Source: an uncultured Ruminococcus sp. (GTDB taxonomy: Bacteria > Bacillota > Clostridia > Oscillospirales > Ruminococcaceae). Taken from it: a DNA stretch of 45,834 bases. The notes beneath the pieces were generated by a model. That model ran no database searches and was not told the origin of the DNA. It saw only the letters and a program-made list of their open reading frames with translations. How positions within the stretch are numbered: the stretch's first letter is position 1; each line of letters starts with the position of its first letter. The stretch is from NCBI GenBank assembly GCA_947169885.1, contig CAMVRM010000023.1, positions 1 through 45,834 on the forward strand, read 5' to 3'. The position numbers were made by a program, and so were the translations under genes. Positions 1-45,834 of this stretch are shown one piece after another.

Positions 1-122
1 GACTTCCTTTCCTAAAACTTTTAATTCTCTGGCGCTCACACTTCATTTGTGCAGAACTAATGTGCGGTTCACGTCAGTTCTTTCTTATTTCTTATTTCAA
101 TTTCTCATCTCTTATTTAATTT
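1..122 (+). repeat. Partial copy of large dispersed repeat, with heptamer tract
   Basis: This is the right-hand part of a dispersed repeat seen again at about 38285-38670 (same orientation) and 45478-45834 (opposite orientation). Shared blocks include cttcctttcctaaaactttt, ctctggcg, the stretch around aatgtgcggtt and cgtcagttctttctt. It ends in a tract of the 7-bp unit tttctta/tctctta at about 82-119. The left part lies outside the window. No coding capacity is apparent. Confidence 0.85.
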
Positions 123-264
123 TGTTTGGATGTGGACCCTACCTTGCCAACTATACTCGGCTCTGTTTCAAAATGCCCGATAGATCCGTGCAGAGTATAT
201 GGACGGAGTTATGAAAAAAAGCTGTTGTAAAAACAAAGAATATCTAACACTTTCGTGAGATACA
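123..264. other. Non-coding spacer, nothing recognised
   Basis: Between the dispersed repeat and the promoter of the restriction-modification genes I see no convincing gene. A 15-codon open frame at 211-258 has a GGAG upstream, but it is too short and featureless to call. One GGACC, a match to the GGNCC site expected for the Eco47II family, lies at about 134-138. Confidence 0.5.
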
Positions 265-293
265 TTGACTTTTTGGTATTTTTGTGCTATAAT
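265..293 (+). promoter_or_regulatory. Sigma-70-type promoter of the restriction-modification operon
   Basis: TTGACT at 265-270 and TATAAT at 288-293 are separated by 17 bp, with a TG one base before the -10 (extended -10). It lies about 50 bp upstream of the methyltransferase start and is the only good promoter seen for the two-gene operon. Confidence 0.8.
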
Positions 294-342
294 TTTAATG
301 ACCCATTATTGTATCACAGGATACAGGAAGGAATGAAATATA

Positions 343-1563
343 GTGGCAGTAAGCTACAATAATCTCTGGAAGTTACTTATCGACAAAGGAATGAACAAGA
401 CCGAACTGAAAGAAGCATCGGGCATCAGCTTCAATGTTATGGCTCGAATGGGAAAGAACGAAACAGTCTCACTCGAAAGCCTTGAAAAGATATGCAAGGT
501 GCTGAACTGCAATATCGGCGATATTATGGATATTACGACACAAACAGAAACAAAGAGATTCTCGACTATCGAACTTTTCGCAGGTGCGGGCGGTCTTGCT
601 CTCGGCGTTGAAAAAGCAGGATTCAGCACATTAGGGCTTGTTGAGGTGGACAAGGACGCATCTGACACGCTCCGCAGGAACAGACCCGAATGGCGTGTTA
701 TAAACGATGATATTGCAAATATATCCTGCCTTGATCTGAAAACCTATTTCAGCTTGAAGAAAGGCGAACTCGATCTGCTCTCGGGCGGCGCACCTTGTCA
801 GAGCTTTTCATATGCAGGAAAAAGGCTCGGGCTTGAAGATGCCCGCGGAACTCTGTTCTATCACTATGCGAAATTTCTGGAACAGCTCCAGCCTAAGATG
901 TTCCTTTTTGAGAACGTCCGTGGTCTGCTGACCCACGACAGAGGCAGGACATACAAGACTATTACTGATATTTTTGAAAGCACAGGCTACACCATTCAGA
1001 AAAAAGTGCTGAATGCGTGGGACTACGGCGTTGCACAAAAACGTGAACGCCTTATCACTATCGGTATCAGAAACGATCTTATAAAACAGATCAGGTTCAC
1101 TTTTCCCACACCGCATGATTACAAGCCTGTTCTGCGTGATGTTCTGCTCGACTGCCCGAAAAGCGAGGGCACGCCCTATTCGGAATACAAGCGCAAGATA
1201 TTCGAGCTTGTTCCCCCAGGCGGATATTGGAGAGATATTCCCGAGGATATAGCAAAAGAGTATATGAAAAGCTGTTGGTATATGGAGGGCGGCAGAACGG
1301 GTATCCTCCGCAGGATGAGCCTTGACGAACCGTCGCTCACAGTGCTGACTTCTCCCAGTCAGAAGCAGACAGACCGCTGTCACCCTCTTGAATCCCGTCC
1401 GTTTACTATCCGTGAAAATGCCCGTTGTCAGAGTTTTCCCGATGATTGGCAGTTCTGCGGAAGTATCGGTTCTCAGTACAAGCAGGTCGGCAATGCCGTT
1501 CCTGTCAATCTTGCATTTGATATTGCAACACAAATACGAAAAGCATTGGAGGGTCGGAAATAA
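343..1563 (+). CDS. DNA (cytosine-5) methyltransferase with N-terminal HTH domain
   Basis: This is the modification enzyme of a type II restriction-modification system. It transfers a methyl group from S-adenosylmethionine to C5 of cytosine in the target site. Residues 1-62 look like a Cro/C1-type helix-turn-helix. The catalytic domain follows with the standard motifs: I (ELFAGAGG, about 77-84), IV with catalytic Cys152 (GGAPCQSFS), VI (ENVRG, 190-194), VIII (QKRERLITIG) and X (QVGNAVPVNL near the C terminus). The start is GTG at 343, preceded by AGGAAGG at 325-331. The stop overlaps the nuclease start by one base (TAATG), so the two are translationally coupled. In related enzymes an N-terminal HTH represses the enzyme's own promoter; here that role is inferred. 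The target is probably GGNCC-like, judged only from the partner's family. Confidence 0.95.
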   Translation: MAVSYNNLWKLLIDKGMNKTELKEASGISFNVMARMGKNETVSLESLEKICKVLNCNIGDIMDITTQTETKRFSTIELFAGAGGLALGVEKAGFSTLGLVEVDKDASDTLRRNRPEWRVINDDIANISCLDLKTYFSLKKGELDLLSGGAPCQSFSYAGKRLGLEDARGTLFYHYAKFLEQLQPKMFLFENVRGLLTHDRGRTYKTITDIFESTGYTIQKKVLNAWDYGVAQKRERLITIGIRNDLIKQIRFTFPTPHDYKPVLRDVLLDCPKSEGTPYSEYKRKIFELVPPGGYWRDIPEDIAKEYMKSCWYMEGGRTGILRRMSLDEPSLTVLTSPSQKQTDRCHPLESRPFTIRENARCQSFPDDWQFCGSIGSQYKQVGNAVPVNLAFDIATQIRKALEGRK

Positions 1564-2375
1564 TGTGGACGCTCAATTTCATCAGTGAAGAAGATCTTAC
1601 AAAGCACGTCAGGAAGACCATAGAGAGATACGGCGAAAAGCTGGAATCCTTCGACTTGAAGCGTTTCAACAAGAATATCATCGACCCTATCAAGCTTATC
1701 TTCGATAAGACCGTATATCAGGCTTCGTGGGAAGAGATAGTCGGAAACGAGATATTCCGTCAGCGTGACAAATCCAACAACAACGATATAGGCTATTTTC
1801 ATCAGCGTATCTTTCAGTATATCGCCAACTGCCGTGTTCCCGACAACGGCAAAGAGGGCGGCTGGGACGTTATCTATGCAAATCCCGACGGTATCTCACT
1901 GCCCGACGGAAGCGTTGTCCATACCGTTTATGTCGAGATGAAGAACAAGCACAACACGATGAACTCCGCATCGGCAGGCAAGACTTTTATCAAAATGCAG
2001 GCTCAGCTCCTTAACGATGATGACTGCGCTTGTTTCCTTGTTGAAGCTATCGCTCAGAAGTCGCAGAACATCAAGTGGGAAACTACTGTCGACAAGAGAA
2101 AAGTCGGTCACAAGCTGATACGCCGTGTGAGCCTTGATAAGTTCTATGCTCTTGTTACAGGTCAGGAGGACGCTTTCTATCAGATGTGTATGGTGCTGCC
2201 GTCTATTATCCAGAAAGCCGTGGACGAAACACACGGCTCTATCGTTCCGCACGATACAGTCATCGACGAACTGAAAACGCTTGCTGAAATGCAGAACATT
2301 GACGATGAGAACCTGTCTGTTGCTATGGCGGTCTATATGCTTGGGTTCGGAGGCTATAACGGGTTCATGCAATAG
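1563..2375 (+). CDS. Eco47II-family type II restriction endonuclease
   Basis: This is the partner nuclease of the preceding methyltransferase, 270 residues, resembling the Eco47II (GGNCC) restriction enzyme family. The likely PD-(D/E)XK core is in the middle: GWDVIYANPDG supplies an acidic residue, and VYVEMKNKHNTMN gives the ExK pair. The ATG overlaps the methyltransferase stop codon by one base, so translation is coupled and the enzyme is made after its protective methylase. No separate promoter or controller gene is visible, which fits control by the HTH fused to the methylase. The family assignment comes from overall sequence appearance. The exact recognition site cannot be read from the sequence. 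Confidence 0.85.
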   Translation: MWTLNFISEEDLTKHVRKTIERYGEKLESFDLKRFNKNIIDPIKLIFDKTVYQASWEEIVGNEIFRQRDKSNNNDIGYFHQRIFQYIANCRVPDNGKEGGWDVIYANPDGISLPDGSVVHTVYVEMKNKHNTMNSASAGKTFIKMQAQLLNDDDCACFLVEAIAQKSQNIKWETTVDKRKVGHKLIRRVSLDKFYALVTGQEDAFYQMCMVLPSIIQKAVDETHGSIVPHDTVIDELKTLAEMQNIDDENLSVAMAVYMLGFGGYNGFMQ

Positions 2376-2422
2376 ACCTGTCCGCAGACAAAAGACAAAT
2401 GTCGGAAAGGCGGCGGAATGCG

Positions 2423-4597
2423 ATGAAAAGGCAGATCATAGGCGTTATCTCCACAAGAACTGCTGACACGGAACAGCGTGAACTTCTCCGTGGGATAATC
2501 CCTGCGGCATGGAAGCAGGATACGGACGTTGTTGTTATATCCAACATCTATAACCCCGAGTATGATGACGAACAGCTTGCGGCTGAAAATGACATCTACC
2601 GACTGATAGGATCTCCCGAACTGTGCGGTCTTATCCTTGTGACCGAAGCGTTCATCAATCCCACCCACCGCAGACAAATATCTCAGCTGATGAATGACAG
2701 GAGCGATATTCCGCAGATAGCTGTCGGTTCATACTTTGAAGGCTTTCAGCTTGAACACTGCATACCGCTCAACACCGCCGATGCAGACGATATAGCCGAC
2801 CTCACCGAACATCTTGTGACAGTCCACGGCTTTACGAAGATCGACCTGCTGACGGGTTTTAAGGAATACTCGGTGTCGCACCTGCGCATTGACGGCTACC
2901 GCCGCACACTGGAAAAACACGGCATACCGTTTGATGAGAGCCGTGTTATGTTCGGGGATTTCTGGATGCCCTCGGGCGAAAAGCTTGCAAAAGCCTATAT
3001 TTCGGGCGAACGTCCCATGCCGCAGGCGGTCATCTGCGCCAATGATTATATGGCATACGGCATACTCGATGTTTTTTCCGAACAGGGAATATCCGTTCCC
3101 GATGCGCTGACTGTTGTCGGATATGAATTTGTGCGTGAAAGAAATATGCACACGCCTGTGCTGACGACCTTTCAGCGCAACCGTGAAGCTCTTGGCAGGA
3201 TAGTGACCGAGATGCTTCTTGATAAGATAAAAACGGGAGAGTTCGGGGATTTTGTTCCGCCGAGAGGCAAGGTCATATGCGGAAACAGCTGTTCCTGCGG
3301 CATAAGTCTCGCCGACCTTGATACGGAACTCAGCGCCGCAAGAACAAAGGCTTTCTATGAATTTCTGCACTTGTATAATCAGCTTGAACAGCGGCTCACC
3401 GAAGCGCATTCAATGAGAGATTTCTGCGGAAAATTCGTTGGTTCGGAATATCTTCTGCGAAATATCAGCGGTGCGGAACTGTGCCTTTACCGCAACTGGC
3501 ATCACGGTGTCACAGATGACAACATCATGACTTGTCACACGCTTTACAACGTGTCGAAAAACGGCGAGAGCAGAACTATCCGGCGGCTGGAACTTTCGGC
3601 ACTGACAGGAAACAGCGAAACTCCTGCGGTGTATTACTTTTCTCCGCTGTTTTTCAGTGACCGTCCGCTGGGATTCATCGTGACACGCTATGATACTCCC
3701 GAGACATACGACCACATTTTCCGAAGCTGGATGAAATCCGTGTCGAATGCGCTGGAAATACTCCGCATGAAAAACGATCTGCGCTATCTTATGGAGTGCT
3801 GCAATCTTTCGGAATATCAGGACACACTGACAGGACTTCTCAACCGCAAGGGCTTTTCGCACGAACTGCATATACTTCTCGGCAGGGAAAAAGTTCATCA
3901 GCCCGTTTTCTGCATATTGATCCAGACAGCCATTGACCGTGACACCCTTTCGCTGAAAAACAAAAAGTCCGAGATAGCCGTTCAACAGGAAGTTTCGGCG
4001 GCATTGCAGAATATAACATCACCGCTCGTCTGCGCAAGGCTGGAAGAAAATATCTACGCCGTTGCAGGTCAGGACAACCGTGAAACGACCGCCGAACTGC
4101 TGACCGAGCGCATAACTTCGCTCCTGCTCAACAACGGGAAATATATCGGACTTTACGGAATGGATTCTTTCTGCATCGCATCCGTCTGCACCGAATACAC
4201 AAGTTCGACCGAACTGCTGACCTCCGCCGAGAAAGAACTTCTGAAACAGGCAGAACAGACACGTAAAATGCGGACACGCCCTCATTACCGTCAGCTTATC
4301 CCTGCACGAAGCAGACTTTACAGCTCTGACGAAGAACCGCTTTCGGCAGAAGAACTTTGCAGGAAGTATCTTATCTCGGCAGGACACTTCCGCAAGATAT
4401 ACAAAGAGACTTTCGGCATCGCCTATCATCAGGACATTATCCGCAGGCGCATGATGAAGATGATATGGCTTCTCATCTCCACCGATCTTGACCTTGCCGT
4501 TATCACAGAACGATGCGGTTACGATGATTACGGCTACTGTCTGCGCCTTTTCAGGCAGTTCACGGGGCATACTCCGAATAAATACCGCAAACTCTGA
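2423..4597 (+). CDS. Fusion regulator: LacI-like sensor, degenerate GGDEF-like domain, AraC HTH
   Basis: A transcription regulator of about 724 residues with an uncommon layout. The first ~280 residues look like a periplasmic-binding-protein/LacI-type sugar sensor (IIGVISTRTAD at the start, AVICANDYMAYG later) without the usual LacI HTH. A linker containing CGNSCSCG follows, then a region opening with DTLTGLLNRKGF, typical of the start of a GGDEF domain; no GGDEF active-site motif follows, so it is probably catalytically dead. The last ~100 residues are an AraC/XylS double helix-turn-helix ending FRQFTGHTPNKYRKL. I chose ATG 2423 because AAAGGCGG lies 9 bp upstream; an in-frame ATG at 2399 is possible. 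It sits immediately upstream of the GH98 gene and is the obvious candidate to control it in response to a sugar. There is no signal peptide, so sensing is cytoplasmic. Confidence 0.85.
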   Translation: MKRQIIGVISTRTADTEQRELLRGIIPAAWKQDTDVVVISNIYNPEYDDEQLAAENDIYRLIGSPELCGLILVTEAFINPTHRRQISQLMNDRSDIPQIAVGSYFEGFQLEHCIPLNTADADDIADLTEHLVTVHGFTKIDLLTGFKEYSVSHLRIDGYRRTLEKHGIPFDESRVMFGDFWMPSGEKLAKAYISGERPMPQAVICANDYMAYGILDVFSEQGISVPDALTVVGYEFVRERNMHTPVLTTFQRNREALGRIVTEMLLDKIKTGEFGDFVPPRGKVICGNSCSCGISLADLDTELSAARTKAFYEFLHLYNQLEQRLTEAHSMRDFCGKFVGSEYLLRNISGAELCLYRNWHHGVTDDNIMTCHTLYNVSKNGESRTIRRLELSALTGNSETPAVYYFSPLFFSDRPLGFIVTRYDTPETYDHIFRSWMKSVSNALEILRMKNDLRYLMECCNLSEYQDTLTGLLNRKGFSHELHILLGREKVHQPVFCILIQTAIDRDTLSLKNKKSEIAVQQEVSAALQNITSPLVCARLEENIYAVAGQDNRETTAELLTERITSLLLNNGKYIGLYGMDSFCIASVCTEYTSSTELLTSAEKELLKQAEQTRKMRTRPHYRQLIPARSRLYSSDEEPLSAEELCRKYLISAGHFRKIYKETFGIAYHQDIIRRRMMKMIWLLISTDLDLAVITERCGYDDYGYCLRLFRQFTGHTPNKYRKL

Positions 4598-4638
4598 AAC
4601 GAATGAACGTTTTCTCCATAAATTGCGTATTTTCTTCA

Positions 4639-4667
4639 TTGAAATGATCGACTTCTTTCGTTATAAT
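4639..4667 (+). promoter_or_regulatory. Promoter of GH98 gene
   Basis: TTGAAA (4639-4644) and TATAAT (4662-4667) are separated by 17 bp, about 90 bp upstream of the GH98 start. Confidence 0.75.
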
Positions 4668-4679
4668 AAAGTTACAAGG

Positions 4680-4691
4680 TAAAACGTTTAA
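4680..4691 (+). promoter_or_regulatory. LacI/cre-like palindromic operator before GH98
   Basis: TAAAACGTTTAA has a perfect AAACGTTT core and sits about 13 bp downstream of the -10 element, at the expected transcription start. It resembles LacI-family/CcpA catabolite operators and would suit repression. The assignment is by motif shape only. Confidence 0.4.
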
Positions 4692-4757
4692 CAAAAAAGT
4701 GCTTCATGCGGCGAAATGATGTACTTGACCCAAACGTTACGCAAAGGAGGAACTAAT

Positions 4758-7700
4758 ATGAATTTCAAGAAATTGTGTGCAGTGTTCCTGTCAGGCGCAA
4801 TGCTTGCAGGCACGTTCACAGCACCTGCCGACAGCATCGTACAGAAAGTTATAAGACCTGTCGGCATAACGGCTGAGGCGGCAACTGCTATGCGCCGTCC
4901 CTGTGACCCCGAGCATCCCATGCTCATCGTTCACATCGACACATGGAACTACGCAGACCCCGCAAAGATCATCGAGACTATCCCCGAGAGCATCAGACCT
5001 TACTGCGTGTTCAACATCTCGCTTTCGATCAACTGGAGCAACACCGAACACAAGTGGCTCATGGTGCAGGACGGCTACGAGTGCGCAAAATCGTGGCTCA
5101 AAACCTGCTCAGACATGGGCGTCTGGTGCATGGTACAGCCTGCATCGGGCGGACAGTGCCACTTCCCCGACTACGACAACAATTACAACATCGTGAACTC
5201 ACCCAACAAGGGCAAATACGTCCAGCACGCTGACGAGGATTACGAGAACACCATTTTCGCCGAGTTCTTCCGTGATTATCCCAGCTTTATCGGCTTCAAC
5301 TATTCCGAACAGTTCTGGGGCTTTGCTTCGCAGGATCACCCCTGCACATTCCAGCAGCGCTATCAGCACTTTGCACATCTGCTTAAACTCTGCAACAAGT
5401 ACGGCGGATACCTGAACATAAACTTCTGTGCGAACCGCTGGTCTGCGGGTCTGAACCCTATCGCAATGCTCAAAACTAATACTCAGTGGCGTGAAGCCTG
5501 CGAGCAGTATGGTCAGAACCTTATGCTCGAAGAAAAATACACTCAGGAGAGCATGATCGAAGACGTTGAGTCGCAGATACTGGGTCTGTATCTTTCGGGT
5601 TACTGCGGCTGCTACGGCGTTCGCTACGATGACACGGGCTGGACAGACCTCACCACTGACGGTCAGTCGCTTTCGTCCAAGGATCAGTACCGTCAGATAA
5701 CAGGCTTGCCTATCCATGCCGAAAGAATGATAATGAACGGTGCGACCATTATTGACGGACCCGAGCTTGTCTGGAACGATGACTTCGGCGAGTCGTGGGG
5801 CGGTGTCAAGGACAGCGAAGGCTATTCCTGCCGCAACTGGTTCACAAAGGATCAGTATGTAAATTCAACCCTTAACTTCTTTGAGAAGATCGTGGACGGC
5901 ACTTACCGCATACCCACCCGTCAGGAAGTTATCGACCGCACAAAGTATATCATTATCCAAGACGTTAATTCGGGCGGCGACAACACCAAATACAGCACAT
6001 ATCAGACGCTGTTCGAGGGTCTTTACCGTATGCCAAATGACGGCAACCTCTGGGACAACAAGAACCTCTACAAGTCAACAGGACGTTACCCCACCATTCC
6101 CACAACTTACGGTCTTAGAGATGATGCCGCACGTTCGTTCAAGTATCAGCTGAAACAGTCTCAGCTCGATTCACGCTGGGGAAGCATCTCCGCAAAGCAG
6201 AACGAGTTCAACAGAGAATTCCCCTCGGAGTATGTCGGCACTTGCTACGCAGGTCACTACAACAACACATGGGTGACTTACAACAACGATAAGTGCAACC
6301 GCAATCAGGGCGTACTCATCAACCTGCAATACAACACCTGCTCGACTTTCGATGCAAACTTCAACTCCTACGGAAATGCGATAATCAATGAGTACAGCGA
6401 CCATATCGACATTTATGCAAACAACTTCGACAACAAGGCGCAGACTACTCTCTCAACCGATACTTTCAAGGTGAACGGCTGTAACTCCAAGCCTACCTAC
6501 ACCGCTCACGATACAGGCAGAAATCAGACAAACTCGCTGATAACCGAGAGCTATTCAAACGGAACATACACTCTTGTTGTTCAGCACAACGGTCCTATCG
6601 ACATAACGATCAACTGCACAGGCAACAACACGGGCAGAAAGACCAACTACAACAGATCGACTGTTCAGCCTGTAACTCAGCCTGCATTCTACACAGGCAC
6701 ACGTCAGTATGAGGGCGAGTTCTTTGATGTCAAGAATGTTGAGGGCTATGTTCAGAACGCCTGCAACAGCGGTGTTACGGGCATTCAGGGACAGGGCTTC
6801 CTGAAATACGGCAAGAACTCCAACGCCGCCGCAAAGGATACTGTTCACACCGAAAAAGCAGGGGAATTCAACATGAAGCTGAGATATTCCTCTGAATCTG
6901 ACATCGGACAGGTAGACCTTTATGTTAACGGCGTTAAGCAGGAGACTATGAGACTTTCCAACACCTACGGCTACTCCAACTGGAAGACTTACGAAAAGAA
7001 GATCAACCTTAAAGCAGGCGACAACAAGATAGAATTCAAGGCAAATTCTGCTCTGCCCTCCTCGCTGTATATCGATAACTTCACAGTTGACGGCGACTTC
7101 GGTGACGGCAGCGGAACTATCATCGTGAACGAGCCTGATCCCATTCAGGGCAGGATCATAAGAGATCTCAAAGTTGCCGACTATGAAAACGCAGGCGACT
7201 GGTCGATCGTTTATGATACCACAGTAGGTTCGATGTTCTACGGCGACAGAGACATCACTGTCAAGAGCATACCGTCTTACCTGAAAAACACCGAAACTAT
7301 CCGCACAGCCTGCGACTCCAAGCTTTTTGCAGGCGATGAAGCAACGTTCGCCGTAAATCAGGACGCAACTGTTTTTGTGGCAGTCGATGACCGTGTTAAT
7401 CAGGGACTGAACTGGCTGAAAAGCTGGACTAAGACCTCTGACACCATGTCCACATCAAATGACGTAACTCTCACAGTTTACCGCAGGGACTTCTCTGCAA
7501 ACAGCAGCGTAACGCTCGGAACTAACGGTGCGCAGGGGCTTTCTGCGAACTACATCGCATTCGTTCTCCCGAAGCAGACACAGCCCTCCGAAACATATCC
7601 CAAGAACATCAAAGTTGAGACAAACGCTCAGTATCACCAGCTGAGAATTTCGTGGGATAAGGTAAGCGGTGCTGACAAGTACGGCATTGCAGTTCTTCTC

Positions 7701-7868
7701 GCAGGAAAGTGGAGAATACAGACTTCCGACATCACCACCAACGTTTTCACTTCTCCCAAGAACCTGACCCCCGGCAAGACCTATAAGGTAGCAGTTGCCG
7801 CAAGAGTTAACGGTGTCTGGGATACTGCAAACGCTATCAAGAATGCAGTTACAGTCACTGTAAAATAA
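4758..7868 (+). CDS. Secreted multidomain glycoside hydrolase, family GH98
   Basis: A large exported polysaccharide-degrading enzyme, about 1036 residues. Residues 1-43 form a signal peptide. The GH98-type catalytic region follows (from PMLIVHIDTWNYADPAKI through FIGFNYSEQFWGF) with the GH98 C-terminal region after it. Then comes a beta-sandwich carbohydrate-binding module of CBM6/35 type (EGEFFDVKNVEGYVQN to SSLYIDNFTVDGDF). Next is a module with VAVDDRVNQGLNWLKSW and VTLGTNGAQG, a type often attached to plant-cell-wall enzymes, and finally a fibronectin III-like domain. Known GH98 enzymes cleave blood-group galactans or complex xylans; xylan is more likely here, given the GH43 and GH26 genes in the window. 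No dockerin or sortase motif is seen, so it is probably free. The start is set by AAAGGAGG at 4743-4750. It is a single-gene unit with its own promoter. Confidence 0.88.
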   Translation: MNFKKLCAVFLSGAMLAGTFTAPADSIVQKVIRPVGITAEAATAMRRPCDPEHPMLIVHIDTWNYADPAKIIETIPESIRPYCVFNISLSINWSNTEHKWLMVQDGYECAKSWLKTCSDMGVWCMVQPASGGQCHFPDYDNNYNIVNSPNKGKYVQHADEDYENTIFAEFFRDYPSFIGFNYSEQFWGFASQDHPCTFQQRYQHFAHLLKLCNKYGGYLNINFCANRWSAGLNPIAMLKTNTQWREACEQYGQNLMLEEKYTQESMIEDVESQILGLYLSGYCGCYGVRYDDTGWTDLTTDGQSLSSKDQYRQITGLPIHAERMIMNGATIIDGPELVWNDDFGESWGGVKDSEGYSCRNWFTKDQYVNSTLNFFEKIVDGTYRIPTRQEVIDRTKYIIIQDVNSGGDNTKYSTYQTLFEGLYRMPNDGNLWDNKNLYKSTGRYPTIPTTYGLRDDAARSFKYQLKQSQLDSRWGSISAKQNEFNREFPSEYVGTCYAGHYNNTWVTYNNDKCNRNQGVLINLQYNTCSTFDANFNSYGNAIINEYSDHIDIYANNFDNKAQTTLSTDTFKVNGCNSKPTYTAHDTGRNQTNSLITESYSNGTYTLVVQHNGPIDITINCTGNNTGRKTNYNRSTVQPVTQPAFYTGTRQYEGEFFDVKNVEGYVQNACNSGVTGIQGQGFLKYGKNSNAAAKDTVHTEKAGEFNMKLRYSSESDIGQVDLYVNGVKQETMRLSNTYGYSNWKTYEKKINLKAGDNKIEFKANSALPSSLYIDNFTVDGDFGDGSGTIIVNEPDPIQGRIIRDLKVADYENAGDWSIVYDTTVGSMFYGDRDITVKSIPSYLKNTETIRTACDSKLFAGDEATFAVNQDATVFVAVDDRVNQGLNWLKSWTKTSDTMSTSNDVTLTVYRRDFSANSSVTLGTNGAQGLSANYIAFVLPKQTQPSETYPKNIKVETNAQYHQLRISWDKVSGADKYGIAVLLAGKWRIQTSDITTNVFTSPKNLTPGKTYKVAVAARVNGVWDTANAIKNAVTVTVK

Positions 7869-7916
7869 TAGATGATGTGCAGTTTCGCATGATTTTGGAT
7901 CATTGAAAATTTGTGC

Positions 7917-7945
7917 TTGACAAATGCCGCATCATATGCTATAAT
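7917..7945 (+). promoter_or_regulatory. Promoter of the thiazole operon
   Basis: TTGACA (7917-7922), a 17-bp spacer and TATAAT (7940-7945), all consensus. Transcription would start near 7951-7953, just before the structured leader. Confidence 0.85.
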
Positions 7946-7950
7946 AATTA

Positions 7951-8018
7951 AGAACACAGACCGTGTCTCGGGGTGTACCACCATCGGTGCAGACTTGAGG
8001 GGCATGGTCTGTTTTTTT
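7951..8018 (+). ncRNA. Structured thiS leader: candidate cis-regulatory RNA closed by a terminator-like stem
   Basis: ACAGACCGTG (7956-7965) pairs with CATGGTCTGT (8003-8012) with one G-U pair, and seven U residues follow (8012-8018), making an intrinsic terminator between promoter and thiS. The terminator stem encloses about 37 nt that can fold further: CACC/GGUG around AUC, and CUC with GAG. A TPP riboswitch would be expected here, but its conserved CUGAGA and P4/P5 signatures are absent. I recall a computationally proposed thiS RNA motif upstream of thiS in Firmicutes and this may be a member, but I cannot check. Ligand and mechanism are unknown. Confidence 0.55.
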
Positions 8019-8037
8019 ATTGTCAGGAGTGATGAAA

Positions 8038-8232
8038 ATGTTGAAAATAAACGGCGAAACAGCCGAAGCAGTCGGCGTGACAGTCGAAGCACATCTTAAA
8101 GAAAACGGCTATTCGACCGACAGAGTGGCGGTCATGGTGAACGGCGAGATACTTCCCAAGAGCGATTACGCCGCATACAAGTTCGCAGACGGCGATGAAG
8201 TTGACATCGTTGGTTTCGTTGGGGGCGGCTGA
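8038..8232 (+). CDS. thiS: Sulfur carrier protein ThiS
   Basis: A small ubiquitin-fold carrier of 64 residues. ThiF adenylates its C-terminal glycine and it receives sulfur as a thiocarboxylate, which it donates to ThiG to build the thiazole ring. It ends in the required Gly-Gly (VGFVGGG), and VMVNGEILPKSDY is typical of the family. I start it at ATG 8038, since AGGAG at 8025-8029 lies 8 bp upstream; the ATG at 8032 is too close. It is the first gene of the operon and its stop lies 1 bp before the thiF start. Confidence 0.93.
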   Translation: MLKINGETAEAVGVTVEAHLKENGYSTDRVAVMVNGEILPKSDYAAYKFADGDEVDIVGFVGGG

Positions 8233-8233
8233 T

Positions 8234-8869
8234 ATGACGGAAGCAGAATTTGCGGCGGCAGTCGATTCACGAAGCAGTAAGCCGATATATGAGCGCATGA
8301 AACAGTCGAAAGTCGGCATTGCAGGCTGCGGAGGCTTAGGCTCAAATATCGCCGCCGCACTCGTAAGAGCAGGACTGGGAAAGTTGGTCATTGCCGATTT
8401 TGATACTATCGAATTGTCAAATATCAACCGTCAGCTGTATCTTCCCTCGCAGGTCGGCAAGCCAAAAGCTGAGACGCTCGAAAAAATGCTCCACGATATT
8501 GCCCCTTATTGTGAAGTTGAAGTGCATGATATTCACATAACCAAAGACAATGCCGCAGAGATCTTCGGCGGCTGTCAGATAGTTTGTGAGGCGTTCGATG
8601 TTCCCGAAAACAAATCGATGCTCGTCAACACTTTGCTTGAAAACTGCCCCGATATGCAGGTCGTGAGCGGTGTCGGAATGGCGGGCATCGGCAGGGCTAA
8701 TGACATTGTTACCAAGCGTTTTGGACGGCTGACAGTCTGCGGTGACGGCAGGACAGACGTTGCGGACGGTGAGGGTCTTTCTGCCGCAAGGGTCATCATC
8801 TGCGCAGGTCATATGGCAAGCGCTGTTCTTGAAATGATACTTGAAAACTATAGCAATCCAAGAAAATAA
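8234..8869 (+). CDS. thiF: ThiS adenylyltransferase ThiF, C terminus supplied by inserted element
   Basis: An E1-like enzyme that activates the ThiS C terminus with ATP. The nucleotide-binding loop [17 protein letters not shown] and the following [13 protein letters not shown] are diagnostic. It is 211 residues, about normal for the short clostridial form, which lacks the zinc-cysteine pairs of longer E1 proteins. It begins one base after the thiS stop, with GGGGGCGG as ribosome site. Oddity: the last six residues (YSNPRK) and the stop codon lie inside a terminal-inverted-repeat element starting at 8849, so the native end has been replaced. The conserved domain is complete, so activity is probably kept. 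Confidence 0.92.
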
Positions 8870-9009
8870 CAACACAAATCTTTCGGATAAAATTCCACAT
8901 TGCAGCGTCAAACTCCCTTGCAGTGCGACAGCACGGCTGCGGTCGTTTTCCTTGCACTGTGAAATTTTCTCTCGAAATCTTTATGCTGCTATTTTCTTGT
9001 ATTGCTATA
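8849..9009 (+). mobile_element. MITE-like element, family 1, copy 1
   Basis: A 161-bp element bounded by imperfect terminal inverted repeats: tatagcaatccaagaaaata at the left and tattttcttgtattgctata at the right. A nearly identical copy lies inverted at 36345-36505, and a variant is at 32560-32739. It encodes no transposase. The outer TA may be a duplicated target, as in Tc1/mariner-IS630 elements. This copy sits between thiF and thiG inside the operon and overlaps the thiF 3' end, so it is transcribed with it. Confidence 0.85.
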
Positions 9010-9042
9010 AAAAACCTAACAGATAAACGGAGGAAAAAGTTA

Positions 9043-9813
9043 ATGGAAAACAAAAATGATATACTGAACATCGGAGGTCATGAGTTCACATCGAGGTTTA
9101 TTCTCGGCTCGGGAAAATATGACCCCGAACTTATTGATGCAGCCGTGAAACACGCAGGCGCACAGATAATAACTCTTGCACTTCGCCGTGTCAACAGCTT
9201 CAACGGAAATATCCTTGAACATATCCCCGAGGGCGTGACGCTGCTGCCGAACACTTCGGGCGCAAGAAACGCAGAAGAAGCCGTAAAGATCGCACGTCTT
9301 GCAAGAGAACTCGGCTGCGGAAGCTTCATCAAGATAGAAGTTATCCACGATTCAAAGTATCTTCTTCCCGATAATTACGAGACTGCAAAGGCTTGCGAAC
9401 TGCTCGCAAAGGACGGATTTATCCCTCTGCCCTATATGTACCCCGATCTGAACGCCGCCCGTGACATGGTGAACGCAGGCGCAGCCGCTATCATGCCGCT
9501 TGCCGCACCTATCGGCACGAACAGAGGACTTGCGACCCGTGAGTTTATCCGCATTCTTATCGAGGAGATAGACCTGCCGATAATCGTTGACGCAGGCATC
9601 GGCAAACCCTCGCAGGCGTGTGAAGCAATGGAAATGGGCGCAGCCGCGATCATGGCGAACACCGCTATCGCTACCGCAGGAAATGTTATCCAAATGGCAG
9701 AAGCTTTCGGAAACGCCGTAAAAGCAGGCAGAATGGCATATCTCGCAGGAACGGGCAGAGTGCTTGACAAGGCAAGCGCATCTTCGCCGCTCACGGGATT
9801 TCTGTCGGAATGA
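9043..9813 (+). CDS. thiG: Thiazole synthase ThiG
   Basis: A TIM-barrel enzyme that condenses 1-deoxy-D-xylulose 5-phosphate, dehydroglycine and ThiS-thiocarboxylate into thiazole phosphate. It is 256 residues, the usual length. Family sequences are clear: [12 protein letters not shown] near the start, [41 protein letters not shown] and [15 protein letters not shown] 9043 has GGAGG at 9029-9033. A longer frame extends upstream into the inserted element, but it has no homology and no ribosome site. The thiH gene starts 9 bp after the stop. Confidence 0.96.
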
Positions 9814-9822
9814 GGTGCAGGC

Positions 9823-10992
9823 ATGAAACAGGAACGCTTTGACCATATGACATATCTGGAGGGCATGGAAGTGCTGGAAGATTCTGACATCGGCGAAAAG
9901 GTCATCGCCGCAAGAACTTCCTACGAACCCGAAAAATACACCGCCGCTGACGTTCGCAGAGCGCTTGCGGCTGAATACCTCAGACCCGAGGACTTTGCGG
10001 CACTTCTCTCCCCTGCCGCCGAGCCTTTCTTAGAGCAAATGGCTCGCCGTGCGACTGCCGAAACTCAAAAACATTTCGGTAATTCCGTACTGCTGTTCAC
10101 TCCGCTGTATATCGCCAACTACTGCGAGAATTACTGTGTTTACTGCGGTTTCAACTGCCACAACAAGATACGCCGTGCAAAGCTTGATGCCGACGGTATA
10201 CGCCGTGAAATGGAAGCGATAGCAAAAACAGGCATGGAAGAAGTGCTGATATTGACAGGCGAGAGCCGCAGTATGAGCGATGTTGATTATATCGGTTCGG
10301 CTTGCAGTGTTGCGCACGAATACTTCAAGAATGTCGGCATTGAGGTCTATCCCATGAACACCGATGAATACGCCTATCTGCACGAATGCGGTGCAGATTA
10401 TGTGACCGTCTTTCAGGAGACTTACAACAGCGACAAGTATGAAACGCTCCACCTTGCAGGTCACAAGCGCAGTTTTCCTTACAGGCTCAATGCTCAGGAA
10501 CGTGCGGTCAGGGGCGGCATGAGGGGCGTGGCTTTCGCCGCACTTCTTGGGCTGGACGATTTCAGGCGTGACGCTTTTGCAACGGGAATGCACGCTTATA
10601 TGATCCAGCGCCGCTACCCTCACGCAGAGATAAGCTTTTCATGTCCGAGACTTCGCCCGATAATCAACAATGACAAAATAAACCCGAAAGACGTTCACGA
10701 ACGTCAGCTGTTGCAGGTAATGTGCGCTTACCGCATTTTCATGCCGTTTGCAGGGCTGACTATCTCCACACGTGAGCGTGCGGGATTCCGTGACAATGTT
10801 ATCGGTATGTGCGCTACAAAAATTTCCGCAGGCGTAAGCACGGGCATAGGCGAACATTCCGATGAGTCAGCGAAAAAAACAGGCGATGCACAGTTCGAGA
10901 TAAGCGACGGCAGAACTCTTGACGAGGTTATTGCGGCTATCCGTGGCAGAGGATTGCAGCCTGTTCTGAACGATTATGTATACGTCAGATAG
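9823..10992 (+). CDS. thiH: Radical SAM tyrosine lyase ThiH
   Basis: An oxygen-sensitive radical SAM enzyme that splits tyrosine to give dehydroglycine for ThiG, plus p-cresol. The 4Fe-4S motif CxxxCxxC is present at Cys101, Cys105 and Cys108 (YCENYCVYCGFNC). ILTGESR and YPMNTDEYAYLHECGADYV are also typical. It is 389 residues, close to the normal length. Use of ThiH rather than the glycine oxidase ThiO fits an anaerobe. The 3' end overlaps tenI by 17 bp. Confidence 0.95.
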   Translation: MKQERFDHMTYLEGMEVLEDSDIGEKVIAARTSYEPEKYTAADVRRALAAEYLRPEDFAALLSPAAEPFLEQMARRATAETQKHFGNSVLLFTPLYIANYCENYCVYCGFNCHNKIRRAKLDADGIRREMEAIAKTGMEEVLILTGESRSMSDVDYIGSACSVAHEYFKNVGIEVYPMNTDEYAYLHECGADYVTVFQETYNSDKYETLHLAGHKRSFPYRLNAQERAVRGGMRGVAFAALLGLDDFRRDAFATGMHAYMIQRRYPHAEISFSCPRLRPIINNDKINPKDVHERQLLQVMCAYRIFMPFAGLTISTRERAGFRDNVIGMCATKISAGVSTGIGEHSDESAKKTGDAQFEISDGRTLDEVIAAIRGRGLQPVLNDYVYVR

Positions 10993-11536
10993 CGGCACGC
11001 TTGTCGCCGTCACAGCAAGGCATCTGTGCGAAAGACCGCTGCCCGAACAGGTAAAACGTCTTGCGGCGGCAGGCTTCGGAACTGTTATACTTCGTGAAAA
11101 GGGCTTGCCGGAATACGAATATATGAAACTTGCAGAACAGGTAAAAAAAGCCTGTGAAAAATGCAGGATAACGCTTGCTGTACATAACTTTCCCGAGTGT
11201 GCGAAAAAACTCGGCATAGAGCTTCTTCATATGCCGCTGTCAGGGCTGAACGAGGAACTTTGCCGCAGGTTCAGATGCGGAGCTTCGGTACACAGTCTGA
11301 ATGATGCTGTTAAAGCTGTGTCTCTGGGAGCCGAATACCTTGTTGCAGGGCACATTTTCGCTACCGACTGCAAGAAAGGACTTCCGCCGAGAGGTCTTGA
11401 CTTTCTTCGTGAGATATGCTGTTCTGTTGGTGTACCTGTTTACGCCATTGGCGGCATAACTCCCGAAAACGCACACAGCTGTGTTGAAGCAGGCGCAAGC
11501 GGAGTATGCGTTATGTCGGGCGCAATGAAACTCTGA
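10976..11536 (+). CDS. tenI: TenI-like thiazole tautomerase (ThiE superfamily)
   Basis: A small TIM-barrel protein of the ThiE/TenI group, 186 residues. The segment AGHIFATDCKKGLPPRG closely resembles TenI, which aromatises the thiazole product of ThiG; its His corresponds to the TenI catalytic histidine. True ThiE enzymes normally have a GPIFxTxTK-type stretch instead. AIGGITPENAHSCVEAGASGVCVMSG completes the phosphate-binding end. It overlaps thiH by 17 bp, so it is translationally coupled. Annotation pipelines would probably call it thiamine-phosphate synthase; I prefer TenI. If so, this operon makes thiazole only, and ThiE, ThiC and ThiD must lie elsewhere. Confidence 0.8.
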   Translation: MYTSDSGTLVAVTARHLCERPLPEQVKRLAAAGFGTVILREKGLPEYEYMKLAEQVKKACEKCRITLAVHNFPECAKKLGIELLHMPLSGLNEELCRRFRCGASVHSLNDAVKAVSLGAEYLVAGHIFATDCKKGLPPRGLDFLREICCSVGVPVYAIGGITPENAHSCVEAGASGVCVMSGAMKL

Positions 11537-11574
11537 TAACGAAGAAATAGTTCATTGCTATATAAAAATATGAA

Positions 11575-11609
11575 AGACTGACATTTGGTGATGAATGTCA
11601 GTCTTTTTT
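11575..11609 (+). terminator. Terminator of the thiazole operon
   Basis: AGACTGACATT (11575-11585) pairs perfectly with AATGTCAGTCT (11594-11604), and a T run follows. Confidence 0.9.
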
Positions 11610-11623
11610 GTATGATATAACGC

Positions 11624-11652
11624 TTGAAATTTTCAGTGAAATACGGTATAAT
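11624..11652 (+). promoter_or_regulatory. Promoter of lipoprotein gene
   Basis: TTGAAA (11624-11629) and TATAAT (11647-11652) with a 17-bp spacer, about 35 bp before the start codon. Confidence 0.75.
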
Positions 11653-11686
11653 AGTTACATCAGGCTATGATTAATAAGGAGCAAAC

Positions 11687-12310
11687 ATGAAAATACTTAC
11701 ATTTCTGACGGCTGTGTTTACGGCTGTCTGCTTTGCGGCTTGTTCTTCTGCCGAAAGCGAACCTGCACAGGCTGAGACTTCTGCGGCGGTAACAACTGCC
11801 GAAACTGCGCCCGAAACAACTGTTGAAACTGCCGCACCTGCCGCCGAAGAAACAACGGCAGAGACTGCCGCACCTGCCGAAACGTACACTCAGACCGAGA
11901 CTTCCGAGACCGTGGATAGCAAACCCGAACCCGAGGAGAGCGAACCCGAGATAGAAATTACCGCACTAGACGATGAGGGAAACTATTCCTTTGAGTTTGA
12001 CGGAATGACTTTTTACGCCTGCTATACCCCCGACAACTGGCACATCATCGATTCATACCGTGTAAGGCAAATGGAAGATATGAAAGTCATCTGTCGGGCT
12101 TTGATCGAACTTCACCCCGTTCACGGAAGTGATATGGAAAGCTGGCGCACCCCCGAGGACATGGCTGAGGAATGGATATACCACGATCTTGCGTATGAAC
12201 TGCTTCCCGATGATGACCCGTGGAAAGAACGTGCGAAAGATGTTGACCTGGACCCTGCCGATCAGGGGAAAACGCTTCATGAATTGTTTATCGCCAAATC
12301 ACAGGAGTGA
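11687..12310 (+). CDS. Predicted lipoprotein with Thr/Glu/Ala-rich linker
   Basis: I do not recognise a family. The first ~18 residues are a lipoprotein signal with lipobox FAAC, so Cys19 should be lipidated and the protein anchored outside the membrane. Residues about 20-85 are a low-complexity stretch of Thr, Glu, Ala and Pro (repeats like TAAPAEETTAET), a flexible and acidic stalk. The last ~110 residues form a small globular domain (YSFEFDGMTFYACYTPDNWHIIDSY). It is monocistronic with its own promoter. Function unknown. Confidence 0.8.
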   Translation: MKILTFLTAVFTAVCFAACSSAESEPAQAETSAAVTTAETAPETTVETAAPAAEETTAETAAPAETYTQTETSETVDSKPEPEESEPEIEITALDDEGNYSFEFDGMTFYACYTPDNWHIIDSYRVRQMEDMKVICRALIELHPVHGSDMESWRTPEDMAEEWIYHDLAYELLPDDDPWKERAKDVDLDPADQGKTLHELFIAKSQE

Positions 12311-12316
12311 GTATAC

Positions 12317-12453
12317 TCAGTACAGATCAGGATCACCAACAACAGGTTCTTTATCATCAATTATTTCACCATTAGAATCAGTTCTGCTGATCCTGATAAA
12401 CTCAATTCCCTCTTGTTGAGGAACATCTAAATTTATTCCTATAAAGCTAATAT
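12317..12453 (-). pseudogene. Possible 3' remnant of a small gene abutting MITE family 2
   Basis: On the minus strand an open frame of about 45 codons runs to a TGA at 12317-12319 and reads as a plausible acidic protein end (EGIEFIRISRTDSNGEIID, then VVGDPDLY). It has no start and its upstream side is cut by the element at 12453-12557. Beyond the element, a minus-strand TTGTGT-17-TATCAT promoter, AAGGGG and ATG at 12586 begin a short hydrophobic frame (MNEKNILCLLL). The two parts may once have been one small exported-protein gene, but I cannot show that removing the element restores one frame. Confidence 0.35.
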
Positions 12454-12557
12454 ACTATAAGTGAGCAGATTTGACAATTTGCACAAAAGTGAACCTTTGG
12501 ACTGCTTTTGATGTGCCGCTTCATATGTATATTTTAACAAAACAGTTCATTTATAGT
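12453..12557 (+). mobile_element. MITE-like element, family 2, copy 1
   Basis: About 105 bp with terminal inverted repeats actataagtgagc and gttcatttatagt. The inside (agatttgacaatttgcacaa, then ctttggactgcttttg) matches copies at 32143-32248 and, inverted, 38121-38224. It has no coding capacity. Confidence 0.8.
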
Positions 12558-12733
12558 AATAAACAAAGTATGTTTTTTTCATTCATCAACACCCCTTTGC
12601 AGTCAAGATGATAGTACCACAAACCAATTGACACAAAATGAAGTTTTAAGATACTTTTCCTGGATATTGAAATAAGTGAGCTGTATGAAAGCTAAGATCA
12701 GATCGGAGCATACAGACGAAATCGCCAAAACAC
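12558..12733. other. AT-rich intergenic stretch
   Basis: No complete gene. On the minus strand there is a possible promoter, ribosome site and start (ATG at 12586) of the interrupted small gene described above. Nothing else is recognised. Confidence 0.5.
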
Positions 12734-12762
12734 TTGACAACACCGCATAAAAATGCTATAAT
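12734..12762 (+). promoter_or_regulatory. Promoter of first Rpn gene
   Basis: Consensus TTGACA (12734-12739), 17-bp spacer, TATAAT (12757-12762), about 20 bp before the start. Confidence 0.85.
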
Positions 12763-12782
12763 TAACACAAGATAAGAGGGAT

Positions 12783-13616
12783 GTGAGACCGTTGATAATC
12801 AGACATGAAGACCTCATAGGAACATTCGAGCAGAAACAGCGGCTCGTGGAGCAGTTCAACCTCATGGATGATAATTTTTTCGCCGTTGTCATGGAGGACA
12901 AGGCAGCCTGTGAGTACCTGCTGTGCGCTCTGCTGGGCTTTGAGATAAAGGTCATAGAAACAAAAGCACACTACGATATAGCGAACCTTAAAGCACATTC
13001 GGTGGAGCTTGACGTTCTTGCCGAGGATGCAGAGGGCAAGCTGTACAACATTGAGATACAGGTCGAGGACAGGGACAACCACCCGAAGCGTGTACGCTAC
13101 TATCAGGCGGCGGTCGACTGGTCGCTGTTCCAAAAGGGCAGAAAATATGAGGAATTGCCCGAATTGTATCTGCTGTTCGTGTCGGCGTTCGATATGTTCG
13201 GGGACGGACTTATCAGATACGACATTGACCGCAAAATAAGACAGACAGGCAAGACCGCCGACAACGGAGTACATGAGATATATTTCAACACAAAGGTCGA
13301 TGACGGCTCGCAGCTCAGGGAGCTGATGAAGTTTTTCAACGAGAGCAGCGCCGATGATATGCGCTTTGGTGCGCTTTCGGAAGCAGTGAACCGTCAGAAA
13401 CGCACAGCGAAGGGAGTTGAGCATATGTGCAAGGCAGTCAGGGATTATGTCACAGAAAGAGAGCAGGAGATCAGGCTCGAAAGCAAACTCGAAGGCAAGA
13501 TCGAAGGCAAAATTGAATCTGTAAATAATCTCCTGCAAAACGGCTTCAAGCTTGAAGAAGCACTAAGGCTCATAGGCTTGACCGAACAGGAGTATAAGTC
13601 CTACAAGCCGTCATAA
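12783..13616 (+). CDS. Rpn family PD-(D/E)XK nuclease (recombination-promoting nuclease / putative transposase)
   Basis: A 277-residue protein of the Rpn/PDDEXK_2 family. Family members in E. coli are DNA endonucleases tied to recombination and phage defence. The active-site region is visible: VELDVLAEDAEGKLYNIEIQ gives an Asp and the family's ExQ. The C-terminal ~65 residues are charged, with EGKI repeats, and end in LLQNGFKLEEALRLIGL. The start is GTG 12783 or TTG 12792; AGAGGG at 12775-12780 favours the latter by spacing. Codon 215 is an in-frame ATG (13425) preceded by AAGGGAG at 8 bp, a candidate internal start for a separate C-terminal product. A partial copy of the 3' end follows at 13627. 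Confidence 0.85.
   Translation: MRPLIIRHEDLIGTFEQKQRLVEQFNLMDDNFFAVVMEDKAACEYLLCALLGFEIKVIETKAHYDIANLKAHSVELDVLAEDAEGKLYNIEIQVEDRDNHPKRVRYYQAAVDWSLFQKGRKYEELPELYLLFVSAFDMFGDGLIRYDIDRKIRQTGKTADNGVHEIYFNTKVDDGSQLRELMKFFNESSADDMRFGALSEAVNRQKRTAKGVEHMCKAVRDYVTEREQEIRLESKLEGKIEGKIESVNNLLQNGFKLEEALRLIGLTEQEYKSYKPS
13425..13616 (+). CDS. Candidate intragenic C-terminal product of the Rpn gene
   Basis: An in-frame ATG at 13425 with AAGGGAG ending 8 bp upstream would give a 63-residue protein (MCKAVRDYVTEREQE...) identical to the Rpn C terminus. Small proteins translated from inside rpn genes have been reported in E. coli as inhibitors of the full-length nuclease. That this happens here is inference from the ribosome site, from the same arrangement in the second Rpn gene, and from the downstream copy that preserves exactly this frame. 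Confidence 0.45.
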   Translation: MCKAVRDYVTEREQEIRLESKLEGKIEGKIESVNNLLQNGFKLEEALRLIGLTEQEYKSYKPS

Positions 13617-13626
13617 ACGTTTTATC

Positions 13627-13819
13627 GGGAGTTGAGCATATGTGCAAGGCAGTCAGGGATTATGTCACAGAAAGAGAGCAGGAGATCAGGCTCGAAAGCA
13701 AACTCGAAGGCAAGGTCGAATCCGTAAACAACCTCCTGCAAAACGGCTTCAAGCTGGAAGAAGCACTAAGGCTCATCGGCTTGACCGAGCAGGAGTATAA
13801 AACCTACAAGCCGTCATAA
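13627..13819 (+). CDS. Detached duplicate of the Rpn 3' end, with intact 59-residue frame
   Basis: Starting 10 bp after the Rpn stop, 193 bp repeat the last 205 bp of the gene with a few substitutions and loss of one 12-bp EGKI repeat unit. The copy begins exactly at the internal ribosome site (GGGAG at 13627-13631, 8 bp before ATG 13640). It keeps an open frame of 59 residues (13640-13819) ending TYKPS, while the nuclease domain is missing. It may be only duplication debris. However, its extent and open frame suit a free-standing copy of the small C-terminal protein, possibly co-transcribed with the nuclease. A terminator follows at 13842. Confidence 0.55.
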
Positions 13820-13841
13820 ACTCACAAACAATAGCATGAAA

Positions 13842-13876
13842 AAGGCAGTCTGTAAATAAACAGGCTGCCTTTTTTA
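13842..13876 (+). terminator. Terminator after Rpn locus
   Basis: AAGGCAGTCTG and CAGGCTGCCTT form a stem with one G-U pair, followed by six T. Confidence 0.85.
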
Positions 13877-13995
13877 CCCAAAACAATACTGTTTTATTGC
13901 CGAGGGTATGAAAATACTCTTGCGGCAGATACTACAAGTTTCTTCACCTGCCGCACCGTACCATTATCTAAACTTGCATCTGCTTTAAAATACAC

Positions 13996-14032
13996 AAACG
14001 GGTCAGAGAATCACTCCTCTGACCCGTTTTGC
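13996..14032 (-). terminator. Terminator after tRNA-Thr
   Basis: ACGGGTCAGAG and CTCTGACCCGT form a perfect stem just beyond the 3' end of the minus-strand tRNA. T-rich sequence lies on both sides, so it may work in both directions. Confidence 0.75.
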
Positions 14033-14037
14033 AAGAA

Positions 14038-14110
14038 AGCTGATACCCGGATTCGAACCGGGGACCTCATCCTTACCAAGGATGTGCTCTACCTACTGAG
14101 CCATATCAGC
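14038..14110 (-). tRNA. tRNA-Thr (GGT anticodon)
   Basis: The minus strand folds as a cloverleaf. The acceptor is GCTGATA/TATCAGC. The anticodon stem CATCC/GGATG holds loop TTGGTAA, giving anticodon GGT. The T arm contains GGTTCGAATCC. The discriminator is T, and CCA is not encoded. Confidence 0.95.
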
Positions 14111-14149
14111 ATCAGGTTGTTTTGCTTTCGCTCTCAACTGACATATAAT

Positions 14150-14178
14150 ATTATACACTATCACGCCGCCTTTGTCAA
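14150..14178 (-). promoter_or_regulatory. Promoter of tRNA-Thr
   Basis: On the minus strand, TTGACA (complement of 14173-14178), a 17-bp spacer and TATAAT (complement of 14150-14155), about 40 bp upstream of the tRNA. Confidence 0.85.
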
Positions 14179-14310
14179 TAGGTTTTGCAAAGTTTTTAAT
14201 GAATTTTATGTAAATAGTTTGCAACTGTATGTTTAACGAAAGTAACAAACTGTCGCTCTCGGTCATATCATGTAACATAAGGCAGAACAAAAACAAAACA
14301 GGAGGTTACT

Positions 14311-14541
14311 ATGGAAGAGATAACTTCAGTATTCATAGGCATGGCTGACCCCAGCGATGCCGCCGTTTGTCCGCCGACTGTCGGCAAACTTCCCGAGGAA
14401 ATGCCTGTTGCAATGGCATATGTCCCCGTGCAGTTCTGGGAGAAACCTTACGACTGCCTGACGGGTCACGCACGGGGTACTATCTTCCCCACCCTCGACA
14501 AACCGTTCATCGGAGAGGAGGCGGTCACACATGGCAGATAA
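14311..14541 (+). CDS. cotJA: Spore coat-associated protein CotJA
   Basis: A 76-residue protein matching the CotJA family: a short Pro-rich start, then MAYVPVQFWEKPYD and GTIFPTLDKPF. In Bacillus, cotJA-cotJB-cotJC form one operon made in the mother cell and placed in the spore coat. ATG 14311 follows AGGAGG. Its last 11 bp overlap cotJB. I could not identify a convincing sigma-E promoter upstream. Confidence 0.9.
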   Translation: MEEITSVFIGMADPSDAAVCPPTVGKLPEEMPVAMAYVPVQFWEKPYDCLTGHARGTIFPTLDKPFIGEEAVTHGR

Positions 14542-14791
14542 CGAAAAGCAGAAACTGCTCAGACGCTTGCAGGCGGTGCGTTTTGCCGTGCATGATGCGG
14601 CGCTCTATCTCGACAGCCACCCTGCCTGCCGTGAGGGTCTGAAATATTTCAGGGAAAAGCGTGAGCTGTGCGAAAAACTCACAAAGCAGTATGAGGACGC
14701 ATACGGTCCGCTGACCGCTTCGGCAAGCGCCGCAGAGGAACGCTTCGACTGGGTATGCACGCCGTTTCCGTGGGAAAGGGGTGAAAGCTGA
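14531..14791 (+). CDS. cotJB: Spore coat protein CotJB
   Basis: An 86-residue protein of the CotJB family, recognised by VRFAVHDAALYLDSHP and a C-terminal half ending FDWVCTPFPWE, as well as its place between cotJA and cotJC. GAGGAGG inside cotJA serves as ribosome site. The stop overlaps the cotJC start by one base (TGATG). It is thought to assemble with CotJC in the coat; its biochemical role is unknown. Confidence 0.92.
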   Translation: MADNEKQKLLRRLQAVRFAVHDAALYLDSHPACREGLKYFREKRELCEKLTKQYEDAYGPLTASASAAEERFDWVCTPFPWERGES

Positions 14792-15402
14792 TGTGGCAGT
14801 ATGAGAAAACTTTGCAGTATCCCGTTGATATAAAAAATCCCGACCCAGCACTTGCAAAGGTCATAATATCGCAGTTAGGCGGACCCGACGGTGAGATCGG
14901 TGCGGCAACACGCTATCTCAGTCAGCGCTATTCCGCTCCCTGCCGTGAGGTTCAGGGTATACTGACAGATATAGGTACCGAAGAACTCGCCCACGTAGAG
15001 ATGATCTCTGCTATCCTCTACCAGCTGACAAGAAACCTCAGCATGGACGAGATAAAGCGCTCGGGGTTCGACACTTATTTTGTCGACCACACAACGGGCA
15101 TATATCCTCAGGCGGCTTCGGGTGTGCCGTTCTCGGCTGATACCTTACAGTCGACAGGCGACCCTCTCGCCGACCTGCACGAAGACCTAGCCGCCGAACA
15201 GAAAGCACGTCTGAGTTACGACAATATCCTGCGGCTCGTTGACGATCCCGATGTCCGTGACCCGATAAAATTCCTGCGTGAACGTGAGATAGTGCATTAT
15301 CAGCGCTTCGGAGAAAGTTTAAGAAAAGTCCAAGATATGCTCGACTCAAAGAACTTCTACGCCTTTAACCCATCGTTCGACAAGCCTGCAAAACGCCGCT
15401 GA
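14791..15402 (+). CDS. cotJC: CotJC, manganese catalase-like spore coat protein
   Basis: A 203-residue four-helix protein of the manganese catalase family. The metal-ligand pattern is visible: Glu35 in GEIGAATRYL, the ExxH pair in GTEELAHVEM (about 65-68), Glu in AEQKAR and His in REIVHYQRF. Dimanganese catalases destroy hydrogen peroxide; CotJC has been linked to coat oxidative protection. It is the last gene of the cotJ operon and is followed by a strong terminator. Confidence 0.94.
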   Translation: MWQYEKTLQYPVDIKNPDPALAKVIISQLGGPDGEIGAATRYLSQRYSAPCREVQGILTDIGTEELAHVEMISAILYQLTRNLSMDEIKRSGFDTYFVDHTTGIYPQAASGVPFSADTLQSTGDPLADLHEDLAAEQKARLSYDNILRLVDDPDVRDPIKFLREREIVHYQRFGESLRKVQDMLDSKNFYAFNPSFDKPAKRR

Positions 15403-15423
15403 CGGCATAAGATCCGCCGCATA

Positions 15424-15476
15424 AAAAAACACCGCAGCACGTCCGTGTTCTTTCGGATATGCTGCGGCTTTTTTTC
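15424..15476. terminator. Bidirectional terminator between cotJC and yhaM
   Basis: CCGCAGCA (15432-15439) pairs with TGCTGCGG (15460-15467), with inner pairing TCCG/CGGA. A run of A precedes and a run of T follows, so it can end both converging transcripts. Confidence 0.88.
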
Positions 15477-16466
15477 TTAATCGTCAAGAGCCTTATAGAG
15501 CGCCGTGCCGAGAATGTTTATCTTTGCGGTCATTTCGCCCTGTTCAAGCGGCTCGATGTTCTTCTCGAACATATACATCTTAGCGTCAAGATCGTCTATC
15601 ATGCTCAGTGCGAGCGCTTCGGGAACTGACGGCAGTTTTATCGCTCCGAACTCCATTTTGCCGTGGTGCGATGCGATAAGGTGTTTCAGCAGTCGATACG
15701 CTTCATCGTCCACTTCGCCCATATATTTCGCCTTGAATTCGTTGAGCATCTCTATCCCCAGCAGAAGATGTTCAAACAGTGTGCCGTCGACTGTCATCGA
15801 AGCCACTCCGAACGGGTCGGTGTTCATCGAGCGCAGTTTTCCTATGTCGTGTATCGCCGAAGCGCTGACGAGCAGTTCGGGGTCAAGAGTGTCATAGACC
15901 TTTGAGATATGCACAGCCGCCTTTGACATACGAAAACTGTGATAGATAAGTCCCCCACGCAGATCGTGGTGCATTTTGAGCGCCGCCGATGACTTTATGT
16001 ATTCCGACTTGTATTCGTCAAGAAATGCCTTTGTGAACTCACCGATGCCGCTGCTCCTGCCTTTTCTTTTTTTCCTGTCCTCCACAGCGATGTCGATAAG
16101 CTTGAAGATGCCCTCATACATTTTCTCGGGGTCGAAAGGCGGCATAGGCACAAGCTGTTCAAGAAGTTTTTCATCGTTGCTTTCAAGCCTTATGTCCGAG
16201 AAATTATAGCTTCTGGTGTTGAAGTCGGTCACTTCGACTTTGGCGTTTATGACCGAACCCTCACGCACCGAAATGCTTTCCAGCTGTTCACAGCTTATGT
16301 CGAAAGCCTTGCCTGTTATGAGCCTGTCGCCGTCCATAACGGTAAGGTCGATAAAAGGCTTGCCGCTCTTTGAAACTCCGCAGTCCTTATACCCTGCGAC
16401 AGCAAGCGAGACTTCTGTCTTAACGCCCTTTGCGATAGGCAGTTCCGAAAGTTTTAACTTGTTCAT
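15477..16466 (-). CDS. yhaM: 3'-5' exoribonuclease YhaM-like (OB fold plus HD domain)
   Basis: About 329 residues. The N-terminal half is an OB-fold nucleic-acid-binding domain (FIDLTVMDGDRLITGKAFD). The C-terminal half is an HD phosphohydrolase domain with LRGGLIYHSFRM, SAIHDIGKL and LIASHHGKMEFGA, the metal-binding His/Asp set of YhaM. YhaM trims RNA and some DNA ends from the 3' side in Firmicutes. The start is ATG at 16466, with AGGTGA 5 bp upstream. Confidence 0.92.
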   Translation of the reverse strand: MNKLKLSELPIAKGVKTEVSLAVAGYKDCGVSKSGKPFIDLTVMDGDRLITGKAFDISCEQLESISVREGSVINAKVEVTDFNTRSYNFSDIRLESNDEKLLEQLVPMPPFDPEKMYEGIFKLIDIAVEDRKKRKGRSSGIGEFTKAFLDEYKSEYIKSSAALKMHHDLRGGLIYHSFRMSKAAVHISKVYDTLDPELLVSASAIHDIGKLRSMNTDPFGVASMTVDGTLFEHLLLGIEMLNEFKAKYMGEVDDEAYRLLKHLIASHHGKMEFGAIKLPSVPEALALSMIDDLDAKMYMFEKNIEPLEQGEMTAKINILGTALYKALDD

Positions 16467-16522
16467 ATATTTCACCTGACTTTTGTTTATAACGAATAAG
16501 CGTTTTTTGTTCGTATGTTTTT

Positions 16523-16551
16523 ATTATAGCACATTTTCCACGGATAATCAA
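16523..16551 (-). promoter_or_regulatory. Promoter of yhaM
   Basis: Minus strand TTGATT, 17-bp spacer, TATAAT (complement of 16523-16528). Confidence 0.75.
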
Positions 16552-16556
16552 TTTTT

Positions 16557-16764
16557 TAAAATAAGAAATAAGAGATAAGAGATTATAAATAAGAAATAAT
16601 ATGCGCCCCTACATAGCGTATAAAAATACGCCTGTACAGAACTTTATCTTTATTTAGACCTGTGAACGAAGCGAACACATTATTTCCTATTTCCTATTTC
16701 TTATTTTAAATAACGCCGAAGGCGCACATTATTTCTTATTTCTTATTTCTTATTTATTATTTTT
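16557..16764. repeat. Inverted pair of 7-bp repeat arrays around a short core
   Basis: At 16557-16600 the unit taagaaa/taagaga is repeated in register. At 16681-16764 the reverse-complement unit (ttatttc, ttcctat variants) is repeated about ten times. The two arrays face each other and could form a long hairpin. The core between them (about 16601-16680) has no gene, and a small gccgaaggc hairpin lies inside the right array. No function known. Confidence 0.7.
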
Positions 16765-16772
16765 AAAAACAG

Positions 16773-16819
16773 AATAAACTCCTGCGAGGTCAGTTCGGAA
16801 TCGCTTCGCAGGAGTTATT
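16773..16819 (-). terminator. Terminator after the 80-residue gene
   Basis: AACTCCTGCGA (16777-16787) and TCGCAGGAGTT (16806-16816) form a perfect stem; on the minus strand it is followed by TATTC and an AT-rich tract. Confidence 0.75.
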
Positions 16820-16823
16820 TGTG

Positions 16824-17066
16824 TCAGATTATCTTTGAATTTGACGGGTTAAGCGACAGCTGTTTGGAATAACCTGTGCTGTCGACTATCTCATATTTAC
16901 CCATTGCGATGTCTGCGGTAGAGATAGTAAGCTGAGCCTGTTTATTGCGGAACAGTTCAACTATGTAGGAATACTGGCGCACCTCGTCGATATGGGTAAG
17001 TATAGGCGTACCGTTTTTAAGAAGCTGACCGTCAACAAGCTTAATAGGCGTAACGATAGGCTGCAT
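16824..17066 (-). CDS. Small conserved-looking hypothetical protein, 80 residues
   Basis: I do not recognise it. From the ATG at 17066, preceded by GGAGGTG, it reads MQPIVTPIKLVDGQLL and continues as a compact, soluble, mixed alpha/beta sequence with no signal peptide, membrane segment or cysteines. It has its own consensus promoter and terminator, so it is very probably a real gene. It lies between two heptamer-repeat arrays. Confidence 0.8.
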   Translation of the reverse strand: MQPIVTPIKLVDGQLLKNGTPILTHIDEVRQYSYIVELFRNKQAQLTISTADIAMGKYEIVDSTGYSKQLSLNPSNSKII

Positions 17067-17099
17067 GATCTTTTCACCTCCGATAGTTTTCATAAATCC

Positions 17100-17128
17100 A
17101 TTATACCACGCATTTCTCCAAAAGTCAA
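17100..17128 (-). promoter_or_regulatory. Promoter of the 80-residue gene
   Basis: Minus strand TTGACT (complement of 17123-17128), 17-bp spacer, TATAAT (complement of 17100-17105). Confidence 0.85.
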
Positions 17129-17146
17129 GCACCCGAAAACAGAACA

Positions 17147-17349
17147 GATAAAAGATATGAGATAAGAGATATGAGATATGAGATAAGAGATATGAGATAA
17201 AAGATATGAGATAAAAGATTATTTTTTTGTATGGAACGGCATTGGTTGTCAGCGTTCAAAATGAAAAAAATACAACAAACCATTCAAATACGTCCGCAAA
17301 GCGGACATCTTATCTCTTATCTTTTATCTCTTATCTCTTATCTTTTTTC
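17147..17349. repeat. Inverted pair of heptamer arrays (GATATGA/GATAAGA)n
   Basis: Ten in-register 7-bp units run from 17147 to 17216, alternating GATATGA, GATAAGA and GATAAAA. The reverse-complement units TCTTATC/TTTTATC run from 17308 to 17342. The ~90 bp between them contain a perfect GTCCGC-aaa-GCGGAC hairpin. The whole could fold back as a long stem or act as a DNA-binding array. It lies just downstream of the lipoprotein gene that ends at 17359. Confidence 0.8.
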
Positions 17350-17358
17350 AAACGTCTC

Positions 17359-18744
17359 TTATCTTTCCAAGTTAAGTTTCTCCTCTTCAATGATATAGCC
17401 GCCAACAGTGATACTGCCCTTACTGCCGTCAGGGAAAGTGTACTCTATGTACGCTTCGATGTCGGTTTCCACTTCATGCCAGTCCGTGACCAGCCCCTCG
17501 TCACGATAAACGGTCATGCTCTCCTCAACTACCGCTTCCCTTTCTTCCTTGGTCATGGCGATATAGTCGGAACTTGACCTCAGACGTTTCATTTCTTCCT
17601 GCACCATACTGTTCTCTTCGCTCGGCTGACTGTCGGGAGTTATGTTTATTTCAACTTCTTCCGAAACAAACTCAGCGCCGCCGATAAACGCCTTTGCGGT
17701 AAAAGTCACTTCGCCCTGCGGAAGCGCACTGCTGTCCAGCGTGCAAGTCCACAGACCGTCACCGCCTATGCTGTCGCCGCTTTCTTCATCGCCGCTGTCG
17801 GAGAACTTGCCGATAACGCTTTCCTGCCCGTCAACGTTCACACAAAGTTCTATCCACTCGGGAACTTCGTCACCCCACGGCTCGGCAAAGAACTCTGCCT
17901 TGTTCCCCGGTTCGGTATTATAACTTATATTAGACATGAGCATGACCCCTGCCGACTGACTGTCGATGCTGTCCGTTATCTCCTGACTGTCTGCCGAACT
18001 GCTGTCAGGTTCGGGCGAACCGCCGTCAAGCGTCACCGTTTTGCCAATGTTCCACTCGGGTTCAAGACTGAACATCCTGTCCTCACGGTCGGGAAGAAAA
18101 CATCTCCAATAAAGAAGCGCCTCGCCGTTCTCCACACGAATATCCCAGAAATCATAGCTGAGACACTTTATTTCAGCATCATCACGCAGACGGCGGCAGA
18201 GCATACGCTTGTCCCCTGCTATCAGGTCGAAATTTTTCAGCACGCTCTCCTCGTCCATTTCGCCCAAATATCTCACATAACCGTTATCCACATAGCGGAA
18301 ATTCTTCGGGACAAGATACAGCTTGTCCGCACGGTAGAGCAGATACAGTTCGTTGTCCTCCGCAAGTTCGGGAGCGGCGGTACAGTTGGGAGCGATGTTC
18401 GCAGGGTCGGCGCAGTAAGCATCAAAGTCCTCCGCTTCCTCGGGCACGATGACAAGTTCCACTTCACCCTCGGTCTCGGGATAGAAATAGCCGTCTATCA
18501 TTTCCCTGTTAGACCAGTTTTCCGCCAGTGCAAGCTCTTTTATCTCCTCATCTGACAACTCCTCATGAAGTGTCTCGGAAAACTCATAGCGTGGGTGCGT
18601 TTCGCCGCTGTCACTTCCCGACTGCGTACTTCCTGCCATTCCTGCCGCACGGCTCTCTGTTCTGCTGTCGGTATCGTCAGCAGTTCCGCAGGAAGTCAGA
18701 AGAACTCCTGCAAGTATAACAGCCAAAAGACCTGTTTTTTTCAT
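17359..18744 (-). CDS. Large predicted lipoprotein of unknown function
   Basis: 461 residues from the ATG at 18744, with AAAGGAT upstream. The start MKKTGLLAVILAGVLLTSC is a clear lipoprotein signal; Cys19 is the anchor. A Ser/Gly/Asp-rich stretch follows. The rest is acidic: a central ~200-residue region with many Tyr and Trp (LSYDFWDIRVENGEALLYW), a likely immunoglobulin-like segment (GGDGLWTCTLDSSALPQGEVTFTAKAF), and an acidic tail (IEAYIEYTFPDGSKGSITVGGY). No enzyme motif recognised. It probably works at the cell surface. Confidence 0.8.
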   Translation of the reverse strand: MKKTGLLAVILAGVLLTSCGTADDTDSRTESRAAGMAGSTQSGSDSGETHPRYEFSETLHEELSDEEIKELALAENWSNREMIDGYFYPETEGEVELVIVPEEAEDFDAYCADPANIAPNCTAAPELAEDNELYLLYRADKLYLVPKNFRYVDNGYVRYLGEMDEESVLKNFDLIAGDKRMLCRRLRDDAEIKCLSYDFWDIRVENGEALLYWRCFLPDREDRMFSLEPEWNIGKTVTLDGGSPEPDSSSADSQEITDSIDSQSAGVMLMSNISYNTEPGNKAEFFAEPWGDEVPEWIELCVNVDGQESVIGKFSDSGDEESGDSIGGDGLWTCTLDSSALPQGEVTFTAKAFIGGAEFVSEEVEINITPDSQPSEENSMVQEEMKRLRSSSDYIAMTKEEREAVVEESMTVYRDEGLVTDWHEVETDIEAYIEYTFPDGSKGSITVGGYIIEEEKLNLER

Positions 18745-18825
18745 AAGTATCATCCTTTCTTTTTTGGCAATAATGCCTTTATCTTTACTGACGAAAATGA
18801 TCTTCCAAATATTACACATCATTGT

Positions 18826-18863
18826 AAAAAAACGCTCTCCGCTTTTTGAGCCACGGAGAGCGA
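18826..18863 (-). terminator. Terminator of purA
   Basis: CGCTCTCCG (18833-18841) and CGGAGAGCG (18854-18862) form a perfect stem; on the minus strand a run of seven T follows. Confidence 0.92.
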
Positions 18864-18868
18864 ACTGT

Positions 18869-20161
18869 TTACTTTTTCAGCTTGGAATCTCTGTAAATGA
18901 TGTCCTCACGCTTAGGACCGTTAGATACCATTGTGATAGGATAGCCGATCTTTTCCTCGATGAATTCAACGTACTTGCGGCAGTTTTCGGGCAGTTCGTC
19001 ATAATTGCGGATACCTCTGATGTCGCACTTCCAGCCGTCAAGAACCTCGATAACGGGCTTGCAGCGCTCAAGCAAACGGGTGGTCGGGAAATCGGTGATG
19101 ACCTTGCCGTCCAGTTCGTAGCCTACGCAAACGGGTATCTTGTCGAGATAGCCCAGCGCATCAAGAACCGTGAAAGCAACATCGGTAGCGCCCTGCATAC
19201 GGCATCCGTATTTTGAAGCAACGCAGTCGAACCAGCCCATACGTCTGGGTCTGCCTGTTGTTGCGCCGTACTCTCCGCCGTCACCGCCTCTGCGTCTGAG
19301 TTCGTCAGCCTCGTCACCGAATATCTCTGAAACGAATGCACCTGCGCCTACTGCCGACGAATAAGCCTTGCAGACGGTGATTATCTGCTTTATCTCATAA
19401 GGCGGTATGCCTGCGCCGATAGCGCCGTAAGCGGCAAGCGTGGAACTTGAAGTTACCATTGGGTAAATGCCGTGGTCGGAGTCCTTCATCGAACCCAGCT
19501 GACCTTCGAGCAGTATGTTCTTGCCCTCTGCAAGAGCCTTGCTGAGATACAGCGAAACGTCAGCCACATACGGCTCGATCATCTTTCTGTACTCAACGAG
19601 CGTGTTGAACAGTTCAGTCTCGTCTATCTCGGGCTTGTTGTAGAGATATTTGAGCAGAACGTTTTTCTGAGTGCATACTCTTGAGATCTTTTCCTTTAAG
19701 TATTCCTCGTCAAACAGTTCCTGCACCTGAAAACCGATCTTTGCATATTTATCCGAATAGAACGGTGCGATACCGCTCTTGGTAGAGCCGAAGCTTGCCT
19801 TGCCGAGACGCTCCTCCTCGTACTGATCGAACAGAACGTGGTAGGGCATAACGATCTGCGCTCTGTCAGAGATGAGCAGCTTCGGAGCAGGAACGCCCTT
19901 TTCCACTACCGAGTTATATTCAGCGAAAAGCTTCGGGATGTCGAGTGCAACGCCGTTGCCGATTATATTAACGGTGTTCTGCGAGCAAACGCCCGAGGGG
20001 AGAGTGTGAAGTGCGAACTTGCCGTAATTGTTCACAATTGTGTGACCTGCATTAGCACCGCCCTGAAAACGGATAACAATATCCGAATCGGTCGCCAGCA
20101 TATCAGTGATCTTGCCCTTGCCCTCGTCGCCCCAGTTAGCGCCTACGATAGCTCTTACCAT
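18869..20161 (-). CDS. purA: Adenylosuccinate synthetase PurA
   Basis: 430 residues, full length. It joins IMP and aspartate using GTP, the first step from IMP to AMP. The GTP-binding start AIVGANWGDEGKGKITD, the IMP-binding GGANAGHT, STKSGIAPFYSDKYAKIG and TTGRPRRMGWFD are all intact. The start follows GGAGG. It is monocistronic, with a consensus promoter and terminator. hpt elsewhere in the window supplies IMP by salvage. Confidence 0.98.
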   Translation of the reverse strand: MVRAIVGANWGDEGKGKITDMLATDSDIVIRFQGGANAGHTIVNNYGKFALHTLPSGVCSQNTVNIIGNGVALDIPKLFAEYNSVVEKGVPAPKLLISDRAQIVMPYHVLFDQYEEERLGKASFGSTKSGIAPFYSDKYAKIGFQVQELFDEEYLKEKISRVCTQKNVLLKYLYNKPEIDETELFNTLVEYRKMIEPYVADVSLYLSKALAEGKNILLEGQLGSMKDSDHGIYPMVTSSSTLAAYGAIGAGIPPYEIKQIITVCKAYSSAVGAGAFVSEIFGDEADELRRRGGDGGEYGATTGRPRRMGWFDCVASKYGCRMQGATDVAFTVLDALGYLDKIPVCVGYELDGKVITDFPTTRLLERCKPVIEVLDGWKCDIRGIRNYDELPENCRKYVEFIEEKIGYPITMVSNGPKREDIIYRDSKLKK

Positions 20162-20223
20162 TTTTTATCTTCCTCCATTCAAATTGCGGCGTGATACCGT
20201 GTGTTTCATAACAACACTTTAAT

Positions 20224-20252
20224 ATGATAGCATATTTTTCCCCGATTGTCAA
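20224..20252 (-). promoter_or_regulatory. Promoter of purA
   Basis: Minus strand TTGACA (complement of 20247-20252), 17-bp spacer, TATCAT (complement of 20224-20229). Confidence 0.8.
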
Positions 20253-20324
20253 TAGTTTAACATAATAAATCTGAATTTTTTGAGGGATATTAAAGCGATA
20301 AGTTGTAAACAAATTGTAAAATAA

Positions 20325-21464
20325 TCATTCGTTAACACGAAGTAAAGGCTGTGTACTGCAATGTATCGAACCTGCTTCGACCCGTGTTGCAGAAAAATCA
20401 ATGTACTCAACTGTTATGCCCTTATCCTCCAGTTCCTTTCCGATACTGTCTTTAAACTCAATATCTGTGATATAAACATCGGGATTTATCGCCATTCCGT
20501 TCACAGCCAGATGGATCGCATCTTTTTCCGGAACTTTTATAAGTTCCCAGTCCTTAAATGGTTCAGGTATCCCGTCAGCAAAGGATTCTTCGCAGACTAT
20601 CATCAGCCCTTCTCTTACAAGGCTCATAGCACAGTCAAGATGCAGTATATTTCCTTGCAGGCGCACTTCAGTCACTTCATATCCATATGGTGCAAGGTGT
20701 CCTCTCAGCCATTCTATTCCGGCAGAATTGCTTCCGTAACCCGAATTGCCGACAAAGACTTGTTTATTATATACTATCACATCACCGCCCTCCAAAAAAG
20801 GACCTTTTTCTTCATCTGTAAGATCTGCAACAGGCATAGCAACGTAATCACAGTTTTTCGGAAAAAGTTCTCTTCCGGTCAGTGCTTCAAACCGCCTGTA
20901 TTCTTTACGAAAATTTGATTCTATCACATGATTTCCGACCACCACGAACGGATCACGCACAAATTCATTCGTAAGCCCTTTTCCGTGTGTCGGACCCATA
21001 GGATCGGTAGCAAGTTCCCTCTCTTTGTCTGTCAGCTTGCGTGGCATGACCACCTCAACTCCGTATTTTTCCAGAATAGCTGTAAGCGCCGCACGTTCGG
21101 CTTCCATTTTCGCTATCCTGTCAGCATCGAAATGGAATACAACATTATCGCCGACCACTTCGCCGCCAAACGATTCTATCTCGTCCAACGGCATATACAC
21201 CTGTTCTAACGGCATGATCTGATCGGTAAACTCCGACTGTGAAACGATAACTTTCTTTAAAGGTGCAAATTCGCTTTCAACATAAACATCGTGTGATTTG
21301 GCATCAACAGAAAACTCCCGGGCTTTTGAATACCCGGACTCGTTATTTTGCACGCTCTGACAGCCTGTCAAACCTGCCGAAAACAATATCACCGATAAAA
21401 GAAAACAACCGAAAAACAACTTTTTCTTAGCGTGTGAAACACACACCGGCTTATTATTATGCAC
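20325..21464 (-). CDS. Lipid-anchored amidinotransferase/deiminase-fold enzyme
   Basis: 379 residues of the guanidino-group modifying (arginine deiminase/amidinotransferase) fold. The catalytic set is visible: Asp171 in FVRDPFVV, His275 in NILHLDCAM, and near the end Cys369 in GSIHCSTQPL, with the family motif FLEGGDVIV at 223-231. Family enzymes act on arginine, agmatine, peptidyl-arginine or amidino donors. The first 35 residues are unusual: charged, then a hydrophobic stretch FLLSVILFSAGLTGC, a lipoprotein signal with Cys35 as anchor. The enzyme should therefore work outside the cell membrane. The start is GTG 21464 with GAAAGGAG 8 bp upstream. Substrate unknown; it is not clearly agmatine deiminase (AguA). 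Confidence 0.85.
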   Translation of the reverse strand: MHNNKPVCVSHAKKKLFFGCFLLSVILFSAGLTGCQSVQNNESGYSKAREFSVDAKSHDVYVESEFAPLKKVIVSQSEFTDQIMPLEQVYMPLDEIESFGGEVVGDNVVFHFDADRIAKMEAERAALTAILEKYGVEVVMPRKLTDKERELATDPMGPTHGKGLTNEFVRDPFVVVGNHVIESNFRKEYRRFEALTGRELFPKNCDYVAMPVADLTDEEKGPFLEGGDVIVYNKQVFVGNSGYGSNSAGIEWLRGHLAPYGYEVTEVRLQGNILHLDCAMSLVREGLMIVCEESFADGIPEPFKDWELIKVPEKDAIHLAVNGMAINPDVYITDIEFKDSIGKELEDKGITVEYIDFSATRVEAGSIHCSTQPLLRVNE

Positions 21465-21518
21465 TGAACGTTTCTCCTTTCATAACATAAAGCATACAGG
21501 CGGTTTGTAAAAAAATAT

Positions 21519-21944
21519 TTACTTAACTTTCTTCCCTATAAGTTCTTCGCTGTGAAGTTTGATATGTTCCAGCATATGTGCTATGTTGCCCTCGCCTGCA
21601 TAGTGCTTCATATCGGAAAAATCACGGCGCAGATCAGTCCAGATAAGCTTGTTCTCATCGCCGTGAGGTTTGAAAGGCTTGTTGAGCCGCCCCACATACA
21701 CTTCAACAAAGCAGTCGTCCAGCGGATAGCAAAAATCCATAAGATGACGCAGTTTTATGTCCTCTGAGGTGATAGCAGTTTCTTCTTCCAGTTCACGGTA
21801 AGCCGCCGAAAGATGCTCCTCGTCCTCCTCGATCTTGCCGCCCACCAGATTCAGCAGACCCTTATACGGTTCTTTTTCTCTTAAACACATCAGCCACTTG
21901 TCAGCGTCCTGATCGAACACTGCGATACAGTTATAGCCCTGCAT
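21519..21944 (-). CDS. Nudix hydrolase
   Basis: A 141-residue Nudix protein that would hydrolyse a nucleoside diphosphate linked to another group. The Nudix box is GGKIEEDEEHLSAAYRELEEET, with the REL/EE pattern intact. Family members of this size often act on oxidised or modified nucleotides, but the substrate cannot be read here. GGGAGAGAAG precedes the start. Confidence 0.88.
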   Translation of the reverse strand: MQGYNCIAVFDQDADKWLMCLREKEPYKGLLNLVGGKIEEDEEHLSAAYRELEEETAITSEDIKLRHLMDFCYPLDDCFVEVYVGRLNKPFKPHGDENKLIWTDLRRDFSDMKHYAGEGNIAHMLEHIKLHSEELIGKKVK

Positions 21945-22072
21945 TTTTTCTTCTCTCCCTTTTTTTAAGATAATACACTATTATATCACATTGCTCCGCA
22001 CTTGTTATCAACGATCTGTGAACGGGAATTAACGATTGTCGGTTTTTGCGAAAAATTTTATTGCAAAAGCGG

Positions 22073-22101
22073 TTGACAAACTTCCCTTTTTGTGGTAAAA
22101 T
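22073..22101 (+). promoter_or_regulatory. Promoter of tRNA-Gly
   Basis: TTGACA (22073-22078), 17-bp spacer, TAAAAT (22096-22101), 13 bp before the tRNA. Confidence 0.85.
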
Positions 22102-22113
22102 ATTTATTGTGAT

Positions 22114-22185
22114 GCAGATATAGTATAGCGGTTATTATTTCAGTTTCCCAAACTGAGGATGCGGGTTCGACTCCCGTTATCTGCT
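22114..22185 (+). tRNA. tRNA-Gly (CCC anticodon)
   Basis: Acceptor GCAGATA/TATCTGC. Anticodon stem TCAGT/ACTGA with loop TTCCCAA gives anticodon CCC. The T arm has GGGTTCGACTCCC. Discriminator T; CCA is not encoded. Confidence 0.94.
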
Positions 22186-22189
22186 CTTT

Positions 22190-22218
22190 GCCTGCCTGTG
22201 ACGGCAGGTATTTTTTTG
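22190..22218 (+). terminator. Terminator of tRNA-Gly
   Basis: CCTGCC (22191-22196) and GGCAGG (22203-22208) form a stem, followed by seven T. Confidence 0.85.
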
Positions 22219-22271
22219 CAAAGAAGAAAGCATACCCGACCGCTCGGATATGCTCGTTTTCAGTGTAGTTT

Positions 22272-22676
22272 TCAGTGTATAAGTTTTTTTGCCTTGCCGA
22301 CTATGCACCTGTCATTGTCATATGCCAGCAGATCGGCAGCACGGTTTATCTCCACCCACTTGACCTCTGAGATCTCATTTTCCTGCGGCTTCAATTCGCC
22401 GTTTTTAGCCTTTGCGATAAAATACACAACGACCTTTTGTGTGTCTTTTTTTGGACTGTAAGTAACAAGTTCCCTGAAAGTGGGGTCTATCATCACATCA
22501 ATGCCTGTTTCTTCCTTGATCTCACGGGCGGCAGTTTCAACTTCTGTCTCGCCCGCTTCAACATGACCTTTCGGGAAAGACCAGTGACCGCTGTTGATGT
22601 GCTTGATAAGGAGTATCTCGGTATTTCCGTGATATTTTCGATAAACTATCCCACCGCATGACTTCTCGTGCAGCAT
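22272..22676 (-). CDS. Nudix hydrolase, Ap4A-hydrolase type
   Basis: 134 residues. The Nudix box GHVEAGETEVETAAREIKEETGI is perfect, and SCGGIVYR plus LLIKHINSGHWSFPKGH is the usual opening of the asymmetric diadenosine-tetraphosphate hydrolase group. It probably removes Ap4A or related alarmone-like dinucleotides. It converges with tRNA-Gly. Confidence 0.9.
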   Translation of the reverse strand: MLHEKSCGGIVYRKYHGNTEILLIKHINSGHWSFPKGHVEAGETEVETAAREIKEETGIDVMIDPTFRELVTYSPKKDTQKVVVYFIAKAKNGELKPQENEISEVKWVEINRAADLLAYDNDRCIVGKAKKLIH

Positions 22677-22814
22677 TTTTCACATACTACCTTTCTTCTA
22701 GGATAGATATATACTTTTTTACAGTACATATACTCATTACCTTATATTATAACATATTTCTTTCTGTTTGTCCATAGTTATTATAAAAATAAATGCGATT
22801 TTGTGCAAAAAAAC

Positions 22815-22852
22815 AAAAAAAATTCCGCTCTCGGACTATCCCGAAAGCGGAA
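22815..22852 (-). terminator. Terminator after the SH3 protein gene
   Basis: TTCCGCTCTCGGA and CCGAAAGCGGAA form a stem; on the minus strand a T run follows (A run at 22807-22822). Confidence 0.85.
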
Positions 22853-22858
22853 GACAGT

Positions 22859-23500
22859 TTAGCCTTGTTTTGTGAAATAAGTTCCCCACGCGTAGCCGTA
22901 CTGACCTTCGTACTCAACGTAGTACCAGCCGTAATTTGCCTGACCGAAAACTTCAAGTTCCGTGCCGTAGGGCAGCGTTGCAAGGTTCGCACTTGCGGAA
23001 TCGGGGGTAGGGTGCAGATAAACCGCATCGTTTACCATATATTTGCCTGCCACAGAAGTGTCAAGACCCTCGGGAAGTTCAACAGGCTCTGAGCTGTCAT
23101 CTTCCTTTTCAGTGGTGGTGGACTTCTTTTTCTTTTCCTTTTTTTCAGTTGTCACGACTTCTTCGCCGAGGTCTTCCTTAGCCTCGATAGCGACATATTC
23201 AGTCTCGGTCAGATGACCCGTTTTAAGGTTCTTGGCAAGTTCCTCACTGCTGACGAACAAGCTTTTTGCGAACAGCATCACGATGATGACCACGATGAGC
23301 ATTGTCATAAAAACTGCGATAAGCCCCTTGATCGTTGTGCTTGAATCGGCAGTCTGTTCAGGCTCGGGCGGCGGCGCAGGACGGTATCTTCTCTGCTGCG
23401 GCGGACGCTGACCCTGCTGAGGGCGGCGCTGTCTGTTTCTGTTGACAGGCGGCTGTCTCTGATCTCTGTTTTGTATTCTGGGATCGAAATCCTGTGGCAT
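22859..23500 (-). CDS. Membrane-anchored SH3-domain protein with basic Pro/Gln/Arg-rich N terminus
   Basis: 213 residues. Residues 1-57 are cytoplasmic, very rich in Pro, Gln and Arg (QRRPQQGQRPPQQRRY). One membrane helix follows (GLIAVFMTMLIVVIIVMLFA). Then comes an external Lys/Glu/Thr/Ser-rich stalk and a C-terminal bacterial SH3 domain (AVYLHPTPDSASANLATLPYGTELEVF through WYYVEYEGQYGYAWG). Such SH3b domains bind cell-wall peptides. The basic tail could contact nucleic acid or acidic lipids. It probably links wall and cytoplasm; no enzyme domain is present. Confidence 0.85.
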   Translation of the reverse strand: MPQDFDPRIQNRDQRQPPVNRNRQRRPQQGQRPPQQRRYRPAPPPEPEQTADSSTTIKGLIAVFMTMLIVVIIVMLFAKSLFVSSEELAKNLKTGHLTETEYVAIEAKEDLGEEVVTTEKKEKKKKSTTTEKEDDSSEPVELPEGLDTSVAGKYMVNDAVYLHPTPDSASANLATLPYGTELEVFGQANYGWYYVEYEGQYGYAWGTYFTKQG

Positions 23501-23538
23501 GATCCATATCTCCTTTTCAAAAAATGCTTTACCTTATT

Positions 23539-23567
23539 ATTATACACCAATCCGCATGAAATGTCAA
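23539..23567 (-). promoter_or_regulatory. Promoter of SH3 protein gene
   Basis: Minus strand TTGACA (complement of 23562-23567), 17-bp spacer, TATAAT (complement of 23539-23544). Confidence 0.85.
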
Positions 23568-23638
23568 GAGTAAAAATATGCTTAAAAATTTTTCGTAAGA
23601 GATATTATTTATAGTAGTATAAAGCGTTTTGAGAAATA

Positions 23639-24475
23639 TCAATCATCATATTCGACAGTGACTTCCACCCCATCGCAAGATACCCGGACAGCGTTCTTGC
23701 GTGTCACAAACGTTTTCGCTCCTGCTTTTTTCAGCAATTTGACCGTTTTTTCGTCCTCGGGTTCTTCATCGGAACAGGTCATAACGGCATATTCGGGGTC
23801 AACGCTTTCGACAAAGCTCTTCAAGCCGTCCTGATAATGCCCATGATACGGCACTTTCAGCAGGTCGCAATCGATTTCGTTAGCTTGCGTGAACTCCGCC
23901 ATTCGGTCGTCTTCGGCATCGCCTGCGAAAAGCATGGTGCAGTACCCGAGTTCAACGGTCGTTATAAGCGAGGAATTATTGCTGGGGTCAGTTTCATATG
24001 TTTCCTGAGCAGGCGGGTCAATAATGAAGTTAGCACCACCAAAGTTCACTTCAACAGTCTCTCTGACCGTCTGAGGGGTAATTCCGCACTCATCAAGGCG
24101 CTTGACGTATTTTTCGTATTCTTCGCTGTCCTTCGGGCAATTGCTCTGAAAAACCTGTCCGACCTCGACCGAGCCGAGTATCTTCGCCGCACCCCCAACA
24201 TGATCTTTGTCAAAATGGGTGATTATCATGCAGTCGAGAGAATCAATATCATTTTCGTCCATAAATGCAAGTATCTCCTTGCCGAAACCCTTTTCGCCGC
24301 AGTCGATAAGAACGGCGTGACTGTCGGTATAAAAGAGTGCCGCATCTGCCTTCCCTGCCGAAAAAATATAGATATTCAGCTTGCCGTCAGTCAGTTCATA
24401 GGTCTTTTCACCTGACGAACAGCCGCTGAAAAGCAGCGCTGCCGCCGTAATAAGTGCAGTAATCCGTTTTTTCAT
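23639..24475 (-). CDS. Metallo-beta-lactamase-fold lipoprotein (ComEC C-terminal-like)
   Basis: 278 residues. A lipoprotein signal (AAALLFSGC, Cys19) is followed by a metallo-beta-lactamase hydrolase domain like the detached C-terminal domain of the competence protein ComEC. The metal motif THFDKDHVGG (86-95) is intact, and further metal ligands appear in LFAGDAEDD and LKVPYHGH. Such external proteins are thought to be nucleases or phosphodiesterases, perhaps degrading the non-transported DNA strand. No com genes are nearby, so its role is open. Confidence 0.87.
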   Translation of the reverse strand: MKKRITALITAAALLFSGCSSGEKTYELTDGKLNIYIFSAGKADAALFYTDSHAVLIDCGEKGFGKEILAFMDENDIDSLDCMIITHFDKDHVGGAAKILGSVEVGQVFQSNCPKDSEEYEKYVKRLDECGITPQTVRETVEVNFGGANFIIDPPAQETYETDPSNNSSLITTVELGYCTMLFAGDAEDDRMAEFTQANEIDCDLLKVPYHGHYQDGLKSFVESVDPEYAVMTCSDEEPEDEKTVKLLKKAGAKTFVTRKNAVRVSCDGVEVTVEYDD

Positions 24476-24863
24476 AGCATATCACCAGCCTTTGACAAAA
24501 ATCATATCACATAATAATAATGATGAAATGAAAACAGTGTGAAAGCTTTGAGAGTATCACATTATATTGCGAGGTTAATATTGTTATACTTACTTTCTTG
24601 AATTTTCAGTTGTGAAAATAATATAAATAACTGATTGATATTTTGTGCAATGTAATGAGATGTATTCATGAGTAAACGTTTACAACTCAAAACGCCCTGT
24701 TTTCAACAGTTTCAGATGAATTTCTTCCGAAAACGTTTTCAATTTATTGTTTTTGTGAAATTTTCTATTTTTGACATTTTTCGTTATATTACACAATAAT
24801 TTATTACATGATATGTAAAAATGGTAGAAAAAACGTTTTCGGAGCTGATGTTAATATACTCCC
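24476..24863. promoter_or_regulatory. AT-rich regulatory region with palindromic LacI-type operators
   Basis: About 390 bp with no gene. It holds two perfect 12-bp palindromes, GTAAACGTTTAC (24672-24683) and GAAAACGTTTTC (24729-24740). A third, imperfect site with core AAAACGTTTT lies at 24830-24839, about 25 bp before the -35 box. These resemble operators of LacI-family regulators and CcpA cre sites. Spacing between the centres (57 and about 100 bp) would allow looping. The regulator is unknown. Confidence 0.6.
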
Positions 24864-24892
24864 TTGATTTTTTTTGGGCGATAAGGTATAAT
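24864..24892 (+). promoter_or_regulatory. Promoter of four-helix membrane protein gene
   Basis: TTGATT (24864-24869), 17-bp spacer, TATAAT (24887-24892). Confidence 0.75.
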
Positions 24893-24983
24893 AGTATTAA
24901 CAAAAGTGAATGACATATGTAACACTGCATATGCGTTACGATAACGATTTCGTACTTAACAGAAAGGATAAAGGTGAGCAGTT

Positions 24984-25442
24984 ATGCACAGCAAAAAGAC
25001 CGAAGGACACAGCATTCTTGAAAAGGCATACGCCGCATCGTTCGCAGGTTACGCACTTATTTTCGCATTCATGAGCCAGATCGGCGACCTGACTGCATCC
25101 GTTATGACCGTGATCCTGCTCGCTTTCCAGCTCAGCTACCTCATCTTCCTCAGAAAACGTGACAGAATGAGCATTGGCGGCGCTGTTATGCAGGGTACTG
25201 TTTCCTCGCTCGCAGCTGTTGCAGCAGTTATCCTTGAAATGTATATAAAATTCTTCGTTTGCGGCATGAGCACCACAAACGTTGTCACAGGCGAAATGAA
25301 GCTCGTTTCCGGGCTTGACATTTTCAGAGTAAGCGGCACGGACAAACTTATGAACATTTTCTTCGTTTCGCTTTTCGCAGTTTGCGTTGTTTTCGCAGCA
25401 GTTTTCAGCCACTTCACCCACAGAACTGCTTCTAAACGCTGA
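24984..25442 (+). CDS. Small polytopic membrane protein, unknown function
   Basis: 152 residues, not recognised. Four hydrophobic segments: about 17-32 (AASFAGYALIFAFMSQ), 38-55, 66-92 and 125-145. Between the third and fourth is a ~30-residue exterior or interior loop. The C terminus is basic (HFTHRTASKR). ATG 24984 has AAAGGTGAG upstream. It stands alone, with a strong terminator and an unusually elaborate upstream region of LacI-type palindromes, which suggests sugar or carbon control. Confidence 0.8.
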   Translation: MHSKKTEGHSILEKAYAASFAGYALIFAFMSQIGDLTASVMTVILLAFQLSYLIFLRKRDRMSIGGAVMQGTVSSLAAVAAVILEMYIKFFVCGMSTTNVVTGEMKLVSGLDIFRVSGTDKLMNIFFVSLFAVCVVFAAVFSHFTHRTASKR

Positions 25443-25461
25443 ATCATACATACCTCCGCAT

Positions 25462-25502
25462 AAACGGCAGGTTCGGGATTTTTTCCGACCTGCCGTTTTT
25501 TT
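25462..25502 (+). terminator. Terminator after the membrane protein gene
   Basis: AAACGGCAGGT (25462-25472) and ACCTGCCGTTT (25488-25498) form a perfect stem with a T run. Confidence 0.92.
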
Positions 25503-25503
25503 C

Positions 25504-25532
25504 TTTACAAACCGAGAAAAATGTGCTATAAT
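25504..25532 (+). promoter_or_regulatory. Promoter of the fruK-GH26 unit
   Basis: TTTACA (25504-25509), 17-bp spacer, TATAAT (25527-25532), with TG one base before the -10. Confidence 0.75.
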
Positions 25533-25562
25533 ATACCTTAATATATTTAAGGAGGTCAAAAA

Positions 25563-26468
25563 ATGATATATACCGTCACTTTCAACCCGTCTATCGACTT
25601 GTTTTTACGCACCGAACGCCTGAATTTTGGCGAAGTCAACCGTTCAAATGGTGAACAAATGTTCTTCGGCGGCAAGGGCTTAAACATTTCAGTTGTTCTG
25701 AAAAATCTTGGGATACGTTCAAAAGCGCTCGGATTTATCGCAGGCTTCACGGGCGATGCTATCGAAAAAGGCTTCTCGGAAACGGGGCTTGAAACCGATT
25801 TCGTCAAACTTCCGGGCGGCAATTCACGCATCAACGTCAAAGTCAAAGCGGACGTTGAGACTGAGATCAACGGTCAGGGTCCCGACATCGACGAAAATTC
25901 CCTGAATACGCTCTTTTCTAAGCTTGACACGCTCTCTGGCGGCGACACGCTCGTTCTCGCAGGCAGTGTTCCCTCTTCCCTGCCCTCTGACATCTACGAA
26001 CAGATCCTTAAACGCCTTTCGGACAAAAAACTGCGCACAGTCGTTGACGCTTCGGGCAAACTTCTCTTAAACGTTTTAGCTTACAAGCCGTTTCTCGTCA
26101 AGCCGAATCTTGACGAACTCGGACAGATGTTCGGCGTGTCGCTTTCCCCCGAAGATGCCCCTGTTTACGCACAAAAACTCCGTGAAATGGGCGCTCAGAA
26201 TGTGCTTGTCTCAATGGCAGGTGACGGCGCAGTGCTGGTTGACGAAAACGGCGGCGTTCATCACTGCGGCATCTGCAAGGGAACTGTCAGAAATTCGGTC
26301 GGAGCAGGCGATTCAATGGTCGCAGGCTTCCTCGCAGGTGTCGAAAACGGCTATGAATACGCCTTAAAGCTTGGAACTGCCTGCGGCGGTGCGACTGCTT
26401 TCTCTGACGGTCTCGCAGAAAAGCCCCTTATCGACAGTCTTTTCGGTCAGCTTCAATATGAACATTAA
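25563..26468 (+). CDS. fruK: 1-phosphofructokinase-family sugar kinase
   Basis: 301 residues of the PfkB/ribokinase family, closest in look to 1-phosphofructokinase and tagatose-6-phosphate kinase. MIYTVTFNPSIDLFL and GGKGLNISVVLKNLG are the N-terminal substrate motifs. SVGAGDSMVAGFLAG near residue 250 contains the catalytic Asp and the anion hole. It would make fructose 1,6-bisphosphate or a similar product for glycolysis. No fructose PTS genes are adjacent; the neighbour 45 bp downstream is a GH26 enzyme, so the substrate may instead come from mannan or another hexose route. A strong AAGGAGG precedes the start. Confidence 0.85.
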   Translation: MIYTVTFNPSIDLFLRTERLNFGEVNRSNGEQMFFGGKGLNISVVLKNLGIRSKALGFIAGFTGDAIEKGFSETGLETDFVKLPGGNSRINVKVKADVETEINGQGPDIDENSLNTLFSKLDTLSGGDTLVLAGSVPSSLPSDIYEQILKRLSDKKLRTVVDASGKLLLNVLAYKPFLVKPNLDELGQMFGVSLSPEDAPVYAQKLREMGAQNVLVSMAGDGAVLVDENGGVHHCGICKGTVRNSVGAGDSMVAGFLAGVENGYEYALKLGTACGGATAFSDGLAEKPLIDSLFGQLQYEH

Positions 26469-26513
26469 ACGATTATTTGTTCACATAAATATATTCAAGC
26501 GGAGGAACATCTC

Positions 26514-27482
26514 ATGAGCGATAAAACATTTATCCCGTGCAATAAAAACGCACAAACGGAAGTCAAAAACGTACTGAAATATCTCTCGGACATAAGCGGC
26601 AAAAATGTCATCACAGGTCAGCACACTCAGACGCTTGCCATGGAGGAACTGCACCATATCGTTGAGATCACAGGGAAAGAGCCTGCTTTGCTGGGGTTTG
26701 AACTGCTCTCTTATTCGCCGAATATCAACTATCTCGACACCGATGATGAGTGCATGACCGAGGTGCAGGAAAATTACGGCACGCTCAAACGTGCGTGGGA
26801 GTGGGCGGCAAAAGGCGGTCTGCTGACCTTTACGTGGCACTGGTTCTCGCCGCTGGGCGGCCGCTCGAAATCGTTTTTTACCGAGAATACCGACTTCGAC
26901 GCATCAAAAGCCCTTGTCAGCGAAACGCCCGAAAACAAGGCGCTCATCGCCGATCTTGACGCTATGGCAGGCATTTTAAGACCTTTCTGCGACAGACATA
27001 TCCCTATACTTTGGCGACCGCTCCACGAGTGCGAGGGCGGCTGGTTCTGGTGGGGCGCAAAAGGAGCGCAAACGTTTAAGGGACTGTACAGACTGATGTT
27101 CGATCGCTTTACGAAAATGCACGGCTTAAACAACCTCATATGGGTGTGGAACGGCGTCGGGAGCGAACTTTATCCCGGAGATGACTGCGTTGACGTTATC
27201 TCCCGTGATATGTACCCCGAAAAACACAGCCACACTTCCTGCGCCGATATGTACAATGAGCTTGTGAAGTTCACAAACACGTCTAAACCCGTCATAATCG
27301 GCGAAACAGGCACTTTGCCCGATGTTGATGCGATCGCCCGTGAAAATGTGGGCTGGGCAAGCTTTATGACATGGTCGAAAGTTTTCTGCCTTACCGAAGA
27401 TTTTACCGATAACAAAACGCTTGTTGAAATTTATAACAGTCCCAATGCGGTTACTCTTGACAAACTCCCACGGCTCTATTAA
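26514..27482 (+). CDS. Cytoplasmic glycoside hydrolase family 26 (beta-mannanase type)
   Basis: 322 residues, GH26. The acid/base Glu172 is in WRPLHECEGGWFWWG and the nucleophile Glu264 in KPVIIGETGT; LLTFTWHWFSPLGG is also typical. GH26 enzymes cut beta-1,4-mannan. There is no signal peptide, so this one works inside the cell, probably on imported manno-oligosaccharides. GGAGG lies 8 bp before the ATG. It is probably co-transcribed with fruK. The ROK repressor gene downstream has a separate leader. Confidence 0.9.
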   Translation: MSDKTFIPCNKNAQTEVKNVLKYLSDISGKNVITGQHTQTLAMEELHHIVEITGKEPALLGFELLSYSPNINYLDTDDECMTEVQENYGTLKRAWEWAAKGGLLTFTWHWFSPLGGRSKSFFTENTDFDASKALVSETPENKALIADLDAMAGILRPFCDRHIPILWRPLHECEGGWFWWGAKGAQTFKGLYRLMFDRFTKMHGLNNLIWVWNGVGSELYPGDDCVDVISRDMYPEKHSHTSCADMYNELVKFTNTSKPVIIGETGTLPDVDAIARENVGWASFMTWSKVFCLTEDFTDNKTLVEIYNSPNAVTLDKLPRLY

Positions 27483-27656
27483 GAAATTTAACAGCAGATG
27501 TTACAGTTATAAGCGTTAAATCTTTATCAATATATAAAAGTTGTCAAAAAAGTTTATTATTCCGTGATTATTTACACCTTGTTAATATTTATCTGATATA
27601 ATTATATAAAACGATACTGTTAACGGTTATATCATATTTTTATGGAGGAAAAACAG

Positions 27657-28925
27657 TTGGAACAGCACGGAATAAGCAAACTTGATCTGAAGCGCCGCAA
27701 CAGAATGCAGGTGCTTAAAATATTAAAACAGCGAGGTCCGACATCACGTATCGACATCGCATCTGCACTTGAACTGACAAGAGCTGCCGTCACGATCATC
27801 ACCAACGAAATGATCGATCAGGGCATAATTTCGGAGATCGGCGAATATAAGCATATCAGCGAAAAAGCACCACGAGGCAGAAAAAAGATCCTTATCGACA
27901 TAAACCACCACTACAAGTTCGCTCTCGGCATGACTGTTGAGGAAGAACTTGTCAGCATCGGACTTTCCACACTTTCGGGTGATGTGCTTGACAAACGTAA
28001 TATGCGCATCAGCGAATCCACCGACCGCAAAACTATTTACAATTTCTTCATAAAGTCAATGAATGACGTTCTTAGCGACAACTGCCTTGACCAGTCGGCT
28101 CTGCTTGGCATCGGATTTGCTATCTATCCGACAATGTTCCAGAAAATGGATATTGTTGTAGATCATGGAACGCCCGATTTTTCAAGGCTTCAACGCTATA
28201 TGAGCAGCTACACCTCTCTCCCCATGGTCTTCGATAATTCGGTCAAAGGCACGGCTATGGCGAACATCGATTTTCTGAAAGACCGTGACCCTTCAAGCAT
28301 AAACATTGCGTTTTTGCAGTACGGCAGAACTCTGAACTTTGTGTTCACGAACCTGAACGAGCCTATCAGGTCATACGATAACCGTACCGACTTCGTAAAC
28401 AAAATGATAATCAACCCTACTTCTGACCGCATCTGTGAGTGCGGCAGACGCGGTTGTGTTGAGAACGAGCTGACAACAGCTGCGCTGAAACGCCGCATAG
28501 TCAGAATGTTCTCAAAAGAACAGACGCCTTTTCTCTATCAGGCGGCTAAGGGTTCTGCCGACAATATCACACTTGATCTGGTGCTTGCGGCATACGGCAA
28601 ACATGACCCTGCGGTGCAGAAGATCATCGACAGTCTGCTTATCATGATGTCGGTGCTTATCAACAATCTTTATTTCTCGACCAATCCGCAGAAGATCGTG
28701 CTTCACAAGTTCCCGTTCTCGAACGAGCTGCCCTTTGAAAAACTCAAAGAGACAGTGGTTCGTGTGGGCGGCGAAAGAGTTGCAAATGCTGTCTCGCTCT
28801 CATTCGTTGAGGATAAACATCATTTTCTTTCGGGCTGTGCGCTCGCTATCCGTGAGCTGTTCTATAACTGCGGCGGTTACAGCACCGATGCTTCCGAGAA
28901 TCTTCACCACGACCTTTTCAGATAA
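27657..28925 (+). CDS. ROK-family transcriptional regulator
   Basis: About 422 residues. An N-terminal winged helix (GPTSRIDIASALELTRAAVTIITNEMIDQG) is followed by a ROK (repressor/ORF/kinase) domain with the zinc motif CECGRRGCVE. The kinase-type glycine motifs are weak, which suits a regulator. ROK repressors such as XylR or NagC bind a sugar and release DNA. I place the start at TTG 27657, because GGAGG (27644-27648) lies 8 bp upstream; the ATG at 27642 overlaps that site. An extended -10 (TGATATAAT, 27594-27602) lies upstream. It probably controls nearby sugar genes such as fruK-GH26. Confidence 0.9.
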   Translation: MEQHGISKLDLKRRNRMQVLKILKQRGPTSRIDIASALELTRAAVTIITNEMIDQGIISEIGEYKHISEKAPRGRKKILIDINHHYKFALGMTVEEELVSIGLSTLSGDVLDKRNMRISESTDRKTIYNFFIKSMNDVLSDNCLDQSALLGIGFAIYPTMFQKMDIVVDHGTPDFSRLQRYMSSYTSLPMVFDNSVKGTAMANIDFLKDRDPSSINIAFLQYGRTLNFVFTNLNEPIRSYDNRTDFVNKMIINPTSDRICECGRRGCVENELTTAALKRRIVRMFSKEQTPFLYQAAKGSADNITLDLVLAAYGKHDPAVQKIIDSLLIMMSVLINNLYFSTNPQKIVLHKFPFSNELPFEKLKETVVRVGGERVANAVSLSFVEDKHHFLSGCALAIRELFYNCGGYSTDASENLHHDLFR

Positions 28926-28943
28926 TATTTCAACATAAACATA

Positions 28944-28980
28944 AAAAGCCATAGTATCAGTCAGGTACTATGGCTTTTAT
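28944..28980. terminator. Bidirectional terminator
   Basis: AAAAGCCATAGTA (28944-28956) pairs perfectly with TACTATGGCTTTT (28966-28978), serving both the ROK gene and the converging YdcF-like gene. Confidence 0.9.
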
Positions 28981-28994
28981 TATAAGCGAACTTC

Positions 28995-29747
28995 TTATTT
29001 ACCGAACACGAAAAAGTGCGTTATCCCGAGCCATTCTCTGACCCAGTATGTTGGAAGAAAACGCTTCTCGGTGTCGGCACTGACCGCCGTTACGTTCTCA
29101 GCACCTTCTTTTTTCGCCATGAGCGATGCACGGTACTGATGATAGCCGTCAGTAACTATCGTGATGTCACGTTCGTCCGTCAGTTCGAGCGAGAACCGCA
29201 GATTCTCGGCAGTCGAGGTGGACTTGTCCTCTTTCACGATGCGTTCGGGGTCAGCGCCTTTCTCCACAAGATATTTCTTCATGCACTCCGCTTCCGAGAC
29301 AGCTTCGCCGCTGCCCCTGCCGCCCGAAACTATCACCGTCACATCGGGGTGAGCCTGCATCTCCTCAAAAGCCGCATCCAGCCGCCGTGCAAGCATTCGT
29401 GAGGGACGTGTGCCCTTCACCTGACAACCCAGCACTATCAGCACTTTCGGCTCGGCAGGCTGATCGTTCAAGGCACTTATCATCAGCCCCGACAACACCC
29501 CTGCGTAAATAAAGCCTGCCGCAGTAAACGCCGTCACTGCCGTTATGACCGCCCTTCCTGCCTTTTTCTTCCAAAGCTTTTTCACCAGATCAAAGCATAT
29601 CGTCACGAGCATCAGCAGGATCAGAAACCCGATAGCCGAGATGTTCCCCTCGTTGTATATCGGCGATGCGGCATTGAAAATGAGTATCAGCAGGAACTCG
29701 GGAACAAGAAGCAGCAGTCTGAGGTATTTTTTTCTGTCAGTTTTCAT
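28995..29747 (-). CDS. YdcF/SanA-family membrane protein
   Basis: About 250 residues from the ATG at 29747, with GGAGGGG upstream. Three hydrophobic segments in the N-terminal third (LLLLVPEFLLILIF, ISAIGFLILLMLVTICF, AVITAVTAFTAAGFIYAGV) anchor a DUF218/YdcF domain. The domain shows KVLIVLGCQVKG, VTVIVSGGRGSGEAVSEA, EDKSTSTAENLRFS and ITIVTDGYHQYRA. Family members are implicated in envelope integrity and undecaprenyl phosphate or polysaccharide metabolism; activity is not established. Confidence 0.88.
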   Translation of the reverse strand: MKTDRKKYLRLLLLVPEFLLILIFNAASPIYNEGNISAIGFLILLMLVTICFDLVKKLWKKKAGRAVITAVTAFTAAGFIYAGVLSGLMISALNDQPAEPKVLIVLGCQVKGTRPSRMLARRLDAAFEEMQAHPDVTVIVSGGRGSGEAVSEAECMKKYLVEKGADPERIVKEDKSTSTAENLRFSLELTDERDITIVTDGYHQYRASLMAKKEGAENVTAVSADTEKRFLPTYWVREWLGITHFFVFGK

Positions 29748-29818
29748 ATATATCCCCTCCGAGATAATTATAACATATCCCGAAAGAATACTCAACTGTT
29801 AAAATCCTTTTGATTTTC

Positions 29819-31624
29819 TTAAAATTTTCTTAAAGTCACTTCAAACAGCTCACCCGAAAATCTCGGCAGTGTCAGCGTGAACACTTCGCCGTCAATGTCT
29901 TTGTGCGTCTCGACAGGTCTTATGTCCTCATGGCGGACAGTTCCGCTGTAAGTCTGCTCGTCCGAATGGATAAGCGGCGTAAGAAGCCACGGCTCACGGG
30001 CATTTATGCGCACAGTCTGTTCCGCACCCGAAAAGTTGAACGCACACAGAACTGTCTGTCCCCTTGCCTTTCGCAGATACACAAAGAAATTCTGATCGCA
30101 GTTGTCAGCCATGAGCCATTCAAAAGTGCTTGGGTCATACTCGGCACAGTGGAGCGCAGGCATCGCGGCATAAAGTTCGCCCAGCTTTTTCATGTATCTG
30201 TCAAAGCTTTCGTGCATAGGATATTTGAGCATGAACCAGTCCTGTTCCTTTTTCTCGTCCCATTCCCTAAACTGTGCGAACTCGCCGCCCATGAAGTTCA
30301 GCTTTTTGCCCGGGTGAGTGTACATATATGTATACATAGCCCTTGCCTGCGGAAACTTATCCTCATAATCTCCCCACATTTTCTGAATAACGGCAGCCTT
30401 GCCGTGAACATTTTCATCGTGCGAAAGTTCCAGAAGATAGCGCTCGTTATAGAAATACGCCATTGAGAAAGTTATAAGGTGATGTGCGCCTTTTCGCATG
30501 ATAGGGGGCGTGCGGAAATAGTTGAGAGTGTCGTTCATCCAGCCTAAGTCCCACTTGTAGTCGAAACCAAGTCCGCCGTATTGCGCAGGAGTGGTTATCT
30601 TCGGGAAAGCAGTCGAATCTTCGGCGATGAGCATACAATCGGGGTGGAACTTCTGCAAGCCGCTGTTCATGCGCTTTAAGAAATCCACCGAATTCGGGTT
30701 GACCCCACGGGACGGGTCGCCCATCCAGTATATCGCACGGCTTATTGCGTCCATGCGCAGACCGTCAAAGTGATATTTTTCCAGCCAGTAATTTGCGCAG
30801 GACTGCATGAACACCGCCGATGCAGGCTTGTTGAACAAAAAGTAACAAGTCCCCCACTCGCTTATTGATACGTCAGAATCGGGGTACTCATAAAGCGGTG
30901 TGCCGTCAAAATCCCTGAGCGCATATTCATCGAGCGCAAAGTGAACAGGCACAAAGTCCATTATCGCACCGATGCCTGCGTTGTGGAGCTTGTCGATAAG
31001 CGCCATGAGCTGTGCCGCCGTTCCGTAGCGTGAAGTCGGAGCATAAAAACCCGTGTTCTGATAGCCCCACGAAATATCCGCAGGGTGTTCCGAAAGCGGC
31101 ATGAATTCGGCGTGAGTATAGCCGTGTTCTTTAAGATACGGGATAAGCAGGTCGGCTATCTCGTCATAGCTGTACCAGTCTGTTTCTCCCTCGCCCTTTT
31201 TCTTCCACGAACCGAGGTGCAGTTCGTAGATGCTGAGAGGACGGTCAAAGTTCTTGTCACGCTTTGAGAGCCATTCGCTGTCGGTGAATTTGTATTCGCT
31301 GAGGTCACGCACCACCGAAGCCCACTCGGGACGAAGCTGCATTCCGAAACCGTAAGGGTCGCAGTGCTGCACCTGTTCGCCGTTTCGGGTGTAGATGATA
31401 AACTTGTAAAGATCGCCGACTTTTGCGCCCTCTACTTCTGCCGTCCAGAAGCCGTCCTCAAAGGTCATCTGATACGGATACCAGTCGTTGAAACTGCCTG
31501 TCACGGCAACTTTCTGAGCGTTCGGCGCATAGGTGCGGAAGAACACTCCCCTTTCGGTGGGGTGAGCGCCCATATATTCAAAGGCATCAAACATCCGTCC
31601 GTCAAAAAAATAATTCTTGTCCAT
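29819..31624 (-). CDS. glgB: 1,4-alpha-glucan branching enzyme GlgB
   Basis: 601 residues, GH13. It makes the alpha-1,6 branches of glycogen. There is an N-terminal CBM48-like domain (KVAVTGSFNDWYPYQM, about 38-53). The barrel has catalytic Asp292 (DGLRMDAIS), Glu335 (LIAEDST) and transition-state Asp403 (LSHDENVHG). It lacks the extra N-terminal module of long GlgB forms. AAGGAG for its start overlaps the last codons of the upstream marR gene, 6 bp away, so the two are one operon. Other glg genes are not nearby. Confidence 0.95.
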   Translation of the reverse strand: MDKNYFFDGRMFDAFEYMGAHPTERGVFFRTYAPNAQKVAVTGSFNDWYPYQMTFEDGFWTAEVEGAKVGDLYKFIIYTRNGEQVQHCDPYGFGMQLRPEWASVVRDLSEYKFTDSEWLSKRDKNFDRPLSIYELHLGSWKKKGEGETDWYSYDEIADLLIPYLKEHGYTHAEFMPLSEHPADISWGYQNTGFYAPTSRYGTAAQLMALIDKLHNAGIGAIMDFVPVHFALDEYALRDFDGTPLYEYPDSDVSISEWGTCYFLFNKPASAVFMQSCANYWLEKYHFDGLRMDAISRAIYWMGDPSRGVNPNSVDFLKRMNSGLQKFHPDCMLIAEDSTAFPKITTPAQYGGLGFDYKWDLGWMNDTLNYFRTPPIMRKGAHHLITFSMAYFYNERYLLELSHDENVHGKAAVIQKMWGDYEDKFPQARAMYTYMYTHPGKKLNFMGGEFAQFREWDEKKEQDWFMLKYPMHESFDRYMKKLGELYAAMPALHCAEYDPSTFEWLMADNCDQNFFVYLRKARGQTVLCAFNFSGAEQTVRINAREPWLLTPLIHSDEQTYSGTVRHEDIRPVETHKDIDGEVFTLTLPRFSGELFEVTLRKF

Positions 31625-31630
31625 TAACTT

Positions 31631-32059
31631 TTACTCCTTACTGTCAGCAATATCCGACAGTTTTTTTACCAGTCTGATAAATTCGCCGCACTCATTTTCG
31701 TCAAGCCCCGAGAAGATGCTGTCAAAAAAACTGCACACAGCTTCACGCTTTTCCTCGATATAGCGTATGCCCTCATCTGTTATCGAGACATACACCTTGC
31801 GCTTGTCGGCAGGCGAAGTTTCACGGATTATGTAACCCTTTGCTTCAAGCGTTTTAAGGGTCGATGCAACTCTTGCGGTGCTGACCCCAAGCCGTTTTGA
31901 CAGTTCGCCCGGCTGTAATGTTTTTTCAGGTTCAAGCCTCAGCAGAGTGAGCAGTCTGCATTCTCCCTGCAAAAAATCGGCAGAACCGTTTGTTCCGCTC
32001 CTGAAATAAGCGCTTTTCATAGCTTCTAAAAAAGCTTCTGTTGTCTCTCTTACCTGCAT
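31631..32059 (-). CDS. MarR-family regulator upstream of glgB
   Basis: 142 residues from the ATG at 32059, with GGAGG upstream. A winged helix-turn-helix runs through LQPGELSKRLGVSTARVASTLKTLEAKGYI with the wing RETSPADKRKVYVSITDEG, typical MarR. It ends 6 bp before glgB, in the same operon. A perfect 17-bp palindrome overlaps its own -10 element, so it probably represses itself and glgB. The effector is unknown. Confidence 0.9.
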   Translation of the reverse strand: MQVRETTEAFLEAMKSAYFRSGTNGSADFLQGECRLLTLLRLEPEKTLQPGELSKRLGVSTARVASTLKTLEAKGYIIRETSPADKRKVYVSITDEGIRYIEEKREAVCSFFDSIFSGLDENECGEFIRLVKKLSDIADSKE

Positions 32060-32096
32060 ATCTGTCCTCCGTTTGTCATTCACTAACACTATTAGA

Positions 32097-32126
32097 TATT
32101 ATACCATATAATAGTATACCTGTCAA
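32097..32126 (-). promoter_or_regulatory. Promoter and palindromic operator of marR-glgB
   Basis: Minus strand TTGACA (complement of 32121-32126), 17-bp spacer, TATAAT (complement of 32098-32103). TATTATA-CCA-TATAATA, a perfect 7-bp inverted repeat, occupies 32097-32113 over the -10 and part of the spacer, as expected for a MarR autorepressor site. Confidence 0.8.
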
Positions 32127-32142
32127 TCATTTTCACGAATAA

Positions 32143-32248
32143 ACTATAAATGAGCAGATTTGACAATTTGCACAAAAGTGAACCTTTGGACTGCTTTTGA
32201 TTTGCCGCTTCATTTGTAATATTTTAACAAAACCCGCTCATTTATAGG
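32143..32248 (+). mobile_element. MITE-like element, family 2, copy 2
   Basis: About 106 bp, same orientation as copy 1, with near-perfect ends actataaatgagc and gctcatttatag. GAATAA occurs on both sides (32137-32142 and 32248-32253), a possible target duplication. Confidence 0.85.
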
Positions 32249-32251
32249 AAT

Positions 32252-32287
32252 AAAAAAACAGCGCAGAGAAAGCATTCCTGCGCTGTC
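32252..32287 (-). terminator. Terminator after the 49-residue gene
   Basis: ACAGCGCAG (32258-32266) and CTGCGCTGT (32278-32286) form a perfect stem followed, on the minus strand, by T7. Confidence 0.9.
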
Positions 32288-32307
32288 ATAGTGTCATTAT
32301 TGCCGTT

Positions 32308-32457
32308 TCAGATGCCGCACTCCTCATAGTCCTTCCACTTTTCGTAGTGTGTTTTTTCTTCATAATATTTATACACAAGAAAAGCGGTGGAAGCGATAAC
32401 GAGCATCAAAGCCCCCAGAAGTGTCCAGAACGAACGTTTTTTGCTGTATTCTTTCAT
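32308..32457 (-). CDS. Small single-pass membrane protein, 49 residues
   Basis: From ATG 32457 it reads MKEYSKKRSFWTLLGALMLV and continues through a membrane helix to a charged tail ending EKWKDYEECGI. It has a basic N terminus, one helix of about 20 residues and a 20-residue acidic/basic tail. AAGGAG lies 7 bp before the start, a consensus promoter (TTGACA-17-TATAAT) upstream and a perfect terminator downstream, so it is a self-contained gene. Function unknown. Confidence 0.8.
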   Translation of the reverse strand: MKEYSKKRSFWTLLGALMLVIASTAFLVYKYYEEKTHYEKWKDYEECGI

Positions 32458-32494
32458 ATTTATCTCCTTTCGGAAAGAGTGTTTTTATATAATG

Positions 32495-32523
32495 ATTATA
32501 CCACAATCAGCACGCAATGTCAA
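32495..32523 (-). promoter_or_regulatory. Promoter of the 49-residue gene
   Basis: Minus strand TTGACA (complement of 32518-32523), 17-bp spacer, TATAAT (complement of 32495-32500). Confidence 0.88.
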
Positions 32524-32559
32524 GCGAAAAACAGCATTTTTGCACGCCTGCCTCACATA

Positions 32560-32739
32560 TATAGCAATACAAGAAAATACCAACACAAATCTTTCGGATA
32601 AAATTCCACATTGCAGCGTTAAACTCCCTTGAAGGGCGACCGTCTGAGTAAAACTCAGACAACCAACTGCGGTCGTTTTCCTTGCACTGTGAAATTTTCT
32701 CTCGAAATCTTTATGGTGCTATTTTCTTGTATTGCTATA
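32560..32739 (+). mobile_element. MITE-like element, family 1, copy 2 (variant)
   Basis: 180 bp with the same ends (tatagcaatacaagaaaata, tattttcttgtattgctata) and flanks as copy 1. Its centre is different: it carries a GTCTGAGT-aaa-ACTCAGAC hairpin in place of the GCAGTGCGACAGCACGGCTGC block. It has truncated the minus-strand radC gene, supplying that gene's last codons and stop. Confidence 0.85.
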
Positions 32740-33030
32740 AATATACCCCATGACTGCACCGTAAAGTCTCAGCAAACTTGCAGTCTCTGTACCTATACCT
32801 GCGATCCTTATAAGTTCACGCCTTTCAGCTCTCAGTATTTCCCAAATACAGCCGAAATGTTTCAGCAGACGGTGCGCAGTTTCATTCGTGTTTGAGCGTT
32901 TTATCGTTCGGAACAACAGCATCTCGATCATCTCATGGTCTGAGAATGTTTCGATCATTCTTCCCGACATTCTGTAACGATGTCTCATTCTCCTGCGATG
33001 TCCCCTGTGCAGAGCCACTTGTTTCTTCAT
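32719..33030 (-). pseudogene. radC: Truncated RadC-like protein (N-terminal domain only)
   Basis: 103 residues. It matches the N-terminal helix-hairpin-helix part of RadC/UPF0758 proteins: FSDHEMIEMLLFRTIKRSNT and LIRIAGIGTETASLLRLY. The C-terminal JAB/MPN metalloprotease-like domain (about 110 residues) is missing. The frame runs into the family 1 element at 32739 and ends there as YSNTRK plus stop. No downstream remainder of radC is seen beyond the element. It is probably non-functional, though the short protein could still be made. Confidence 0.8.
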
Positions 33031-33093
33031 ATATTAAGCCGATGTTTTCTCCCTCCTAAAAATTGTTAAAAAATAAAATTAAATTTTGTACTA

Positions 33094-33122
33094 TTGACAA
33101 ATGAGGTAAAATATGCTATAAT
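33094..33122 (+). promoter_or_regulatory. Promoter of tRNA-Ala
   Basis: TTGACA (33094-33099), 17-bp spacer, TATAAT (33117-33122). Confidence 0.88.
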
Positions 33123-33133
33123 CGAAAAGTAAT

Positions 33134-33206
33134 GGGGCATTAGCGCAGTTGGTAGCGCACAACACTGGCAGTGTTGGGGTCAGGGGTTCAAGTCCCCTAT
33201 GCTCCA
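33134..33206 (+). tRNA. tRNA-Ala (GGC anticodon)
   Basis: Acceptor GGGGCAT/ATGCTCC with a G-U pair. Anticodon stem CAACA/TGTTG with loop CTGGCAG gives anticodon GGC. T arm GGGGTTCAAGTCCCC. Discriminator A; CCA is not encoded. Confidence 0.94.
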
Positions 33207-33211
33207 CTTTT

Positions 33212-33243
33212 CAGCACCTTGCTTATCGGCAGGGTGTTTTTTT
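33212..33243 (+). terminator. Terminator of tRNA-Ala
   Basis: CACCTTGC and GCAGGGTG form a stem with one T-G pair, followed by a run of T. Confidence 0.8.
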
Positions 33244-33289
33244 GTGTATTATGCCGATGCTTTGCCTGTCAAACACGTCTTATTTTTGG

Positions 33290-33318
33290 TTGACACGCTG
33301 AGAAAAATATGTTATAAT
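33290..33318 (+). promoter_or_regulatory. Promoter of hpt-permease operon
   Basis: TTGACA (33290-33295), 17-bp spacer, TATAAT (33313-33318). Confidence 0.88.
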
Positions 33319-33378
33319 ATACATAATTTACATTTAATATGCAGAAGTTTGCAGAAAAATTTTTATGAGGTGAAAAAT

Positions 33379-33927
33379 ATGCTTATCACTGACAAAACCG
33401 AATTCGACAAACACATCACACGCACTCTTATCTCCGAGGAAGAACTCAGGGCAAAGATCAAAGAAGCAGGCGAGATGCTCAGCCGTGAATACGAGGGCAA
33501 ACCACTCCTGCTCGTGAGCATTCTCAAAGGCGCATTTATCTTCCTTGCTGACCTTTCCCGTGAGATCACTATCCCCTGCGAGATCGACTTCATGTCCGCC
33601 AAAAGCTACTTCGAGGGAACAAGTTCATCGGGAAACGTTGAGATAACCATGGACTTAAAGCACGACATCAAAAAATATCATGTGCTGATAGTTGAGGACA
33701 TAATCGACACGGGCAGAACGCTCGCTGAGATCATCAAAATGCTCAAAGTCCGTGAGCCGCTGTCGCTGAAAGTCCTCACACTTCTCGACAAACCCGAAAG
33801 ACGTGTGGTCGACCTTAAAGCTGACTGGTCGCTGTTCACTATACCCGATAATTTTGTCATCGGCTATGGTCTTGACTGCGGCGAATATTACAGAAATCTT
33901 CCCATCATTGCAGAATACAGCGAGTAA
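33379..33927 (+). CDS. hpt: Hypoxanthine phosphoribosyltransferase
   Basis: 182 residues. It salvages hypoxanthine and guanine with PRPP to give IMP and GMP. The PRPP-binding loop is VLIVEDIIDTGRTL, and LLVSILKGAFIFLADLSR and PDNFVIGYGLDCGEYYRNLP are typical. The start is ATG 33379 with AGGTG 6 bp upstream; the frame is open further upstream but without a site or homology. A purine permease gene starts 12 bp after its stop, so import and salvage are coupled. Confidence 0.96.
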   Translation: MLITDKTEFDKHITRTLISEEELRAKIKEAGEMLSREYEGKPLLLVSILKGAFIFLADLSREITIPCEIDFMSAKSYFEGTSSSGNVEITMDLKHDIKKYHVLIVEDIIDTGRTLAEIIKMLKVREPLSLKVLTLLDKPERRVVDLKADWSLFTIPDNFVIGYGLDCGEYYRNLPIIAEYSE

Positions 33928-33939
33928 GGAGGGATCTTT

Positions 33940-35301
33940 ATGCTCGAAAAGCTCTTTAAGCTGAAAGAACACAACACTGACGTTCGCACCGAAGTAATGG
34001 CAGGTCTTACCACGTTCATGACAATGGCGTATATCCTTGCCATAAACCCGAACGTGCTGGGTGCGGCAGGCATGGACAGCACCGCCGTTCTGCTTGCGAC
34101 CTGCATCGCCTCATTCATCGGAACTGCCTGCATGGCGCTCCTTGCGAACCTTCCCTTTGCACTTTCGGCAGGAATGGGTCTGAACGCCTATCTTTCCTAC
34201 ACCGTAGTGCTGGGCATGGGCTACACATGGCAGACAGCGCTCCTTGCGGTATTTGCCGAGGGAGTCATCTTCATTATCCTGTCTCTCACAAAAGTCCGTG
34301 AAGCTATCTTCGACTGCATACCGATGTCGCTGAAAAAAGCCGTGTCGGTGGGCATAGGACTGTTCATCGCATTCATAGGCTTGCAGAACTCAAACCTCTG
34401 CGTCAGCTCCGCCACGCTGGTCTCTCTCATCAACTTCCGTGAGAATTTCCACACAACAGGCATATGCGCACTTTTGTCGTTCATAGGACTGCTTCTCATG
34501 ATAATTCTTTATATAAGGAAAGTCCCCGGCTCTATCCTTATCGGAATTTTCGCAACATGGATATTAGGCATAATCTGCCAGCTTACGGGGATATATCACA
34601 TCGACCCTGAAGCAGAGTGCTACTCACTCATACCCTCGTTCGAGATGACCGATTTTTCAAAGCTCGGCGAAACTTTCGGGCAGTGCTTCAACGTTGACCT
34701 GAAAAACCTCGGCATAATGAACTTTGTCATGGTGGTGTTCTCGTTCCTGTTCGTCGACCTGTTCGACACCATGGGAACGCTCATCGGAGTTTCCTCAAAA
34801 GCCGATATGCTCGACGAAAACGGCAAACTCGAAGGCATAAAACCTGCGCTCCTCTCAGATGCGATAGCTACCTCAGCAGGCGCAGTTCTCGGCACGTCCA
34901 CCGTTTCGACCTTTGTTGAGTCGGCGGCAGGTGTCGGAGCAGGCGGCAGAACGGGACTGACAGCCCTGACAACAAGTGTGCTGTTTCTGGCTTCGATGTT
35001 CCTAGCACCGATCTTCATCGCTATCCCTGCATTTGCGACAGCACCTGCATTGATACTGGTAGGATTCCTGATGTTCAGTTCTATCCCTCAGATCAAATTC
35101 ACCGAGGACAGCTTCACTCAGGCGATACCTGCTTATCTCTGCATACTCTCAATGCCGCTGTTTTACAGCATAAGCGAGGGCATCTCGATAGGCGTTATCT
35201 CTTATGTAGTGATAAATCTCGCCTGTGGAAACGCCAAAAAGATAAATCCGCTCATGTATGTTCTTGCAGTACTTTTCGTGCTGAAATACATATTCCTGTA
35301 A
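33940..35301 (+). CDS. NCS2 family purine permease (hypoxanthine/guanine/adenine, AzgA/PbuG type)
   Basis: 453 residues with about 12-14 membrane segments. MAGLTTFMTMAYILAINPNVLGAAGMD, GMGLNAYLSYTVVLGMGYTWQTAL and LFDTMGTLIGVSSKADM are hallmarks of the AzgA-like branch of nucleobase:cation symporters. AAGGAGGG precedes the start. It is downstream of hpt in one operon; the pair imports a purine base and converts it at once to a nucleotide. A terminator follows at once. Confidence 0.95.
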   Translation: MLEKLFKLKEHNTDVRTEVMAGLTTFMTMAYILAINPNVLGAAGMDSTAVLLATCIASFIGTACMALLANLPFALSAGMGLNAYLSYTVVLGMGYTWQTALLAVFAEGVIFIILSLTKVREAIFDCIPMSLKKAVSVGIGLFIAFIGLQNSNLCVSSATLVSLINFRENFHTTGICALLSFIGLLLMIILYIRKVPGSILIGIFATWILGIICQLTGIYHIDPEAECYSLIPSFEMTDFSKLGETFGQCFNVDLKNLGIMNFVMVVFSFLFVDLFDTMGTLIGVSSKADMLDENGKLEGIKPALLSDAIATSAGAVLGTSTVSTFVESAAGVGAGGRTGLTALTTSVLFLASMFLAPIFIAIPAFATAPALILVGFLMFSSIPQIKFTEDSFTQAIPAYLCILSMPLFYSISEGISIGVISYVVINLACGNAKKINPLMYVLAVLFVLKYIFL

Positions 35302-35307
35302 AACTCA

Positions 35308-35338
35308 CAGCCCTGCATTTTCCGCAGGGCTTTTTTTC
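35308..35338 (+). terminator. Terminator of hpt-permease operon
   Basis: AGCCCTGC and GCAGGGCT form a perfect 8-bp stem followed by T7. Confidence 0.93.
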
Positions 35339-35356
35339 GCCCACGGACTTAGAAAC

Positions 35357-35593
35357 CTACTTAACATCATAAGCATCTTTGTCGGGATAGATCGCACTTA
35401 TCTGTTCTTCGGTAAATCCCATTTCACGCATTTTAGCAATGGTCTCACGTTTAGTCTCGGCTTTGCCTTCCGCTCTGCCCTCAGCTCTGCCTTCCGCTCT
35501 TCCCTCAGCTCTGCCTTCTTCTCTTCCCTCAGCCCTGCCTTCTTCTCTCTGCTCTCTGTTATTTCTTTCTTCGTCATACTCGGTGATACACAT
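35357..35593 (-). CDS. Candidate intragenic C-terminal product of second Rpn gene
   Basis: The complement of 35601-35606 is GGAGGT, the best ribosome site in the neighbourhood, although it lies in the middle of a gene. It stands 7 bp before an in-frame ATG (35593). The 78-residue product would be MCITEYDEERNNREQREEG, the repeat region, and FTEEQISAIYPDKDAYDVK. The corresponding place in the first Rpn gene also has a ribosome site and a start reading MC. Translation here is inferred. Confidence 0.5.
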   Translation of the reverse strand: MCITEYDEERNNREQREEGRAEGREEGRAEGRAEGRAEGRAEGKAETKRETIAKMREMGFTEEQISAIYPDKDAYDVK

Positions 35594-36274
35594 ATACTTC
35601 ACCTCCGCTTTGTTCGATATAAGAAACGGTTTGATCACAGACTCATCCGACAATTCCTCTAATGCGGTATCAAGTGCCTTTTCCAGAGAACCCGTTGTCT
35701 TCTGGATCGAACGTACCCTGTCAACGAACCACGAATACTCTTTCAAAGGCTTGCAGGCATCGAGCAATGCTTTATTATGCCCGAAATTTATGTTCAGCAT
35801 CGTCACTCTGACCTCTATATCCGATTCTCCGTCAAAGGAGTCGGACAACCGCAGTATAGTCCTGTCTCCCTGTTCTTTCATGCCGTTATAAAAGCATATA
35901 CATCTCGGAGTAGGTGCTTTTTGCTGCTTTGAACTATATCGGCGATAGTTCGGGTTATTTTCGATATAACTGCTGTATACCATACCGGCGTATAAAAAGA
36001 ACCTCATCGGCATATTCGGGTTGAGCGTGGACTGCTGTTCATAAAAATTTATCTTGTTGTCGATAAGAAACGACACATCATTTTTCATGCTCATATAGAT
36101 AGCATTTTCAATGGTGTTGAGTTCGATCGCATCGGCATCTGTATAGTTCGAGCCGTTTACCGCATTGTAAAGGCTCAGCGTCCATTCCTTGTTCTGCGGA
36201 TTGCCGAAAATGAACTTGAACAGCCTGTCACGATATTCACGATTCGAGCCTGTTACAACAGTCAAATCTGTCAC
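35357..36274 (-). CDS. Rpn family PD-(D/E)XK nuclease with hypervariable EGRAEG repeats
   Basis: About 302-305 residues. FKFIFGNPQNKEWTLSLYNA, then NDVSFLIDNKINFYEQQST and NPNMPMRFFLYAGMVY, are typical of clostridial Rpn/PDDEXK transposase-like proteins; Asp and the E-Q-Q form the likely nuclease core. Residues about 240-270 are tandem GRAE/GREE/GKAE units encoded by 12-bp DNA repeats (about 35460-35556), expected to change length by slippage. The start is GTG 36274 or, by ribosome-site spacing (AGGAG 9 bp upstream), TTG 36265. Inside the gene, GGAGGTG lies 7 bp before an in-frame ATG at 35593, suggesting a separate C-terminal product. A consensus promoter lies upstream. Confidence 0.87.
   Translation of the reverse strand: MTDLTVVTGSNREYRDRLFKFIFGNPQNKEWTLSLYNAVNGSNYTDADAIELNTIENAIYMSMKNDVSFLIDNKINFYEQQSTLNPNMPMRFFLYAGMVYSSYIENNPNYRRYSSKQQKAPTPRCICFYNGMKEQGDRTILRLSDSFDGESDIEVRVTMLNINFGHNKALLDACKPLKEYSWFVDRVRSIQKTTGSLEKALDTALEELSDESVIKPFLISNKAEVKYMCITEYDEERNNREQREEGRAEGREEGRAEGRAEGRAEGRAEGKAETKRETIAKMREMGFTEEQISAIYPDKDAYDVK
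35460..35556. repeat. 12-bp tandem repeats inside Rpn gene
   Basis: Units such as gctctgccttcc/gctctgccctca repeat about seven to eight times in frame and encode the GRAE/GREE motif. Being a multiple of three, length changes keep the frame. Confidence 0.85.
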
Positions 36275-36291
36275 GCTCCTTTCTATACATT

Positions 36292-36320
36292 ATTATAACA
36301 TTTTATAACTATTTTGTCAA
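36292..36320 (-). promoter_or_regulatory. Promoter of second Rpn gene
   Basis: Minus strand TTGACA (complement of 36315-36320), 17-bp spacer, TATAAT (complement of 36292-36297). Confidence 0.88.
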
Positions 36321-36344
36321 CACTTTGCGGTCAAAAAAATATTT

Positions 36345-36505
36345 TATAGCAATACAAGAAAATAGCAGCATAAAGATTTCGAGAGAAAATTTCACAGTGC
36401 AAGGAAAACGACCGCAGCCGTGCTGTCGCACTGCAAGGGAGTTTGACGCTGCAATGTGGAATTTTATCCGAAAGATTTGTATTGTTATTTTCTTGGATTG
36501 CTATA
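36345..36505 (-). mobile_element. MITE-like element, family 1, copy 3
   Basis: 161 bp, nearly identical to copy 1 but inverted. It lies between the divergent promoters of the Rpn gene and the GH43 gene and fills most of that intergenic region. Confidence 0.88.
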
Positions 36506-36560
36506 AGCACATCTTCCGACAACACAAACGTAAATTTTTTTGTTTGTCCTGAGTTATCTA

Positions 36561-36589
36561 TTGCAGTTTCATATTTTTGATGATATAAT
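36561..36589 (+). promoter_or_regulatory. Promoter of GH43 gene
   Basis: TTGCAG (36561-36566), 17-bp spacer, TATAAT (36584-36589) with TG one base before the -10. Confidence 0.7.
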
Positions 36590-36620
36590 AATAAAAAAAA
36601 CTTTTTGGAGGACGATCTTT

Positions 36621-38099
36621 ATGCGATACAAAAACCCCGTTATATCGGGCTTTTACCCTGACCCCAGCGTATGCTTTGCAAATGGGAAATATTACCTTGT
36701 GTGCAGTTCATTTCAGTATTTCCCCGGAGTGCCCCTGTTTGAAAGCACCGACCTTGTGAACTGGACTCAGATAGGTCACGTTCTGACACGCCCCGAACAG
36801 GTCATGCTGGACAAGATAAACAGTTCGGGCGGCGTGTTCGCACCGACTATACGCTATCACGAGGGGCGCTTCTACATGGTGACGACCAACGACACCACAC
36901 ATGAAAATTTTTATGTTTACACCGATGATATTCACGGACAGTGGAGCGACCCCGTGACTGTCGCTCAGGGCGGCATAGACCCCTCTCTGCTGTTTTATGA
37001 CGGAAAGTGCTTCTTCATAAGCAACGGCTCGGACGACTTCGGCGACAGCGGCGTTGTTCAGTGCGAGATAGACATTTCCACAGGCAGAAAGCTGACCGAA
37101 AGCAAGTGCATCTGGCACGGCTCGGGGGGACGCTATCTCGAAAGCCCCCATATGTACCGAATCGGAGAATTTTTCTACCTCATGGCGGCTGAGGGCGGCA
37201 CGGAATACGGTCACATGGTAACGCTCGCACGCTCGAAGAACGTGTGGGGTCCTTTCGACAGCTGTCCCCACAACCCCGTGCTTACCAACCGAAATAAAGC
37301 GCCGTTTGTCATTCAGGGCATCGGTCACGGCGACCTTGTGCAGGACGCTCACGGCGGCTGGCATATCCTTACTCTCGGGTTCAGGCAGATACATATGTGG
37401 CAGACTTTCCACCACTTGGGGCGTGAAGTGTTCCTGACACCTGTACAGTTCGGCGGTGACGGCTGGTTCACGGCAGGGCTTGACGGCACGACCGACTTTG
37501 AGTACGATATGGAGGGTGAATTTGAACAGAAGCCGCTGAAAAAATACACATTCGCTTCCACCGAATGGGACATCGACTGGGCGTATCTCAGAAAACCCGA
37601 TCTCGGCAATTATGAACTTGACAAAAGCAGTGCCGTTCTCCACGGAACAGGCGTAACGCTTTTCGACACAGATTCGCCGACCTTCATTGCGCTCCGTCAG
37701 CGTGAGTTTAAGTTCGAGCTGTCGGTCAAGGTGCGGATAAGCGGCGGCGGCATCGGCGGCGTTACAGTCTACCACACCGAAAGCGAACACTATGACCTGT
37801 ATCTCAGCCAACTGTCCGACCACTGCGAGGCAGAACTGCGGCTGAATATCGGCGGTATCTCTGAAACGAAAAAACTGCGCATAGGCGGCAGGAGCGCACG
37901 CCTTATCATAAAGGCGGACGAGTTCGGATATGAGTTTTTCGTGGAGAACGAGAGCCGCACCGAACGCCTTGGCTTCGGTCAGACGAAGTTCCTATCCAGC
38001 GAAGTCTGCGGCGGCTTTACAGGTGTCATGCTGGGACTTTTCGCCGTTGGGAACAACACGGCAGAATTTACCGACTTCTCACTAAAATACAACTCATGA
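36621..38099 (+). CDS. Glycoside hydrolase family 43 (beta-xylosidase type)
   Basis: 492 residues. An N-terminal five-bladed propeller carries the GH43 catalytic residues: base Asp14 (GFYPDPSVC), pKa modulator Asp120 (GGIDPSLLF) and acid Glu174 (RYLESPHMYR). The C-terminal ~190 residues form the concanavalin-like sandwich found in beta-xylosidases of this group (FIALRQREFKFELSVKV, YHTESEHYDLYLS). It has no signal peptide, so it cuts imported xylo-oligosaccharides, probably releasing xylose or arabinose. GGAGG lies about 9 bp before the ATG. It is a single-gene unit. Confidence 0.93.
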   Translation: MRYKNPVISGFYPDPSVCFANGKYYLVCSSFQYFPGVPLFESTDLVNWTQIGHVLTRPEQVMLDKINSSGGVFAPTIRYHEGRFYMVTTNDTTHENFYVYTDDIHGQWSDPVTVAQGGIDPSLLFYDGKCFFISNGSDDFGDSGVVQCEIDISTGRKLTESKCIWHGSGGRYLESPHMYRIGEFFYLMAAEGGTEYGHMVTLARSKNVWGPFDSCPHNPVLTNRNKAPFVIQGIGHGDLVQDAHGGWHILTLGFRQIHMWQTFHHLGREVFLTPVQFGGDGWFTAGLDGTTDFEYDMEGEFEQKPLKKYTFASTEWDIDWAYLRKPDLGNYELDKSSAVLHGTGVTLFDTDSPTFIALRQREFKFELSVKVRISGGGIGGVTVYHTESEHYDLYLSQLSDHCEAELRLNIGGISETKKLRIGGRSARLIIKADEFGYEFFVENESRTERLGFGQTKFLSSEVCGGFTGVMLGLFAVGNNTAEFTDFSLKYNS

Positions 38100-38120
38100 T
38101 CCCGAATTAGTCTACATATA

Positions 38121-38224
38121 ACTATAAATGAGCGATTTTGTTAAAATATACAAATGAAGCGGCACATCAAAAGCAGTCCAAAGGTTCACTTTGGTGCAAA
38201 TTGTCAAATCTGCTCATTTATAAT
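38121..38224 (-). mobile_element. MITE-like element, family 2, copy 3
   Basis: 104 bp inverted relative to copies 1 and 2, with ends actataaatgagc and tgctcatttataa. It contains the block aaaagcagtccaaaggttca. It lies between the GH43 gene and the large dispersed repeat. Confidence 0.85.
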
Positions 38225-38284
38225 AATGTCCTGTTCGGACATTTGGGTTATGGTCATGCGACCATTGGGTTCTTTTTCGGAAGA

Positions 38285-38670
38285 CGCTTGCGCTGTTCCG
38301 AAAAATAAAAATCGGCATTTTGGTGCTTCTATCCTAGTGAGTAGTGTACCTTAATGCCGATTGCTTTTGTTAGTTTGTTTTGGAATGCCGATTTTTGATG
38401 TAGCTTTACGTTTGAGCGCTTTATCTTTATTTTGTTTTGACTGTTCTTTCTATCGCCCCATAGGGGCGAATGAGGACTTTGCCCTCAAACTCCCACCAAA
38501 GGGGAAACCCTTTTGAAAAAGGGTTATCCCCTCTGGACTTCCTTTCCTAAAACTTTTGATCCTCTGGCGAACCCTTTTCATTTGTTTTGAACTAATGTGC
38601 GGTTTAACGTCAGTTCTTTCTTCTCTCTTATTTCTTATCTCTTATCTCTTCTTTCTTATTTCTTATTTAA
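38285..38670 (+). repeat. Large structured dispersed repeat, copy B
   Basis: Nearly 400 bp, shared with 45478-45834 (reverse complement) and partly with 1-122. Internal stem-loops are conserved: AATCGGCATT...AATGCCGATT (38310-38364 region), TCGCCCC-ata-GGGGCGA, and AACCCTTTT-ga-AAAAGGGTT. It ends in a heptamer tract (ttatttc/ttatctc). I see no protein in it. The left boundary is uncertain. With the family 2 element it fills the 680 bp between GH43 and dnaD. Confidence 0.8.
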
Positions 38671-38686
38671 GTTTACACTCAGGCTA

Positions 38687-38715
38687 TTGAAATTAAAAAT
38701 GTTGTGTGGTATAAT
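38687..38715 (+). promoter_or_regulatory. Promoter of dnaD-dnaC operon
   Basis: TTGAAA (38687-38692), 17-bp spacer, TATAAT (38710-38715). Confidence 0.78.
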
Positions 38716-38777
38716 CATAATAAGACTTAATGTGAAAAATGTAAAAAAATGTAATCTTTATAAAGGAAAGAGATATT

Positions 38778-39803
38778 ATGAAATATAAACTCGGGATAAA
38801 GCCGTTCGGACGTGTCTTTACTGTGCCATGCGCCGCCGAAAATTATCTGAAACTTGCCGACCCTGTTTTCTGCAAGGTGCTTATGGCGATGCTCTGCGCC
38901 GATACCGATATTGCAGACACCGATCTGCTCGCCGAAAAATGCGGAGTTTCGCCCTCGCAGGCTGAGGACGCTGTTATCTTCTGGAGCTCCAACGGTGTTG
39001 TTTCAGCCGTCCCCGAAAACGGCGAACCGACAGCCGCTGTTTCTGCCGCCGCTGTCGGGACTGCTCCTGCCGCACCGAAGGCTCAGCCCGTTGTGCTGAC
39101 AGAAGCTGTCGACCCCATGAAAAACACCGCCGCCGCACGCTCAACTATACGCTACACCCCGAAAGAACTTGCCGCAAAAGCTAAGGAGAACACCGAGATA
39201 GCAACGCTTTTTGAAGAAGTTCAGAAGATATTCGGCAGACCGATAAACAGCACCGAGACCGCAGGCTTTGTCAATCTTTATGAGTATTACGGTTATTCGG
39301 TCGCAACTATACTTATGATCGCAAGTTTTGCGCACGAAATGGGCAAGGACAGGATCGCTTATATCGAAGCTGTTGCCAAAGACTGGTACAGCAAGGGCAT
39401 AGTTGACTATCCCGATGTTGAAGCCGAGATAATCAGACAGACCGAGATAAACAAGGCTGACGAAAAACTCAAACGAAGACTCGGCATCGAGGGCGCTCTT
39501 ACAAAAAAACAGCTTGAATACTTTGAACAGTGGCGTGAATGGGGCTTTGACATCGACACGATAGACCTTGCCGCCCAGCGCTGCCGTGAACATAAAAACG
39601 GTTTCCGTATCAGCTATACGAACGGCATACTCAAAAACTGGCAGAACGCAGGACTGCTGACCGTTGATGCAGTTATCAGCAGTGAGGAAAAATATGCCGA
39701 GGAACACAAAAACGATCAGAACAGCAGCAGTTCCTATGACATTGACGGCTGGAACGATCTGGCACTTACTTTTGACCCGACTATGCTCAGACAGGAGGAT
39801 TAA
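38778..39803 (+). CDS. dnaD: DnaD-domain primosome protein
   Basis: 341 residues. The N-terminal ~75 residues resemble a winged-helix region. An Ala/Pro-rich linker follows (about 80-110), then two DnaD-like C-terminal domains (VNLYEYYGYSVATILMIASFAHEM and LEYFEQWREWGFDIDTIDLAAQRC). DnaD-type proteins remodel DNA at origins and restart sites and help load the replicative helicase with DnaB/DnaI in Firmicutes. The next gene is the helicase-loader ATPase, 3 bp away, whose AGGAGG lies in the end of this gene. Confidence 0.9.
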   Translation: MKYKLGIKPFGRVFTVPCAAENYLKLADPVFCKVLMAMLCADTDIADTDLLAEKCGVSPSQAEDAVIFWSSNGVVSAVPENGEPTAAVSAAAVGTAPAAPKAQPVVLTEAVDPMKNTAAARSTIRYTPKELAAKAKENTEIATLFEEVQKIFGRPINSTETAGFVNLYEYYGYSVATILMIASFAHEMGKDRIAYIEAVAKDWYSKGIVDYPDVEAEIIRQTEINKADEKLKRRLGIEGALTKKQLEYFEQWREWGFDIDTIDLAAQRCREHKNGFRISYTNGILKNWQNAGLLTVDAVISSEEKYAEEHKNDQNSSSSYDIDGWNDLALTFDPTMLRQED

Positions 39804-39806
39804 CAT

Positions 39807-40793
39807 ATGAAATATACTCACAACGCAGTCGTGTTAGCAGAACAGACTGTTGCGGAACGCCGCCAGAGAGCGCTTGAAACAGCCGAACAGCACGAACAGT
39901 ATATCTATGAGAATCTGCCCGAAGTCAAGCTTATGAAAACTCAGCTTGCACACACCTATCAGACGCTCGTCAGGATAATCGCTCACCGTGAGAAAAACGC
40001 CGCTGAACTTTCAGAACAGGTCAAGCAAAGAAACCTTGAAACACAAAAGCGCATCGAGATACTTGTCGAGGGACTGACAGGCGACCCGAACTACATGAAG
40101 CCGAAGTTCACCTGCGAAAAGTGCAAAGACACAGGCATTATCGAGGGCGAAAGGTGCGAATGCCTGCTCGAACTCATGAAGAAATACACGATACAGGAAC
40201 TTAACGCAAAGTGCAGTATCACTCTCCACGACTTCTCGCAGTTCGATGCAAGCTTTTATGAAACTGTTGACCAACAGCAGAAAATGAGGGGCTGGGTGGA
40301 TTTTCTCTGCCAATACTGCCTTGATTTTCCCGAGGACAAACGTTCTATGCTCATGATGGGCGGCACGGGGCTTGGAAAGACTTTTCTTTCTTCATGCGTG
40401 GCAAAAGCTCTTGCGGAAAGGGGCTACGAGGCGGCTTTCGGTTCGGCGTTCGACTTTCTGCGCCGCATCGAGGACGAACAGTTCGGCAGAACTGAGGGCA
40501 ACACCCTTGATTCGCTCATAAACGCTGAGATGCTCATAATCGATGACCTTGGCGCTGAACAGCAAAAGAGCGTTTACGAGATATATCTATATAACATAAT
40601 CAATTCCCGTGTCAATCTTTATCGCCCGACTATCGTTTCGACCAACCTTAACCCCAAACAGCTTGAACAGCGCTATCATGAGCGCATCGCTTCAAGGCTC
40701 ATGGGTTCGTTCATTCCTATCCCGTTCTTCGGCAAAGACATAAGGCAGAAGAAAATGGAGAAGATGCTCAAACCTGAGCGCAGCGGACAATGA
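39807..40793 (+). CDS. dnaC: Helicase-loader ATPase (DnaC/DnaI type)
   Basis: 328 residues. The N-terminal ~110 residues include a zinc-binding cysteine cluster (FTCEKCKDTGIIEGERCEC) preceded by a coiled coil. The AAA+ domain carries Walker A MMGGTGLGKTFL and Walker B MLIIDDLGAEQQKS, sensor STNLNP and Arg finger region HERIASRLMG. It loads the replicative helicase onto DNA. Its partner gene dnaD is directly upstream. Resemblance to IstB transposon ATPases is family-wide; no transposase is near, so a replication role is favoured. Confidence 0.93.
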   Translation: MKYTHNAVVLAEQTVAERRQRALETAEQHEQYIYENLPEVKLMKTQLAHTYQTLVRIIAHREKNAAELSEQVKQRNLETQKRIEILVEGLTGDPNYMKPKFTCEKCKDTGIIEGERCECLLELMKKYTIQELNAKCSITLHDFSQFDASFYETVDQQQKMRGWVDFLCQYCLDFPEDKRSMLMMGGTGLGKTFLSSCVAKALAERGYEAAFGSAFDFLRRIEDEQFGRTEGNTLDSLINAEMLIIDDLGAEQQKSVYEIYLYNIINSRVNLYRPTIVSTNLNPKQLEQRYHERIASRLMGSFIPIPFFGKDIRQKKMEKMLKPERSGQ

Positions 40794-40810
40794 CAAATAT
40801 CACTCAAAAA

Positions 40811-40846
40811 AATGACATCTGTCACTGAAAAAGTGACGGATGTTAT
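40811..40846 (+). terminator. Weak terminator after dnaC
   Basis: GACATCTGTCAC and GTGACGGATGTT form a stem with G-U pairs. The following T tract is broken (ATCTTGTTTTC), so read-through is likely. Confidence 0.55.
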
Positions 40847-40847
40847 C

Positions 40848-40876
40848 TTGTTTTCGGGAGGATTTTGTGGTATCAT
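40848..40876 (+). promoter_or_regulatory. Promoter of small membrane protein cluster
   Basis: TTGTTT (40848-40853), 17-bp spacer, TATCAT (40871-40876); transcription would begin close to the ribosome site AGGGAG. Confidence 0.5.
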
Positions 40877-40893
40877 TTTATCAGGGAGATGAG

Positions 40894-41358
40894 ATGATGA
40901 ACGATCCTTACGTTACCGCTTTCGGAAAAGGCATAAGAACGGCGTGTATCTTCTGCATTCTTTACAGCCTTGTGATATTTTCGGCGGAAACGGCAGGAGT
41001 GTTCATGACAGGCTGTGAGGGCGGCGGACTGAGCGTTGAACCGTTTGCGGCGGCAGTGCTTGCGCTGTTGTTCTTCCCTGCCGAAAAAAGACGGCTGAAA
41101 AGCTGTGACAGCACCGACAGAAAAGACCACACGTCAGGCTTCATGCTAATGGCGTTTCCGCTCGCACTTGCCAATTCCTACGCCGCAAAGTTCATATTTG
41201 AGTGGTTCATATATCCCGACAGCGTTATGGAATATCCTTACAGTTCGGTGCATTTTGTGATATTCGGAGCAGGATACTTTGCAATGTCAGCCGCCGCCGT
41301 AATGATACGCATAATAGCGGCGCTGATACTTCACCGTATCCGCAAAGACAGGTTCTAA
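40894..41358 (+). CDS. Polytopic membrane protein, unknown
   Basis: About 154 residues from ATG 40894 or 40897 (AGGGAG at 40883-40888). Four hydrophobic segments: about 17-36 (ACIFCILYSLVIFSAETAGV), 47-63, 80-100 and 118-148, with a basic C terminus (HRIRKDRF). I recognise no family. It heads a run of three small membrane-protein genes. Confidence 0.7.
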   Translation: MMNDPYVTAFGKGIRTACIFCILYSLVIFSAETAGVFMTGCEGGGLSVEPFAAAVLALLFFPAEKRRLKSCDSTDRKDHTSGFMLMAFPLALANSYAAKFIFEWFIYPDSVMEYPYSSVHFVIFGAGYFAMSAAAVMIRIIAALILHRIRKDRF

Positions 41359-41376
41359 GAAAGGAGCAGGTTATTT

Positions 41377-41478
41377 ATGATAAAGACAAAGAACAAAAAA
41401 ATAACCGCTGAAAAGTTTATCTGGTGTGTTATCTCGGTGATACAGGTCATAGGGCTGATAACTTTTCTCAAAGCGTGA
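41377..41478 (+). CDS. Tiny membrane protein, 33 residues
   Basis: ATG 41377 with AAAGGAGCAGG upstream. It reads MIKTKNKKITAEKFIWCVIS and continues to TFLKA: a basic head and one short hydrophobic helix. It lies 18 bp after the previous gene and 32 bp before the next, on the same strand. This organisation and the ribosome site support a real gene; the function is unknown. Confidence 0.6.
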   Translation: MIKTKNKKITAEKFIWCVISVIQVIGLITFLKA

Positions 41479-41510
41479 ACAATGCCAAATAAAAAAAGGA
41501 GATGCTTTAT

Positions 41511-41807
41511 ATGGATGAAAAAACTTTTAAGGTGCTGAAAGTGCAGTTTCTTATCTCGCTTATCTACTATGTGTTCCTGCTGGGCTATGGGGTATACAGT
41601 GCGATCGTCGGTGTCGATTCGGGCTGGGCGATGCCTGCTATGAGTGACGGCTCAAAAGACTACGGGTTCGATGCCTTTACCAGCGGCATAGTGATAGGCT
41701 TGATCTATACTTATAAAGTTTTCTTTTTAGGTTTCATATATCAGGCGGTATTCATAATAATAGCTATCATCAGAAAGATAAAGATAAAGATAAAGAAAAA
41801 CAAATAG
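41511..41807 (+). CDS. Small membrane protein, 98 residues
   Basis: Start ATG 41511, with AAGGAG 9 bp upstream; the ATG at 41502 touches the ribosome site. Two or three membrane segments (FLISLIYYVFLLGYGVYSAI, about 11-30; SGIVIGLIYTYKVFFLGFIYQAVFIIIAII, about 58-87) and a lysine-rich tail (RKIKIKIKKNK). Unrecognised. It is the last of three small membrane genes before a terminator. Confidence 0.7.
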   Translation: MDEKTFKVLKVQFLISLIYYVFLLGYGVYSAIVGVDSGWAMPAMSDGSKDYGFDAFTSGIVIGLIYTYKVFFLGFIYQAVFIIIAIIRKIKIKIKKNK

Positions 41808-41812
41808 ATACT

Positions 41813-41851
41813 TCCCTCCCCCGGACAGCTTAGTCTGAGGGAGATTTTTTT
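41813..41851 (+). terminator. Terminator of small membrane protein cluster
   Basis: TCCCTC (41813-41818) and GAGGGA (41837-41842), with further inner pairing GGAC/GTCT, followed by T7. Confidence 0.75.
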
Positions 41852-41884
41852 GCATCAGTTTTCATCTAACTTTCACATAAGTAT

Positions 41885-41943
41885 GTTGACAAATCAACTT
41901 AACGGTGATATAATAACCATATGGTAAGTTGACAAGTCAACTT
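41885..41943 (+). promoter_or_regulatory. Promoter with twin operators of marR-ABC operon
   Basis: TTGACA (41886-41891), 17-bp spacer, TATAAT (41909-41914). GTTGA-caaa-TCAAC (41885-41898) is an inverted repeat over the -35 box. AAGTTGAC-aa-GTCAACTT (41926-41943) is a perfect 18-bp palindrome just after the start of transcription. The two share the half-site GTTGA, so one dimeric regulator, most likely the MarR protein encoded downstream, could bind both and shut the promoter. Confidence 0.85.
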
Positions 41944-41997
41944 GCATATACTGATAACAGACTTGTTTACAGGTCTTATACAGAAAGGAGTGCGCTT

Positions 41998-42468
41998 TTG
42001 GATTCGACCATAATCGACCTGTTCTCGGTGCTGATAGTTCAGAACAGCCGCAGTATACAGAAAATATACAGCGAACTTCTGAGCGACATCGGTCTGAAAA
42101 TTTCGGACGTTGCCTGCCTTATGATAATCAGGCACAACATGAACGGCTGTACGGCAACGGGCTTGCGTGATGCGACCTGCTACGACAAGGCGCTCATTTC
42201 AAGAATGCTCGCCGATCTTCAAAATAAAGGGTTTGTTCGCCGCAACCCCGAGGACAAGGAGAAACAGCGTGGAGCAAGGTTCGTGCTGACTGACGAGGGC
42301 ACTGCTTTAACTCAGCGCATCGACAGGCTCTCACAGCTTATCTCACGGGAGATAGAGAGCAGCCTTAGCAGAGATGAACTCGAAAAGTTCGCTCTTATAG
42401 GCACACAGCTGACCGACAATCTGAAAAGGCTGTCGGAGAACATCGACATTTTAAAGGGAGGATACTGA
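41998..42468 (+). CDS. MarR-family regulator of ABC exporter
   Basis: 156 residues. I set the start at TTG 41998, with AAGGAG 7 bp upstream; an upstream in-frame ATG lies in the operator region. The winged HTH is GCTATGLRDATCYDKALISRMLADLQNKGFV, followed by the wing RRNPEDKEKQRGARFVLTDEG. Two palindromes in its promoter indicate self-repression. The stop overlaps the transporter start by one base (TGATG), so regulator and exporter are made together and probably respond to an exported drug or peptide. Confidence 0.9.
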   Translation: MDSTIIDLFSVLIVQNSRSIQKIYSELLSDIGLKISDVACLMIIRHNMNGCTATGLRDATCYDKALISRMLADLQNKGFVRRNPEDKEKQRGARFVLTDEGTALTQRIDRLSQLISREIESSLSRDELEKFALIGTQLTDNLKRLSENIDILKGGY

Positions 42469-45464
42469 TGCTTGAATTAAAAGACATCAAAAAGGATTAT
42501 CCCGCAGGAAGCGACATCGTTCACGCTCTGCGTGGGGTAAGCCTTAAATTCAGAACGAGCGAATTTGTCTCGATACTGGGTCCGTCAGGATGCGGCAAGA
42601 CTACTATGCTGAACATCATCGGAGGTCTTGACCATTACACCGAGGGCGACCTTGTGATAAACGGCAGGTCGACCAAAGACTTCAAAGACCGTGACTGGGA
42701 CTCTTACCGCAACCACTCGATAGGATTTGTGTTCCAGAGTTATAACCTTATACCTCATCAGACGGTGCTGAGGAATGTTGAACTTGCACTCACACTTTCG
42801 GGCGTGCCTAAGTCGGAACGCACCGAACGTGCTAAAAAGGCTCTTGAACAGGTAGGCTTGGGCGACCAGCTGAAAAAACGCCCCAGTGAGATGTCGGGCG
42901 GTCAGATGCAGCGTGTGGCTATCGCCCGTGCGCTCGTAAACGACCCAGATATTATCCTTGCAGACGAGCCGACAGGTGCGCTTGACACCGAAACGAGCGT
43001 TCAGGTAATGGAGATACTCAAAAAGATCTCGGAAGAAAAGCTTATCATAATGGTAACGCACAACCCCGAACTTGCTGAGAAATATTCTTCAAGGATAATC
43101 AGGGTGCTGGACGGCGAGATCAAGGACGATTCCGCACCGCTCACCGATGAGGAAACCGCCGCAGAACAGGCTGCCGACAGCGAACGTTCTGCTTCCGAGG
43201 GCAAAAAGAAAAAGCCTTCCATGTCATTCATGACGGCTTTCGGGCTTTCGCTCAAAAACCTGCTCACCAAAAAAGGACGCACAGTGCTGACTTCATTTGC
43301 AGGAAGCATCGGTATAATCGGCATTGCGCTGATACTTTCGCTCTCGACAGGCGTTTCGGCATACATCAACGATGTTCAGGAAGAAAGCCTTGCAAGCTAT
43401 CCTTTGGCGATAGAATCGACTGTTATGGATTTTTCCTCACTGTTCGAGACGATGATGGGCAAGTCCTCAAAAAGCAGTGAACACCCGAAAGATGCGGTCT
43501 ACACCCGTCCGATATTTGCAGACCTTGTGAACTCCATGAGCGTTTCAAATCAGAAGTCCAATGACCTCAAAGCGTTCAAGGCTTACATCGAGGAAGAACG
43601 TGCAAAGGACGGCAGTGACCTCAACAAAGCGCTGAGTGCTGTTCAGTATTCCTACAAGCTGAATATCGGCATCTACACCCACAACACCGAGGACAAGATA
43701 GTTCACGCCGACCCCAACAAGCTTATGCAGGACATCATGAGCGAGTCAATGGGCGTTGACATGACTGCCATGACAGAAGCCCGTGACAGCTACCTTGCAG
43801 GTTCGGGAAGTATGTTCTCGGCAGGCGTTGACCTTATGAGCGAGATGCTCCCCGATTCTGACGGAAGCGGAATAAACAAGCTCATCAAGGACAACTACGA
43901 GCTTGTATACGGCGACTTCCCGAAAGAGTATAACGAGATAGTCCTCGTTCTCGACAAAAACAACGAACTGAATGACCTTGCACTGTTCGCTCTCGGTCTT
44001 AAATCTCATGACGATATGAAAGAGATGATGGACGCTGCCATGAACCAGACCGAACTTGAATACGATGACAGAAGCTGGTCTTACGAAGAGATTTGCGGCA
44101 AGGAATACAAAATGATAATCAATTCCGACTGCTACAAGGCTGACGAGAACGGCATATACAAGGATATGCGTGAAAGCGAAACAGGACTTAAATACCTCTA
44201 TGACAACGCTGTTGACATCAAGATAAGCGGTATAATCCGCCCGAAAGAGGACAGCGACACTCAGATGATACAGACGGCTCTCGGCTACACCACTGACCTC
44301 ACAAAGTATGTTGTTGAGCAGAGCAAGGGCAATGAGGCGATAGAAACTCAGCTTGCTGACCCGACTGTTGACATCTTCACGGGCATGACTTTCAAGGCTG
44401 ATGCAAAGGAACTTACCCAGTCTGAAAAGGCTGACGAGTTCAAGGCTTATGCCGCTTCAATGCCCGACACGGAAAAATCAGCACTCTATATCTCCATGAT
44501 GAGCGCTCCCACCGAAGAAGAACTTGCACAGTCGATCGAGCAGATAAAGGGCATGAGCCAGGACGATATGGTCAAAATGTTCATGCAAATGGTCGGCGAG
44601 CAGATCACCATGGACGAGGACACTATCCGCAGTTACCTCGACAACATGAGCGAGGACGAGTTCAACGAGATGCTCCACACTGCCATGACCGAACAGCTCA
44701 CCCAGCAGAAAGCGCAGATGATAGGCGAACAGCTCGGCACTCTGACCGCTGAGCAGGTATCCGCTATGCTTGACGAAGCGCTCAAAGCCGCAGACGAAGC
44801 AACACTTGCGGGCTGGTACGACACAGCTATGCCGCATGATCTGAGCGATTCCACCTATGAATACAACCTTGAAAAGCTGGGTTACGTTGACCTTGACGAG
44901 CCTTCACGCATAAGCCTTTATTCCTCCACCTTTGAGAACAAAGACCTTATCACCGATGCTATCAACAAGTACAACGAAAACAAGCCCGAGGAACAGCAGA
45001 TCTCCTTCACCGACTACATCGGCATAATGCTCTCCGGCGTTACGACGATCATCAACGCTATCACGTATGTACTCATTGCATTCGTTGCTATCTCGCTGGT
45101 AGTAAGTTCGATCATGATAGGTGTTATCACGCTCATTTCTGTTCAGGAGCGCACGAAAGAGATCGGCATACTCCGTGCTATCGGCGCATCGAAGAAGGAC
45201 GTTTCGAGTATGTTCAATGCTGAGACAATGATAATCGGATTCACATCGGGACTGCTTGGTGTTATTGTGACATATCTGCTGTGCATACCGATAAACATCA
45301 TTATCCACAACATCACGGACATCACGAACCTGAACGCATTCCTGCCGATAGGTGCGGCTGTTATACTCATTCTCATAAGTGTTCTGCTGACGCTCATTTC
45401 GGGACTTATCCCCTCAAGAAGTGCGGCGAAGAAAGACCCGGTAGTAGCACTAAGAACAGAGTAA
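42468..45464 (+). CDS. MacB-like ABC exporter: ATPase fused to FtsX-type permease with large external domain
   Basis: 998 residues. The N-terminal ATPase has Walker A GPSGCGKTT (38-46), Gln90, signature MSGGQ (142-146), Walker B DIILADEPTG (161-170) and His198. A charged linker leads to the first membrane helix (about 275-295, GIIGIALILSLSTGVSAYI). About 540 residues outside the membrane follow, rich in Met, Asp, Glu and Lys. Then three helices (from about residue 870) carry the FtsX/MacB motif VQERTKEIGILRAIGASKKDV and end SRSAAKKDPVVALRTE. Such type VII exporters move peptides, antibiotics or lipids or transmit force. It forms an operon with the MarR gene. The substrate is unknown. Confidence 0.92.
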   Translation: MLELKDIKKDYPAGSDIVHALRGVSLKFRTSEFVSILGPSGCGKTTMLNIIGGLDHYTEGDLVINGRSTKDFKDRDWDSYRNHSIGFVFQSYNLIPHQTVLRNVELALTLSGVPKSERTERAKKALEQVGLGDQLKKRPSEMSGGQMQRVAIARALVNDPDIILADEPTGALDTETSVQVMEILKKISEEKLIIMVTHNPELAEKYSSRIIRVLDGEIKDDSAPLTDEETAAEQAADSERSASEGKKKKPSMSFMTAFGLSLKNLLTKKGRTVLTSFAGSIGIIGIALILSLSTGVSAYINDVQEESLASYPLAIESTVMDFSSLFETMMGKSSKSSEHPKDAVYTRPIFADLVNSMSVSNQKSNDLKAFKAYIEEERAKDGSDLNKALSAVQYSYKLNIGIYTHNTEDKIVHADPNKLMQDIMSESMGVDMTAMTEARDSYLAGSGSMFSAGVDLMSEMLPDSDGSGINKLIKDNYELVYGDFPKEYNEIVLVLDKNNELNDLALFALGLKSHDDMKEMMDAAMNQTELEYDDRSWSYEEICGKEYKMIINSDCYKADENGIYKDMRESETGLKYLYDNAVDIKISGIIRPKEDSDTQMIQTALGYTTDLTKYVVEQSKGNEAIETQLADPTVDIFTGMTFKADAKELTQSEKADEFKAYAASMPDTEKSALYISMMSAPTEEELAQSIEQIKGMSQDDMVKMFMQMVGEQITMDEDTIRSYLDNMSEDEFNEMLHTAMTEQLTQQKAQMIGEQLGTLTAEQVSAMLDEALKAADEATLAGWYDTAMPHDLSDSTYEYNLEKLGYVDLDEPSRISLYSSTFENKDLITDAINKYNENKPEEQQISFTDYIGIMLSGVTTIINAITYVLIAFVAISLVVSSIMIGVITLISVQERTKEIGILRAIGASKKDVSSMFNAETMIIGFTSGLLGVIVTYLLCIPINIIIHNITDITNLNAFLPIGAAVILILISVLLTLISGLIPSRSAAKKDPVVALRTE

Positions 45465-45477
45465 GTCAAAATAAAAA

Positions 45478-45834
45478 ATAAAAAATAAGAAATAAGAGAT
45501 AAGAAATAAGAAAGAACTGACGTGAACCCAACAAACGTCCCGTGAGCGCCAGAGAATTAAAAGTTTTAGGAAAGGAAGTCCAGAGGGAATAACCCTTTTT
45601 CAAAAGGGTTTTCCCTTTGGTGGGAGTTTGAGGGCAAAGTCCTCATTCGCCCCTGTGGGGCGATAGAAAGAACAGCGCAAAACAAAAGCAGTCCAAAGCG
45701 CTCAAACGTCCCCCACAAGTCAAAAATCGGCATTCCCAAAACACAATAACAAAAGCAATCGGCATTAAGGTACAGCACCCACTAGGGTAGAAGCACCAAA
45801 ATGCCGATTTTTATTTTTCGGAACAGCGAAAGCG
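45478..45834 (-). repeat. Large structured dispersed repeat, copy C (inverted, cut by window end)
   Basis: Reverse complement of copy B with about 80-90 percent match by eye. It starts with a heptamer tract (aataagaaataagagataag), then holds the AACCCTTTTT/AAAAGGGTT stem, the GCCCC-tgt-GGGGC stem and the AATCGGCATT/AATGCCGATT stems. The segment caaaagcagtccaaag inside it also occurs in family 2 elements. It continues past the window end. No gene is seen in it. Confidence 0.85.

Follow-up and report, generated by a model that had tools for sequence, protein, structure and literature searches.

An Rpn gene specifies both a toxic nuclease, RpnL, and its antitoxin, RpnS, which is made from an internal start (Zhong et al. 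2023, PMC10327210). Four-residue repeats of variable number occur in the first RpnS helix, and adding one repeat to either RpnC partner abolishes inhibition while adding it to both restores it, a repeat rule that rests on one engineered pair (RpnC, plus one repeat) (PMC10327210). Some Escherichia coli strains carry a separate second RpnS gene behind rpnE (ypaA, the protein of which has been detected) or behind rpnC; the same paper ascribes these downstream copies to an origin from the adjacent gene, also mentions loss when the N-terminal domain is fused to the rpnS region, and names small DUF4351 (PF14261) proteins as stand-alone RpnS in some species (PMC10327210). Its Results and Discussion do not address a repeat mismatch between a detached tail and its neighbour, and among the best-ranked matches in the open-licence literature we found no other paper on Rpn tails.

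We analysed a stretch of 45,834 nucleotides of contig CAMVRM010000023.1 (C23) from an uncultured Ruminococcus sp., hereafter the window, in which an rpn gene is followed by a detached RpnS frame, an arrangement of the kind described from E. coli (Zhong et al. 2023, PMC10327210). As at E. coli rpnE–ypaA (rpnES) and rpnC–rpnCS, a nuclease with an intragenic RpnS has a second RpnS frame within about 100 bp, this second frame keeps a ribosome site and a start, and the number of four-residue repeats varies (PMC10327210). Unlike the E. coli systems, the window's locus belongs to another phylum, and its detached tail matches a second RpnL of the same genome rather than its neighbour.

The rpn gene of the window and its detached tail

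The rpn (RpnL) gene occupies positions 12783–13616 of the forward strand and encodes 277 residues from a GTG start, with TTG 12792 also possible. Its product matches TIGR01784 over residues 28–272 (94.8 bits, cut-off 52.1) and PF12784 over residues 64–140 (38.1 bits, cut-off 27.4), the latter being a nuclease domain call from sequence only, and is thus assigned to the Rpn-family PD-(D/E)XK nucleases/toxins. The last 205 bp of the gene (13412–13616, forward strand) form a predicted attached RpnS tail, with a putative intragenic ribosome site, GGGAG, at 13412 and an in-frame internal start, ATG 13425, from which 63 residues would be translated; this is the intragenic toxin–antitoxin layout of Rpn genes. 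The attached tail contains EGKIEGKIES, one four-residue repeat more than the detached copy.

After a spacer of 10 bp (13617–13626, forward strand), the detached RpnS gene extends from 13627 to 13819 on the same strand. It opens with GGGAG, followed by 8 nt and then ATG 13640, and stays open for 59 codons (LEGKVES...KTYKPS). The 205 bp of the parent correspond to 193 bp here, one 12-bp unit fewer. An ungapped repeat search paired 13412–13505 with 13627–13720 (94 bp, 99% identity), which should lie far above chance, and 13479–13618 with 13682–13821 (87% identity). The initial annotation had described a repeat of 205 bp placed 10 bp downstream, starting at the internal ribosome site and keeping an open 59-codon frame from ATG 13640, and this was confirmed to the base, as was its account of one 12-bp unit plus scattered changes: besides the in-frame 12-bp deletion, the copy differs from the attached tail by 9 substitutions, 7 of them synonymous and 2 non-synonymous. 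The two tails are identical in the 13 bases before the start and in their first 25 codons.

The detached product aligns with the tail of TIGR01784 (positions 224–269, 23.8 bits, E 3.5e-5), a score short of the full-length cut-off, which a tail by itself should not reach. It matched no Pfam family at E up to 1 and so differs from the DUF4351 proteins, with which it would share the role of a stand-alone RpnS, in having no PF14261 match. With its homologous open frame, putative ribosome site and start, 13627–13819 fits a stand-alone downstream RpnS gene of the ypaA kind. Searches with the full Rpn protein against PDB sequences gave no match at E up to 1, those with the tail gave two rows (E 0.25 and 1) that we took as chance, and PADLOC gave no match at E up to 0.01.

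Local signals suggest that both frames are expressed together. A sigma-70-type promoter-like site lies at 12734–12762 (forward strand), with 12 of 12 consensus bases, a 17-nt spacer and a TG before the −10 element; the region contains 5 promoter-like sites against 2.9 expected, and only this one scores 12/12. A terminator scan of the region found none between the rpn frame and the detached frame. Behind the detached copy, a hairpin at 13839–13874 with 15-nt arms, the 3' arm of which runs into six T, is a probable terminator; it was absent from the output of the terminator scan and was seen through an inverted-repeat search and in the sequence itself. Given the promoter-like site before rpn, the absence of a terminator between the frames and the T-run hairpin after the copy, a single transcript for rpn and the detached tail is likely, with the limit that consensus matches give no evidence of function. 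The initial annotation had seen an antitoxin-type gene rather than random debris, and the ribosome site, the open frame, the mostly synonymous changes and the placing of promoter- and terminator-like sites around both frames, with none between them, support that view. The inverted-repeat search found no pair bracketing the detached copy. A mobile-element origin of the repeat was considered and rejected, since searches of the own genome with the two flanks returned, the C8 unit described below aside, one weak match of 38 bases on contig C9.

On one side of rpn lie what we take to be thiamine genes, and on the other a tRNA-Thr gene (window 14036–14110) with what are presumably cotJ genes. In two of six relatives examined from the genus (L289 and L290) this tRNA-Thr is present and gene order to its right is conserved; homology stops at the tRNA 3' end, with no match to the left. 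The other four have no tRNA-Thr there. Because the relatives' homology ends at tRNA-Thr and nothing to its left matches, rpn appears to adjoin a variable tRNA-flanking site. Among 13 genomes of the genus, an rpn gene of the close subfamily occurred only in the own genome, the best match in the others being 34% identical. A scan of genome contigs for relatives returned one locus, 55% identical and with a single tail; a scan of viral contigs returned none. The nearest named relative is L017, from Ruminiclostridium.

A second rpn gene on contig C8

The same genome holds a second full-length rpn gene, with a single tail, on contig C8 (L295, covering C8 46000–65500). Its neighbours on the two sides are a RepA_N initiator (PF06970, 99.5 bits) and, on the other, ParA/ParB proteins (L295 7038–11898 in all), so that the C8 Rpn toxin sits, as judged from these neighbours, inside a replication and partition module of plasmid or ICE type. 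The core DNA of the C8 and window genes is identical over at least 600 bp, and their 5' flanks differ at 8 of the first 50 bases, a combination suggesting recent gene conversion, with copying of one into the other by the assembler as the less likely alternative.

The tail of the C8 gene has 59 residues, the length of the detached copy, and shares 58 of 59 residues with it; over the 59 codons the two differ at 4 nucleotides (3 synonymous, 1 non-synonymous). By comparison, the attached window tail has one repeat more than the C8 tail and 7 further nucleotide differences, 1 of them non-synonymous. The flank behind the C8 gene is homologous to that behind the detached copy (13822–13970, forward strand), the hairpin region included, and by reading, the 8-bp stretch that follows TAAAC behind the attached tail has no match to this common 3' flank. 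At the last codons the attached tail and C8 both read KSYKPS and the detached copy KTYKPS, a pattern that makes the relationships of the tails mosaic rather than a clean pair. On the strength of the length and sequence of the C8 tail and the common 3' flank, we regard the detached tail as another tail of the locus and not a fresh copy of its neighbour. It goes with the 3' flank of the locus and is perhaps the older of the two, the attached tail looking like the newcomer. This order is not proven, as single-tail forms could arise by loop-out: C8-type genes could be loop-out products of a two-tail gene, which yields the same end products.

The ratio pN/pS was 0.08 between the detached copy and its parent and 0.09 between the detached copy and C8; a dN/dS of 0.21 for the window in the survey computation described below includes badly aligned residues before the start, and the pN/pS values are the clean ones. 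We rejected dN/dS as proof of selection on the detached copy, because the differences are too few (those from C8, 3 synonymous and 1 non-synonymous, cannot prove selection after detachment) and because divergence may predate detachment.

The tail lengths bear on which toxin the detached tail could pair with: 59 residues in the detached copy, 63 in its neighbour and 59 in C8, so that the repeat number in the tail varies between the window and C8. If a detached tail served the adjacent toxin, its repeat number should match that of the neighbour, and here it does not. Since repeat number sets the pairing of RpnS and RpnL, the 59-residue protein should spare its neighbour and block the C8 RpnL. 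Two suggestions of the initial annotation part company at this point. The idea that the neighbour's own antitoxin is becoming a separate gene finds no support in a repeat number and 3' flank that belong to the C8 tail allele, nor in the survey below, in which detached tails elsewhere match their neighbours no better than do tails of different loci; its other suggestion, a shifted specificity, agrees best with the C8-type repeat number and flank.

Detached tails in other rpn loci

We surveyed rpn loci through searches of 13 genomes of the genus, 247 of the family, 394 of the order and 398 of the phylum, partly overlapping sets with one genome per species. The survey comprised the returned loci plus 40 stretches from the family search, 6 from the order search and 94 from the top matches listed in the phylum search, a selection that favours strong matches and is no random draw. 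From 239 rpn ORFs with a length of 180 aa or more, 7 were dropped because the model match stopped short of the N-terminus or the sequence was identical, and 21 more because the frame was not closed or less than 400 nt lay downstream, leaving 211; repeat entries of one place and all E. coli loci are excluded.

A detached tail within 1 kb downstream on the same strand followed 25 of these 211 rpn genes (29 tails), compared with 2 upstream (L197, L226) and 0 on the opposite strand in the same test. In four loci (L009, L118, L154 and L209) one rpn gene is followed by a tandem pair of detached tails, a small tail array. Detection in the survey needs an open frame of 25 aa; in a tblastn count made without that requirement, 24 of 26 detectable downstream copies were open, which again speaks against debris, the remaining two being partial (L219) or carrying a stop in the aligned stretch, ahead of the detached frame (L068). 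Detached copies at 38–52% identity were still open in L142, L009, L041, L074, L167 and L243. The shared Met was present in 26 of the 29 detached tails and absent from 3, and a ribosome-site-like tetramer preceded it in 17 of these 26; among 860 other internal Met codons, 147 had one. Together, the open frames and these tetramers suggest that detached tails are mostly intact, translatable frames. A simple dN/dS could be computed for 26 of the 29 pairs and stayed under 0.5 in 24, the exceptions being L004 (0.67) and L065 (0.50); some of these alignments take in poorly aligned edges, and the divergence may predate detachment.

Some detached tails extend further than that of the window. A third, distant rpn gene of the own genome (contig C83, L004 159–1703) likewise has a detached tail behind it; this tail is extended far upstream and exceeds its parent by 28 residues of QQGI-type repeats. 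In L195 and L167, which come from one genome (G996), the detached copies reach well upstream of the repeat region and have 16–24 more residues there than the parent.

We then compared tail lengths by counting gaps automatically over the last 70 residues, using as reference attached tails of different loci that share at least ten 4-mers (148 pairs, one dropped for a short alignment). For pairs with at least 70% identity, length differed in 12 of 16 comparisons of a detached tail with its neighbour and in 50 of 67 between attached tails of different loci; for all pairs the figures were 24 of 29 and 110 of 147. L004 and L079 were scored equal in these automatic counts, and longer alignments give +28 and −8. 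Adjacency thus brings no better length match than is seen between tails of different rpn loci, as judged from these alignments, and the similar rates leave a selected mismatch unsupported. That detached tails always differ from their neighbours in repeat number, as a small first set had suggested, was refuted by cases of equal length: read from alignments, the first detached tail has the helix length of its neighbour in 7 of 25 loci (L065, L062, L056, L009, L061, L209 and L243), so that a share of detached tails may be cognate. The two helices are also nearly identical in sequence in L061 and L062.

The E. coli loci gave a similar picture. They were hand-picked from 60 (rpnE) and 40 (rpnC) evenly spread matches, plus MG1655, and are interrelated, two of the rpnE cases being almost one allele; one rpnC locus, L101, was chosen by length and has no second tail. 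The detached tail differed in length from its neighbour in 7 of 7 sampled double-tail rpnE loci and 5 of 5 rpnC loci, and the attached tails differed between strains in 63 of 78 rpnE pairs and 40 of 45 rpnC pairs. All six sampled single-tail rpnE strains have an ending of the detached ypaA type together with the ypaA 3' flank, whereas in all seven sampled double-tail strains the attached tail has a different ending. Among single-tail rpnC loci, L107 has the protein ending and next bases of the detached tail of double-tail L103, and MG1655 and L109 have another ending and another flank. The single-tail and double-tail forms of rpnE thus show the same topology, in their sequences, as C8 and the window, and the single-tail strains may be read in either direction, as the state before insertion of a new tail or as loop-out products. 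In RefSeq, ypaA is flagged as a pseudogene and RpnE is annotated as inactive, which makes ypaA a weaker model, although the YpaA protein has been detected (PMC10327210); a number of the other detached E. coli frames are flagged as partial.

Proposed function of the detached tail

The explanation we favour, with a probability of roughly 0.55, is that 13627–13819 encodes a stand-alone RpnS, co-transcribed with RpnL, that is another tail allele of the locus, non-cognate to its neighbour and with the C8 toxin as predicted target. To what is observed, namely the anatomy, the common flank and tail, the recurrence in other loci and the mismatch statistics, this explanation adds translation, binding, inhibition in trans and a history of exchange as conjectured steps. 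Recombination between tails would take place within the conserved segment that separates the internal start from the repeats; it would join an incoming tail to the nuclease core and leave the former tail behind it, together with its ribosome site, start and 3' flank. Either a tail with an extra four-residue repeat would have been inserted between the core and the old tail, or the locus may long have been two-tailed. The leftover would be a free RpnS of different repeat number; the 59-residue frame is probably such a working, if putative, RpnS. Its product would not block the adjacent RpnL, which has two EGKI-type units, and would dimerise with and block an RpnL bearing the same short tail, of which the C8 RpnL is the one known here.

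We weighed three other accounts of the copy. A tail displaced by exchange may persist intact but unselected, with no present function and soon to be lost, which we consider unlikely. The coexistence of single- and double-tail E. coli strains indicates that exchange and loss are frequent, and with 4 differences from C8 the window copy is too young for a signal of selection; on the other hand, copies at 38–52% identity elsewhere are still open, and the ribosome-site motif in 17 of 26 tails and a dN/dS below 0.5 in 24 of 26 computable pairs are not what an unselected leftover would lead one to expect. Slightly less likely still is that the copy is a separate gene for the antitoxin of its neighbour, an extra dose that would raise the ratio of RpnS to RpnL. 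The direct adjacency, the probable common transcript, first 25 codons that are those of the neighbour, and the equal helix lengths in 7 of 25 survey loci are all in keeping with such a role. Yet the copy is one repeat below its neighbour and agrees with C8 in tail and flank, inhibition in RpnC was lost on a mismatch of one repeat (PMC10327210), and detached tails match the length of their neighbours no better than do tails of different loci, with 0 of 12 double-tail E. coli loci matching.

An assembly artefact, in which two near-identical rpn genes were misassembled so as to yield the tandem tails or to pair flank and tails wrongly, is very improbable. The C8 and C23 cores are identical over at least 600 bp with differing flanks in a genome of 98 contigs, so that 5' flanks could have been swapped; such a swap would keep the double tail and change the promoter preceding the window rpn gene. 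Joining at a shared repeat, we reason, leaves the junction TTTTATC|GGGAG unexplained, and the same architecture recurs in 24 other survey loci and in complete E. coli genomes.

A non-cognate stand-alone RpnS with a target elsewhere in the genome, the explanation favoured for the window, can be extended to the family, though only tentatively and with more doubt than belief: Rpn loci may be tail-exchange loci, whose displaced, translated orphan antitoxins guard against RpnL alleles other than that of the neighbour. Recombination within the helix that directly follows the internal start would exchange the specificity tail, leaving sometimes two orphans per locus, and the RpnL targets would be former selves, recombinants and Rpn toxins on incoming elements, such as the copy beside RepA_N and ParAB. 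Orphan cdiA-CT/cdiI and rhs-CT/rhsI modules are likewise displaced 3' ends of toxin genes kept downstream, where homology permits refusion, and retained immunity or reserve tips have been proposed as their roles (PMC4927057). Unlike CDI and Rhs, Rpn acts inside the cell, and the displaced part is an antitoxin or specificity tail rather than a toxin–immunity pair; we use the resemblance as one of working and claim neither homology nor descent.

From the repeat rule, and from length matches with neighbours that are no better than those between loci, many stand-alone RpnS proteins are predicted not to be antitoxins of the adjacent toxin. At stake is whether stand-alone RpnS is a waste product of tail switching or forms a second immunity layer directed at foreign Rpn toxins. 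If Rpn loci do exchange tails in this way, they would be the intracellular counterpart of the orphan immunity modules of CDI and Rhs systems.
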